Assembly: GCA_010094025.1 (NCBI GenBank)
Contig: ML991800.1
Coordinates: 1-64,000, forward strand
Length of the DNA: 64,000 nucleotides
Reading direction: 5' to 3'
Source of the DNA: Viridothelium virens
Lineage: Eukaryota > Ascomycota > Dothideomycetes > Trypetheliales > Trypetheliaceae
Shown: one piece after another, positions 1 through 64,000 of the stretch
How the letters are laid out: each line of letters starts with the position of its first letter
Position numbering within the stretch: position 1 is the stretch's first letter
Notes under the pieces: generated by a model
What the model was told of the DNA's origin: nothing
Database searches by the model: none
Seen by the model: the letters and a program-made list of their open reading frames with translations, nothing else
Program-made: the position numbers and the translations under genes

Positions 1-19
1 ATAATTGTGTCGGCGCTGA

Positions 20-80
20 CGATATCGGCGATATCGCGGTAATTTATCGTACGATAGGGCTTATCGTACGATACGTATCG
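20..80. repeat. Cluster of short perfect palindromes
   Basis: Five perfect palindromes lie in 61 bases: CGATATCG at 20-27 and 29-36, TATCGTACGATA at 45-56 and 62-73, and CGATACGTATCG at 69-80, overlapping the previous one. They lie about 180 bases upstream of the acetyltransferase start. They could be paired binding sites for a dimeric factor or a small satellite-like remnant. The sequence alone does not decide. Confidence 0.6.
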
Positions 81-261
81 CGCCTATCGTTGCCCAGTCT
101 GGCCTCACAACGGTGTGGGTGTGCCGTTGCTTCGATTGGCAACGCCGAGCATTTCCCCGCCGCTTGTCCTGGGTCCATGTTACTCGACCTCGACCTTCTT
201 ATTGCCTGTACGGCGCGCCTGAACGACTACCTGGTACAAGCTGTCGTTGATCACCGAGATA

Positions 262-1044
262 ATGGCAGACTCTGCTCTCACCATCGAAAGTGCGATAGCT
301 GAAGACGTGACTTTGCTTACCAGCGTGTTCATGGACGGTTTTGCTAACGACGTACATACGCAAATGAAGACGATGGGCCAGAAAAATGAGAGATTTGCGA
401 ATGGGATGAGAGAAGCAATAAGCTCCTGGATACAGGACCATTCGCGATATTCAGTTCTCAAAGCCACAGACGTTGCTACAAAGCAGATTTTGGGTTGGAT
501 TTGTTGGGCTTCTCGCGAGTATGAAGATGACGCTGAACGATCTCGGAGGAAGGAGTCCAGCGAGAAACATGCCGCAGCGCTAATACGTGAGGCACAGACT
601 TCGAGACAAGATCAGCTAGACAATGTAGCGAAGCTGATCCGACCGCCAAAACATAATTTGCAGTCGGGAGAACCTTTAGACCCAATCAACCAACTTGAGT
701 CACTCACAAGTGAGCATCTGCAGCAATGGATGATAAAGGTGATGCCGCCAGGTACTATGTGTATGTATGTTGTCGCACTCGTTGTGCATCCATCATATCA
801 GTCCCGTGGGGCAGGATCTGCGCTCATCGGATGGGGAACAGCAAGAGCCGACGCTGACGCGGTATTTTGCTGGGTGAAATCATCTGAATCGGGTCACAGA
901 GCATTTGCTAAAAATGGCTTCAAGGTTGCGGAGAGTTTGCAAGTAGATCTAGATGAGTTTTCACCGGGGCCATGTCCAGTTTATGCAGATCGAAAATGGG
1001 GCCAGTCCATATTTAGATACATGATCCGGCCTCCTCATAACTGA
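262..1044 (+). CDS. GNAT-family N-acetyltransferase
   Basis: Single-exon protein of 260 aa. The start is the ATG at 262; the frame stays open a little further upstream but only with a TTG. The acetyl-CoA binding motif A of the GNAT fold is visible near residues 177-200: beta-4 'VVALVVHPSYQ', the pyrophosphate loop 'QSRGAGSAL' (Q/R-x-x-G-x-G/A), then a helix. The C-terminal 'GHRAFAKNGFKV' is the usual beta-5/alpha-4 segment. The family transfers an acetyl group from acetyl-CoA to a primary amine; the substrate cannot be inferred. Fungal genomes carry many such uncharacterised GNATs of 220-280 aa. The region around residues 95-140 is rich in charged and polar residues and is an insert relative to the minimal fold. 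No intron is needed. Confidence 0.85.
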   Translation: MADSALTIESAIAEDVTLLTSVFMDGFANDVHTQMKTMGQKNERFANGMREAISSWIQDHSRYSVLKATDVATKQILGWICWASREYEDDAERSRRKESSEKHAAALIREAQTSRQDQLDNVAKLIRPPKHNLQSGEPLDPINQLESLTSEHLQQWMIKVMPPGTMCMYVVALVVHPSYQSRGAGSALIGWGTARADADAVFCWVKSSESGHRAFAKNGFKVAESLQVDLDEFSPGPCPVYADRKWGQSIFRYMIRPPHN

Positions 1045-1688
1045 GGTGAAACGATTTTGAAAGTCACACTATTATTGCCGCAAGGCTACCTCAGATTTCT
1101 CTATAGAAGAGTGCATCCATGAAATTCTGTATTGTCACTTGCCCTTTCCAGTTGAGTCGACCAGTCTTTAAGTGAGAAATTTGCACAAGCCGTCTATAGA
1201 CTTCGCAGTGCTAGATAATTTCCAGACGTCAACAAATTCGGACAGCTTCGGGCAACTACTTTGCACGGTTTCTCTTTACTTTCGCGACAAACACCCCGTA
1301 TCAAAATCTGACCGAGCGAGAACCAATTTCCGCACATCGCAAATCCACACCCAGAATCCCCAGCGCAACGATCATCCCTGTAATAATCTCTCAGTATTGG
1401 GAAATTATCTACAATCTACGCATGGCGAACGTATTCATCAAATGTCTACTTTAAAGTTTTCAGATACAAAGAAAAAACCAGATTGAACAAAATAGGAATT
1501 GTCTCTTCTTGTAGCATGAGAGGTTTTAGACAAGAGCGATGTTGTGTGAGTGTGTGCAGCCTTCCTTAGCTTGAGCTTTCTCTTGCATTCTAGCTACACA
1601 CAATGATATTTCTAGAGCTATCTTATGTTTAGAAAGCACGAAGATAAAACCCGAAAGATACAATGCGATTAAAAAAAATTTATACTTT
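1045..1688. other. Intergenic stretch, no convincing gene
   Basis: An open frame of 104 codons at 1172-1486 has no recognisable motif and starts without an ATG, so I do not call it. The stretch becomes AT-rich toward the tRNA gene, with an eight-A run at 1671-1678 that reads as a back-up T-run for that gene on the minus strand. Confidence 0.5.
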
Positions 1689-1695
1689 AAAAAAA
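1689..1695 (-). terminator. Pol III T-run terminator of the tRNA gene
   Basis: Seven consecutive T on the minus strand begin directly after the discriminator base of the tRNA-Ala gene. A second T8 run follows about ten bases further on (1671-1678). Runs of four or more T end RNA polymerase III transcripts. Its preservation argues that the interrupted tRNA gene is still transcribed. Confidence 0.75.
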
Positions 1696-1827
1696 TGGAC
1701 TCGGAGGGAGTCGAACCCTCGACCTCTCCCATGCTAAGGGAAAATCATACCTACATCACTATATATTAGCCACTGCACGTAGTCAAACATGTAATCCTTT
1801 GATTGCTTACCGTTAGACCACGAGCCC
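1696..1827 (-). tRNA. tRNA-Ala(AGC) with a 60-nt insert in the D-loop
   Basis: Read on the minus strand, the 5' acceptor half GGGCTCG pairs with CGAGTCC and includes the G3:U70 wobble that marks alanine tRNAs. Discriminator A follows. The T arm is a five-pair stem GAGGG/CCCTC around TTCGACT. The anticodon loop TTAGCAT carries AGC on a stem with CCC/GGG at its core and is uninterrupted, so no intron sits at canonical 37/38. The D arm GTCTAACG is separated from GTATGATT by 60 extra bases; removing them gives a regular 72-nt tRNA. A box (TGGTCTAACGG) and B box (GGTTCGACTCC) are both intact, and a T7 terminator follows. Either this is a functional gene with a non-canonical intron, or a recently disrupted copy. 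The intact promoter boxes favour function but do not prove it. Confidence 0.85.
1751..1810 (-). other. Spliceosomal-looking 60-nt insert inside the tRNA
   Basis: On the minus strand the insert begins GTAAGC and ends GTAG, with GCTAAT starting 20 nt before its end. These are the donor, acceptor and branch-site forms used by protein-gene introns in this window. The insert falls between G18 and G19 of the D-loop. The four bases GGTA occur at both junctions, so the exact cut is ambiguous by a few bases; one of the few possible registers gives perfect GT-AG borders. Its 60 nt lies within the 39-144 nt range of introns here. Confidence 0.7.
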
Positions 1828-2440
1828 ATTATTAGGAAAATAATCTGTTAGCACATAATATATATTACAGTAGATATCGAACCTATCGAAGCGAGAACAG
1901 GTCGTCCCAAAGAGCGAATCGCAATGTCGATTCTCTAGAATAATAATTACATACTCCCATGACGACCGCGCAAATATGAGACAACCCGTTCGAGTGCCCA
2001 GCCGATAAATCTATACTGTCTTGGCTGATACTCGATCCGTCGTTGGCTGACCAGATTGCGATTCTCTGCACTCATATACTGTCGAAGAAGGTAGTTAACT
2101 TGGTAAGGGGCGTAAATGTTGATGTTGTGCCGGGGGGTTGGCGAAAGTGGCCGTTACCGCTGAAGCGTGAACACGTGAGTGGAGAGAGAAAACAGGACCC
2201 AGAACAGATCGATTGGTGGTGAAGCTAGAAAGCTAAGCTCGGGAGCTAGAAGCAAGAGATAGAGGGCTAGAAGCTAGTGGCGCTAGTGACGCTCAGGCCA
2301 CAAACCCACACCGCGCATCGTCCCCGCATGGCCGGACCGCACGGCCTGTGCCTCCATCTGACTTACACCCCACAAGCATACCCTAGCGCAGCATCTGGCG
2401 GCTAGGCATTGTACCTACATTCCGTGGCATCATCGCCATC
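1828..2440. other. Intergenic, with a GCTAG-rich simple repeat
   Basis: Nothing gene-like is visible. Around 2218-2290 the purine-rich sequence reuses the words GCTAGAAGC and GCTAGTG several times, which looks like a degenerate short tandem repeat. Confidence 0.4.
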
Positions 2441-2469
2441 ATCGAGAGGAAGGGAACAGTCGGGCAAGA

Positions 2470-2860
2470 GATACAAGAGACATGCTGTTGGAGCATGCAA
2501 CGCCTGTAGGCGACAAGTGTGGAAAATTGTGCGCTCGCGTAGTCACTAGTGCTTCTTCTCGAACGCCATGAAGAGCAAGACCATGCCGGAAACGTTGCCG
2601 CCAGAATAGGTCGGTGGAGGGAAGGTCCTCCAGTGGGCATCGCACTGTCAAAGGACAGATTGTAGCCTTGCCGAAAGCCGACTAAATCCCCATCTCCTTC
2701 ACTGGAAAAGGGTAAGCTGTCCACCGTCGATGCAAAGGTTCTTCGATATCTCTCGACGAGGCTACAGCTTCCCAGTACTGCAGCTGCTTGATGCTGTCAG
2801 GGATCAACAGCGACATGAAATCAACCAAGCGGTACGCGCTTTCCTTGAATAGGAAAAAGG
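2470..2860 (+). pseudogene. Possible relic of a Zn(II)2Cys6 transcription factor
   Basis: From about 2478 the plus strand reads 'KRHAVGACNACRRQ', which resembles the first half of a fungal zinc-cluster domain (C-x2-C followed by basic residues). The four remaining cysteines do not appear in the same frame: reading continues into a stop, and a KCG fragment appears in another frame. About 200 bases further on a short helix-like stretch (2744-2850) is open. No full-length frame or clear middle-homology region follows up to 3.4 kb. This would fit a decayed zinc-cluster regulator, but a chance match over so short a motif is possible. Confidence 0.25.
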
Positions 2861-3669
2861 TGAGTTGTGGATGAGAAGGATGGATGATATTTCGAAGATT
2901 GCAGTGAGGGTTTCGTTGGGATATTCTATCAGACAAAAGGGGTTGGACGGAAGGTCTGGGGGTCCCGGATGGTCGCCAAAGTTACCTACTCAAAGCCGCG
3001 AGAATGTCAGGGAATGATGATTGCATGTAACTCCGGATCCAGATACCCGGTTCGAGCTCTCCATCTCCCATGTTACACAGCAGAAACCTCGTTTACCCCT
3101 GTTACGGACTTTGTCCCACACCGGCAGAACGACTTGTTGCCACGTCAATAAGATATTTGGCATGGGCGTCTGTGGGTTATTGTCAGAGCAAGCTATGCAG
3201 CCACCCTCCGGGGCCCTCGGCTCTCGGTCAATCTTCCGAATCATTGCATGCCATTGACCAACTTGATGATACTGTTTGGACTGGAGTGGTGGCTTCACAG
3301 GCCTAGCAAACTGGACTGGCTGAAAGGGCAAATACGTAACCCCTCGCAGTTCGACTTGATGGACTATCCTGTATCCATTTACTAACATCTCGACAGAGCA
3401 CCATTTGGATGTGCCTTGATCCGTGTGTTGAGCTGGTTTAGAAGACCAAATTCAACGCACAGAGCCCAATGACCGTAATACAAGCGCTGCCTAGAAGTAA
3501 AGGCAGAGATGGCGAAGCTCCGGGGTAACTCAAGTATGTATTGATTAACCTATCAAAAGAGCCCGAATGTTAAGTTATTGGACTATTCATTCTTCATAAG
3601 CTTTACTCAATCATCATCCAACCCAAAGGAATAATTTTCTCCTGAAAGCGCCCATCCATCCAACCTGAA

Positions 3670-3921
3670 TTAAGTCTGAAGACTGAACAAGATAACTGCT
3701 AGTACAGAAGCGCCGACCCTTCTGTGTATTTCATAGAGACTGAGAGTAGAGAAACTTGTAAATAGAGGCAGTATGTGTAGTGCGACGTATAGCAGTTTAG
3801 ATTTGCGAAACCCAATCATGATTGCAAGCACTACCACGCTCATTGCGATGGTAAACACGGCTGCACCCCTGGCTGAGTAGTCTAGGATGGCGGCATAGAC
3901 TAGCCATGACCCGAGCCACAG
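3670..3921 (-). CDS. Small membrane-protein-like frame, possibly an exon remnant
   Basis: On the minus strand an open frame encodes two hydrophobic segments ('TIAMSVVVLAIMIGF' and 'LLYVALHILPLF') ending near 3670. It has no upstream ATG in frame close by. It overlaps the last codons of the homeodomain gene in another frame, so it may be the remains of a terminal exon of a different gene or chance hydrophobicity. I do not recognise a family. Confidence 0.2.
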   Translation of the reverse strand: MWLGSWLVYAAILDYSARGAAVFTIAMSVVVLAIMIGFRKSKLLYVALHILPLFTSFSTLSLYEIHRRVGASVLAVILFSLQT

Positions 3922-4765
3922 TCGAAACCTTGATACATTTCCCCGGTTCCGTTGCGCTGTAGAGTGCCATCGGGAAAAGCCGCTGGATTGAAATCGCTGA
4001 CTGGATCTTGGCCGAACCTCACATTGTCATACATCGACGCCGACATATCAGCGTTACTAGATGTATAGTCAATGATAGAACCGGTATCAAGTTCGTAAGT
4101 CATTGGCATCAGCGAACTTAGCAAGCTTGGGTCAGTCAAGGGATACTGTGACATGCTCTCGATTTGTCTCAGAGCTTCCCAGTCAGCCAAAATCTCATCG
4201 AAGTTTTGGTTTGAGGCCTTTGAATTCACGTCAACTTGAGAACGGCCATGTAAATTCTGCAGTGGGAGACTTGCATTGCTCGCTAGCACTGTAGGATCGG
4301 TTCCATGAGTGGCACCACCTTGTGCATCTCTCTCTCTCTTGCGCTGTTTCTTGAACCAATTGTTAACTTGATCTTCATTTTGAAGACCAGCTTCTACCCG
4401 GATGGTCTCCCGTCTATGTTTGTCTAGCTTTGGGCTCTCCCTGTAGCGAGATTCGAGTATTCGCCTCGTTGGGGAGGGAAACCGTCCTTGGGAACGCTGC
4501 TGCTCATTGAGGTCTCTGTTTGTATTTGAATTGCAGAGATCATGCACCGCGGACGTGGATGGCAATGAGCCAGACGTATCCACAGGGGGAAAAGTATTCG
4601 CCTTTGCACCCCAGAAAGTTAGTCCCAGTATAAACCATAGACCTCGGCGGGGGAAATTACCTGCAGTCCGTCACGGTGCGATGAATCGATTGGGAGTCGG
4701 TCGGCCTCTAAGGGAGGATGGGGGGCCAAGTCCATGCAGCCTCGACCAGGGAAAGCACGCGACAT
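3900..4765 (-). CDS. Homeodomain protein with a non-standard recognition helix
   Basis: Two exons (4765-4661, 4601-3900) with a 59-nt intron: donor GTAATT, branch ACTAAC, acceptor AAAG. The product is 268 aa if the ATG at 4765 is used. The frame is open 29 codons further upstream but has no ATG, so another 5' exon is possible. Residues about 74-128 form a homeodomain: 'RRILESRYRESPKLDK' is helix 1 and its turn, and 'EDQVNNWFKKQRKRERD' is helix 3 with the invariant W48-F49 and R53. The normally invariant Asn51 is Lys. The rest is low-complexity and Ser/Asn/Asp-rich. Homeodomain proteins bind DNA in the nucleus; in fungi many govern development. With Lys at 51 the specificity may be changed or lost. 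The fold assignment is fairly secure; the role is unknown. Confidence 0.7.
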
Positions 4766-4852
4766 AGCTGAAGAAGTAGATGGTGGAATGTGAAGAACGT
4801 TAGCCAATACCGTTCGTGGAGATGACTTGGCCTTTCCACAGGATAATGACAC

Positions 4853-7800
4853 TGGACTAAGAGAGGTTTGGATTGGAAGGGGGCTTTTATCTTATGGGAC
4901 GAATGGTATCAGAGGGAGGCACCGGAGTGACATAGAGATCCTTACCACAAGATTGAACAAGTAACCGAGATCACAAAGCTCAACAATACATCGTGTGCTT
5001 CCAAGATTGAGGAACCTCGCCGCCCCAAGAACCGGGCCATCTCAAGAACCCGGAGTCAAGAAGAACTAAGTGCGTTAAGAAAAGCATAGTCCTGGTTCAT
5101 CAGTCAACCCCTAAGGGCTTGATTTGGTAAGGCGGACCATCAGGAGCAAGGTCAAGTCGGAGGCCAGCGGCACTTCCACTCTTTTAGTCCGTTGCGACTG
5201 TTTAACGATCTGTGGATGGAACCGTGCCCAATGTCAGCACATCCTTCCACACCACCCTCCCAAGCAGTGCTTCGAATTTCGAACCAGGATAGGATGAACT
5301 AGAAACTAAAGTTCTGTGACGAGGCACGGGATTGCACTCACAAAGCTTCTATCGATGAAACGGCTTCCGGGCGCTCCACTGGCATTTGTGTTAAATGGAT
5401 TTTGGTTCTTAGAGCTGCATAAAATTGCGCTGCTCATTCATCTCCGTAGTAGCCATACAGACTTTGCCAGACCGGTAATTGCCGACTCTCTGCGTCCTAT
5501 ACATAAAATGAAATTAGCAAGAAAATGTGTTTGTAGATATATCTGCTTTTATAGTTTTAAGCTGGTTGTATCCAAAGGGAAGGTCTTGAAGTTGCCGGGT
5601 AAAGGCAAAGTGCGGGATGATTATCGTGGGACCTATATTGGTCGGTGAACCAGTCCACTGGCAGGCTATTTTAGCTTCGTGATACAGAGCTAATGCAGAA
5701 GTAAGGGTAAAGAAAAAAAGAAAAACAAAAGGGGGCGCCACTTGAGATTCTGCAATGCTCGTACATTAAGCCTCAGGTACAGGCAAGAAACTTCCTCCTG
5801 TAGAATAGAATGACAGGCTATCACAGATATCAGACCTCCGGAGCTCGAGATGTACCTGTATTACCCGAAACTTTATCCACTAAATGTGCTTGCTCCATGG
5901 CCTTCGAAAGGTTCTAGAAAAGGTTGTGAGCAAGGTTCGAGGACGGCTTCATGATGTAATTCGACGCTTGGCTGCCCATGATCGCTGTCAATGGTGAGCG
6001 GCTCAGGGCCAATAGAATAGAAGGATCTAAAGAATCGAGCCTGGCACTGAAACTGCAGAATCGAAGGAGCGTAATGTTGTGAACTCATCTGTCACACCAT
6101 AGCGAGACCGAGAACATGAGTGCCCGGACGAGCAACGACATACACGTGAACCGTGCTATGGAGCAGATGGGAGGTCAGCAATCAGCGCGCTTGGTTCATT
6201 TATGTTGGGGTAGGTTCATGTACAGCTTACCGACTATTAGCTCTCCTGTAATGTCATGGAGACCGGGCCGATTACAGATGAGTGCTGATCCCAGCAGAAA
6301 GGAGTGTGTGAGGTTTCTAGCCTCGGGAGGAAAGGCGACCGATTTGCAAAAACGCCTGGCGAATCTTGCAAGGTGGAAGGTGTCAGGTTCCTGCAGATTT
6401 CGACTCATACGAGGCTCCATCAGACCTGTTACCAGATAGTTCCTAGCTGCGGCTTGGATTTGATGGCCTCCGTTCACATGACGCCACGGCGCTTACAGCC
6501 TGAGAGCATGGCGTATTTCCCGCATCAGAACTGCGCAGATAGGTGCCGTCCCCTTCTTCCACAGTCGTTCTGGAAGGAAGTTTAATGTCGATTGGCTTTT
6601 TACCTTCTCAACCAACCTTCAACTTGATGCTTCAAATGACGTTTCTCGTTGGATTTAGACATCGACACGGAGGATATGGGAGGGTCAGTGAGGTGTCCAG
6701 CAACAGGCATACATGGCAATAGCCTCCGGGAGAATGGGAAGCCTACATGGATACACTGCATAATCCTCCTGAACTCCGCATGACATCGGTCTTCTGTCAA
6801 GACTCACCGACTGAAGTCCGCCGAGCCGCGATTTTGAGGCGAACTACAATCGTTGATCAGCCGCATCTATAGATTTCCAACCATCGTGAGCTGTAAGAAT
6901 AGGGCCTTAGTTGCGATTTCTCTCGAATTGTATTCTCAAGCTGACCTAAATCTCATGCCAGCACACGGAATGGTTAATACATATTCTCTAGCAAGTAAGA
7001 GTATGAAAAATGTTAGGTATCCCATCATGCGGTACTCCCGCCTGGCCTGCTCATTTTTTGCTGCGGACAAGGGGATGAGGTTTATCTCCTGGATCTGGGT
7101 TGCGTCTAGGCTCAGAAACTTGGAAAATTCTGAAGAAGGATCAAAAGCTTGACAATGGTTCAGCAACCTGATTATGCGCATGCGCCACTGCCGTTCTCAA
7201 TTCGGTCAAGAGCAGGGCACAATATGACAAATTGCGTGACTGGAATTTGAGGCGTGATTGGCAGTCAGTGTCGCTTAGCGTTACGAGAGTATATCAGCGC
7301 ACTGAACTGATAGGGATAAAGGTACTTCATTGATTGGAATTGAAAAGCCAAGACCCATGCATGAGAAGTACCTGCAGCATTAGAGCCCGAATCTCGTCCA
7401 TTAATTGATGACAATTGTGGCATATCTAAAATTACTGAGAACTGGAGAATATCTTCAAACGTGGACGTGTTCTGTGAACCCGGATGATGTCGTCTACATG
7501 GTTGCCTAAGTATGACACCATCAAGGTTCATTCTAGTGCATATTTCTGCCGACTCAAGGTGATATTATTGACACGCCGGACTCTCAAGAAGCTCAGCCGT
7601 GGATGGGTGATGGTCTTAAATTTCTGGTCCGAGTCTTTGAGTGAATACCGTGACCCCAGGGAACAATAGCTAAAGAGGTTGTATGTGCTTCCAAGTACAG
7701 ACAGGGATACGGCCCAGTACGCCGAAAAGTGGGGAGAACTTTCGTACGTTGTTTAGGCATCAATCAGGTAGTGACGCTGCCGTGGCTGCTTATCGAAATG

Positions 7801-9690
7801 GTCCAGAGTTGTGAACGCTGGACCTCGACGTGCCCGACCCCGAGGAGCTAGCCGTGTGCGTGCTAGCACCCTAGAGTCCGCATCGCCCGCATCCCGTGTT
7901 TGACCTGTTTGCACCACGGTAGTGATACACGTGACCCTCAAAGTTTAACCCTTCGTGGGTCCTCCACTGTAGCTTAGCTTCTGCGTAGAACAATTCAAGC
8001 CTTGACCAGCACCTTGACAACAAGGTCAAAGTAGGCGGTCCTTGATTTTTACAAAACCAGAGACCAGAAATGCCTGATGCTTATATACCTCTTCCAATTG
8101 TCAGATTCTTATGTGGTGCGATCATGTCATAACAGGATAGCACGCTCGATGCGGCTCGAGCAGTGTGGTACTGCTGGCATGAGACTAGGCCTCTGTAAGC
8201 ACTGGATCAGTCCTACTTATGAGCTGATTCTAACTCAACATGAGCGGATTCTGTCAATGGGTCTTGGCATAATGCGATAAAGCTACGAGGTTTCCACGCG
8301 TGAAGCCAGCAGTCGGGAATGAAGACGTTTTCTTATCGAACAACCTCATTTCGGCGACAACCTCGCTGGACATGCCAGTTCTCATTGCCCAGCCTGAGAT
8401 TGCAAAGGTATGTTCCAGAACAGGGGCTTGGGAGAGCCTCGCTCAATCCGTGAACGGCTTGAAGGGGTGTGGACTGATCGCATTTCGTGGACTGAAAGTG
8501 ATCTCTTACGTTCAAAATTTGCACACATTGACCTTCATTTCTGACACTTTGAAAATTTGGACAAATCACTCGACAGGTAGACTTCAATTCTTGTGCGCGC
8601 TGGGTAAGGCAGTTCTCGTCTTATGTCCTTTCAGCACTGCACTTCGGCTACGAAAAGTTCAAACATCCCAAGTACTAGGATTTTGAAGTGGAAGGTGTCC
8701 AAGGTCGGTGGGTTGGCGTGGCTGCTGAGGTACGACAGGTACAGCGTCCAACTGGTACTTACTTAACATCCATACCTCAGATAGACCGCAGCGACCGTGT
8801 AAAGTAGACTCCATCTTCAGAACTTTTGGAAACATCTACAGAGCTAGGTGCGGAAATGACTTCAACAAGATGGCTTGAGTAGATCGCGTACCGGCGAGAT
8901 CTATCGAGGTCCAACAATGAACATCGTGACTGCTACAGACTTGGATATGGGCGTTTACTACGCCATGATTTATGCCGCTGAGTCCCGGATAGGTAGTTCA
9001 ACATAAAGATCACACCATAGCAACCAATTTTCTAGCTAGGATACTTTTTTAAATGTTTAAACAAGGCATCGAACATATATCACTGAATATTGACCGGTTT
9101 GTGGTGTTCAGAGTTATCCTGGAGACTAAGTGCTTTCTTGTCACACCTAGAAATATCTTTCCCATCATTTACCTGATCGACCGTCCTCAAGAACAAGCTG
9201 CAATACACAATCATCAAAGTTGTGGGCTAGCGCGTAAGACAAGGCTAAGAACGTAAAAATGTGACTCAATGGCAATGGATGAAGATCCAATCAGGCCGCA
9301 AGCTGCTCGGCAATCGTTCAGGAGGTCATTGTGGGACGTCTGAGACTCGCTTGGGAACAAATAATCTCCGACTCATGATGATAACAGCACCCATTTTTAC
9401 AGATATCTTTCCCTTTTAAACGAGATTTGCCCCTTCAGATATCGCCAGGGCGCAGAATAGCTGTGCTATCAGCACCTTCTCCCATCCGTGTAGGCTGCAA
9501 AATACGGAAAGTATATCCTGTTTGCCCGGTAAAAGAATCGATTGGAGTGAAGTCCAACCTTTTGCTTGTTGCAGGTAATGATCACCCGTCCTCAGGATCT
9601 GTGTATGTACTTGCTTTGGATTTCGAGCCACATGTTCTGGACGAAGTGAACAGTCTGCTTCTCGAGATTGATTGACGGGATCGAGGGCTT
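4853..9690. other. Long gene-poor stretch
   Basis: About 4.8 kb in which every open frame is under about 130 codons, lacks a recognisable motif, and is not joined to a neighbour by a convincing splice pair. Base composition is ordinary, with no strong AT bias that would suggest heavy RIP. I see no terminal repeats, tRNA, 5S rRNA or transposase motifs. Unrecognised small genes or non-coding transcripts cannot be excluded. Confidence 0.4.
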
Positions 9691-9699
9691 CCGTCCCAA

Positions 9700-10769
9700 G
9701 TTGTTGTGCCGACCATGTAATTCACGAGCACAAGAAGTACCGGCAGACATGTGCAAATAATCGATGTGTTTATCTCCACAGTTGATCAGATCACAGAATC
9801 CAAGATCGTGTCTATAAGATATGAGATTCAGCTTTTGCGTTCTTTTCTTGCCCCGGAAGAGGCGGAATGGCGAGAATTGACCACCCAGGTGGAACTTGAA
9901 CGTATGAGTGAAGAACAAGATGAGATTTTGCTTACAGGGAACATCTCTCGTATTGAGTGTTTCTAGCGAAATTGTGCGCATTACACTAGAGATACATACA
10001 CTAGTAGCGTCAGCTTAATCCGATGCTAAACGAGATCGAAGGTCTTACAGTCCCCAAAGAAGGAATAGCAGAGATATCAGAATCTTCCGCCGGGCCGTCA
10101 TTTGAAGCTTCCAGATACGGGTTTGAGGTATCGCAAGAATGACGATGTCCAAGACAATGTTGATAATGGACATAATAATATCGAATGGTTTCTCTTGAAT
10201 GCTCGTAAAGTGAGGTGCCCAAGACCCCCGCTGGGCTTCAAGGGGAGAAAGCTCGAGCATGTTGGTAACAAGACCTGCAATGACGTATCCAGTGAAAATA
10301 CTTCCCAAGGTCCACTTCCATATTTGAAGCGAGCGAACAGGAAATATACGACTATACATGATCAATGCTGATATCTTTGGCAACGCAATGGCAAAGGTGT
10401 ACGTCCATGTGCCGGCCAAATCTGTCTGCAAGGTGCGTTAGACAACTTCAAACAGCTTCGCGATCGCGAAATCACCTTGTACCCCACTTCCAGCTCTTGA
10501 TCATTATACTGCGTAATGTGATATCCCGCGTGCCCATCTTTAAGCGCGACCACGGATGCGATTATGAAACCGTAAGAGGTTGTTAGAGCAGCGAGACTGG
10601 TCCAGTCGTCCCACCCGATACCTGCGCGCATCTTACGAGCTACAAATCGAGCAATGACTGCAAGTGTAGATAGCAAAGTCAGAAAAGTGAAGACAATGAG
10701 GGCAGCCACTCCGTCTCGCCCTAACTTATGTGGATTGACAGGCGTCGATGGACTCTTGTCAGCCATCAT
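9700..10769 (-). pseudogene. PTH11/SAT4-type rhodopsin-like membrane protein, in-frame stop
   Basis: Exons 10769-10476, 10425-10049, 10000-9936 and a last one from 9811 are joined by introns of 50, 48 and 124 nt with GTGATT/GTAAGA/GTAAGC donors and phases that agree. The product matches the fungal rhodopsin-like integral membrane family: 'ARFVARKMRAGIGWDDW' after the first helix, 'TWTYTFAIALPKISAL', several further helices, and 'EINTSIICTCLPVL' in the seventh. These are plasma-membrane sensors, often in large accessory families. In the last exon the frame carries TGA at 9786-9788 where homologues have Trp ('DSVI-stop-STVEIN'), a single G-to-A type change. The stop removes the last helix, and the tail beyond it looks degraded. 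A gene broken only recently is the simplest reading. A sequencing error is the alternative. Confidence 0.7.
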
Positions 10770-12250
10770 GGATTTTGTACAAAGACTCGAATTTTGAAAT
10801 ATTTGACTGATGTCTGCCAGAAAGACGTGTCAAGTCGAAGGGCGGCATTATATGTGTAGCTCTGTTCATCACTTCTTTGCACAATATCAGGACGATGTTG
10901 GCGGCACCTCTTGCGACTCGTTCCATTCGTCCAAGTGCGGCTACACAGATGGGAGGCTTGGATGCAAGTAGGAGGTTGGATATGTCGCAAATAAGCGAAA
11001 GGGTTGGAGTGGAACGACGAGTGCGCACAAGCCATTGTACTTTTAGCCAGTCCTTCGAATCAAGCCTTCTAAAGCTTGGTTCGCGCTGTAAGCGGACTCG
11101 TGAACGCCCTATCAGGGCCCTTCGTAGCAGACGGGCAACGCTATTCTTTTGTTGCTATCGACCTTTTTCGTTGCACGACACCGTGCAAAACGGTCAAGCA
11201 TTCGCCTTGTGGCCTTGCATCAATTATCTCTTGATTTGCCTCGAGCGGCTGAATTCATATAAGTACCTGCAAAGCTGAACCGGCAAATGAACAAGCGTAC
11301 CTCTACCGATCGCGAAGCCTGCTGTCTCAATGTTCGATCGACCCATTTTCTGGTGTCAAGACCAGGATGTGCATTTGTAGGCGCGGGTCCGCGGAAGGTC
11401 TACATCTACCCGAGGAATTTGACGCCTCGGGTTTCCTAAAGCAGAGCGTATGCAGCGAATCACCGAACATTGTCCAAGGTAACTGCTTCATACACCAACC
11501 ATCAGATGAGGAGTCAAACAGAATCACATGTGATCAAGTCGAAAATATCAAGTTTGCTGCAGATTTGTCAACGGGACACAGCACAGCATTATAGCGTAAG
11601 AGACGAAGTACGCCAACTTACTGCATCCGATCTTCATGACGTGCGTTAGCGTGCTTGCATGCAACTCGTCAATCGGTGAATCGCTGCCTGGCGAGGAACA
11701 GCTTAAACAAGACCCTCCAAATCTAATTTGCCAGGGCCCCTGTATCAATCTCTCTTTCAGAGGTAGATTTTTCCGTCTGAAGGCTGTGCTGTAATTTGCG
11801 CATGCTCCACTGCATACAGCATATTGCCAGAAGATCGGACGAGTCACTGTAGAGCGAGCTTCGGTCATTGGTCTTTTCGCTTCAAGGTATAGTTAAAAGT
11901 CAGCAAGGAAGTCAAAATAGGCGAATCTTTGTCTCAGTAGTTCAAGGATAACATAGATAGATCATGACTTCAATCGTTCCTGATCTTATTTGGCTGGTTT
12001 GAATATACTTCTCAGTGACTGCCAAGCTGATCATAGGTGATCGGATGATTAATTAGATCTAGATTGGGTACTTTTCTAGAACGAACGCTGTTGCTGAGTA
12101 CTTATCTTTGTTTGCACCAAACCCCATCCCACACCCCATCGAAAGCCGAGCCACCAACTAGAGTCGGCTAGTCGTATTTCTAAAACCCTGAGCAAGCTGA
12201 CCTCTTCCATTCGTTGTCTTAAGCTGTGATACGCTCCTAATTCCCTTCCG
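10770..12250. other. Intergenic, no convincing gene
   Basis: Frames at 10877-11278 (plus) and 11548-11868 (minus) are open but show no motif or splice continuation. The last few hundred bases are the promoter and leader region of the downstream dioxygenase. Confidence 0.4.
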
Positions 12251-13153
12251 ATGCCCGAGGATTTCCTGCCACCCTCTGAGCCTCCCTCACTTATCCCAGA
12301 GGAGCAGCTTTTGCATCTGCTTAAGAATGGATGGCTGTTTCTACCAATAGCGGAATCCCTACAGACGCAGATCAATAACCTTTCAGAGGAAGTCAGCCGA
12401 TACTTTGATAGGCTAGGTGAGGACAAGAAGCGTCTTTACCCAGCTAGTCAAGGAACTGAAAACGGCTTCTACTTTGTGGAAGGGGAAAAGGAATACGTCA
12501 CATTTCGGTATTGTGTCGGCGCCGTACCAGAGCTAGAAAGGCAAGCCGGTCGTGTCTGGCTTGAGATTGCCTCATTACTTCACCGGGTTTTATGCGACAT
12601 TGCCCGCAGTTGCGACATTCCTGCCTCAGCCTGGGATCAACTTCTGTGTGACTCGTTGGAACTTCCGAAGAGCTCAGAAAGCCTTGACACTACGACTACG
12701 CTACTCAGACTATTTCGCTATTATCCTTCTGGGGGATTTGCTGCTCAGCATGTGGACATCGGCCTCTTGACGCTCTGCGTTGGCGATGGAAAAGGTCTGC
12801 AGGTCTTAGACACCTCTCAGCAGCCTCCAGAATGGATAGATGTCGAAGGCCCGACGCTTCTCGTTGGAGAAACAGTCAAAGTCTTGTCAGAAGGCATGAT
12901 ACGAGCAGGTGCGCATCGAGTCCAGCCGAATGAAAACGGAAGGACTAGCACTGTATTTACACTACGGCCTTCTCTGAAGGAGACGATTGATTTATCTGTA
13001 TTTGGATTCGAAGGCACATTGGAAGCGAAACGGCTCTGGGCCGCTATCAAAGGTAGTAAGGTGAACATCAATGCGACCAAAGAGATTCGGGAGCAGATGA
13101 AGGCGAAGCGGGATGCAAAGATGGCAAAGGGAAAGGCTGAAAGCGAGGATTGA
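12251..13153 (+). CDS. 2-oxoglutarate/Fe(II)-dependent oxygenase (IPNS-like)
   Basis: Single exon, 300 aa, ATG at 12251, TGA at 13151. The double-stranded beta-helix fold is indicated by 'FRYYPSGGFAAQHVDIGLL', where His167 and Asp169 make the HxD half of the iron site. The distal His222 lies in 'GAHRVQPNENGRTS', followed by Arg231-x-Ser, the usual 2-oxoglutarate clamp. 'LLVGETVKVLSEG' before it is typical of the isopenicillin-N-synthase-like branch. The N-terminal 'LLKNGWLFLPI' is the helix found in this branch. These enzymes couple 2-oxoglutarate decarboxylation to oxidation of a small molecule; the substrate is unknown. The C-terminus ends in a basic, Lys-rich helix. The next gene converges with only 183 bases between stops. 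No biosynthetic cluster is visible around it. Confidence 0.85.
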   Translation: MPEDFLPPSEPPSLIPEEQLLHLLKNGWLFLPIAESLQTQINNLSEEVSRYFDRLGEDKKRLYPASQGTENGFYFVEGEKEYVTFRYCVGAVPELERQAGRVWLEIASLLHRVLCDIARSCDIPASAWDQLLCDSLELPKSSESLDTTTTLLRLFRYYPSGGFAAQHVDIGLLTLCVGDGKGLQVLDTSQQPPEWIDVEGPTLLVGETVKVLSEGMIRAGAHRVQPNENGRTSTVFTLRPSLKETIDLSVFGFEGTLEAKRLWAAIKGSKVNINATKEIREQMKAKRDAKMAKGKAESED

Positions 13154-13336
13154 TCGACGACTTTGAATGAGGAATGATTGGGTATCATTGAGACTACCTA
13201 CCTACCTGTGAAACTTACTACTTCCTTTTGACTTGTAACTTATCTTTAGTCTGTTTGGCAAGAGCTTGCCTTCCATGATGATCAGGCCCCAATCAAGTCA
13301 TCTTACCTGGTCAAGAATCCTGCTTCAACTTCTCCT

Positions 13337-14392
13337 TCAGCTTCCATGACGCGTTCGGTCATAGTGCTCGCGATCTTTGCTCCTGTGTCGATGATGTGAG
13401 TGGCGGTGCCGCGAGCGGTGCTCCTTTCCTGGTGAAGCATCAAGGCTAAACCCTCCAATCCCATCTTCTTCCTGAGCACGCCTGTCCTTTCTGCTTCGAC
13501 GCCTCTCTCGTCTTCTCAAGTCTTCCAACTCCGCTTGGCGCTCTTCCTCGAATTTTCTCTTGTCCCTTTCCGACTCTTTCAACTGTGTCTGAGCTTTACG
13601 CATGAATGCCATTGGGTCGTTCGATTCGATCCTATTCTTCACTCGCTCATTCTTACGTGGATCTTCGTTGCCCCATACGTCCTTGCCTATCTCGTTTTCG
13701 AAGCTCTGTGTGGAGGCTTGAGTCCCATTGGACGAATACCAAGGCTTCTCCATGCCTTGCTTATTACCCGCTGCGTTCGAGAAGCGCATGGTGTATTGAT
13801 CCTCAAATTCCCGTTTTTTCTTTTCGGCTTCCTTTTCTGCTTGGATGTTCTTCTCGCGCTCCTTAGTCTTCCGAGGAGCTTTCTCTTGCGGGAAGAGATC
13901 AACGTGTCCTGCATGATCAATGAGTGGCGCATCACTTGCAGCCTCTCTCTTTGCGTATCCTCCTTCAACTTGGCCCTCTCTCGCCCTCTCTACAATCTCA
14001 CGATCTTCCATAGCCAACCTGATGTCTCGATCCGTATCGTCTTCGCCTCTAAGCCGCCTTCGTTTTCTGTAGTCCTCTTTGCCAACGTCGTGACGACCCC
14101 GCTTCTTCTGCTCACGTGAAACTTCCTTCGATTCATCTTCGTCAGGCAAAGGTGGAGGAGTGGTGCCTCTCAGGATTGCCAATCGCCGCTCAGCATCGAT
14201 CTCTTGCATGCGCCTCTCGCGCTCCTCCTCGAGTGCCTGAGCTTCGGCTTCATCACGGCGCACACGTGCTATATTCTCAGCGTTGTAGACGTTCCATGAC
14301 TTTTTACCGAGGAGGTGTCTATTGATTCGGCGTTAATGGATAAACAGATGAACAAACACCGAGTTTAATGAAGGACTCGCGTACAAAGGCAT
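13337..14392 (-). CDS. LENG1-like / Cir_N-domain protein
   Basis: Two exons: an 8-base first exon (14392-14385: Met, Pro and part of a Leu codon) and 14318-13337, with a 66-nt intron (donor GTACGC, branch TTAAC, acceptor ATAG). The product is 329 aa. The N-terminus 'HLLGKKSWNVYNAENIARV' followed by RRDEAEA is the Cir_N signature shared with vertebrate LENG1 and with CIR/CWC25-like proteins. Further shared points are 'HVDLFPQE' and 'KPWYSS'. The remainder is a highly charged Arg/Glu/Lys helix and an RS/RH-rich tail, typical of nuclear pre-mRNA-associated proteins. Relatives are linked to the spliceosome, so a role in mRNA processing is likely but inferred. The tiny first exon would be missed by simple gene calling. 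Confidence 0.85.
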
Positions 14393-15454
14393 TTCTGGTC
14401 GTTGCCCAAACCTTTCTCTGACGTATGCAGCGTAGCATTAACGGGAGGTACAAACAATGTTTGCGCGGAGAAGATCTTTATCGCCCCATACAGGTAGAAG
14501 GTGACCGGAGGATTTGCCAAGATCTGCCCAGTGGAATTGAGTATCTGAACGCGTTAGAAAATGCAATGAGACGTTCGTGGTCTAATCGAAACAATGGACG
14601 AGGCGCCGTAGTACCCACATGCGAATAAGCGCTGGTATAGTTTGACCGCTGTAGTGGCACAGTGGCGGGCCCAAAGACTGGGTCACTTCGGAGACCCGAC
14701 GCAGATCTTTCCGCTATAATTGGAAATGGGACTACATGCCAATAAGGGCGTACGTCTTGGCTGAATTGGCTGGGTAGGTGAACAGATAGCTGACCGAATT
14801 ATGGTTTGACGAGGTTGCGGAGGGATTCGTTCGACTGGCCTGCAGGCCGTTGGAGACCCGAAACTCATTCGCGCACGCAGGTACACACACCTGCCAGAAC
14901 CCTAGGGCTGAGCGACCCTCGAGGCCTTATTCTGGCTTTCTGTAATGCTTTACGACGTTCCCGTTCATCCTAGTTTGCTGCGGCTGCCGCTCGACTTTGT
15001 CACTCGTTTTGAATCAACATACTGGTTCACCTTCACCAGACTGGCCTGCACTGACGAATAAAATATATCACACCGTCTTAGGATAGGGATACTGTACACC
15101 GCTTGTCAAGGCGTCGGCTTTATTGTTGAGGTCTGGTATTGGACGTCTGGAGTCAAGGGAAAGGGAAAGATTTGATATACCTTTCATGCTTATCGGGAAT
15201 TTTGAAAATTTCGGACTGACTTGAGGGCACATCCTCGAGCTACCTTCAAAGTCGATTGCGAGACCGCTTCGTTGAGCACAGGAATAGACGTTTGTTGTCA
15301 CATGCCACTTCGTAAGATCTGTCGATTTTGAGGAAATTCGTTGGAAAGACCCAAGCTTCTATCTCAACATCTGGCACTACATCTCCAGTCTACGGTCTGA
15401 AAGTCCTGGGCTTTGGCATCGATAAGCTAATCGCGTATCTCTCCCACTACCACT
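14393..15454. other. Divergent intergenic region
   Basis: Lies between the minus-strand LENG1-like gene and the plus-strand FlbE-like gene and probably holds both promoters. No other gene, repeat or clear TATA box is seen. The last 100 bases before 15455 are pyrimidine-rich, as is common in leaders of filamentous fungi. Confidence 0.4.
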
Positions 15455-16643
15455 ATGCCAGTCTATCTCCTCCACGGCTTCCGATGGCCCCGACCCCTCG
15501 TCCGCATCCATATCATCCTCCAGAACCTCGACGACGCTGCCGCAGAATGGCTCATCGCACCTCCTACAACCCAAGCCCTCCTCCGTAACTTCAAGGACCT
15601 ATACCCTGAGGTCATGGAATCGCTTCCTTCCCTCCGCTTCTATGAACAGTACGACCCCAACGATGTCAGCGAGTCCGGCAAAAGCCAGCCGTATGCGTAC
15701 GTAGCCGACATTGCAGAAGAGATCAAGCTTGGGGCGGAAGTGGATGCAATCCGTGGGCGGGGCGTCTCGAACGAGCAGTGGGCAGGCCTGATGGAGTTGC
15801 GCGATAAGCTGGCACCGGATGAGAAAGTTTCGTGGTATATAGTGGTGTGTGGAGACGAGGAGCGGTGGGCACCGAGTACGGTGGGGCTGCTAGAGAATGG
15901 GGGCGCGAGTCCGATGGGAAACGGGAGTATGAATTCCCCAAGGGAGAATGGGTATGGGTATGAGTACCAGAGTGGAGCGCCGAGTACGACGGGCAGTAGC
16001 CTAAGCCGGGATCGAGGGAGGTATGGGAGGCGCGATAGGTCGAGTAGTACGAGGGAGAATGGTCTTGCGCCGAGTATCACGTCTGAGGATAGTGTAGCAA
16101 CAGAATCTGTAAGTCTGATTTTTCATTACTGGAGGTTGCTCGACCTGAAGGCAGGGACCACGGCACTACGTTGTTTCTCATTCTCTGTTTCCATTGATTT
16201 CATCTTTGCCGCTCTAAATATCTCATTTTCTGAACCTTTATCTTCTATGAAGCTTTACGATCTCGAGGAAGAAGGTGAAGAGGCAGAGAATGATATCATC
16301 ATTGTAAATGCCGTTCGACGAAACGTTTCCAAGGCTTACCATCTTCCTCCTTCCTCTACAGGCGAACCGGCCGAGATCGGGTACGCAGGGCGAGGGCGAG
16401 GCAAAGGGCTTGAAAAAGTTCTTTTCGATGAAAAGAGGTTTGAAAGAAAAGAAAAGGTGCGTCCCTTGTTTGTTTCTTCCAAAAATGGAGTGTCGGAGGA
16501 GACCGTGGAGATGAAGAGTCGAACTAATGCATTCGGTCCTCTACAGCACCAAGGACTTACGCGAATCGACCTCCCGAAACAAGTCCCGCACAAACCTGCC
16601 CGAACCAGTACCTCCATTGCCCCAGTATCGACAAACAGCCTAG
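15455..16643 (+). CDS. flbE: FlbE-like fungal developmental regulator, four exons
   Basis: Exons 15455-16108, 16253-16303, 16362-16456 and 16547-16643, with introns of 144, 58 and 90 nt (donors GTAAGT, GTAAAT, GTGCGT; branches CTGAAC and CTAAT), give 298 aa. The unspliced frame stays open to 16657 by chance but contains the introns and a wrong C-terminus. The spliced C-terminus is basic ('GLKKFFSMKRGLKEKK') and ends 'PLPQYRQTA'. The N-terminus 'MPVYLLHGFRWPR', with 'LRFYEQYDP' and 'SQPYAYVAD', is the conserved domain of a Pezizomycotina-specific family that I recall as FlbE, an upstream activator of conidiation acting with FlbB at the hyphal tip. That identity is from memory; the family resemblance itself is clear. 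The middle is Ser/Gly/Arg-rich and likely disordered. Confidence 0.75.
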
Positions 16644-16933
16644 CAGTTTCTGCATAATGATTATGTCTTATTATCACGGCGCAAAGCTTGATGACTGGGA
16701 GGCGTCCTGACACGATATTCATACCTGGAGCACGTGTATCTTTGGAAAGCGAATATGCACGACTTGGAGCCTTATGTGTTATGTTAAATGATCTGGAGGG
16801 TTGAAAATGTTTTGGAGTATCTACAGGATCTCGGTGTCGAAGGGTAATTGGGAGTAATGTTCATAGTTAAAATGTCCTATACGCCAAAACACCCTTTTCA
16901 ATGCATTCATATCACGTGTAGCAAGCATCATCA

Positions 16934-18061
16934 TCATCTCTTCAACTGTGCGAACCTCCGCGCTAACTCATCAACGTCCGGAATTTTTCCTCCTGGACCA
17001 TCGCCCTTCTTGCTTTTCGGTTCCGCCTTCCCATTCGTCTGCGGTGCACTCGCTTTCGTCCCCGTCTTCGCCTCTCCTACTCCCGGCATCTTCAACTTCG
17101 GCGTCACATTTTCCGTACTGGGACTCGGCGGTGCCACCCTCACAGACGGACTGCTGGGCCCCAGATCCCTCGGTGGCGTCGCCCGACTCAACTCCTCCGC
17201 CTCTAACGGCTTCTCTAGCTTCTTCTCCTTCTGCGAGACTCCCTCCGCGCGCTCCTTCTGCCCACCACCTTTCCCCTCAGGATCATCATCCTCGTCATCC
17301 CCTCCTTCGTCCTGCCCCTCATCCCCTCCTGATCCGCCCTCCCCACTCTTCTCCGGCCAGTCCACCCCGTACGTCTTTGCAATCTCCCCCAGATACGCAT
17401 CCACAAGCTCCCTCTGCGGCGGACTCGTGTCCAGCCGTCTCCTCACCCGCTCCGCAACTTTTCCATCCCGATCCTCTGTCGCCCGCTGCCCAAAGTCCTT
17501 GCCGAACCGCTCGATCAGCAGCGCGCGGCAGCTCTGCAGCTCCTTGATGTCGGTGCGGGGAGAGGCGTGGATGATGCTATGCACGGCTTCTTCAAGACCG
17601 GGGTCGCAGTAGGCTTGGATCTCTTTTGGTGAGAGGGCAGGCGATGAGGAAGGGGGTTGGGAGGAGGGGGAGGAGGGGTCGAGGAGGCCAATGCGGGCGA
17701 GTAGGAGTTCGCAATAGAGTTCGAGGATCTCATGGAGTTCAGTGGTGAGGTCTGAGCGGATGATGTTCTCGACACGGATTCGGGCGGATTCAATTTTGCC
17801 TTGCTAGGAGGGAGAGGATTGGTGTTAGCGGAGGGGAAAGTAGATATGGGTGGGGTCGAGTTGAGTGGGTACCTCAAGTAGTTGAGCCATGGCTCGTCGT
17901 TGTTGTTTGGCTATTGCGGTGTCCTTTTGCTGTACCATCCGTAGCCGTGATATCGCTAGTTTGAGCTGGACTTTGAGCTTAGCCTGTGGAGGGAGAGTTA
18001 GAGAGCTAATTATCAAGAGTCTGCCGTCGAATTCCTACCACAGCACTCGATTGAGGGGCCA
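16934..18061 (-). CDS. ist1: IST1, ESCRT-III-associated protein
   Basis: Three exons (18061-18038, 17983-17873, 17803-16934) with introns of 54 and 69 nt give 334 aa. The N-terminus 'KLKVQLKLAISRLRMVQQ' and 'AIAKQQRRAMAQLLE' form the first two ESCRT-III-like helices. 'ELHEILELYCELLLAR' continues them, and 'RTDIKELQSCRALLIERFGK' with 'YLGEIAKTYGVDW' is the IST1 family core. A Pro/Glu/Asp-rich linker follows. The very end, 'DVDELARRFAQLKR', fits the MIM1 pattern (L-x-x-R-F-x-x-L-K) that binds the MIT domain of Vps4. IST1 binds Did2 and Vps4 on endosomes and tunes ESCRT-III disassembly in multivesicular-body sorting. It converges on the FlbE-like gene with 290 bases between stops, and diverges from the next gene over 436 bases. 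Confidence 0.92.
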
Positions 18062-18497
18062 TTTTCTGGATTGTAAATTCAAAAGATAGCTAGTGAGGCG
18101 ATCTGTATCATTAGCACTCGATGCGAGTCAAGATATCCAAATTGTAGAGGCATTACCTGGTAGGTACGTAGGCACGAGTAGGTTCTGGGGTGATGGGCCG
18201 GAACTGCCCCGCTGTGATTCTCGTCAGGAACCGGATCTGATGTCGTTTAGACCAATAAGAAGCCTAAGTCCATTTAGTACGAGATCTGATTCCCAGACAA
18301 GTCTCATATAAGGTTCACAATTTGATTGAAACATAAACTTGCAAATAAATGGTGGCCGCTGTGTGCCGCAAGCGTTTGTAAGGTTCAGGCATCAACATTC
18401 GGCAATGGTTATGAGTTACTCCGTGGAGTCTATTTAGTCTGTCTATACGACTTGATTTAAAATCCACCTCACTGTTATTTCAAATGTTCGATCCACC
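18062..18497. promoter_or_regulatory. Shared divergent promoter of IST1 and the next gene
   Basis: 436 bases separate the two opposite-strand starts, so both promoters must lie here. No canonical TATA box is evident. Nothing else is seen. Confidence 0.4.
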
Positions 18498-19109
18498 ATG
18501 ACTGTGCTTGCCGAGTACACTGTTTCAATATCAATCTATGGCGCACCATCGTCCGATCCATATGTGGGCATCACTCTCCATCCGTCTCACTCCCACCAGA
18601 CAATGTGCCGAATCCATCGTGTACGCGGCCTTGATGAAGAAAGATTCTCCTACGACCCTCGCACGCAGCCTCTCGAAGATAGCATACTGTACGGTCGTTG
18701 TGAACTTCGCCGAGATCTGACGGCAAAAGACCTTGCGCTGGTTGAAAACGCACTAGAAAACTTTGGACAGGATGAGACAAAGCTACCAGAGAGAGGGCAC
18801 GGAAATTGCCAGAGTTGGCTTGCAGAGGCGGTCAAAATGTTGGAAGTGGAGGGGTTTATAGGTGTAGGTGAAGGGAAATTTTGGACAGAAAGGGTCGGAG
18901 AAAAAGCTGAGGAGATGAAGAAAGCTTGCCTGGAACAAGGAAAGATATGGGGCCAAGGGCACCTTCAGAAGACAATTGCCAAAGGAGAGGGCACTGACGC
19001 AAACTACGAACAGACACAGGACAATAATGAGATGGGCAGATTATCAACAGATGAGAGATTCAAGGAAGTTATGGAAGGCCTCAACGCCGCATTTCAGGGT
19101 AGGGGCTGA
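18498..19109 (+). CDS. Uncharacterised 203-aa fungal protein
   Basis: Single exon, ATG at 18498. I do not recognise a characterised family. The N-terminal half alternates hydrophobic strands ('YTVSISIYGAP', 'VGITLHPSH', 'CRIHRVRGL'). It is followed by 'NCQSWLAEAVKMLEVEG', a motif of small fungal proteins in which a Cys-Gln-x-Trp helix follows a beta half-barrel; those proteins have no assigned role. The C-terminal 60 residues are charged and probably helical. There is no signal peptide or membrane segment, so a cytosolic or nuclear protein is expected. Codon use looks like that of the neighbours, and the frame is uninterrupted for its whole length, so it is likely a real gene. Confidence 0.65.
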   Translation: MTVLAEYTVSISIYGAPSSDPYVGITLHPSHSHQTMCRIHRVRGLDEERFSYDPRTQPLEDSILYGRCELRRDLTAKDLALVENALENFGQDETKLPERGHGNCQSWLAEAVKMLEVEGFIGVGEGKFWTERVGEKAEEMKKACLEQGKIWGQGHLQKTIAKGEGTDANYEQTQDNNEMGRLSTDERFKEVMEGLNAAFQGRG

Positions 19110-20308
19110 GGTGGTGGAGACAAGGATGAGGTGCATTAAGTGACATCGTACCGGCCGAGGATACCTGGGTTGTCAGAGATTTGTGGATTCTCAAGCTGAT
19201 GGCTCAAGCCTGTACAAGACATGATCCCAGTGGCCCTGAAATTGTACAATTGTTGGTTTTTCCGCACGTTTTGTTCAAAGAAGGGTCCATATAGAAGTCG
19301 CGATAGATACGGAGTGAGGTGTACGGGGTATTATGCGAGCGCAAATAATCTCATCGTACTCGCACTAGGAGCCACGCCACCAGAAGCGTTGCACAAACCT
19401 GGCAGACTACTGAACCCAATGGTGCCAATGGTGCCAATCACCCAATGGCCCACTTGCCTGTTCGCGCCGTGCCGTCGACACCATTCAGTCGGTGCTCGGA
19501 GAGAGTTTGGCCCCCAAGCCGAAGCGAGGGGGGCGAGGGTTGGCGAGGGCGTGACGCGTGATGATGGAGGAGAGAGATCTAGACGAGGAGATTGCTTTTC
19601 CGGCGAGGGATGACGCGCTCTGGGCTAGACGAAGAGGCCAATAGCACGACCGCAAAAGCCCCTAAACGGTGGCCCAGCACCGTGGATGAGAGCGGATAGC
19701 ATGGGCAAAGCCCTGTGGCCGCGTCGCTGTTGGTCTTGAGGTCTTGGGGGTTTTGGTGGTGTCGGCGACGGGCGAAGATTGGTTGCACCACCACCGCCAC
19801 CGCGCTCACCTTGGCCTGATCAAGCATGTGCTTTGCCATCTCCCGCCTATCCATCCACAAGCGGAAATGACAATAATCCGCGCGCCCACATAACCCAGCC
19901 TGGCAGTCCTCTGGCCAGCAGTGCCGGCAACCAGCAGTCCAGTCACCGCTGCGGTGAACCTTGGCAACGGCGCGGCTGAGAAGGTACTCCGTGAGCCTGT
20001 AAGCACCAGTCTTCCGGTCGGCGTCGAGGAGTCCGTCTCGACAAACGGGAGGTTGCGAAGGTTGTAGGGACGCGGTGACTTGCATGGGCCCTGGCCAAGA
20101 CCCAGCCAGCGCCTGCTCCAATTAGCCGCCCGATCACACGCGCATTGACTTCCACCGACTCCTCTAGCGGAGCGTCGTGGGTGGGTGCCTCCTCCTTCGC
20201 CCGCCTCGCTGACATCGCAGTCGTACCTCTCGTCGTCTCTGCTCCACCATTTGCGTGCTATCCTTCGTCGTGCCTATCGACGACTTGACTGCTGGCGGAT
20301 GATGGATC
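19110..20308. other. Intergenic, GC-rich upstream region of the Lte1 gene
   Basis: Open frames on both strands (for example 19579-20121 minus) follow from high GC and lack motifs. CCAATGGTG occurs twice in tandem near 19418-19436. The last 200 bases are pyrimidine-rich leader. Confidence 0.4.
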
Positions 20309-23300
20309 ATGGCCGACGCGATCACAGAACCACAGGACCTTTTGGCGGTAATCGACCAGTCGGCCGGGAGTAGTTCGAGTACGCCTAATCAATCCACTCA
20401 GAACCCACGACGGGTGGCCAATGTTGTGCGCCAGCGGCGGAGGAAGAATCTGCCATCGTTGCGACACGCCAAAGACAGCACTGAGCAACTCCGACGCACA
20501 ATGGGTGGAAACAGTGGAAATACCTCTGAGCCGGGACAGGTAGTTGCTGCCGAAGGCGAGTACGGGGGAAGAGATCGAAGCGCTACCCAATATACCGTTG
20601 GGAACATTGCATCGGGCCGAATCTACCTGAGGTATGCCTTTTGAAATCAAGTTGTGTTGTTTGGCGACATGCTAGGGCGAAAGTGTTTTGCTGACCAACT
20701 TATGACCCAGACCGGTTGAGCGTAACGACCGTTCGGACTGGCCTTCAGCTCCACAATTTTCCTCTCCAGCCGATTCCACATCTACCAACACTGCGCTGGA
20801 AGCAGCAAAAGACAGATTGCGGGGTGAAAGATCGCGTGAGAGCTTCTTCACCAGAACACCAAACTCTAGTACTCCTCCGCAGCAAATCCGGGAATTCCCT
20901 GCACATCGCGACGATCTATACTTACCGCCTAGTCCTCGACGGAGAGTACCTGGACAGCGAGCGCACTCCTTTTCCACAATAGATGATCACACGCAAGTTC
21001 AAACGGACAATGGCACCTTTCGAATCGTTATCGAGCGTCCATCAATGAACCGACCAAAAACTGCGGATACAAACGCATTTCCGCAATTAGATGTCCAAAT
21101 TCCCCACTACAAGCTGGGCACGCCCCGTTTCAGCATTAGGGGGACTGCAACCTTACGTAGCTCAGCTTTCACTCGCAACTCCGATGCCGATGCCTTCCGA
21201 TCCTCGTTCATGTCCGCAAGGGACAACGACATGCTGTTTCCTGGTGTTGCACATATCTCGGTGACTTCTGGACAGAATTCTATTGTATCACCAAGACCTT
21301 TGTTTGCCCGCCGTAGTACTGTTCGCAACTCTGCTTCGACTGTCCAAGTCTCGCCTCCGCGAAAAGGTCATCCACCAATTACTCCCGACATATATGAAGC
21401 CCTCACTGCGAACCCCGATGATCCAGCATTCGTTCGATTCAATGCCACGTCTAAACAAATCACGGCAGCTACACCCGCTCGACTAGTAGCACACATCACG
21501 TCTCCAAGCTTCTTGGATTATGAGCTCCTCTCAGACTTCTTCCTCACTTTCCGATCGTACTTGTCGCCATCGGAACTAGTCTCCTATCTGGTGGCACGAC
21601 TAGAGTGGGCGGTCAACCGGCTCGACAATTTCGGTCGAATTGTCCGAGTCCGCACATTCGTCGCCCTTCGTCACTGGATCCTGAACTACTTTGTTGACGA
21701 TTTTGTTCCAGATCGACAGTTGAGGATTATGGTTTGTCACTTGGTGAATAAGCTGTACAGCGATGTTAAGCTACGCGAAGGGCCTGGGGGTGGCGATCTC
21801 AAGATTATTGGAGAACTGAAGAAATGCTGGCGAAGAACTTGTGCGTTGTACTGGGAAATGCCAGATGCTCTTGGTCGACAGTCTTCAGACGATCAGATAC
21901 TACCGGGCGGTGAGATAGGAAACCGATTATCCACATACTCTCAACAATCTCTCATGCCAGCGGTCAACATTCGGAATCCAGAATTGCAAAAGGTTTTACG
22001 AGGTCCGGCCGACGACTTCCATGATTTGTTGGCTAGCAAATCCGCGGAAGCGCTTCAGACATTCGAGCAGGCTGGAATTGAGAACACTGGCCCAGTCTCT
22101 ATGACTACGCGACCAGAATCATACGAGCCCGAAATCCCCACATCGCCCTTTAGTGAACGCAGCTTGCAAGTTGTGTCGTGCTCAATCCCAATGCGCACGA
22201 TGCCTCGAAATGGTCAACCTAACAGTCCTGAGGTACCATTATTCCCTCATCCAGTCCACATCACACCGGCCACAACCACAACAGGGACTGCGCCAACCCC
22301 CCAACCCTCAGCTGCTGCCCAACCGAACAAGGCAAACACCGGTCACAAGCGCAGCGGAAGCTTCAACGATGCGCTGAGAGATGAACGAGCGGGCCTCTCT
22401 CGGCAAAAGAAGCCAGAACCAAGAGATTTGGAATTTGAAGCCGACATGATGGCAGCTTATCCATTTACTGCGGGTCTGATTCGTGGAATTGTCATGCAAC
22501 CAGTCTCCCCCTATGTTGATGATACCGTCCCTCTGAGTCCCTCTGTTGAGAGGCTGGAACTATTTGATTTTGAATCCGGAGATGTCGTTGGTATACTTTC
22601 ACAGTCTGGACGTGTTACGCTGGCTGCAAATCCCGGTGTCAGAAAGCTGCTTGGCAGTGTACGACGTGCTTTGAGCACAAGACATGGACAGTCTCCGACG
22701 AGAAGTGACAAGTCCCTCAAGTCGAATGCAATGTCGTCTGAGGGACAACTAGTTCCATCGAACGCCCTCACCGCTCCGCTAAGTGAGAGACGACCAAAGA
22801 AGAAGACTCAAGCGCGAATCGATCTCTTGTCTGCTGGTGTATGCGAGAGCTTCAGAAGGGCAATGATTGAGGAGTTTGACGCCGACGAACAAATCGACGA
22901 CGCAGAAAACCAGCAGAGAACACCAACACCGAGCAGCGTAGGCCCACCTCGGTTACCAGAATTGAGTGATTTGGCCAAACCGAACATCCAAAGATTGGAT
23001 AGCAACGTCACAGTTGGAAGTCGATCTATCGTGATAGTCGACGATACGCAGCCACCTCCAATTCCTGAGAAATCTACTGCGCGACAGAGTACTCGAGTAG
23101 CAAACGAAGCTCGTGCGAGACAGTCTGCTTTCATCAGGCCACGGGATAATATTACCTCTATGGACACAGCAGCTCCAGATGATGAATTTGGCACAACTTT
23201 GGAAGATATGAGGGTCATGGACGATACTCAGCGATCGCCTCCACTCTCCACTGGCCGTGCTCCTGATTCAGGCCCAACGAGTGAAACAGTGCCCGTTCTG

Positions 23301-26027
23301 ATGCCTTTGGATCAACCATCTCCCGTGAGAGCTGCTCCACAGCCCTTGTCACCCATCAGTCCTTTGATCGATGCCCGGCCAGGTTCCGTTCGCCGAGATT
23401 CTTCTCTCTACAAGACTTTCAAGGCTTCTGAGTCAGTCTCGGATGTTGACGAGAGCGTACACACAAAGTCACCGATGGCTTCTCCTCGACCTGCACACCA
23501 GCTCCGAAGGAAGCCAGGAGGCGATCTGAAAGCGGCAGCAAATGTTCACGATCTCGGCCCGATTAAGAGACCACGGTCTGCTGGCTCGATCACCAATATG
23601 TCATACTCTGTTACCAATTCTGTAATCTACAGCCCTTCTGGTCATGAATCACTGAATTTGATACCCTCAAGAAACTCGGAAACAATACTGTCGAATAGGG
23701 CATATGAGAGAGAGGGGACAAAGTCAGCAGAGTTGATCAGGACACACTCGTCGCAGCCCAACATGCGTGCATCATTTTCGAAGGAAGTGGCAAGGCTCGC
23801 TGAACTTCCCGACGATGATGATGACGGCGACATCAACGTCGCTTTGGCTAAACTGGAAGGCAAATATGAAAAGAGAAGTCCAGAGCCACAAGAGGTCATT
23901 GAAAGACGTTCGAGAACACCTAAAGCATCTCACAGGGATCCTCCTCCACCCGTGCAAATTCCAGCAAATGACAATACAAATGAGTATCATGGGGTAGCAA
24001 ATGGCAATCTGGCCAGTCCGCTTAGCCCAAGGACGGATACACAAGGCGCAAGCATATATCACATGTCTCACACAACAAACAATACTTATCGCGAACTCCA
24101 ACGACCTGGCACTGCAGGCAAGGTGTCTGTTGCAGAGACAGAAGACTCGTACTCGTCAATACCGCTACTCGAACGGGGTCTCAGTGTCCATGACAAGCAG
24201 ACCAGATTTGTTGCAGGTGCACCCTCGGGCTTAGCTCAACTGAATGCTCTCACAGTGCCTTCAAGTCCTACGATGCCGACATCACCTGCCTCTGCACAGG
24301 GAGATACTCCAAACTCCTCCATGGAGCATGTAGAGGAAACAGAAAGCATGCGTCGCATCCCAAGGGGACAAACCATGCCATTACCGAGATCAAGCAGTCC
24401 ACGGGCCTCGTTCCTGTTAGATTCTGACGAAGAGCTCAGCGACTTTTCAGATGACGATTTATCGACAGAAATCGGAGACGATTTCGAGGATAGGGGAATC
24501 CACAGCTTCTATCACCACGAGACCTCTGATGGGGATGGTAGGAAAGATGATATGTCTCACCCATTGCACTTTCCACCCACACCACCCCCAACTGGGGGCT
24601 TGCAAATGGACAATGGCGCTTCGCCGTCAGGTCACCCGCGGCAGATGCAAATAAGGCCGCCGTCCCCAGATCCAACTCCAGTCTCACGTTACAATCCAAC
24701 ATCTCCGGTCGAAGAAACAGTCACTCACCACAAAGATCTGCTGAATCTTCTTGGCGTTCCACCGCAGCCTTCAGAGGATGTCGAGGAAACCCCCAAGAAA
24801 CAGCATTCCAATGGTTCTCAGCGAACCCTCACACCACAAGCCTCACAACCGCATCTCCCAATGCCATTTTCGCCCTCTACACAGGCGGCACACGTACCAT
24901 TTATCTTGTCGTACGGGTCACATGTTCTGGCACAACAGTTCACCATCATCGAAAGGGACGCTCTTGACGAACTGGACTGGAAAGAACTCGTTAACCTCAA
25001 CTTCTCCAGCTCCGACTCCCCATCCACCTCTCTTAACGAAACGCCACGCGACTGGGTCAACTACCTCCGGACCCAAGATCCACGGGGCCTCGCCCTCATC
25101 ACCGCCCGCTTCAACATCGTCGTCAAATGGGCTGTCTCCGAAATCCTCCTCATCCCCGCCGACCAACCCCTCACCAGCTCTTCCTCCTCCCAACCCCCAT
25201 CCTCGTCCCACCAAAACAACAGCAGCCCCAATAACAACACCGCCGCCCCCGGCCCATCCGCCTCCTTCTCATCTACCTCTGCCTCTGCCTCCGGGACCTC
25301 ACCTCCCTCCCAACCCCACAACTACGCCCTGCGCGTCGCCACCATCCGCAAATACATCCACGTCGCGCTCGCGTGCCGCCGCCTCCGCAACTTCGCCACC
25401 ATGGCGCAGCTCGTCATCGCGCTGACGTCGGGCGACATTGCGCGGCTCGCGCGCACCTGGGCGGGCGTGCCGAAGGAGGAGCTGGCGGCGCTGGCGGAGC
25501 TCGAGCGCCTTGTGGGGCCGGTGGGGAATTTTGGTAGGCTGAGGCGAGAGATGGAGGGGCCGACGTTGGCGTTGGCGTCGAGTGGACAGAATTTGGGTGC
25601 GAGTGGGAGTGTGGGTGGGTTGGGAAGGACGCTGGCGGAGGAGGAGCAGGGCACAATTCCGTTTGTGGGTGTCTATACGCATGATCTTATCTACAATGCG
25701 CAGAAGCCGCCGTACCTACCTAGCTCGACGCGGATTGATGGGACGAGCGGGAATGCGGCGCATGGGCGAGAAGGGTGCAGTGGAGAGGGGTTGGTGAATT
25801 TTGAGAGGCATCATCGCGCGGCGGGTATCGTGAAGAATCTACTACGGTTACTGGAGAGCTCGGGGAGGTATGTGGTCGAGATGGATCGTGAGCCAGCAGG
25901 GACGACGACGACGCCAGACCGAAAAGGCATGCTTAGAGTGGTGCCGGAGGCGTTGGCCCGGTGTCTTTGGCTTGGGGCACTGACCGATCGGGAGATTGCG
26001 CAGTTGTCGAGGAGAATCGAGCCGTGA
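20309..26027 (+). CDS. lte1: Lte1-type Ras-family guanine nucleotide exchange factor
   Basis: Two exons (20309-20631, 20711-26027) with a 79-nt intron (donor GTATGC, branch CTGAC, acceptor CCAG) give 1879 aa. A RasGEF_N domain lies near residues 335-490 ('LVAHITSPSFLDYELLSDFF', 'RTFVALRHWILNYFVDDFVP'). A long, phospho-site-rich disordered middle follows, then a CDC25-type RasGEF domain from about residue 1507 ('QFTIIERDALDELDWKEL', 'FNIVVKWAVSEILL', 'TIPFVGVYTHDLIYNAQKPP'). N-terminal GEFN and C-terminal CDC25 at opposite ends of a large protein is the Lte1 layout. Yeast Lte1 promotes mitotic exit at the bud cortex; in filamentous fungi it is tied to polarity and septation. A Ser/Pro/Asn-rich insert of about 50 residues splits the catalytic domain near residue 1595. 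Another RasGEF subfamily is the alternative. Confidence 0.82.
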
Positions 26028-27170
26028 GGTTTTCTGCTGGAGGGTTGGATTTGTTGATCTGAACGCGCCGGTGATGTGGGGTTTCATATTGGCCAATTAC
26101 GATTTCATTCGTTAGCTGGGCAATAATTTGCGGTTCACTGTTCGTTTTCTGGATTCAGCGCTGGAGTTTATGGATTCTTTCCGGGTTCATTTGGAGACTA
26201 ATCTATCACGGCCGATCTTGACGAAGACTCTTGGATTGCATGTTTTTCGTACATCTCCGAAAGATACCATTGAGCTGACTATTTGGATTGGGCTGAGACG
26301 GGACGAGTTGATGAACAGCGCTGTTTTTACTGTGCAGCTTTTCTATAATATCGGCGCCTGTAGGGCGTCAATTTTATGGTAATGAATATATTCTCATGTT
26401 GCCTGAACTGATAATTTTTTTGCTAAGAGTCCCGTGTAAGCGACCTCTAGAAGGAATTGGAATACAGGTTGTAGTAAAGACGTAAGTACGCGAGCACGTG
26501 AGCACTCAAACAAAGGGAAGATCAAGAATATGTGCGATAGGTATGTTATCAACCAGCGTCTCAATGGTGTCAATTACCATCGGGTGCGTCGTACAGTCGC
26601 ATCGCACGTGATGGAACACGGCACACCAGATCCTGTGCCTGGTTGCATCTCTAAAGACAGCGAGGCTGTCAGCGGACAGGTATCCGATTGGAGTGGGAAC
26701 ATCGTCACCTCGACGCGCAGCATACCTAGCATCTAACTAAAGATGTGGACAGTTTGGGCGGCACGGCGGGGACAGCTTCCGAGCAGTGCAGAGGGAGGGT
26801 GAGCGAGCGTAAGGGAGCGGGAAGCGTTAGAGAGACCGGATCAAAACAGCAAGACTGGCCTAGGAAGCCACTCCGGCGTGGGAAGGCACAGGGAAGTAGG
26901 GTTTGGTGCGTTAGCGAGAGCGCTGGAACCCCAAATCAGGCATGGGCGGGAGCAGATGATCTGGAGTCGCTCGAGATGATGGGCGAGCGTCGGGGTGGTC
27001 CGCGCTTCACTACATAAACAACCATGCCCCGCCGCGCGCGCACTCCTGCCCTCCCCTCGTCCTCCGTCTCTTGCCCATATCTCCCCAGTGCCCCCCATTA
27101 TCCATAGTTCTGCTTCTTGTTTCGAATTCTTCGCCTTTCCACGCATCTAGTCCATCGACAATCATTCGCA
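26028..27170. other. Intergenic between Lte1 and histone H1
   Basis: No gene recognised. The last 200 bases before 27171 are C/T-rich and end in a leader with 'ATCATTCGCA' just before the H1 start. Confidence 0.4.
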
Positions 27171-28490
27171 ATGGCCCCAAAGAAAGCTGCCGCACCCCCC
27201 AAGAAGGCTGCCGCTGCCTCAGGAACCGCCCATGCCTCATATCAAGGTAAGTCCAGCAGTATCATGCCCGCCACGCGTGTCGCGTTGTAGGCGCACTGGT
27301 TCTATCTTGGTCGCCGCTCCTTGCTGACTTTGTTCCTACAGATATGATCAAGGATGCTATCCTGAAAGTGAGTAATCGTTCGTCGCGCGAACCGCTCGGT
27401 CGCATGAGTTCCCGGCCACGTCGTGTCTCCGGGTCCATTCCTATGCAAAACATCACCCGCCATGCAGTTCGAGTGACGAAAGCATGCTGACTTGTTCCTT
27501 CTACAAATAGCTCAAGGATCGCACTGGTTCTAGGTAAATAGGTTTCTTTGTGGTATTGCCCGAAGCTCTACGCGCCGTGGCATTCCCCGCTTGTTTAGAA
27601 TCTGAGGCAGCGACTAACCTAAGTTTTGTTTCAAACAGCCGCCAAGCCATCAAGAAGTACATTCAGGCCAACAATGATTTGCCCAAGAGCATGACGGATA
27701 CCCAATTCAACGCTCACATCAGCCGCGCGCTGCAATCCGGAGAGGAAGACGGGACTTTCTCCCGCCCAAAGGGTAGGTCTGGTCTTGTATACCCACCAGT
27801 CATGGTCACGGATCCAAGTAGCCGTCCATTGATGGTTCTTCAAGAACTTTTCGTATGATTCACGACTACAACGCCTGCTAATCCACGTGTTCAGGTCCCT
27901 CCGGTCCCGTCAAGCTCATGAAGAAGGGTGAGGCTACCAAGACGGAGGACAAGACGGCCAAGAAGGAGGCGAAGCCGGCAGCCAAGCCGGCAGCCAAACC
28001 AAAGACTGCGACTAAGGTATGAACTTGCTTTGATATCTTCCATTGCAACTATCAGAAATACTTATTGTCGCGTTCGGCTGGAACAGGCCAAGTCAACTGC
28101 CGCTAAGCCCGCTGCTGCGAAGAAGGCTGCTCCCAAGAAGCCCGCCACCAAGGCTGCACCGAAGAAAGCTTCCACCAAGGCCAACACTGCCAAGCCGCGC
28201 AAGCAGAAGACCCCAGCTGCCGTAAGTCATCCTTCAATTCCATTCCATTCCATCTCATTTCATGCCAAATTTTTATTGACATACCCTAGGCCCCAGCTAT
28301 CGTCGAAGAGAAGCCCGTCGTCCTTGGCAAGACCAAGTCAGGCCGTGTGACCAAGTCCCGCAACCCTGCTGCGGCTGCACCAGCATCCAAAGCTGGTGCT
28401 AAGAAGGCGACCACAACGAAGAAGGCGACGCCGAAGAAGAGCACGACTCCTAAGAAGAAAGAGGAGAAGAAGGAAGAAGCTGTCGCTTAG
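27171..28490 (+). CDS. Linker histone H1, seven exons
   Basis: Exons 27171-27246, 27342-27367, 27511-27533, 27639-27772, 27895-28016, 28087-28221 and 28290-28490 join in consistent phases to give 238 aa. A short Lys/Ala N-terminal tail precedes the winged-helix H1 globular domain, about residues 22-90: 'SYQDMIKDAILKLKDRTGSS', 'RQAIKKYIQANNDL', 'FNAHISRALQSGEEDG'. Then comes a long Lys/Ala/Pro C-terminal tail with 'AAKPAAKPAAKPK' and 'AAPKKPATKAAPKKA' repeats that binds linker DNA. It compacts chromatin in the nucleus. Fungi usually carry a single H1 gene, and it has introns, unlike animal H1 genes. Two exons are only 26 and 23 nt and both lie inside the globular domain. All six introns have GT-AG borders. 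Confidence 0.95.
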
Positions 28491-30655
28491 ATGGCTGCTA
28501 ATCCTTCTTGTCGAGGCAATGAAGTCACGGATGTGTAGAAGGGGCGTATGTGTGTAGGGAGGCGCCGGGTTCATGCACGAGCGATATGGGTATGGGCTTT
28601 CTCGGGATCGAAATATCCTGCTCTTTGTCTTAGGATGTCGAAGATCCTTTTTCTCTCCAAAGATTTGGGAAATGGGTCTTTTGCTCTCGGTTCGCTCTCA
28701 AGATATCGTCGTCGGGGATATTTCTTATTTCCTTTGTCTCTTGCTACTTGGCCTGTTGTTAGTGGGGTCATGAAATGTCTGTACAAATCCTTTGATGGTC
28801 CGGCGCTCTGGCGTCTAGAATTCGACAAAGTTCAAAAACATTTCTTGCCGCTCCTAGTGACATTCGTTATTGCTCATCGCATATATTTCATATACTGCCC
28901 GGTGGATAAGACTGGAACGGAGGTTGGCCAAATGATATCTACCAAAAAAAAAAAAAAAAATGATTGGCCTCAGCCATTGCTTTGGGATCGTGAGTAAGCA
29001 TCTTATGTATGTGGTGGCGAGGCATAACAAAGTTCCTTGGAAGCAATATCCTCTTCCCTAGGGTTATGATTCCACGAATCCACACCGTTAGGCATCGTCA
29101 CCCCACATTAGCTCGAAAGCATCTAGCCTTGCCAACTAGACAAAAGACACGATATGCTTTTCAGGACAGGCAATCATCGGGATCCTATCAAGTCAAGTAC
29201 GACGCCGGGATCGACTACCGAGTAGCCTAATCTCACCTGCAGATGCGCCCAGTATCGTTTGTCACCTAACACCTACAGTCTTACCGAAAGGGAAGTGGAT
29301 CTCGATGTGTTCAGTATTAGGTACTTTAAGATGTCGTGTTGGGCCTTGCAGTGCTAGTGCCGAGTTCGACATTCTCCATCATCCGTTAAAGCAAGCATCC
29401 GGAGTTGCACGAATGGATGGGGCCGCCACGCAATTTAGCACCCGGCCTCAAGGATGTATGCAATGTTCGCTTCAGGCGATTTACCAACGGTGCATTTGGA
29501 CAACAGCCAGATTGCAAAAAGAAAGTGCAGCCAATTCCACGTCAAAAGGACCAAGCAATCAATCCCGGACTGGCGTCGGGCGCTAGGCCGCCTCGAGCGA
29601 CTCGGATCCAGCTCTTCGTCCTTTCCCTCCCCCAATAGACGAGGATTCGATGGTGCGCAGATGACACCTAAGCACAATCTGCCATGAGGATTGCCAAGGG
29701 TCAGCACGGCTACAGCAAGGACAGGGCGACCCGCGCTTATCGGGAGGATTGGGAGTGGAAGTGTGGAGAGTGGTGGAGTGGGAAGGAAGATGGCACCGAT
29801 GGAGTACCGTTACTGCGGAGAAAGCAGCGACGAGAGAGGTTGAGATGGAAAGCTCCGGCTAGTCATGAGCCTGCCCAATCCAGACGACCCGTAGCCAATA
29901 TATGCTTTTGCGGGCCGAGAGGGCCATGGATGACGAGTTTTGAGACGCCAGGACGCCTGTGACAGCGAATGGATGCTTGATGCTACCGCTTCCCGATTCG
30001 AGAGCGTGCACGTTATTTTACCTACGGAATGCCTCGAGTCCCTTTTGCAGCAACCTTCTTCCCCAATTTATTCTTCGCTGCCCTCCCTCTCTCTCTGTGC
30101 CCTGCCCGCCACGAGTGATGGTCGTCGCTCGCTGAGCCTGTACTGTACCGTTACTGGGCGTCGACTCTGCTGCTCCCGCCTGGGCTTGGCTCTGTGCTGG
30201 TCCGGTGGGTGGGTGAGTGGGTTGTGCTTAGTCATGGCGGCAGCTGTCGTGTCTCAGCCTAGGCTCGTAGGGGGTCCGCCTCCAGCCCCGAGCACTTGCT
30301 GGTTTATCGTGGAACTCTCATGCCAAAGTGCCGACCTCAACCAACCAAGCCGCGTCTTATTAGGTGAGCGATATCCTGACCCTGTTACATGTACCAGTGA
30401 CCCCTCCAGTCGCGCTTCTTGCTGTGGCGGCTGCCTCGTCTGCTCTGCTCCCCTACGCGTTGCCGATCACCTGAGCCTGTTGGCTCCGCAGCACAACACT
30501 GTCATCTCCTCGATCTCCAAATCAGCCGCCAATCCATCCTGCATCCCCGTTGACTTTTTTGTTTACACTGTCGCGCGGCTCATGTCGCGCCTTCGCTGAA
30601 TCATGCCCGTGCTAACCATCCTCATCTCCAGATGGGCCCTTCCTGACTGTACGAC
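28491..30655. other. Intergenic region and long leader of Swi1
   Basis: 2.2 kb with no supported gene. A 17-A run lies at 28944-28960. The 219-codon frame at 29940-30599 lacks motifs and sits in a C/T-rich stretch. I read it as the promoter and long 5' leader of the Swi1 gene, as seen for many regulatory genes in filamentous fungi. Confidence 0.4.
28944..28960. repeat. Poly(A) homopolymer, 17 bases
   Basis: A pure run of 17 A, about 450 bases downstream of the histone H1 stop. No target duplication or retroelement body is attached, so it is most simply a slippage-prone homopolymer. Confidence 0.9.
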
Positions 30656-33600
30656 ATGAACGCTTGGCCGCAGGATAGCAATGGCATCTATCCTAATGCG
30701 CCCGACCCCAATGCGAACTTTGATCCCTCGATGAGCTCCATGTTTACCCCAACCGGCTTCGACGGCAATCCGTATCAGAATGCTCAGCGCATGCAGAATG
30801 GAAACGGTCGCGGTCCCTCGCCAGCCTTCCCGAACTCGGGCTATCAAGTCAACCCGGTCATCCCCTCCAAGCGACCGCATCCAGGTGGAGACAACATGGG
30901 AGGCTCACCTGCGCCTGGGCATCCCAATCCGAACATTTCGCGCTCGCAGACTCCGCAGCAGATGCCCTACCAGAACTTCGGTGGGCAACCAGGAGGGCAA
31001 AATTTCCAAACACCGAATCCATATCAACACCTTCAGCAGACGGCATCCAGCAATGCGACTCCCTCACCAACAATGCCGAATCAACAGTTTCGCCCGCCTG
31101 CGGTCCCCCAGCGAATGCCCACTGCTTCCCCCCACCAATTCCCCACCTCGCAGCAGAACTTTGGTGGCCAAATGTCTCCGCCGCCGACAGATCAGAACAG
31201 CCGTATGGGCACCCCGCAGAACTCTCATGGTCAAAATATGATGGGCAACATGGGCATGGGTCAAGGGTACAACCCAATGGGAATGTCACCGGCAAACATG
31301 ATGGGAATGCCTGCACAGTCAGTTGCCCTGACAGATAATTTACAACAACGGCAAGCTGAAATGCAAAGGCAATACCAAATGCGACTGCAGTCAATGCAAC
31401 ACGGTGGACAGCAATTCGGCGGACAACAACGACAGCAAAATGGCGGGCCTAACCCGATGGCAGGTGCTCAAGGTGGTCCACCTAGCCAGGGTATGCCCGG
31501 CGGCAGTAGACCTGGATTTCCGCAGCAGAATGCGCCTGTCAATGACCAGGTGCTCAGAAGCATAACATCATATATGCAGACGCAGGGCCTGCCATTCAAT
31601 CCACATCCCATGGTACAAGGTCGACCGGTGAATGTCACAGGTCTCTTTGGTACCGTCATAAAACTTGGCGGGTCCCAGAGGATTACCATGGCAAACCAAT
31701 GGCCTATGCTCGTACAAACTCTCGGCTTCCTCCCACAACAATTTCCAACAGCCGTCCAAGAGATACAAGCTTACTGGCAACGCAATCTTGCTCCGTATGA
31801 GAAATACTACATTACCCAGAAAAAGAGGCAGGCTCAGGCGCAACAAATGGGAATGATGTCGAACGGCGTCCCTCAAATGTCGCCAACTAAGATGATGCAG
31901 CCTGGTGCACAGGAACAAGCGCAACAATATATGCAAAGCCAAATGCAACAGCAACGTAACCAGGCGGGTCCGCCAACTCCCAGGAACGCTTCTGGAGATA
32001 TGAATACGGCTAATGGCTCAGCGACACCCCAGCCAGGAATGCCGCCGAATCGACAGCAGAACGTTCTTCAACATCAGCGAATGGGCTCTGCTGCTCCGAG
32101 TGATACTGGTACCTCCACCGAGCAGCACCAGCCCGTTCCCCAAACGCCTACAAAAGCCAGCAAGGTCAGAGGTGGACCGCCAACACCTCCTGGAGATAAA
32201 CAAATCACCACTAGGCTCAAATATAAGCCAGAGAGTTCTACCTATCTGCCAAAACATCGAACACTTGATTCGGGAATGTACGGTGCGTACGATCTGGAAC
32301 ATCTCATTAGTCTTGGCACAAAGCTCGCATACGCCATGCCGAATATTCCAACCGTTGAGGAGATGGGGTGGATTGACATTCGAGCCCTCATCATGAGCCT
32401 CCAATGCGGTATTCATGCAGAGGTCCGGCTTGCCTTAGATCATCTTGTCATGCTCTCGCACGAACAACGGTTGCCCACTGGTGGCCTTGAACTCGAGAGA
32501 TGTGAGGATCTTGTCGATGCACTGGTGGATTGCGCTGAAGAGCAGATTGATTATCTGGCCGAAGACGCTACAGAAGTCTCTGATGCCGTTGATCTGTCCT
32601 CTTACGAAGATTTGGTTCGAGGGTGTCTAACAGAGAATTCTACTCTACAGGATGTTCCCGAATTTGGTACCGACGAATTTGAGCTGGACCGCGCCTCAGA
32701 TAGACTCATCGCGGTCTCCACCATCCTACGAAACCTTTCATTTAACCCAGCAAATCACAAATACCTCTGCTACAATCCACTCATCAAGTTCATCTCGAAT
32801 ACCATCCGGCTGCTTGGAACACGACATTTGATTCTTCGCTCCAGCACCAATACACAGGATTTCATGAAGGACATTGTCACCTTCTTCAGCAATACCGCCC
32901 AAGAGATCTCTCTCCCATCACAATCGGACGCCCACCACATTCTTCGCTTCCTACTTGCTTTTGCCCCCTGTCCTCCACCTGTCATCACCACAAGTCCTTC
33001 GGGCATTGCCTCCGTCCGCTTTGCTCCTTACCAACCAACTGCTCACCGTTACCTACCTCATGCAGTTGACACCTTGGCCAAACTTCTCGCCCGTGACGAC
33101 CCTAATCGAGCACACTTCAAAGCTCTTTTCGCTGCCGAGGCTGCCAACCCGACTCCTTCTTCTTTAATCTCGACCAACGGTACCTCCGACTTCTCCCTCA
33201 CCCACCCTTACGACCTCCTCACCCGCACCTTCGCCCTCGCCATCGCCCCGCTCCCCGAACGCGCTCGCGGCCTCTCTTCCCAAGCCGAACTCCGCATCGC
33301 CGACGCCCGCAAACCCTACCTCACCCAAGGCATGCTCGCCGCCGACATTCTCGCCTGCCTCATCCCCCCCACCTCCGCCAGCACCCAACCAGACAGCAGC
33401 ATCATCCTGAACGGCGGTTCCGTGAACAACAACCACAGCCACAACCACAGCGGCAGCAGCAGCGGCAATGGCAATGGCAACAGCACCGCAAACAACAACC
33501 ACGCCTCTACTGTTACCGTCACCCCCGTGCTCGCCTCCCCGTCCAGCCTCGCCCGCGCCTGGCTTGAATCCGAAGACGGCTGGGCCCCGAGTCTCCTTCG

Positions 33601-34399
33601 TCTCGTGTGCGTGCTGTCGACCGACCAGAGCGTCGTGCAGGCGAATGCGGCGGCGGGTCGGCCGCTTACCGAGGCCGCGCCCCCGCAGGCTGGTGGCGGT
33701 CGTGGCGGGCGTCAGGGACACCATGCGCAGCAGCAGCAGCAACAGCAGCCGCGTATTGATCACGAGGCGTCTGGATTTGGGCTGGTGACGCATCGAGCGT
33801 TGGGTATGTTGAGGCGGTTGGCGGAGATGGCGGGGGTGGATGAGGAGGTTGGGTTTAGGTGGGATGAGGTGTTTGAGGAGGATGAGGAGGAGGGTGCTGA
33901 GGAGGAGATTGAGGGAGAAGGAGAGGAGGAGGGGGAGGAGGAAGGGGCGGCTGCTGATGCTGCTGCTACTGCTGCTGAAACTTCGACAAATGGCGTCGTT
34001 GTTGGTGTCGGCGTCGAAGATGATGCGGAGAAGCAGCAAGCTGAAAGCCAAAATGCGGTCGTGCGGAGCATTGAAGCTCCTACTTCTGCTACCAACGCCT
34101 CCCCATCGTCTAAGGCTCCGGACATCCCTGTCACTAACGGCGACACTACTGCTCCCATCGTGCCTCCTCAACCAGCTAATGGCGACACCTCCCACCACCC
34201 TTCACCCTCCAAACATCCTCGACGTAAGTCCCAACCCTTCTCACGCACCGCTGCCATCGCTACAGCTGTCGGCGGTCTCGGCGCGAGCAAAGCCGATGTC
34301 CTCCCCAAGCGAGAAATGCTCCTTGGCGCACTGCTAACACCCGACATCGATGCCGTGGCGCTGAGGGGATTGTGCTCGCTTGCCAGTCTGGAGCGATGA
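30656..34399 (+). CDS. swi1: Swi1, ARID subunit of SWI/SNF remodeller
   Basis: Single open frame of 1247 aa from the ATG at 30656. Residues 1-290 are Gln/Asn/Pro/Met-rich low complexity. An ARID domain follows at about 296-385: 'ITSYMQTQGLPFNPHP', 'VNVTGLFGTVIKLGGSQRI', 'WPMLVQTLGF', 'IQAYWQRNLAPYEKYY'. After a second low-complexity stretch, residues about 520-900 form the helical Swi1/BAF250-type C-terminal region ('MGWIDIRALIMSLQCGIHAE', 'DLVDALVDCAEEQIDYL'). The tail has His/Asn, poly-Gln and very acidic runs. In the complex this subunit binds DNA through ARID and anchors the remodelling ATPase. A 42-nt in-frame GTAAGT...CTACAG near 34223-34264 could be an optional intron. Orthologues are 1000-1400 aa, so the length is normal. 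Confidence 0.9.
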   Translation: MNAWPQDSNGIYPNAPDPNANFDPSMSSMFTPTGFDGNPYQNAQRMQNGNGRGPSPAFPNSGYQVNPVIPSKRPHPGGDNMGGSPAPGHPNPNISRSQTPQQMPYQNFGGQPGGQNFQTPNPYQHLQQTASSNATPSPTMPNQQFRPPAVPQRMPTASPHQFPTSQQNFGGQMSPPPTDQNSRMGTPQNSHGQNMMGNMGMGQGYNPMGMSPANMMGMPAQSVALTDNLQQRQAEMQRQYQMRLQSMQHGGQQFGGQQRQQNGGPNPMAGAQGGPPSQGMPGGSRPGFPQQNAPVNDQVLRSITSYMQTQGLPFNPHPMVQGRPVNVTGLFGTVIKLGGSQRITMANQWPMLVQTLGFLPQQFPTAVQEIQAYWQRNLAPYEKYYITQKKRQAQAQQMGMMSNGVPQMSPTKMMQPGAQEQAQQYMQSQMQQQRNQAGPPTPRNASGDMNTANGSATPQPGMPPNRQQNVLQHQRMGSAAPSDTGTSTEQHQPVPQTPTKASKVRGGPPTPPGDKQITTRLKYKPESSTYLPKHRTLDSGMYGAYDLEHLISLGTKLAYAMPNIPTVEEMGWIDIRALIMSLQCGIHAEVRLALDHLVMLSHEQRLPTGGLELERCEDLVDALVDCAEEQIDYLAEDATEVSDAVDLSSYEDLVRGCLTENSTLQDVPEFGTDEFELDRASDRLIAVSTILRNLSFNPANHKYLCYNPLIKFISNTIRLLGTRHLILRSSTNTQDFMKDIVTFFSNTAQEISLPSQSDAHHILRFLLAFAPCPPPVITTSPSGIASVRFAPYQPTAHRYLPHAVDTLAKLLARDDPNRAHFKALFAAEAANPTPSSLISTNGTSDFSLTHPYDLLTRTFALAIAPLPERARGLSSQAELRIADARKPYLTQGMLAADILACLIPPTSASTQPDSSIILNGGSVNNNHSHNHSGSSSGNGNGNSTANNNHASTVTVTPVLASPSSLARAWLESEDGWAPSLLRLVCVLSTDQSVVQANAAAGRPLTEAAPPQAGGGRGGRQGHHAQQQQQQQPRIDHEASGFGLVTHRALGMLRRLAEMAGVDEEVGFRWDEVFEEDEEEGAEEEIEGEGEEEGEEEGAAADAAATAAETSTNGVVVGVGVEDDAEKQQAESQNAVVRSIEAPTSATNASPSSKAPDIPVTNGDTTAPIVPPQPANGDTSHHPSPSKHPRRKSQPFSRTAAIATAVGGLGASKADVLPKREMLLGALLTPDIDAVALRGLCSLASLER

Positions 34400-35865
34400 G
34401 GATGCTCGTCTTCATGGGCTAAATAATGAAGTTTGTGTACATATACTGTAAGAAAGAAATGGTGGCAAATCTCACGGCAGTAAAGGCTGGGATATGGTGG
34501 AAGATGTATCAGGCTTCGGAATGCCGGACGAGCTAGCGAGCATGGCGTTGGAGGGGGGTTTGGGGCGGGAAGCCTTCTGGTCTCTGGGAACTGGTCGCTG
34601 GAAAATAAGGGATGGATCGACTTGCGAGATTTCTGTGATAGATGATGAGCTTGGACAGCAAATGAGGCTCGGCACGGAGGGAGGAAATGGGCTCAGAGGC
34701 CAGGTGATTGGGAGTGCTTGAGGCTCGGGCACACGAACTCCCTATCTCTCTTCTTCCCTTTACTATTCGATATACAATCTTCTCTTTCCTTTCTCTATGA
34801 AGGCGAGGTTCCTTGCAGCTTCTGTGTACTGTACATCGATGAGGCAATCTGGAAATGTGAAATTCATGATTGAGATGTCGATATACCAGTAGAGTTTCCA
34901 TGTAATGATGAGCATGTTTTACGCCCCGTTAGTAGAACACATTTTTGGCAGAAAGGGAGCATTGGTGTTTTGCATCGTCCATGTACACAATTGAAGAACC
35001 GTCGAATCGGTAACAATTACTAATACATCCTCACGACTCTCTTGTGGATCGGGCCATTATCTGTGCCACTCCTTTGCTTTGCGAACAAGTATATATGCTA
35101 GAAAGATTACATCAGAACTTTGACAACACCACGGCACATAGTTTATTATCGTTGTATCAGTTATGTCCAGGCACGTAGTACGATATGCTCGGCCATCGAA
35201 AGATATATACAGCGTACTTTGTCGTAGGAAACTATACTTCATGAAGGCTGATGTCCTTTAGCTCACCTTATAAGCATTAGTGAAGTGTGTGAACAACGTT
35301 GACGCTATTTAATGTATGTTGCGCGACGAGGATCCCACTGTAGACGTCCATGGCTCGTTTCAGGCACAGCTTGCGGTCCACGCGAGACCGGTAGCGGTAC
35401 TTTTATGGAGGGCGTCTCATCACGACTCCGTTTCGGTCGATACCAAGCTTGGAGATGATTTACCATGGTGAGGTCGAAATGGGGTACTCTGGCAGATCAA
35501 TCAAGAATACAAAAATTTGGATACTAAGGATAAAAGCCTTCCATTAAAACTCGGGACGGATTGGGAAGGCCCTTATTTATCTATTAAGAGTCGAGATAAC
35601 CTCAGCACAAGTGCTGGTTTGGTTGTAGGAGCCGCTTGTCTGTACGGTGAGAGTACATAGCACAACATGAGTAACAACTGGTCGTTGAGCGCCCCTCAAT
35701 CCTTGTTCATAGTCAACAGTGCGTAGCGTGTATTTCGAATCTTTACAGACGTCCAAACGGATGTTGGCCTTGGCCACTCATACCATTATGAAAGTAATTG
35801 AACCTCGAAATTAGCCAATACTTCCGTCGAAAGATATTCCAGCGGCGGCTACAATCAGAGCTCGA
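34400..35865. other. Intergenic, no convincing gene
   Basis: Convergent spacer between Swi1 and the C2H2 gene. Opposed frames at 34472-34732 are open on both strands, but neither shows a motif. From 34,900 to 35,800 the sequence is AT-rich and featureless. Confidence 0.4.
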
Positions 35866-37071
35866 CTACTGCCCATCGCGATTCCCAGACGGGCAAGATG
35901 TGCAATCCTGATATCTTGCACGCCGTGGATTGTTGACACACCACAGTTTGTCGCCTTCTGTGACAAGTAGAGACACATTGTTAAGTACGCCATGTATTGC
36001 AAAATACGAAATTCGATGAGAAGTCTGAAGATGTCTTCTGAGATTATCCCGTGTGAAGCGTGAGCTTGGCCCCTGTTTGCAAGAACCGATCGCGCATTCA
36101 TAGGAGTCATGGGAATCGCGTATGTGGGATTCTCTCTGAGTGGCAAAGAGTGTTGCCAAGCAATGGTTAAGAGAACAACTGAATAACTCGTGCTTCTCTC
36201 TTGCATGCTGCATCATCTTGTCTCTACGAGAGAATACTTCCTGACAGTCGCTTTCAAGACAAGGATGTGCACGCTCATCATTGTGGACAGTCGCTATGTG
36301 TCTCTTGAGATCGCATAGCTTTCCAAATGGTTTCTTATATGAACAGCCAAGATGTGTGCAGACCAAGGGCGTGGCGTGGATGTTTTCTATGTGAGTCTTT
36401 AGCGATGACCGAGAACGGAAGGTTGCCCTCGAGGTGCAGTCCCGCATGTGACATTTCTGGGGACCAGCCCACTCGAAGTCCTTGAGTAATTGGTTTTCCC
36501 TGATTGGTGGGCCACAAGGATGATCTAGTGGAAGCTGCGCGCCTCGTTAGCGTCGTACTAAAAAAAAAATTACATTGATTGGTCCCGTTCGCGAGAAATC
36601 CAAGTCCGTGCTCTCTGCCACGCCATTGCTCGGCGTGGTCAGGTCGGTCGAAGGAACGCCGCCGGTACCCCAGAAAACCTCAGAGTCGTCCATCTGGGAA
36701 GGACCAGCGATGCCATCAGCTGTCTGCAGCGGGCTCTCACTGCTCTGAAGCCCTTCAGCATCATCGGCCATCTGTCCGGCTCCACTGAAGGCCGCTGCAA
36801 GGTCGGGTAAAGCAAGGTGCTCCGGTGTTGCAAGTATGTTCGTCGCAAAATCCACTGCCGTGTCGCCTCTCATCCCAGATTGTTCGGCACCATCTGCATC
36901 TAGGAAAGGTTGATCATCTTGCTGTATAATGACCTGATCGCTCTCCAGGAGATTGTCGGACCAGGTGTCGTAGAATGAAGTTGTGGAAGGATCGTCAAGA
37001 AGGCCAAGGCTACGGAGATCCTCTTGGATAAATTGCTCGTAGGAGTGGTCATACCATTGTTCAGACGACAT
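35866..37071 (-). CDS. C2H2 zinc-finger transcription factor
   Basis: Two exons (37071-36574, 36534-35866) split by a 39-nt intron: donor GTAATT followed by a T-run, branch GCTAAC, acceptor GCGCAG. Phases match and the join gives 388 aa. Residues 1-166 are acidic and Ser/Thr/Gln-rich ('EDLRSLGLLDDPSTTSFYD'), like an activation region. The second exon carries C2H2 fingers: 'CHMRDCTSRATFRSRSSLKT' ending H-x4-H, 'CTHLGCSYKKPFGKLCDLKR' ending H-x4-H, 'CLESDCQEVFSRRDKMMQ' ending H-x4-H, and less regular ones after. It is probably a nuclear DNA-binding regulator. The architecture, with acidic N-terminus and C-terminal fingers with C-x4-C spacing, is common in Pezizomycotina, and I cannot name an orthologue. 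Reading through the intron meets a stop at once. Confidence 0.85.
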
Positions 37072-38236
37072 GCTTGCTTGAGGGCCGGAAGTGCAAATTC
37101 TATCGCTGTTGAAAGAGTAACGGTAGCTGTAGGTGCTTCTTGATAGAGAATTCAGGTGTGAAATGAACTGTAGGTATGCAACAATGAGAGAAGAGTGAAG
37201 AGACTCGAGGGCTGAGAACTCGAAGTGCGCGCCCTCGAGAGCGCCCTTCCCGGGTTACCTCAGAGTGGGACATGCTAGGCACTTATACATGCTGTACCCA
37301 TGTAAATGGTAAGTACCTTAGGTACCTGCAGCGTTTACTTTAATTGGGCTTATCTCTAACACGTTGATTATCTACTGGGGAGCTTCGAGCATCTTAATGA
37401 CCTAGGGAACCCTTTCCGTGACGGAGGTCAGCGATCTTTGAAGGCGCTAGCGTAACAAAACGTTCGTCCAAATCCTCGTCGAACCTTTGAAAATGTAAAG
37501 TATGTCGTTTTGGCTGCCGCAAATTCGATTAAATACCGTGCGATTGCATTAGGTGGCTTATGCGTAGATCACCCTTTTCCCTCCCCTGTTCTTCTATCTC
37601 TTTCTCTTTCTAACCGCATTTTCTGATTAAAATGTACCAATGATGGACAGATAAGCTAGAGGCCTTGATAGATGAGGTCATGCTTGATGAGATTAAATAA
37701 GCAACTGGGGGTGGAAAAGAATGCGACAAGGCAGTGGGTGGTAGGAAAGAGAAGGAGTCAATTCAAAATCTCATACTTCGCCCTTTCCCTCCTCTCCAAG
37801 TATGTAATTTATACTTCCATGAAGCCCAACCAACCTAGACAGCGGCACTGACAATTGTGCACCGATCTCCCCTCTGGGTGTGGAGGGCGTATCGAGCGCA
37901 TCGGGCGTCTTCGTGCATGAAGCCCCGCCAAACTTTGCTATAGAGTATAGCGAAGTACATTCAAGGACAAAGTAACCTCACATAAGGTCCATTTCTGCGT
38001 CCGGGAATGAATTACACGGATGTGTAAACTGATCGTTGAGTGAGCAACCGGCGCAGTGGCTGAGTGAGTGAATTTTTGCAATGATCAGACATTTTGGACG
38101 GATGCTTGCGCGAGTGGAACGTCTGCGACGTAAGACCAATTTGTTCATGCGAAACTACTACGGGATTTGCCTATGAGGAGGTAGACGGCCACCAGCAATA
38201 CTTCAGAGAAACTATTGGTGAAGTGTTCAACAGAGC
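37072..38236. other. Intergenic, no gene seen
   Basis: Upstream region of the C2H2 gene followed by about 1 kb without a usable frame. The sequence at 37560-37620 is C/T-rich. No repeats or RNA genes recognised. Confidence 0.4.
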
Positions 38237-39470
38237 TTGGATTTCTCCTCAACGCAGAGAAAAATGTGCTGGCTGGGAGATCCTTGCAACTCGACCCCAG
38301 CCGACCGTACTCCGAACATTCGGACAGATCAGACTGCCTTTCGCGCCTATCGTCTGCTTTGCCAACCTATCAGTGCGGAAGATGTAGAGAAGAAAATTAT
38401 GCACTTCGAAGACGAGAATGGAGGTCTCACAGCACATTTACATACCGGTGGCGAAGACGTTTTCGCTGCGGACACTTACTCTATCCTCGTCTCAGGAAGT
38501 CCGAGATCGACAGCGTACTTCGCGGATGGACCCCATTCTACGGAGTACTGTGAGAGGATTACACTGCCAAATTCCGAGACAGTACGTAGTCCCATTCGCA
38601 CGAAAAAGACAATGCGAGAGGAGGGCGGATTTTAGGAGCTGGCCTCACCTCCCATCCTAGACCTACGAATCGACACGATCTAGATTTTACTAAGAAGCCT
38701 GAAGACTCTCGAATTTGGAAATGGATCAGCATTCGAGACGCCGTGCTGCGAGTGGGAGACCAGTTCCGGGATCTACACGAAGCGTTCCCTCAAGATTGGG
38801 TCGTTGCGCTGGCACTCGAGTCATTTCAATTTATGATAGGCGACAATGCTCACCTGATGATGTTTGACACACATTGCTCTGAGCCTCAACTCTTCGAAGC
38901 TACTTGCGACCATTACTCTCTCAACTTCTTAACTGAACTATCGGCGCCGCAATGAGACACCGCCCTTCTCGCCTTCGATCGTCGAGCACCGTTAATATTT
39001 GAACACAACGCGCTTTTCCGAGATCATGGAGTATGAAATGCATCGTACGGGCGGCATCACACTGGCTCCGATATGTCTTGGTTTATGGTCGTTACGCCTC
39101 GCATTTCAACGATATGCCGATCAGCAAAAGATCTCCGATGCCTCAATTGACGGGCAAGCGATCCTTCCATCTTACAAGCTGCACAGAGAAGGAGCAATAA
39201 TTGAGTGTCGCAACGTGGACGCCATTTTGTTGCACGTGCTTCTCATGCTTGGCCGTATCATAGAGCGGCTCTATTCTCCGCATGGAAGAATTCGACCCGA
39301 AATGCGGGGCCGCGATGGGCAGACCTGCTGAAGCCTATACACTCATTGAGCCGGCATTGTGCAGACCCTCCAACTGTGAGTGATGAAGACAGGATTAATG
39401 ATTCAGTCTTGTGGCAATTTGGCCTTACCGTCATGCCTAGGAACAGACGCGTTTCAGTTCTCGACTATAT
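38237..39470 (+). pseudogene. Decayed fungal gene of unknown family
   Basis: Protein-like stretches run in sequence but in different frames: 'EDVEKKIMHFEDENGG' and 'FAADTYSILVSGSP' in one, then from about 38590 'RIWKWISIRDAVLRVGDQ' and 'ALALESFQFMIGDNAHLMMF' in another up to 38955. Weaker pieces continue to about 39470 ('ALFSAWKNSTRNAGPRWADL'). A GTACGT donor sits where the first change of frame occurs, but I find no good partner acceptor, and stops recur further on. This looks like one broken gene rather than a spliced one. I do not recognise the family. Confidence 0.4.
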
Positions 39471-39545
39471 ATGACCGCATTCCGTCTACCAGTTTTTTAC
39501 TACTTACATTATTTTGCTTGGTGCTCGGAAAGACAACGCCTAAGA

Positions 39546-41251
39546 ATGATTAAGCCTTTGTCTATCAGCCCGATACTTTACCTGGTTGCTGGTGCATTCG
39601 CGGTTCCTCATGACGCACACACTTTAAAAGCAGAGCCTGTATGCACACTTATCAATCTCGGATATGCAACATACCAAGGCACGTCATTAGAGGCAGGGAT
39701 TAATCAATACTTGGGTCTACGGTACGCAGCGCCACCAGTTGGTGATCGTAGATGGAGAGCTCCAGAGGATCCAGTTCCGGAAGATGGAACCCAGGATGCG
39801 ACCAAATTCGGCCCGATTTGTATTGGAACTGGTCAGGCATTCAGCAACACAACGGCCGAAGATTGCTTGTACATTAATGTATTCACACCATCGAATGCAA
39901 CGGTCCATAGTAAGCTGCCTGTGTGGATAAATATCCAAGGTGGAGGATACGCTACGAATGCAAATGCAAATTACAACGGAACCCAGGCTGTCATGAGCTC
40001 GAAGAACAACATCGTCTTGGTGAACTTCAATTATCGTGTTGGAGCCTTTGGCTTCTTGGCTAGCGAGAAGGTGAGAGCTAATGGGACGTTGAACGTAGGT
40101 CTTCTAGATCAGCGAAAAGCTTTGGAATGGTTGCAGAAGTACATTCAGCTGGTATGGCATTCGCAATCCCGAGATCTTACCAGCGTTAACAGGCTTAGTT
40201 CGGAGGAGATCCCGACCACGTCGTTATCCACGGTGCTTCCGCAGGAGCCGGATCTATTGCATATCAACTGACAGCTTACGGTGGCCAAGACGATGGGCTC
40301 TTTGTCGGCGCCATTGCTGAATCGCCGTTCTTCCCGACACACCGGACCGTTGCCGAGATGGAGTTCCAGTTCGATCGCTTCGCTTCAAATGTCTCTTGCG
40401 ATGCCAACTCCGAAGATGTGATGACGTGTTTGCGCTCTCAAGATGCGGCAACACTTCAGCAAGCAAATGTGGTTTCGCCATATCCTGAGCGCATAAACGA
40501 ATCTCGATGGTATTTCCTGCCGGTAGTCGATGGTGATTTCTCCCCAGACTTGCTGTACAATCTCCTTGAGCAAGGAAAGTTTGTGAATGTTCCGACCATT
40601 GTTGGGGATGACACAGACGAAGGGGAGAGTTTCGCCGTAAATGCAACGACTAATGAGGAATTCTTGCAGTCTCTAGTGGACAACTATCCCAATTTGTCAA
40701 GTGGCGACTTGGAGAAAATCAATGCATCTTACCCATTGTTGCCGCCACTCCCTGCACATGCCCTGTGGTTCCATACAGCAGCACAGGCATATGGAGACTC
40801 CACATTCACCTGCGCCGGCAATAAAATCGCCATATCTGTCTCCAATTATACGGGCCGTCAATCGTCTTGGAATTACCACTATAATGTGGTGGACAACAAA
40901 GGTGCCGCTTCCGGAAACGGTGTACCTCACACAGCCGAAACCCCAGCAATCTTTGGACCTCCAAATGGCAACTGCAAGAACTTGACGAACACGGCAGACG
41001 CATGCTCCTACTACACGTACAATAGGGCCATAGTGCCTGTGGTTATGAACTACTGGATTAGCTTTGTGAGGTCCTTGAATCCAAACACGTATCGGGCGCC
41101 TGGGTCACCAGTCTGGGAGAATTGGGGGTTAGGTGTCCATGAGAGAAGACTGAAGTTCCAGACTAATGATACTGTCATGGAGGATGTGCCGAGCGTGATG
41201 CGAAGTAGATGTGAACTGTGGAAAGAATTGGCCGCTGTCACAGAGCAATGA
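39546..41251 (+). CDS. Secreted type-B carboxylesterase/lipase
   Basis: Two exons (39546-40151, 40199-41251) with a 47-nt intron (donor GTATGG, branch TTAAC, acceptor TTAG) give 552 aa. I chose the ATG at 39546 because it opens a signal peptide ('PILYLVAGAFAVP'); an ATG 25 codons earlier is in frame. 'AEDCLYINVFTP' is the family signature 2, 'VWINIQGGGYA' the oxyanion region, and 'GDPDHVVIHGASAGA' holds the nucleophile Ser216. Glu343 in 'DDTDEGESF' and His446 in 'GVPHTAETP' complete the triad. Six or more N-x-S/T sites and paired cysteines fit secretion. The family hydrolyses carboxylic esters, including feruloyl, cholesteryl and lipid esters. The length is normal (500-600 aa). The substrate is not predictable. 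Confidence 0.92.
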
Positions 41252-42110
41252 AGTCTAATATGATATTACCTCTCAATCACCGCACAAATGCAGTTTGACG
41301 AAGCCAGAAGATGATCTGCTGAGTGTTAGACGCAGTTTTTGCAATCAGAGCATGAGAGCGCTACTTAGCATACTTGCTGTGGGTTCCGAGCATAAGGTAG
41401 AGTATGCTATGGTTTCCTGCGCGTTTGGACAATTTCAGGAGGCTCATCTCATCCCTGGCCCCCCGGATTCTGATCATCGGCTTGGAAGCGAAAGGCTGAT
41501 AAAGTCGGGACATAGAGTAAGGCTGAGCAGATTATGAGCACGGCTAATAAAGCCCGGACAACGTTTGGGTGACGACAGAGCAAGACTGAGCACGGCTGAT
41601 CAAGGCACTCTGCAGTGGCGGTGCAAGCCTGAGCCAAGTTGAGCCGAGGCTGAGCCGGGCGTGATTTTGGTGAGTTAGGCCGTCGAGAACACTAACCAAT
41701 TTGGGTATAGATATGAGGAGGTTACTTTCTGTGTGAACGTAGCAGCAATAATGAAAGGAAAGTCCTTGGAACGTGTGACAAGCGATCGCATAAAATTTTC
41801 GGAGTTTGCACCTACCAAATAGAGATTGATATGCAATGCTCAAATTCTCGAAGATCGGCCACGGGCCTGCCGCTCATGGCTGGTTCCCATCCTGTGCGGC
41901 CCTTTTGGCTCCTAATGCCCAGCAGTGCAGATTGCTTTTGCAAATCTCCACCAGGGCGTTTCACTGCGGCGTGCGGCTGTGTTAGATACTCAAGGCAGCA
42001 GCCATCGCTTGCTATTATCTTACCTAAATCCTGTCAAGTCCATATGTTGACAAGAATGATTCCAAGTTCGCTTCCAGCTACCTTACCACCAAGGTTCCAA
42101 CCGTCATATC
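41252..42110. other. Intergenic with TGAGC-type degenerate repeats
   Basis: Between about 41518 and 41665 the words CTGAGCA, TGAGCACGGCT and TGAGCC recur at irregular spacing. The rest is promoter-like and precedes the transporter start. Confidence 0.35.
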
Positions 42111-44317
42111 ATGGCAACCCAGAATACGCAGCCCAGCAGCTCATCTTCCGGGTCGGAGACCCTCGCGAGATCTGAAGATCAAAACCAAAGCCTGCCTCGG
42201 CAACGAAGACCAGAACGGCTCGAACAGTACATGGAGTTTGATTACGTGGGGCCCGTCAATGATCCTCTTGTTGAGCGTTCTAGAGCTTCACTTCAGGAAG
42301 ATGCAAAAAGGTTCTATCGTGGTTTTCCGGATACACAGTCCGGTGAACCAACATTCGCACATCTGTCTGCGCTGAGACATGTTGTGACGGAAGAGATGTT
42401 TGTTCGAGGCGCCCTCCTAGCACGACGGCGCCAAAATCTTCTAGATCCTTTACCTGGTTCCCGCGATACACCCTCACTATCATCTCAAGCTGAGGGTAGT
42501 CAAGATCAGGAGAACGAGGAGAGTCGACTATCCCAGACCGAGTTTGATTCTTTGAAAGCAGAGGATGCTTCGCGTCTCAAGGATCAGACCAAGGCACTCA
42601 ACTTAGTTCTGTTGACCTGCTGTGTTGGCGCCGTGGTGCAAGGCTGGTCTCAAGCCAGCATAACTGGGGCAAACCTCTGGTGGCCATGTGAGCTTCTTGC
42701 CAGTGGCACTACGGACTCCCCTCCTTGCCAGCCATCGAAAAAATGGGCATTCAATGCCGTTAACGCCGCCGCATTTTTCTCTGCCTGCATTGGCGTGTGG
42801 CTTTCTGACTTCCTCAATGATATGGCTTATGGTCGACGTGGAGCGCTCATGGTTGCTGGAACTATCACATTCATCGCATCAATATGGTCTGGCTATACTT
42901 CTACTTGGATCCAGCTATTTGGAGCTCGTTTCCTTCTTGGCATTGGATATGGTGCTAAGGCCTCTGTTGTCACAATTTTTGAGTCGGAGGTTGCGCCCTC
43001 CAAGCGTCGCGGTCGCCTCTTAGTCTCATGGCAATTCTTTACGGCCACCGGGCTTTGGCTAGGTACAGCAGCAAATCTCATATTTCATTGGAATTGGAGG
43101 CTTCAGGTCTCTAGCAGTTTTATACCCTGTATCACCTTTGTAGCTCTGGCCTGGGCATCTTCCGAATCACCTCGTTGGTTGATAAAAAAAGAACGATATA
43201 AGGAAGCCTTCATCGTCCTTCGAGATCTGCGAGGTACAGACTTACAAGCTGCAAGAGATTTATACTTCATCTACGCTCAGCTGAGAGTGGAGATGCTCAT
43301 ACTTGCTGGAGAGAAAGACCACAGCCTTGCGGACTGGAGAAACTACTGGGTTTACCGGTGGGCGCTGGCAAAGTCTAGATACACTACCCGTCTGCAACAA
43401 ATTTTCTCAATACCTAGGAACAGAAGGGCCGCATTAGCTAGTACACTCGTCATGGCATCCCAGTAGGTCGAGGGTTACCCCCAAATGTTGCTCATAACTA
43501 ACATTTTCTTAAACAACTATCCGGAATTAACACCTTCGCTTTCACAGCAGCATCAGTCTTAGCTGCCGCTGGATCAAAGCCAACCAACAGTCTCTGGATC
43601 ACTTTTGGTTGGACTGCAGTCAATGCCATTTGCTCAGGCTTCGCATACCGGTTTGTTGATTCGAAAGGTCGTCGCTTCCTACTCCTATTTTCGCTGATTA
43701 GTATGGTGCCTCTTACTCTCAGCCAAGCATTTAGCCTGGCCATTTCAAATAAAGTACATTCCGGTAGGCTGCATGATGGTATTGTCGTACTATTCACCTA
43801 TCTTAATGTGGGCGCCTACTCTCCAGGTGCTGGAGTAGTGCCTTTTCTTTATTCCAGTGAGGTGTTCCCCTTAATTAATCGCGAAGCCGGCATGTCGTGG
43901 AGCTGCTTCGTCAATTTTCTCTTTGGTGCCATCATTCTCTTTTGTAGTCCGGTATCATGGACCTCGGGCACTACAGAATCCCTCGGCTCCGAACTCACGA
44001 AACTATTCTTCATCTTCGCGTAAGTTTCAAACACACTGTCAGAATCTAGTTACTGATAACTTTCTCTCAGAGCAATTGACTTCGTTGCTGCGGTTCTCGT
44101 TTGGTTCTATGTACCCGAGACCAGCCTGGGGGACCAGTCGGCACTTGAACACATGAACTATTTATTCTCAATTCCAACCCGCGCTGCGCAACGATTCCAT
44201 GCCTTGAAGCTCAGACCGCGAAACATGCGGCCAAGGGATGAAAGCAATAATGGGAGGCTCCCTCCGACTCTTGATGAGTGGTGGAAGGACTACGGCAGAG
44301 AGAGATATAGGCACTGA
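42111..44317 (+). pseudogene. MFS sugar/inositol-type transporter with a lost acceptor site
   Basis: Coding blocks are 42111-43462, about 43516-44019 and 44071-44317. The second intron is normal (GTAAGT...CTCAG, 51 nt). The first has donor GTAGGT and branch CTAAC, but no AG lies where the frame must resume ('QLSGINTFAF'); the sequence there is AAACAACTATCC. Any later AG would delete a conserved helix or break frame. The protein has a 150-aa N-terminal extension, twelve hydrophobic segments, 'YGRRGALMVAG' between helices 2 and 3, 'RFLLGIGYGAKASVV', 'SESPRWL', and 'VPETSLGDQSALEHM' after the last helix. These place it near the proton-coupled inositol/sugar transporters of the plasma membrane. 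A point change that destroyed the acceptor is the likely cause. If splicing tolerates a non-AG end here, the gene could still work. Confidence 0.75.
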
Positions 44318-44693
44318 GGCAATGTCGTGTCGCTAGAGTCTCGAAATCTACTTTTCTGAAGCTCTCGGGCTGACTCTATCTCTAAAAGGAGTATGCAGGT
44401 AGACTGGTTGATAAGTATCGCATCGTCCTCCGTTACCGCCTCAAATGTATTTGGTCTATTATTCGTTGATGATGCTGCGGTCCCGTTTGCAGGCAGTTAG
44501 TTTACTGCAATTGGAAAAGAGCAAAGGTTTATCCGTATAGCGACGCCGAAGCACCCGGTCTTTCCAATTACAACGGATAAACTCCATTATCTGCACTGAT
44601 GAACTCGTAAAACGCTGTCGTGTCTTGGATACATGGTCTAGTCCAAAACACGAAAACACAGTTAGGCTCTCTATCTTCAGCCACAGACCTCCC
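44318..44693. other. Convergent spacer, nothing seen
   Basis: Separates the stop of the transporter from the stop of the kinase gene. No gene or repeat recognised. Confidence 0.4.
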
Positions 44694-47351
44694 TCATTTT
44701 CGGCTTCGAATTCTGTCGAGCAGCCCGTGGCACAATCCGATCCCCTCTGGTAGCTTATTGTATTCCTCAAGTAACGATCTGATAGCTGGGTGGCGACCCT
44801 CAAGATCGTCTTTCTGCACTAACAAGTCGCAATTTTCCTTCAGAAAAAATTTCAGAGCGTCCACCTTATTCTCCTTGAGCGCCACCTGGGCCGGCGACAG
44901 GTCACTTTGATCCCTAGAATTGATGTTTGCACCGTGGTTAACAAGCACTTGGATTGCCTTGCACTTCTCGGTCCTCGCGGCTTCGTGTAAAAGAGTCCAG
45001 CCCTGGCTATCAGCAGCATCGACATCCAATGGTCTACCAGTACTGCGAGCGTGGTATAGGACCTCGTCCATCCTGGAAGTCCCATCGCTGACGTTCAGCA
45101 AATAGTGCAGTAAAGATTGATTTCGTTTATCTTTGAGGCCTAATTGTACTTTATCTTGCAGAAACTCGACTACGTCGAACTTGCCCTCTTCAACTGCTAG
45201 CATGATCAAAGTCTGGCCGTCTTGGTTCTTTTCATCGACGTTGGCGCCTGATTGAATTGCTTGCTCAACGGCACGAACATCGAAGGCATTTTGCAGTACC
45301 ATCGGAAATACACTCCCACTTCTACTCGAGCCTGTGTCCACTCTCTGCAAGGTATTCGAGCTGACTGACTTGTCATGAGACTGACGTGTCTGAGGATTTC
45401 TCTCTGCAGGACTGGTGATCTCTGGGGCACGAGTCAAGCCTTCGGGAGACTCATTGGCAGGTGCGGCTCTGTCCGTTTTACTCGGTACATTTGTTCTCGG
45501 CGAGGGAGGAGAGGCTGATGATGATGAGGAAGAGCTAATATCGGAGCTTGCGGTCGATGGAGTTACGACGCATCCATGGTCCGGATGGCTTGGTACTCTG
45601 TCAGGCGCTGGCGGTTCCGACGGCCTTATGCTGCTGCCATTCGCTTCTGACTGTACGACCCCTTTGTATCTCTCTAAATCGCGTCTTGCGACATGGATGA
45701 CCAAGCTTGCTTTGGTCCAAAGAGGTTCTGACATTGTACGTTTAGCCTCCTGCCACAGCATTTCGCATATCAAATCGTCAATAATTTTTCCCGTGATTTG
45801 GTCGCCCTTTTGCGTGCGGTCCTTTACTTCTTCCATTTTTTCACTGACCACATGAAGAACATGCGAACCATTGTGGAAGCAGCCCGTATCACGTATGCCC
45901 AGATCCTTTGTGGCCTCGATCCTTCGCCTTCCAAATTCTTCCAGGCCGTCTTTACCTTGTGTAATCCAAACGGCGTGCTCCGCTAATATGCAGCCGAGAG
46001 ACCACACGTCGACTTTCTGGGTCACGTAGCGTTCGCGGCTCTCGGTAACGTCATCTGGCCTGTACGTCTCCGGTGCACCTGTCTCAGATGAGTTTGAGGT
46101 CTTGTGATTTGGCATGAACAAGACCAACCATATGTTCGTGTGCCTCTGCTGTCAATGACTCGGGCGTTGCGAGATTGGTCAAGGATGACGTGGCTCAGTC
46201 CAAGATCGGCTAATTTGTACACGCATTGGTAATCCGACAGATTTTCGTTGAGGTTGCAGAGAACATTTGCAGGTTTGATATCCTGGTGCCATCTGTGTGC
46301 CATCTTGAGTGAATGATCCGAAGCAGGATGCTAGCGACCTACCCCCTTCCTTCAGTGTGAAAAGCTCCAGGCTGATACGCAATATTGTGAATACCCTGCA
46401 TTGCCCTTACAAGGGAGAGCATGTTCTTCCAGGACGTGGCAATATCTTCCAGTTCTCTAGGTGGCGGTACATTTTGCCAATATTGCTCTAATGTCCCGTA
46501 ATTAGCGTACTCTAAGATGATGTAGTATGCGTCTCCTTGTTCAAGGCTGCCAAAGAATTGAATGATGGCATTCTCTTCTTGACCATCGATACTCCTTCGG
46601 ATTTGCACAAATGTATCCGACTCTTCTGTCCAGTTGTGACGCGCGTGTTTGTTGTGGTACGTTTTGAGGACGAAAACATCCTTGGCGGTATCATTATGCT
46701 GCATAAAGTGAGCCTGAGTCTGCACATAGAGAAACGTGGACCAACGGGGAGTTCACTCAGCCTCAGGCCATTGTAATCAGGATGTACCCGAATCTTGAAG
46801 GTTTCCGCGGTGCTGCCACGGTCAAGCCTTTCTTTACTTATAAAAGGCAAGGGCCGCCGTGGATTCCATGATCCTGTCTGCTTATAGATAAGCTTTGGTG
46901 CACAGAACATCCATTGGCATTCATTGAATTCTTCCCAAAAGGTAGCATCGTGTCCTGTCTCTGCCGGGAAATCGCCCGGTTTGTCTTCGAAGGGTAGTTT
47001 GATGTCGGCTAAGGTCTCATACCGCAAAAAATGTACAATAGTCTCTGGTCTTTCGATGCGGACAAGTATTGCAAAAATCTTCAGATAGCCCTTCCGAATG
47101 GCGCTGGCCTCAACAAAGTCGTGCCCAATATCCTGGCGAAGGACGTCTACTATGTCGTGGAGTTTCTCGTCAAAGTAGGCATAGAGCTTTTGCTCCGGCA
47201 AGAAGAACTCGAGATCATCAATCTGCGCGCTACTTTTTTCCTCTGTCTGTTGATCGGAAAACCAGACATCTTTTTTGGACTGGTCGGGGCTCGTGAAATG
47301 CAGAAAGTCCTGGATGACCAGATGAGTAGAAGTGGGATTGGAGACAGACAT
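44694..47351 (-). CDS. Protein kinase with C-terminal ankyrin repeats
   Basis: Four exons (47351-46746, 46698-46379, 46292-46129, 46078-44694), introns of 47, 86 and 50 nt, phases consistent, 824 aa. Residues 1-200 are a helical N-terminal region of unknown role. The kinase domain follows: Lys214 in 'DVFVLKTYHNK', 'YYIILEYANYGTL', catalytic 'WHQDIKPANVL' (Asp313), 'KLADLGLSH' (Asp338, DLG instead of DFG), 'GTRTYGAPE' and 'KVDVWSLGCILAE'. All key residues are present, so it should be an active Ser/Thr kinase. A Ser/Pro-rich linker leads to about four ankyrin repeats ('GANVDEKNQDGQTLIMLAVE', 'GWTLLHEAARTEKCKAIQVL'). Kinase-ankyrin proteins with this layout belong to expanded families in ascomycetes; their roles are mostly unknown. 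The frame continues 63 codons upstream of the chosen ATG. The first and third introns use GTTGGT donors. Confidence 0.82.
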
Positions 47352-48030
47352 CGGTGCCGGTCGGGGATCTTGCCCCGCAAAGACATGGGGAATAGCAAGC
47401 AGCCGAGCTTTACTCTGTAGCTGAGACCTGACGATCGCTAAGGTACCTAAGCAGTGTCTGGCAAGATGCGCATTAACTCGAAACAAGCTGGAAACAGGAG
47501 TCAGGACGAAGAACGCAATGATTATCGTAAACCTCTCCAAGAAGGAATGTCAGACTCGCCACAACCAACATGTTCGAGCTCGACGATCATCTTGGCAATA
47601 GGCAGCAGGTAATACTCACGAATCATTCTCCGACTTTGACCCACTGCATTAACAGAACGATCTGGTTGAAACAATCCGTTAAGAACCGAGCAGATGACGA
47701 CAAATCAGTGCAGTTACAACTAGTGAGATCTGCCTTCATACGTCTGGATTGCGTGTTATCAGGCGTGTTCAGCCTTCTACGTAATGCAACTTTCGGCCCT
47801 GAATGGAACGGGGCGAAGATCGGCTGCTTTGATGACATAGATTATGTGCTGCTGGATCTCTTTACACACGTCGAGTACTCATACACTTTTCATTGATGAG
47901 GGCTCAGAGAGTCAAATTCAAAGAGTGCATTGGCAAGAGTTGCTCAAAATCATTCGCCAAAGCGCCTCATACGTGGCTTTTTCATTACCTATTCTGCAGA
48001 GATGCAAACACCATCTCGCTGTTTTCTGTC
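47352..48030. other. Spacer between kinase and CorA-like genes
   Basis: Contains the likely promoter of the kinase gene. No independent gene recognised. Confidence 0.35.
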
Positions 48031-49592
48031 CTAAACTTTGGCCTTATTTGGAGTAGACTCCTGACGATCTGTGAAATACTCACGTTTACCTTCAAGCTTC
48101 ACGACAATGGTAGAAATCCACCAAGTTATGAATGTGAAGAGCATGAGAGGTATTGTCGTCAACAGAAAAAACCGAATCGCCCCTGGAGAATATGTTCCAA
48201 GAAAGATAGCCATTTTCGAATCGTTCTTGAAATCAATGATCGGTGTACTCATCAAGCTCTGAGTGCGTGTTAGCATGGGCCATATTCACGCGAAAAATTG
48301 ACACTTGCAGATATAAAAGTGCCAGGGAGGAAGAACGTCGCCACCAGTGTGATGATCCTCATTGTCACAGTCTCTTTTTCGGTTCTCCTAGCAACAATAT
48401 TCATTTGCTGAGTAAGTCTTTCCATTCTCATTGCAGAAAAGTGAGCTTCTTGAGACAGTCTCGTATTTGCTTGTGCGTTCCGATACTCAAGGCAGGACAG
48501 AAGAAGGGCCTTCCGGCCAGATAAAAGCCGCAATAGTGACTGTAACCGCGCTACTTGCAGATACAAGTCTTGGACCATGGACAGAACCCGTCTTGAAAAT
48601 TGTCCAAGCTCGTGTTTGCATTCGCGAATTGCAGGTTCTTCAGAACTTGCACTTCCAATATGGTCAGTGTAGAACGAGTTTAATTCGCCGAGGACGCTGA
48701 TATTCGTGGTACAAATAGTCAAGGCCTCATCCGCCTTTTCAAACAGATGCTCACTCCGTTGTAGCTCTGCAAATGTGTACTGGTACGACTCTGGATCTAC
48801 TGTCTTGGTATGGCTGGTCATATTCTCCATCTCCGACTCCAAATCCGTGGTGTACCATCGCCATTCTTCATTAGACCAGTCGCATATTAATAAGTGTGAG
48901 AGCAAAGATGCCGCAAAAGTAGCATAAGGAGCTTCAAGAGCCTCAGATAACTCAGGATCTAGAAGACTGGTTTGCTCCGTAATTCGAGTCTTGATCAAGT
49001 CATTGCCTTTCACAATGATCCATGTTGTGCGGCCTGTTTGAATATTAAATGCATGGTAGACGGCCGTTTGTCTTATTGACCAAGGTCGGCGAGCGTCCTT
49101 TTGACTTGGCTCAGGCGAGCTCAGGCTGTAGCATAACTGGAAGCCTTGGTTGAAATGCCCAGTTTCGAGAAGATGTGCGTGTTTGGGTCGATCGTCCAAA
49201 GTCATCTCGCAGCAAAAACCACCAAATTTTGCCTCAGTAGCTCTTTCTCTCTTACCAAAAGCTATTAAAAATTCAAGGAATCGTGGGATGACTTGGTGAT
49301 GTGTTAAAATGGCCGTGAGCATGTCTTCAGTAATAAGGAGCTCCGCACGCGAGTGCTTCCCTTGGAGGAAGATGAATCTACATAGCGGATCTTCCTTGGC
49401 TTTCTCTTGTGGAGTTTCGAGATGCTGGAGTATAGTCTCGTAAGAAATGGCTGTATGGATTTTGAAATCTATGAAACTCCGGTCAACGAAGACAGCAATG
49501 AAGACTTGTCTAGGATGTACCTGTATCCACAAAGTCTGTTTCCCAGAAGATGACACTAGCGCAAGCTTCATTACAAAAGAGCTTTGGTGCAT
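48031..49592 (-). CDS. CorA-like divalent-cation transporter-fold membrane protein
   Basis: Two exons (49592-48309, 48258-48031) joined by a 50-nt intron with a GC-AG border (donor GCAAGT, branch GCTAAC), phase 0, giving 503 aa. Most of the protein is a soluble, largely helical region containing 'GFQLCYSL'. Near the end comes a long helix ('HFSAMRMERLTQQMNIVARR') leading into transmembrane helix 1, 'TMRIITLVATFFLPGTFIS', and helix 2, 'FFLLTTIPLMLFTFITWWI'. This is the CorA topology: a large N-terminal domain, a stalk helix, then two C-terminal membrane helices. The canonical GMN pore motif after helix 1 is absent, as in the many fungal CorA-like proteins of unknown transport activity. It is co-directional with the kinase gene 680 bases downstream. 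A GTGAGT near 48075 could begin a further 3' intron. Confidence 0.75.
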
Positions 49593-52379
49593 GATCCTGG
49601 AGCCGTTTGGTAAGCTTTATGCACCGATGCTTATCATATCTGCGGAAATCTTTGCAAGAGTGCTTGAATATACCACCAGAAGCCATTGAATGCGTCGAGG
49701 GTATCACTGAAGCTCTAGGATGAAGTAGTATTCTAAAATGATGTGCCAGCGTGCTCTACCGTCGTTGCGGTTGACCAACGAGATAGAGTGACCGAGCGTA
49801 AGAGGTACAATCTATGTCAAGGATTTCTTGCGGGGCTTCGGACTGGCGCCACGGCTTTCTCATCCTTTTTCCAAAGGCTATCATACGCAGGCAAAGGTAT
49901 GAATGTGAGCTCTTGCGTGTGTCCACATCTCAACCCTCACATGACCGAGTCATGGTGGCGTAATGGATGTGATGGATCTTCACAGAAAGGGATTCGATAG
50001 CTAAGTGGCTGGCGGAGCAAAGCAGAGCTGGACTAAAACTAGGCGTGCGCCACCAGTCATCTATTCAGCCTTGTAGCCTAGTGGCAATTTTGTCGGATAG
50101 AAGATCTACGATAAGCACGAATCAATGAATTGCGCCCTTCGCTTCAAGGCTAGCTGGCGATCAACATAAGCCAGCTGAAGGCAGTTATCTATTGTTCTTA
50201 CATCTGCTTTGGATTCCTGCATAACGACAAATGGGGAGCGAGAAGCGAAGACCGTCGTTTCGCACACCAGGAGCTATCGCTGCACCGACCACCTTTGATG
50301 AAGACGATCCGATTGCAGACACTCTCGATGCCGCCCAAGATTTTGACTGATGTTTATTCCTTCTCATCCCTTTTATCCATCAATTCATCTTTCTCCGCCT
50401 ACCACAGTACTCTTCAGAGTTGATCAAACGGAAAGATATGTTCGGTCGGTGACTTACGTCGCTCAATTTCCTTGGAACATTGAACAGGAACTTGTCGTTT
50501 ATAAACTACCCTATTAGTGTTGTCGAACAATGCCGGTGGATGCACTCACTTCGACCTTGTAATTGCCGTCTGGCTGATTTCCAAACTTTGTCCTCAAGAA
50601 TTCCAAGACAACTCTTTCGTAGAGCCTGTAAGCATCTATCTCGTCGGATACCCAGCCTTGAGGCTTGTTAGGCTGCGTAACGAAACTCATAGCTCGTCTA
50701 AAATTTCGTCTTTCAGCGTTTGTCTGAGAGCCGTGAATTTATCAGTAAAGAAACAGCTCAGAGGCCGATTGATAGCGAGATGAAGGCAAGTTTGTGAGAT
50801 GTGTCCCGCCCGACTCCACTTTATGTACCTGTACGAGTTGGGTTTACTCTGTTTGCGCGTAAGCCACGCTATCCAGTCGCCATGTCAATGCCTAAAAACC
50901 CACGTTTCTGCCTGCCAGCCTTGCGGACTCAGCAAAGCCTTCTTCGTTAAGCCTCACACTCTCCGTTGATTATGGCCAAGATTTAAATGTACATCGCAAA
51001 CGACATCACCAGAATCTTCATATCTAGTACTGAGGAAGCGGAAGGTATGCAAAATTATAAATACAAACATCTTTAACAAGTATGCTCGTGTTGTCCATGC
51101 CTCCCAAGTAACCGGCGCCCGTTGATCGGACCAAGTCATCAAAGCGAATCCCTTCTTCTTCGCCATTGCAACTATTTGCTGACGTGTGTGCTAGCTCACC
51201 TGGATCGCCTCTCTACCACACTATTTTCCCAGCAATCATAATCGCAATCCGATCAAGATCCATCGAACCTTTGCTGAACGTATAGCTCTAAGCCCGATCT
51301 AGCATCAAACATATCCGCACAACGATTGTCTATCCAAACATCTATAGCACCGCAGGTCCCTGGTCCTTAATTGTATCGGTCGCTGGTACTTGATTCCTTT
51401 TGCTGGTACAGAAGCAATACAGAAAGTCCAGATACAGCATTGAAAGCGGGGAGGCATCATAATCGCAATGGAGGACCTTGGTGGAAAGCACATCGCCAAA
51501 CTTTGCCAGTACACTTCTGGAAGACGTAGTCATTCCGAAGCATGGCCGCAGGCGTTGGGGAAAGAGCTGGGATTATGAATCGTCCATGACATGGCCGTAC
51601 GGGAGAAGCCTGCGAGCCTGGAGAGGGAAAGAATGTTCATCTCCTTGATAGGCTTTTGACGGCAACATAACAATTGGTAGGCTTCATATCGCGCAGATCA
51701 TCCTTGGTGACTACTACGAAGACGACTTCGCTGCTCACTGTGGACTACTGCTCTTCACTAGAGTAACAAGCATTGCTACATCAAAAGTACAGTGGACACG
51801 AACCCGATGAGGTGCCAGGCGCAATGAATTTGCTTCGATTTGCGACCCCTGAGTAACTTTTTCTTCTAATATTGAAGTGACGAGTCATCTTCAGGTGCGG
51901 TCGGAGAATTCAAAATCAAACCTCTCAAAGTCCTGCGAGTCTGGACGCAATCGAGCAAAGACCTGACGATGTCTGAATAGGTCTACTCCGCCGCTGGACG
52001 GAGAGAGATCTAAGATTGCACGACTTATCAAGTAGCTGCCGGTTACTCATGAAGATGTGTGGAGTTTTGACGGTTTGACCTACGGAGAAAGAAGTTGCAG
52101 TTCCTACTACTGGTACTACGTAGAAAGTTATTGCAATATCAGAAGGCTCAAACATAATATCAATCAATGGATTCATCAAGGGATTCAAGACTGCATTTGT
52201 ACTCAGATATTTTACTACAGACTAAGCATTCCCGATTCAATTCTGTATGCCCCTGCATCTAGCCTTCAGCCCTCCCTTACACCTAGGAAATCCCCGCGCT
52301 ATCTTCATCTCTCTTAAGACACATCATAGCTCCGGCCATCGATATCTATCTTGCATGATGGAATCTCGGCCATCAATGT
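49593..52379. other. Gene-poor stretch of 2.8 kb
   Basis: Apart from one short frame at 50231-50350 no coding signal is supported. No RNA gene or transposon feature recognised. Confidence 0.35.
50231..50350 (+). CDS. Short ORF, 39 aa, uncertain
   Basis: An ATG in good context (ACAAATGG) opens a 39-codon frame: a basic start ('GSEKRRPSFR') and an acidic end ('FDEDDPIADTLDAAQDFD'). It might be a small protein or the first exon of a lost gene. Nothing else supports it. Confidence 0.2.
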   Translation: MGSEKRRPSFRTPGAIAAPTTFDEDDPIADTLDAAQDFD

Positions 52380-53340
52380 CTAAGAAAGGTCCGTTGCTAA
52401 GGTAGTTCCGTCGCTCGTATACCTGATCAGTCCCCTTTCCACCATTTCTTCTCTGCAATTGACCAGACCTACACGGAGGTATTCTAGGAATTCGGTCCGC
52501 TTTTCAAGATACTGTTCTTCAGGCAAGTCAATGATTCGGTCGAGTTTTTGATCAGCGACAGTCTCCCACTTCAACAATGCCCGGTCCATCGCTAACGCAT
52601 AATGGCAATCCAGAGGTAACGCGAGCTCATGAGTAGTCTCGGGTTTGAAATACTTTACTAACCGTACTTGTTTGAGTTTCGCGGAGCCGACTGGGTTCTT
52701 GCCAACGAGCTTGCGTACGCGGGAGGAGAGGTAATCTGAAACTGGTAGAACAGTTTCGTGAAAACCAAATTGGTGGCCCGTCAAATCGATGATGTATTGC
52801 TCTCCACTTTTCAAGATGACGCGGAAAACCTGATGAACGAAGTCCGCGGCAGCGGACTTGTCTTCGACGCTATAGTATTTAACTTCACGGCGAGTGTTTT
52901 CGAGCTTGCAGTCCAGTTCATCAACGGTAGTTGCGATACCTGTTGTTACGCCAATTTCAGCATCTGATATAAACATCAAACTCACACCTTCTGTAAGATC
53001 TCTGCATGCTTCAAGACACTCTAGAAGAAATCTTACCTCGAAGAGTTGCATTGACAAGCTCAGTTGTGTATGCTATAGCTTCCATGCAATACAGAGCCGT
53101 CAGCACCGTCGACTGGTCGTTTGGTTCAGAAACCAACGACCGATCGAACTCATGCGCAATATAAGACTCCTCACGCGGTGGCCCCTGGATTGTTGTCGAA
53201 AAACCATTCCATGTAATAGCTTGTATTTTATTTTCAAAGCCATGAATCCGAAAATTCAGGAGTGCCTCTTGGATGAGGCTAACACCCCGGAACAGGGCCT
53301 GCCTCATCCACTGAGCAGAAGCCTCCTGATTTTCTGCCAT
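52380..53340 (-). CDS. Uncharacterised 295-aa fungal protein
   Basis: Two exons (53340-53037, 52963-52380) with a 73-nt intron (donor GTAAGA, acceptor ATCAG), phase 1, giving 295 aa from the ATG at 53340. I do not recognise a named family. The first half is mixed helix and strand ('LFRGVSLIQEALLNFRIHGF', 'DQSTVLTALYCMEAIAYTTE'). The middle 'YIIDLTGHQFGFHETVLP' has the look of the His-containing strand of papain/transglutaminase-like folds, which usually have a preceding Cys; one Cys lies in 'TALYCMEA'. That is only a suggestion. The C-terminus is helical and charged. There is no signal peptide or membrane helix. The splice signals and the long open frame on both sides make a real gene likely. 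Confidence 0.65.
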
Positions 53341-53893
53341 ACTGATAAGTGATAGGTGGTTGAGGAAATGGTAGAGGAAATTGGTAGAGAAAGTTGGTAG
53401 AGAAGGAGGGGAATGGAGAAGCTAGGAGAAGTTCAGGGAAGTTGGAGAATAAGAAGGTCGGGTGACGACTCCGGTGAGTTATCGTCATTGTGGAGAGCCA
53501 GAGTGAGCATGAGAGCGAGAGAGGCGTGTAGGAGTTGCGTGAAATGTGCTCGCCTAACATCTGGTGCCACTAGAATGCTCTGTACCTCACCTTCTGCGCT
53601 TCCTTATCTGGAACCTTGACATTCTGGTATGGTAATCCTTATTACAAGGAGACGAGAATATCACATTGCAACATGGACACAACATCTGGAAGGCTTCCAC
53701 GAGTTCCCATGCTTAGAGAATGTCAACATCCTGATTGTCCTCCTGACAGTCAGCACACTCTCCCAAGCCCTACCTCACCATAGTACGCAAATCCTCCTAT
53801 TTAGTTTGTGGAGCCAAAATTCACCAGGAAATGCATGTCTAAAAATCGGAGATTAAGCAAACTGCTTTGTTTGTTTGTACACTATTAGTGTAA
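53341..53893. other. Spacer, nothing seen
   Basis: Between two minus-strand genes. Purine-rich around 53350-53460 (repeats of GGTAGAGAA type) on the plus strand, which is the leader side of the upstream gene. Confidence 0.4.
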
Positions 53894-56793
53894 TTAATTC
53901 AAGAGTGAAATTACAACGGTCACAATCAACACCCACAGACTCCGTTTTCTTCTGACAACACTCTCTGGCCCGGACCCAGAGGCTTGGATGGTGCTTGCTG
54001 GAGTTGCATCTGAGGTGATATAGCTTACTGTATCTGTGCTGGTGCTGCCTAAACCGATACCGCTTGCGACATAGTTGCCTACGCCAGTCGTGAAGGCACT
54101 TGGACGTAGTGTCACTGTCTTTCCATTGATGATTACCGCAGTTTCTCCGGGTTCCAATGAGAGGGTGCTACCCGAAATGATTGTCTCTTGGCCTGGATAC
54201 AGAGTATGCCCATCGGATAGGATGATGCCCTGCCCGTGTGGCGCATACGAGATCGAAATGATCTTTGAGCCAATCGTGATGGATTGCTCCGCCGCTGGCG
54301 CCGTGAGAGGTATAGTTGAAGAGCCTTCAAGCATATAACCTTCTCCTGAGGGAAGGTAGATAGAAACACCGTTGATTGTAGTGGGCTCACCAACCGATAT
54401 AGTTTTACCGCCGGGGAGAACGATACCAGCACCATAGGGAGCATAAGAGATAGGCATCATTTTTCCTCCGATGTTGATAGACTGTGGAGCAAACAGAGTT
54501 GCCACAGAGTCCGTTATAGGGAGTGTGGACGCTCCTAAGCCGTTACCAACGATCACAACACCTGCAGGCACGCCGCTTGTGTCGATTGGTATGGATATTG
54601 AAATTCCATCGAACGTTTTCGCATAGCCTGGAGTCACGGTTTCAGAGTCTGGTAGAACGATAGCACCAGAAGGGCCGATAAAGGCAGAGATAGTGGAGCC
54701 ATCACCGACAGGCAAGTAGACTGCAGGACCGATTGAGCCGCTCTCACTGTCATCTGCTGCGATAGATTTTGTTCCTGCATATAATGGACTGTATTTGATA
54801 GCAGAACCAGAGACCGGGCTCAGAGACATCAAGCTCATACCAGAGTCTGTGTCGGAATTTTTAGCACCTACTATATGGCCCAAATCCAATGAATCGAGTG
54901 GCCAACTACCTATTCCCGATTCCGAGCCAAGGCCTGGCCCCAAGCCAGGACTCAATTGAGTAGGCGCCACGGTACCCTGAGGCTGGGGGATGCGTTGAGC
55001 AGCAGCGCCGGAAATTGCAGATGCAATACCTTGCAATCCTCCGAGCTGGTCGTTATTGGAGCCGCCGTTACTGCCAGGACTCCCAGTGCCGGGCCTCGAG
55101 TCGTCACCATTGCGCAGACCAGAAGCTTCGTTGCTCTCAGGTGCTGATCCTTGAGATCCCATTCCCGGAGACTCCTGAGCACCGCTGCCCGCGCCGTTAT
55201 CGCTTTCTGGCCTGGAACTATCCTGTTTCGGGCTGCCGCTGTTGCTGCTTCCCGGGTCGCTTGGTCCGCGACCTTCCGAACTTGGATCGCCACTATTGCT
55301 GCCCGAGTCACTATCGGAGTCGCTCGGACTGCTGCCCTTTGACGCGAAGCTGTCAGTCCCAGAGCTACCTGACGCACCAGAATGCTGAGCACTTTGCGGT
55401 CCGACTGGAGTTGATGGATTCGGGAAGCTGGATGGGCTGGCCGGTGTTGGTGGGTTCACTGGCCAAGGCGGTCGCACTGGTGACGGCTGGACTGTGGGCG
55501 TCGGCATGGGTGCGGGAGATGGAAGGGGGGGATTGGGTGCTGGCTCGGGCGATGGTGAATTTCCGGTCCCAGGGGCGTTACCAGGCATCTTTATGGTCGA
55601 GCTCCGTGTGTCAGTGAGCTCATTGACTGGAATATGAACGGTAGGCTCTCCAAATCCCCAGCCCCCGATACAACTAGTCAGGTGTGGAGATGCTTGTGTG
55701 ATTGACGGCAGAGATACAACATAGTCAACGAGACTTTGCGGAATCTATTCGGCGTCTGGTTAAAGAGGGACACGACTTGTGTGTTTTGGCATGGGGTGAT
55801 CTTACATCTAATACGTTTGTCGATGGACCCATGTTTTCGTTCATATATAGGAAACTAGTATTGATGTAAAATATGTCCAAAAGCATAAATTGGAAGGGAT
55901 TGGGGCTTGGATAAGAGCAGATCCAGGAGCCACCTGAGCTAGCCTGAGACGGGGTTCCGTAAGTGTAACCAACATCCGCATATTGCCAGAAAGGAGTCGG
56001 AGAGGTACTACATGCCATTAGTAGAGTCATCGCACAGCTTTAACAGTCATACTGACATTGTTAGGGTCTTGTCAAGGATTACCTCGGTGCCACTGAGAAT
56101 AAAGGTGCCGTCATAGTCTTGACCTCCATTATTGTGCGCCAGCGTGGTAGGGACACCTGGCAATGTAGGAAGAAACAAAAGACTCCCTCCCCCTGCCTCG
56201 TTAACAAACAAGCCATACAGGTTTACCGTATTTCCGTCACCTAACAAAACACTGGTCGCACTGTGGTTATGCACAGTTGTTACGTTGCCTGTCACAATGG
56301 TGTTCTCGTATTGAATGTAGCTACAGCCTGTTAGATCGGTCTTTCTAAACTCTAGACGAAAATCGGAGAGCTCACTTTGTGATGACTGTAGCGACAGTGA
56401 CGTCGTAACTTGAGGTCCACCATCTGATCAAAGGAATGAGCAATGCAGTTTTGGAATTGGTGGCTGGACTCGAATACACACTCGTTCAGAGCCACGTTAG
56501 TTGCGCAAAGCTCGCAGCAGACGCTTGTAGGGGTAATGGTAGGAGTCGTTACGTTCGAAGCTCCAGTGAAGTTTGTCGAGATGTTTGCCGTTTTCGTTTC
56601 CGTTTGCAACAATGCTGGATCAGAGTCTATCAGCATATCTTAACCTTAAATAAAAACCTTCAATAGATTGCAAGTGGCACGCGAGGTATAGTTCGAGCAT
56701 GTTAGTTAACCACATACACGGGAGGGAAAAGACTGTGTCTGTACAGCCAGTTATGATTATTCCGACAGTGAGGAGGAAACGCCGCGGCAACAT
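53894..56793 (-). CDS. Large secreted, repeat-bearing surface protein, six exons
   Basis: Exons 56793-56718, 56638-56482, 56423-56376, 56320-56057, 56007-55806 and 55744-53894 join in consistent phases to give 865 aa. Residues 1-25 ('RRFLLTVGIIITGCT') form a signal peptide. An N-terminal domain follows with 'SVCCELCATN', several N-x-S/T sites and 'NEWWTSSYDVTVATVITNYI'. A Pro/Ser/Gly/Asp-rich stalk comes next, then three to four modules of 'ISYAPYGAGIVLPGGKTI... VNGVSIYLPSG' type, each a short beta pattern. The end is a hydrophobic tail ('SLWVLIVTVVISLLN') after 'GSGPES', consistent with a GPI-attachment signal or membrane anchor. This layout resembles large cell-wall or extracellular proteins of Pezizomycotina that have no known function. 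The exon at 56423-56376 is only 48 nt. Exon borders are by eye, but frame and splice signals agree at all five introns. Confidence 0.75.
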
Positions 56794-58738
56794 TAGAAAG
56801 ATCTGAAAGATGGATACTTCAAGAGAAAAAAGATGAGAGGAGGTTGCTCGGTCAAGGGAAGAAGGCTCGAGATGACTGACACGCTTTTGGTGATCCCCTT
56901 CCGAACTCACAATATCGGAAGCAATGCTGACACATTCTTCACCGGTCTAAAAACTAGGCTGACGTGCACTTGGAACGATGTACAAAAAAGCATATCATCG
57001 CCGTTATCAATGCGACATCTGGATAGCACCTGATGCCTTGTTGTTCCACATTGCCTTAATTTTGTATTTGGGTTGGGAGCCAGCTGACTGGCTTGGTCTT
57101 CGAAGCTGTGGTTGCGCCAAGGGTCTGTTTATAAACTCGAAATATCTATCATTGCCTTTGTAATTAAATCTAGTGTGAGCATGGCTCCAATATACCGGAA
57201 TACTGCAACTTACTGTATAACCAATCCACTAGCCAAAACTCTTCCGCGATCCGTCTGTTCGCAAATCAGTGCGTCAAATGTGGACGTCTACCATTTTCCA
57301 AGGATTTCCGGGTACCCAAGGAGAGACAGTCATCAATCCAAGCACTTGGCATGCTTGGCAATACTTCATAATATAAAGTGCGTTCGACTTTCGTGAGCAT
57401 AAAAGGCAAGAAGTCCGCAGTGCGTCGCGCTAGCCCCATGCAATGTCCTGATCAAGCTGGGTCGCCGACCAGCTGCAATAAGAGCTCTAAATAGACCATG
57501 GCACACTTGTTCTTAGGCTCAGCTTTCCCTTTCGCGGTCGCATCGCGCCCACACGAAACCGAACTACGGTATGCCACATTGTTTGTTGCGAGATCTTTGC
57601 TGAGCAAAAAGGAACGCACGTACTATACTACCGGATTTTTTGTCAAAACGAGAGAGCTATTCATCTTTCGTTTCGACGAGGAGGACGATATCGCTCTGAG
57701 GACCGAATGTAAATGCTTGCCCATGTGCCTTAACGATGGAAAAGGTATGCCGAGAAGAGCACAGCTGAAATGAGGTCACGAAGACAAATAGCGTTCCCCT
57801 TTGCAAGATGGCTGTTCTGGCAGGCAGGCTTCGCGTTTCATCGCCACGAGCGTTTGTACTACAGGTATACTCCGTACACGCAAGTGATGACTTCATCCGC
57901 AGGCAATTCAGTGCTCTCTTGAGTTGGTGCAGGAGTCCGTAGGCGGGTAGCGAAAGAGAAAAGCCACACTTTACGTTCCCCGCACCTCGCTCGAGATCAG
58001 CTCAAACGGCAGCTGTTTGCACTGGCGAACCGACGTCATCAACTAATCTTGCCATGATCTGGCTAGTGAAACTTTGGCCATGACATGGAGGTACGCCTCA
58101 ATGAGTGCTGGCCTTGGAGGAGTGGCTCTGTCGATATCGTCCCGCATCTCGCAAAATTTTTCTGATATTCGAAAGAAAAGTATTCCATCTGCGCTTTTAC
58201 GAACATTTTCATATTTCAAATCTTCAATTCGCAGAGGGAAATCAGAGTCACATGACGTGCTTACTCCATCGCAAAGTTAAGGTAAGGTACGATACTTTAT
58301 TGTGAGATGCTGGTGCTAAGCAGCATCCTCCGCGGAGACGGTCCCTAAGCTTCCAAGCTCAAAGTCTGTAGGCCGAAACTCGGCGTCGGATTCAGCTGTT
58401 CCGCAACTCGGACTTTACAGCCATACCGCACAGTGGTCGTAAGCATGGCTCTATACATGTAGAATATGAATGTATGATTATAATTAACCAAATATATGTA
58501 ATGAGAGATTAGACAAAACTGAGGATAGTTATGCAGTTATTTATCCAAACCAATCCAAATTCAGAATAGCCCGAATATGTACGGAGGTATAAATTATCCC
58601 ATTGGGTACTTGGTTATGCTTACGAACCTGACTTACCTCATCAAATCTTGAGCAATAGAGGATTGTGACAAGCAGCATCTGACAAATGCACACATCTGTA
58701 TACTTCCGATCACGGCGCTATTAAATTATTTAAGAGAT
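56794..58738. other. Intergenic, no convincing gene
   Basis: A 91-codon frame at 57498-57773 (plus) reads somewhat protein-like ('TYYTTGFFVKTRELFIFRF') but has no recognisable family and no continuation, so it may be a gene fragment. From 58,430 the sequence is AT-rich and leads into the SDR promoter. Confidence 0.35.
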
Positions 58739-58747
58739 TATATAAAA
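58739..58747 (+). promoter_or_regulatory. TATA box of the SDR gene
   Basis: TATATAAAA stands 146 bases upstream of the SDR start codon, followed by a C/T-rich stretch and a C-rich leader. Position and sequence fit a strong, regulated promoter. Few other genes in this window show such a box. Confidence 0.6.
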
Positions 58748-58892
58748 GTTGCACTGCATTGTCCTGTTACACTCTCATTCTCTTTAGCAAGAGTTCCACG
58801 ACCACCCACTGCTTGCGTGATCATAGTGTTGAAACCACATACCCACCTATTAAGGACGCGAGATCCTTAAAGATTCCTCACAGTATCCCAAG

Positions 58893-59612
58893 ATGTCCCA
58901 GAATCTTCTCGTAGTGGTCGGATCCGGGCCCGGTATTGGCCTCTCGACCGCCTCCCTCTTCGCCAGCCATGGGTTTTCCATAGCCCTCATCTCCCGCAAC
59001 GCCGAGCGCCTACAATCCGATGTAGCTGCCGTCAAAAAATCCGTTTCACCTAGTAGCACCATCAAGGCTTACTCGACCAATGTGGGCGACTCCTCAGCCC
59101 TGAGTTCTACCCTCTCGCAAATCCAATCCGAGCTCGGCACTCCGGAAGTCGTCCTCTTCAATGTCGCAAGGATCCAGTCGTCCACCATCGGCCAGGAGCC
59201 AGTTAGGAATATCAGGGGAGATTTTGAGAGTATGAATGTCGGACTGTATGTCACTGCGACTTGGGCGCTGCCTTTGATGGAGGATAGGGCGAAAGGGAGG
59301 GGAAAGGGGCCGTGGCCCAGCTTTTTGCTGTCGGGAGGTTTTGTGGCGGAGGATCCGCGAGAGACCGTGTTTGCGTTGAGCATGCAGAAAGCGATGCAGC
59401 ATAATCTGATGAAGAGCCTCTGGAGAGTGCAGATGCATAAGAAGACTGAAGAAGGGCCCGTTCACTTCGGAGTTTCGAACATCGGAGGGCATGTGGGTGA
59501 TGAGGAGCCCGTGCGAACGGCAAGCAACATTGCTGGGGTTCATTGGGAACTGTATGGAGAGGAGAGGCAGAATTGGAGACAGCAGGTTGACATTGGGGTG
59601 GAGAAAAAGTAG
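58893..59612 (+). CDS. Atypical short-chain dehydrogenase/reductase
   Basis: Single exon, 239 aa. The Rossmann cofactor loop is 'VVGSGPGIGLSTASLFASHG' (G-x3-G-x-G) near residues 8-27. 'LISRNAERL' follows, where the Arg suggests NADP(H). 'VLFNVARIQ' replaces the usual N-N-A-G strand. 'FLLSGGF' carries the catalytic Ser region. The active-site helix reads 'FALSMQKAMQHNLMKS': the Lys is present, but the residue four before it is Leu, not the Tyr of the Y-x3-K pair. The protein is therefore either a non-catalytic SDR or uses another proton donor, as in some fungal SDRs of this 230-240 aa group. It lies alone, with its own TATA promoter. The fold call is secure; the reaction is unknown. Confidence 0.85.
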   Translation: MSQNLLVVVGSGPGIGLSTASLFASHGFSIALISRNAERLQSDVAAVKKSVSPSSTIKAYSTNVGDSSALSSTLSQIQSELGTPEVVLFNVARIQSSTIGQEPVRNIRGDFESMNVGLYVTATWALPLMEDRAKGRGKGPWPSFLLSGGFVAEDPRETVFALSMQKAMQHNLMKSLWRVQMHKKTEEGPVHFGVSNIGGHVGDEEPVRTASNIAGVHWELYGEERQNWRQQVDIGVEKK

Positions 59613-60600
59613 GGAAGAAAGTTGGTAGAGGATATGGTTTTGTTGGAAGATATGGAAAACTTCCCGAGCCATTAATCCATGAGTGCACAATTATAGCATA
59701 CGCATAATAGTCCATGAAGTCCGTTTAATTCAAGCGCAACTCTCTCCCGTTGACCTCAACCAGCAAGACGGGCAAGGAGCATCATAGATGTGGCCAGAAA
59801 TCCCGGCACAATGCCAATATGAACTCCATGCACCTACCCATCTTACGAAAGAGAAGAATGAATGGCTTGGCGAGAATTCGACTGTGCCACGTTGGTATAC
59901 TACCATAGAGGCAAGAATAAACTGCCGCGGAAGCGTATTCAACAGGAACAATTACAATTTGACAGAGGGCTGGCTCTGAAATATCACCAGTGACCCCCGT
60001 TTCTTCACTTGAGTAAGGGCAGAAATCACCTGGAAACGTAGCGAGGCCAAGGGAAATTCCAATGACAATGTTCTTGCAAGAGACGGTGAGACAAAAGCGA
60101 GCTCATGTAAACAGGTGAAAATCGTACATACTTAGCGTAGCTGTATTGGACTTACAAGCTTTTTCCTCGGTACACATTGTGCGTATGATTCTGAAAATTC
60201 TTGAAATATTCGGAGACGTAGTCGCTCATCATCAAGACCGAGTCTTGGTCCGGAGGTGAAAAGAGCTGCATGTTGCCTGCACCACTGGTAACGTGCTGGA
60301 AATTGTCCCGGATGACATGACGGCTAACTTGTTTTCAACGTGAACCCATGTTCCATGTCATACCCTCTGGAGGACCAACTATTCTCGTAGGGTTCACAAG
60401 TGATCAGCCAGCTCTTGGTGTCACATGATGGCCACTTATGGAAGTTCATCTGCTGTCATGGCCCAGACATACTCAATAGAATAGCTGCCGCGGCCGCAGT
60501 TCTATGGCCGCGTCAGGGAAGGTCGTGAAGCCAACCCCCCAAACCCCCCTCTCCGCCTCTCTCTCCCTGCACAGCCCCACCGCCTACACAGCCCTCCACC
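59613..60600. other. Intergenic leading into the foldback element
   Basis: No gene recognised. GCCGCGGCCGC at 60488-60498 and C-runs at 60532-60550 mark a GC-rich patch just before the inverted repeat; it may belong to the outer part of that element. Confidence 0.35.
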
Positions 60601-60946
60601 GCGAGACCTAGGTAGAGACTTAGGCAGACCTCTCACCTCTATGCAGCTCCCGCACCTCTGCCTGAGCCTCACATATCTGCCTACCTTACGGCGGCTGGGG
60701 GGTTCCTCAACAGGTAATCAATACAATGTTATTTGGACTTTACTGTTAAGATCTTGTTGGTCCATGTTAACACCGCCTTAACATGGGCCAACATGGTCAT
60801 AACAGTTGAACTGAGGTAACATTGTATTGATTACCTGTTGAGGAACCCCCCAGCCACCGCAAGGTAGGTCTCCATGTAGGTCTCTGTATAGGTTTCTGTG
60901 TAGGTCTTTGTGGAGGTCCCTGTGGATCTCTCTGTGGAGGTCTCGC
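60601..60946. mobile_element. Foldback / long-hairpin DNA element, non-coding
   Basis: The sequence is an inverted repeat about a single axis near 60774. The inner arms, 60680-60770 and 60778-60868, pair without any length difference. The outer 53 bases of each arm differ at only three or four positions and share 'GGGGGGTTCCTCAACAGG'. The innermost 14 differ at one (TTGGTCCATGTTAA against its partner). Weaker symmetry about the same axis continues out to GCGAGACCT at 60601 and its complement at 60938-60946. There is no coding capacity. This is the form of a foldback or MITE-like element moved in trans by a transposase. The target duplication is not evident because the outer ends have decayed. 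A single-stranded transcript would form a near-perfect 90-bp hairpin. Confidence 0.7.
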
Positions 60947-60947
60947 A
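60864..60947. repeat. Seven tandem 12-bp units in the right arm
   Basis: Seven consecutive 12-base units follow the consensus GTAGGTCTCTGT, each with one to four changes. The array begins inside the right arm of the hairpin and runs outward. The left arm has only a vague counterpart (CCTCTCACCTCT-like words), so the array probably expanded after the palindrome formed or belongs to its subterminal region. Confidence 0.7.
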
Positions 60948-61838
60948 CCTCTACCTGGGCGTGTGTGGATAGGCAGGTAAGTAGGCAGGTAAAAAAGTGG
61001 GGTTCTATGAAGATATTAGTATCACTCAGGGGTGGAGAAACAAAGGGACTTGAATGCAGAAACCTGGTTATATTAGATACTGAGAAAGCGATAGCTGCTG
61101 CATATTTGATGAAGAGAGGAGGTTGAGAAGTCGAAATTTGATGCCTACGAGACGGCTTATGGGCTTCACCTAACCATTTTCAATCCACTGTAAAGGTGGA
61201 ATAAGTGTAGCTCAGACTTTAGAACGACGAATGCGAGTTACGCTGTATGATTGGTTCACTTTCAAAGCTCAGTCAAAAGTGTAATAGAAACCAATCAACA
61301 CCTCAAACTTGGAGAAAAGGTGGGCTCAGTGTATTGAGGATGAAGTGTGTGGAGTCTAGGTTCATGAGGGAACCGCACCCGCAGACGAAACTATATACGG
61401 TATGCGCTAGTACAAATGGAGTAGCAACAACCACCACAACACCACAAGGTGACAAGACCTCCAATGCTGCCTTTTGACAAAACTAAGCAGGGGTCCCAAG
61501 CAAGCAGCGCTACGCGCTGCTCCGAGCGTTCTTCGTTCTAGAGTCTGAGTTTGCTGAGATGAGATACGGAGTACGTCCTGCTGGTTTGTCGTTGCGATTT
61601 GTGTGACGATTGCTTTTTCTCGATTCTTCAGTGTTTGCTTCTCAGATTGCAATGAGCTAAGAGGAAGTTCCGTCAGAAGCATTGCCCTGTTAGGTTCTCT
61701 TTATTGCGCGTTGTTGTACTTCTTTGGAAGAAGTAAAAGCCAGTCAGTAGAGTATCCGGTTTCCCTGCATGCATTCACCGCTTCGAACGAACAACTTGTA
61801 CATACCTTCCCATCGGAAGCCATCGATGGTCAACATCA
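60948..61838. other. Intergenic before the amidase gene
   Basis: No gene supported. It holds the short GC hairpin at 61503-61521 listed separately. Confidence 0.35.
61503..61521. repeat. Perfect GC-rich hairpin
   Basis: AGCAGCGC, loop TAC, GCGCTGCT: an eight-pair perfect stem with a three-base loop in moderately AT-rich surroundings. Such GC clusters are typical of fungal mitochondrial DNA. It could mark a small nuclear insertion of mitochondrial DNA or simply be a chance hairpin. Confidence 0.45.
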
Positions 61839-63372
61839 ATGCCTGCTCCTACGAAACTGTGGTCACTGACTGCCACTGAGGTTCTGAGCTTGATAAAGAA
61901 GGATCAGCTCACTGTTGAGGACTATGCGTACGCAGTACTGGGACGTGTCGAATCGAGAGACAGTGTGGTGAAAGCATGGCAGTACTTCGGTACGTCATCT
62001 TCTTTACTGAACACGTAGCAAGCTAGAATGAACATGCATCAGATCCGGATGTTGTCTTGAGTCAGGCTCGTGCTCTCGACCGAGTCCCACGCGACCAGAG
62101 GGGCCCACTTCGTGGAGTTGCTATTGGCGTCAAAGACATAATGGACACTAAAGGTAAGCCTATTTCCACTTTTGGACGTGATATTGCTCAATCGATCAAG
62201 ATATGCCAACAGAATACGGTTCTCCTTTGTACAAGGGCAACAGGCCAAATGCCGATTCCTCACCTGTTGAGATATTCCGAAAATCTGGGGCCCTCATATT
62301 CGGTATGTTTATCGGAATTGCGATGGAAGTGGTCCTAAATGGTATTATAGGCAAGACGACCACGACAGAATTCACAATTCTGAATTCAGGACCTAATACC
62401 ACCAACCCGCACCACGCCTATCGTATTCCGGGCGGGTCTTCGGCTGGATCTGCAGCTGCGGTAGCTGACTTTCAAGTACCGCTCAGCTGTGGAACCCAGA
62501 CGGGAGGCAGCGTTATACGCCCAGCTTCTTACACGGGCACATACGCTATGAAGCCAAGGCATTAAGGTCGTCTCCCTTGAACTCGACACCTTTGGCTACT
62601 TTGCTCGAAGCATGGAGGATCTGAAACTTATCACGGACGTATTCAATGTCACGGCGGATGAACCCGTCAAGGACATACCGCTGAAAGAGACCAAAGTGGG
62701 GTTTCTGAAGACGCCGTTCTGGCCATCTGCCGGGCTCGGCACTGTCGTAGCCATGGAAAAAGCCGCAAATATTCTCTGGGATCACGACGTCACGGTTGAG
62801 GAGGTCAAATTCCCGAATGAATTCGATGATGCTAAGGATTTGAAGCGCATGTTCAAAGTGATCCTAACAATCAATGCGCGCACGTTCCTCTTGAAGGAAT
62901 TCCTAAGGGACACCACGAAGACAAAGCTAGACCCGGAAATCCGCACATTCGTCGAGAACGCCTCCAGTATCCCTTGTGAAGAGATACGGCGAGCCTTTGA
63001 CTGCTATGCAGGCATGCGTCCTGTATTTGAACAGATTGCCGCAAAGTATTCCGTCCTGATCACTCCAAGCGCGGCCGATGAAGCACCCTTGGGTCTTGGT
63101 GATATGGGCGATGCCGATTTCAACTTCGTATGGACGGTGAGAATTCTTAATCTCACCAGTATTGCGCCAGGCTAAACTTCTCCCTTTAGGGAGCGCATAT
63201 GCCGGTGATCAACGTGCCTGCGTTCGCAGGACCCAACGGCATGCCCATGGGCCTGTCTCTCATAGCCCGTAGGTTTGGTGATCAGCATCTTCTGAGCATC
63301 GCAAAAGTTCTCAGTAGGCCTCTAATGAGCGAAGGGGGTTGGCAGGCGACGTTGTTCAGCACCATGAATTGA
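61839..63372 (+). pseudogene. Amidase-signature enzyme with one frameshift
   Basis: Exons 61839-61989, 62043-62153, 62201-62302, 62351-63136 and 63190-63372 join with introns of 47-53 nt, all GT-AG and in phase 1 or 0. The amidase signature triad is present: Lys in 'AIGVKDIMDTKD', the cis-Ser in 'IPGGSSAGSAAAVAD', and the nucleophile region 'SCGTQTGGSVIRPAS'. The family hydrolyses small amides in the cytosol. At about 62556 the frame breaks: 'TYAMKP' runs into a stop, and the expected continuation 'GIKVVSLELDTFGYFARSME' starts a few bases on in another frame. About five residues usual at this place are missing, so a small deletion is likely. No intron fits the gap. The rest, to 'NGMPMGLSLIARRFGDQHLL', is well preserved, so the break is recent or an assembly error. 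Confidence 0.8.
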
Positions 63373-64000
63373 AGAAAGGAACTCGATTGGAACCTATCTA
63401 GGTGGCATGGGGTGCAGGCTCTATATCAACCTCATCAATGTGAGGGTGAAGGTAAATTACTAATTAGGTAGCAGGGCGAAAGGATCTACATGAAAAATTC
63501 GGAGGCTTCGCGCGTGAATCCGCCCGAGAGGCTAAGTTGATTGGATCAACATCATCAATACCATCATGGAGCCCGCTCCACCCCAAGCCTACGACAGATA
63601 GGTTGTCAAAGACTATCCATGGAAGCACATCCCGTCGATCGCTTGCATAGCGATGTGCAGATTGCATCACAAGACAGGGACAACACCGGAAGGACGCCCC
63701 ACTATGTGTCACCTGATCATGCAGCTTTTCCAGAATCGTATCTGCACTTGCCGCTGTTACATGAGCTGAGGGGCTGGCATTTGCACTTCGATTCCTGCGG
63801 CGATAATAACCACGAGCTGTTCATGGGCGCTAGATTGTCTCTGAGCAGGCGCTTCTGCCGCGTGGTTTGTTGCGGAAGCGGAGTTATTTCGAGCCTTCCA
63901 AACCTACAGTTGATTTGGTACGATGTGTTGGACTGTTGGCAGAGTAACAACTAACTTCAGGATCGGATCTGCAAAGAGATATTGGTAAAGCAATATACCT
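63373..64000. other. Window edge, no supported gene
   Basis: Opposed frames exist at 63464-63950 on both strands. Neither has a motif I recognise. A terminal exon of a gene outside the window is possible. Confidence 0.3.

Follow-up and report, generated by a model that had tools for sequence, protein, structure and literature searches.

A tRNA-Ala(AGC) gene of the fungus Viridothelium virens with a GT-AG insert in its D-loop: a possible spliceosomal intron in a Pol III-type gene

Introduction

Introns of tRNA genes are treated as a separate class, being removed by a protein endonuclease and a ligase. In fungi, spliceosomal introns are already known from mRNA, U6, U3 and rRNA genes; U6 is a Pol III gene, and rRNA is transcribed by Pol I, not Pol II. 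The locus described here is a tRNA-Ala(AGC) gene of the ascomycete Viridothelium virens with a 60-nt insert in its D-loop. The spliceosomal introns of fungal U6 snRNA resemble it in that they interrupt a short structured RNA gene, but the U6 RNA is itself part of the spliceosome, whereas the host here is a tRNA. The introns of fungal nuclear rDNA are likewise of mRNA type, and the transcript that carries them is not a Pol II product; their host is an rRNA transcribed by Pol I, and ours is a tRNA. In the excerpts of a 2017 paper used here, U3 snoRNA and U6 snRNA are given as the only small structured RNAs then known to be often interrupted by introns, and the title of a work cited there has U6 snRNA introns gained several times in fungi (PMC5832005). 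The same excerpts describe U3 snoRNA as carrying a trimethylguanosine cap and having its own promoter (PMC5832005), and it undergoes no tRNA processing, unlike the RNA considered here. Passages of another paper report spliceosomal introns in the nuclear rDNA of a fungus, with direct repeats at or near the borders of spliceosomal introns, as in our case (PMC11782384). Such repeats support reading the insert as an intron.

Non-canonical tRNA introns have been described in archaea, in the red alga Cyanidioschyzon and in nucleomorphs (PMC4090602, PMC3978253, PMC9602550, in the parts drawn on here), and those of C. merolae, nucleomorphs and archaea include inserts in the D-arm, as in our gene. The original prediction, made from the same DNA, listed red algae and archaea as the bearers of D-arm introns; both belong there, but the list left out the cryptomonad and chlorarachniophyte nucleomorphs, which appear in an excerpt of PMC4090602. 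The tRNA endonuclease of archaea and C. merolae has a bulge-helix-bulge motif as its substrate, whereas our insert has no strict motif of this kind and shows a GT-AG grammar instead. Canonical introns at position 37/38 are, as here, single inserts in a nuclear tRNA gene, but their position and signals differ. The 60 nt of the insert fall within the 6-133 nt that a passage of PMC4090602 gives for canonical nuclear tRNA introns. The original prediction knew of no D-loop introns in fungi, and a full-text search, with subscription journals mostly outside its range, likewise returned no fungal D-arm tRNA intron; the passages it yielded described no tRNA gene with a spliceosomal intron either, which does not amount to proof that none exists.

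Our preferred interpretation, a tentative one that we rate a little short of an even chance, takes the insert for a spliceosomal-type intron of the U2 class with GT-AG ends, lying in the D-loop of a fungal nuclear, Pol III-type tRNA-Ala(AGC) gene. We chose it because the intron grammar, the exact restoration of the tRNA and the intact arms coincide.

Results and Discussion

The interrupted tRNA gene

The window, i.e., the whole stretch of DNA analysed, spans 64 kb. Its tRNA-Ala(AGC) gene lies on the minus strand, with the 5' end at 1827, a strand that the original prediction had left unstated (Table 1). The claim that this tRNA is split in the D-loop is borne out by ARAGORN, which calls the gene only once the 60 bp are omitted: the spliced DNA yields one tRNA-Ala(agc) with a 72-nt product. 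The unspliced local DNA gave zero genes, whether in the standard mode or with introns of up to 100 nt or up to 150 nt allowed, and the entire unspliced window gave zero tRNA genes as well. The intron search of ARAGORN concerns the anticodon loop. At the gathering threshold, Rfam produced no match anywhere in the window. A permissive Rfam search of 501 bp returned 8 matches, every one under its own gathering score; the best E-value belonged to the tmRNA model, which spans the tRNA gene and scores 23.5 bits where 47 would be required. The architecture of that model consists of tRNA ends with a long middle.

Table 1. Coordinates of the tRNA locus and of the comparison introns within the window
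Feature	Position	Strand	Basis or remark
TATA-like stretch, 29-40 bp upstream of the tRNA 5' end	1856..1867	-	by eye; AT-rich region, weak
tRNA-Ala(AGC) gene including insert, 132 nt	1696..1827	-	ARAGORN on spliced DNA and sequence
5' exon, 17 nt: acceptor strand, positions 8-9, D-stem 5' strand, D-loop start to G18	1811..1827	-	
Insert, 60 nt, GT-AG register; GTAAGC at 1810-1805, GTAG end at 1754-1751; GGTA repeat flanks	1751..1810	-	sequence
Candidate branch site GCTAAT; 15 nt from branch A to insert 3' end	1765..1770	-	
3' exon, 55 nt, G19 to A73: D-stem 3' strand, anticodon arm (AGC), variable loop, T arm, acceptor strand	1696..1750	-	
T7 run, Pol III terminator-like, adjoining A73	1689..1695	-	by eye
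Window intron, rhodopsin-like gene	10001-10048		
Window intron, rhodopsin-like gene	10426-10487		Pfam domain recognised on both junction sides
Window intron before RasGEF frame	20632-20710		
Window intron, carboxylesterase	40152-40198		placed by eye; joined translation and Pfam domain on both sides
Window intron, end of transporter frame	44020-44070		

Apart from the insert, the gene looks intact, much as the original prediction had described it. The acceptor stem is paired at 7/7 positions and includes G3:U70, the T stem is paired at 5/5, and the T7 run directly follows the discriminator base. The anticodon stem forms 5/5 pairs, one of them G-U, and the ARAGORN drawing of the spliced form shows an uninterrupted anticodon loop, TTAGCAT. 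Thus the insert lies in the D-loop and not at 37/38, the place of a canonical tRNA intron. Both the A box and the B box, which the original prediction had also reported, are recognisable by eye against the consensus, and so are the usual invariant positions T8, A14, G18, G19, A21 and T33 and the T-loop TTCGA. With the insert removed, ARAGORN draws a cloverleaf with the AGC anticodon and G3:U70, as expected of a functional tRNA-Ala.

This anatomy bears on the main alternative, namely that the gene is a recent dead copy, one of several tRNA-Ala(AGC) genes broken by an insertion of 56-60 bp, with its intron-like look owed to luck. The possibility comes close to our preferred interpretation in likelihood. 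According to an excerpt of PMC4090602, short insertions in the D- or T-arm of eukaryotic tRNA genes mostly affect a single member of a large set of synonymous genes and are presumed to mark pseudogenes. In our gene, the stems and the T7 run are unbroken outside the insert (and the boxes, judged by eye). With every arm and the T7 run preserved, a point against this alternative, such an insertion would have to be recent; the state of the gene is compatible with a very recent pseudogene and speaks against an older one. A tRNA-derived repeat (SINE) was rejected because the T7 run comes directly after the discriminator base.

The gene does have some irregular features. The D-stem contains two non-Watson-Crick pairs, U13:U22 and G10:U25, and A15 faces C48 in a non-standard tertiary pair (numbering by eye). 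We counted the latter, which may be a mild blemish, against the intron interpretation. As to the D-stem, the restored motif GGTCTA-nn-GGTATGATT is also carried by two tRNA-Pro genes, AGG and TGG, both of them intact, on a contig, L002, so the two unusual pairs need not mean decay. This contig was the sole match when the genome contig collection was scanned for the restored D-arm, and it served as a D-arm reference only. Its three tRNA-Ala genes have different D-arms, the motif there being of the Pro type (8 of the 45 tRNAs aligned), a point counted against the intron interpretation. L002 (1-8000) is titled as a bacterial (Maritimibacter) MAG, yet it carries a 5S rRNA gene and 45 ARAGORN tRNA genes with anticodons of eukaryote type (AGC, AGG, AAC, AAT); apparently, it is a mis-binned eukaryotic tRNA array. 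The viral contigs, scanned with three patterns of tRNA-Ala(AGC), gave zero matches for each. A fourth, shorter pattern matched one viral contig (L001), where ARAGORN finds no tRNA, and we discarded this as a chance match. Overall, the viral and genome contig collections scanned, both non-fungal, yielded no relative of the tRNA locus.

Borders and signals of the insert

The insert is bordered by GGTA on either side, so that five registers are possible for the junction, all leading to an identical product. The junction between G18 and G19 proposed by the original prediction is a valid one, but it is one of these five equivalents. A single register has GT-AG ends, G/GTAAGC...GTAG/GT (slashes mark the borders), and removal of the insert leaves the exon junction AACG/GTATGATT. 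The coordinates originally given for the gene are correct, and so is the content given for the insert, with GTAAGC at its start, GCTAAT inside and GTAG at its end. In that one register, therefore, the insert has the GT..AG ends and the 5' consensus of a U2-type spliceosomal intron, and its 5' site forms six contiguous pairs with U1. One detail was counted against the intron interpretation: an earlier AG (TATAG) occurs 7 nt past the candidate branch A, ahead of the second AG, at 15 nt, whose use restores the tRNA. The shortest distance from branch A to AG among the five window introns is 9 nt, compared with 7 nt for the first AG of the insert.

The repeat can be explained in more than one way. 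It suits an insertion event, and if the gene is a recent dead copy, the 4 bp would be a target-site duplication or end-joining filler. An assembly or sequencing artefact, in turn, is the least probable origin of the insert that we considered, given that assembly errors do not typically take the form of a clean insertion bordered by a short repeat, with the rest of the gene intact. On our preferred interpretation, a spliceosomal-type intron, the insert was probably gained recently.

With blastn-short and nhmmer, we found no second copy of the insert within the window, which we counted against the intron interpretation; a repeat or introner family in the window was rejected on the grounds that the insert is single-copy there. 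A 22-nt AT-rich inverted repeat (77%) links the 3' part of the insert (1747-1768) with the 5' flank of the tRNA (1856-1877). Being AT-rich and imperfect, it was rejected as a pair of terminal repeats.

Comparison with introns of the same window

The original prediction held that the insert follows the grammar of the mRNA introns of this genome. We compared it with five introns of the window, which were hand-picked and thus speak to compatibility, not to frequency. A codon-based scan gave 231 raw candidates, 5 of which were listed after filtering, and a looser scan gave 28 above the threshold; the remaining candidates, being without independent support, were dropped. Three gaps without a clean GT-AG join were dropped as well: one more in the rhodopsin gene, the first of the transporter and the one in the amidase. 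A Pfam domain is recognised on both sides of the junction in only two of the five (10426-10487 and 40152-40198).

The five introns are 47-79 nt long and have 9-16 nt after the branch A. They begin with GTAAGA, GTGGGG, GTATGC, GTAAGT and GTATGG, and their branch motifs are CTGAC, CTAAC, CTGAC, CTGAT and TTAAC. The insert agrees with them in its length (60 nt, against a small and biased sample of n=5) and in its branch motif CTAAT with 15 nt after the branch A, a distance within the range of introns of which four were chosen partly by such motifs. Its GTAAGC start, however, occurs in none of the five. Moreover, the scans behind four of the five gave credit for such branch motifs and limited the length; because of that credit, the agreement is partly built in. 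Taking this bias into account slightly lowers our confidence in an intron and raises that in a dead copy.

Chance occurrence of the grammar

How often an insertion would look like an intron by luck was estimated by setting 56-nt pieces between two GGTA repeats, the pieces being overlapping genomic segments from both strands. GT-AG ends appeared in some register in 31,956 of the 127,888 segments; consequently, GT-AG alone means little, and only the longer signals carry weight. The full grammar, defined as a strong 5' site with a branch motif at a fair distance under rules fixed after the insert had been seen, appeared in 480 of the 127,888 segments; with mononucleotide shuffles, the count was 128 of 20,000. 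Given such an insertion, its chance is thus about 0.4-0.6%. Without the repeat, it was present in 2 of the 127,880 60-mers of the window (both strands).

That the grammar is uncommon by chance argues against a recent dead copy, but 0.4-0.6% is large enough to matter if the choice fell on this locus after many others had been looked through. Since the rules were set post hoc and the locus was selected from a larger text, the rarity of the grammar is support and not proof. Overall, we prefer a spliceosomal-type intron to a recent dead copy by a hair, the two readings being about level.

Routes of removal and predicted folding

The original prediction offered two routes by which the insert could leave the transcript, the spliceosome or the tRNA endonuclease acting at a new site. 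Its picture of an intact tRNA with an mRNA-intron-like insert at an unusual site agrees with ARAGORN and the sequence, and of the two routes, the spliceosome fits better. A strict bulge-helix-bulge was found in zero of the five registers when strict geometry was applied: the best placements reached 3/4 central pairs, with 0-1 pair in the outer helix and 2-3 pairs in the inner helix in three registers. Removal of the bulge-helix-bulge type is thus left without its strict motif, and an endonuclease is accordingly less likely. An intron cut by the tRNA endonuclease (Sen) at a non-canonical site, as in Cyanidioschyzon or nucleomorphs, is improbable in our judgement. There is precedent for it in the D-arm pre-tRNA introns of a red alga and of nucleomorphs (PMC4090602, PMC3978253, PMC9602550, as excerpted), but with at most 3/4 central pairs in any register, it would also leave the GT-AG ends and the branch motif unexplained. 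A passage of PMC3978253 describes many tRNA introns of the Guillardia nucleomorph as having no defined motif, and for that reason the strict-motif test is not absolute. If the insert is removed at all, splicing of a Pol III transcript by the spliceosome would most likely be the route.

Predicted folding speaks mildly against spliceosomal removal, as it tends to bury the 5' splice site. This site is predicted to be mostly paired, the mean unpaired value being 0.30 compared with 0.51 when the insert is shuffled (0.30 or less in 46 of 300 shuffles). The predicted fold energy is -44.7, whereas the shuffles average -41.4, and 33 of 300 reach an energy at least as low. In the minimum-energy fold of the unspliced RNA, the acceptor, anticodon and T arms are retained, and the D-arm 5' strand is moved into another hairpin. 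The retained arms could be taken to favour an insert that stays in place as an enlarged D-loop, or a transcript with another role. We regard this as very improbable: the diverted D-arm strand does not suit it, and a 60-nt extension of the D-loop is expected to disturb the tRNA elbow.

Returning to the spliceosomal intron, one may suppose the following course of events. Pol III would transcribe the entire gene, whose A box survives thanks to the GGTA repeat at the insert. U1 would pair with G/GTAAG, the A of GCTAAT would serve as the branch point, and splicing would use the second downstream AG (15 nt) at the 3' end, since the one at 7 nt probably lies too close. Ligation of the exons would then restore AACGGTATGATT and a normal cloverleaf. 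That the gene is transcribed, spliced and used in this way is what we infer from its letters. It is tempting to go a step further and suppose that the maturation of a fungal nuclear tRNA depends on the pre-mRNA spliceosome, through a D-loop GT-AG intron recently gained with a 4-bp GGTA repeat and carried in a Pol III transcript; this fuller scenario is more doubtful than the intron identity itself and also somewhat less likely than a dead copy.

Possible implications

Should the insert be spliced, the series of fungal U3, U6 and rRNA genes with spliceosomal introns would extend to tRNA, and intron gain would be seen to reach tRNA genes too. An uncapped and folded Pol III pre-tRNA could then be a substrate of the spliceosome, and decoding capacity would be tied to spliceosome function. 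D-arm insertions, mostly dismissed as pseudogenes, would in that case merit a fresh look for splice-site grammar.

Neighbouring genes

The surroundings of the tRNA gene are made up of ordinary fungal nuclear genes, including those with a fungal rhodopsin domain, ARID, RasGEF, Ist1, a homeodomain, a carboxylesterase and a sugar transporter. The sugar-transporter gene has a gap at 43440-43550 whose frames are joined by no clean GT-AG intron, perhaps a non-canonical intron or the sign of a broken gene. At 62182-63172, an amidase gene lies in two frames with no convincing GT-AG join. A minus-strand ORF at 13340-14332 matches Cir_N just below the Pfam cut-off (22.1 versus 22.6 bits). We take this ORF to resemble the splicing factor CWC25; its place next to the tRNA gene is a coincidence of neighbourhood.
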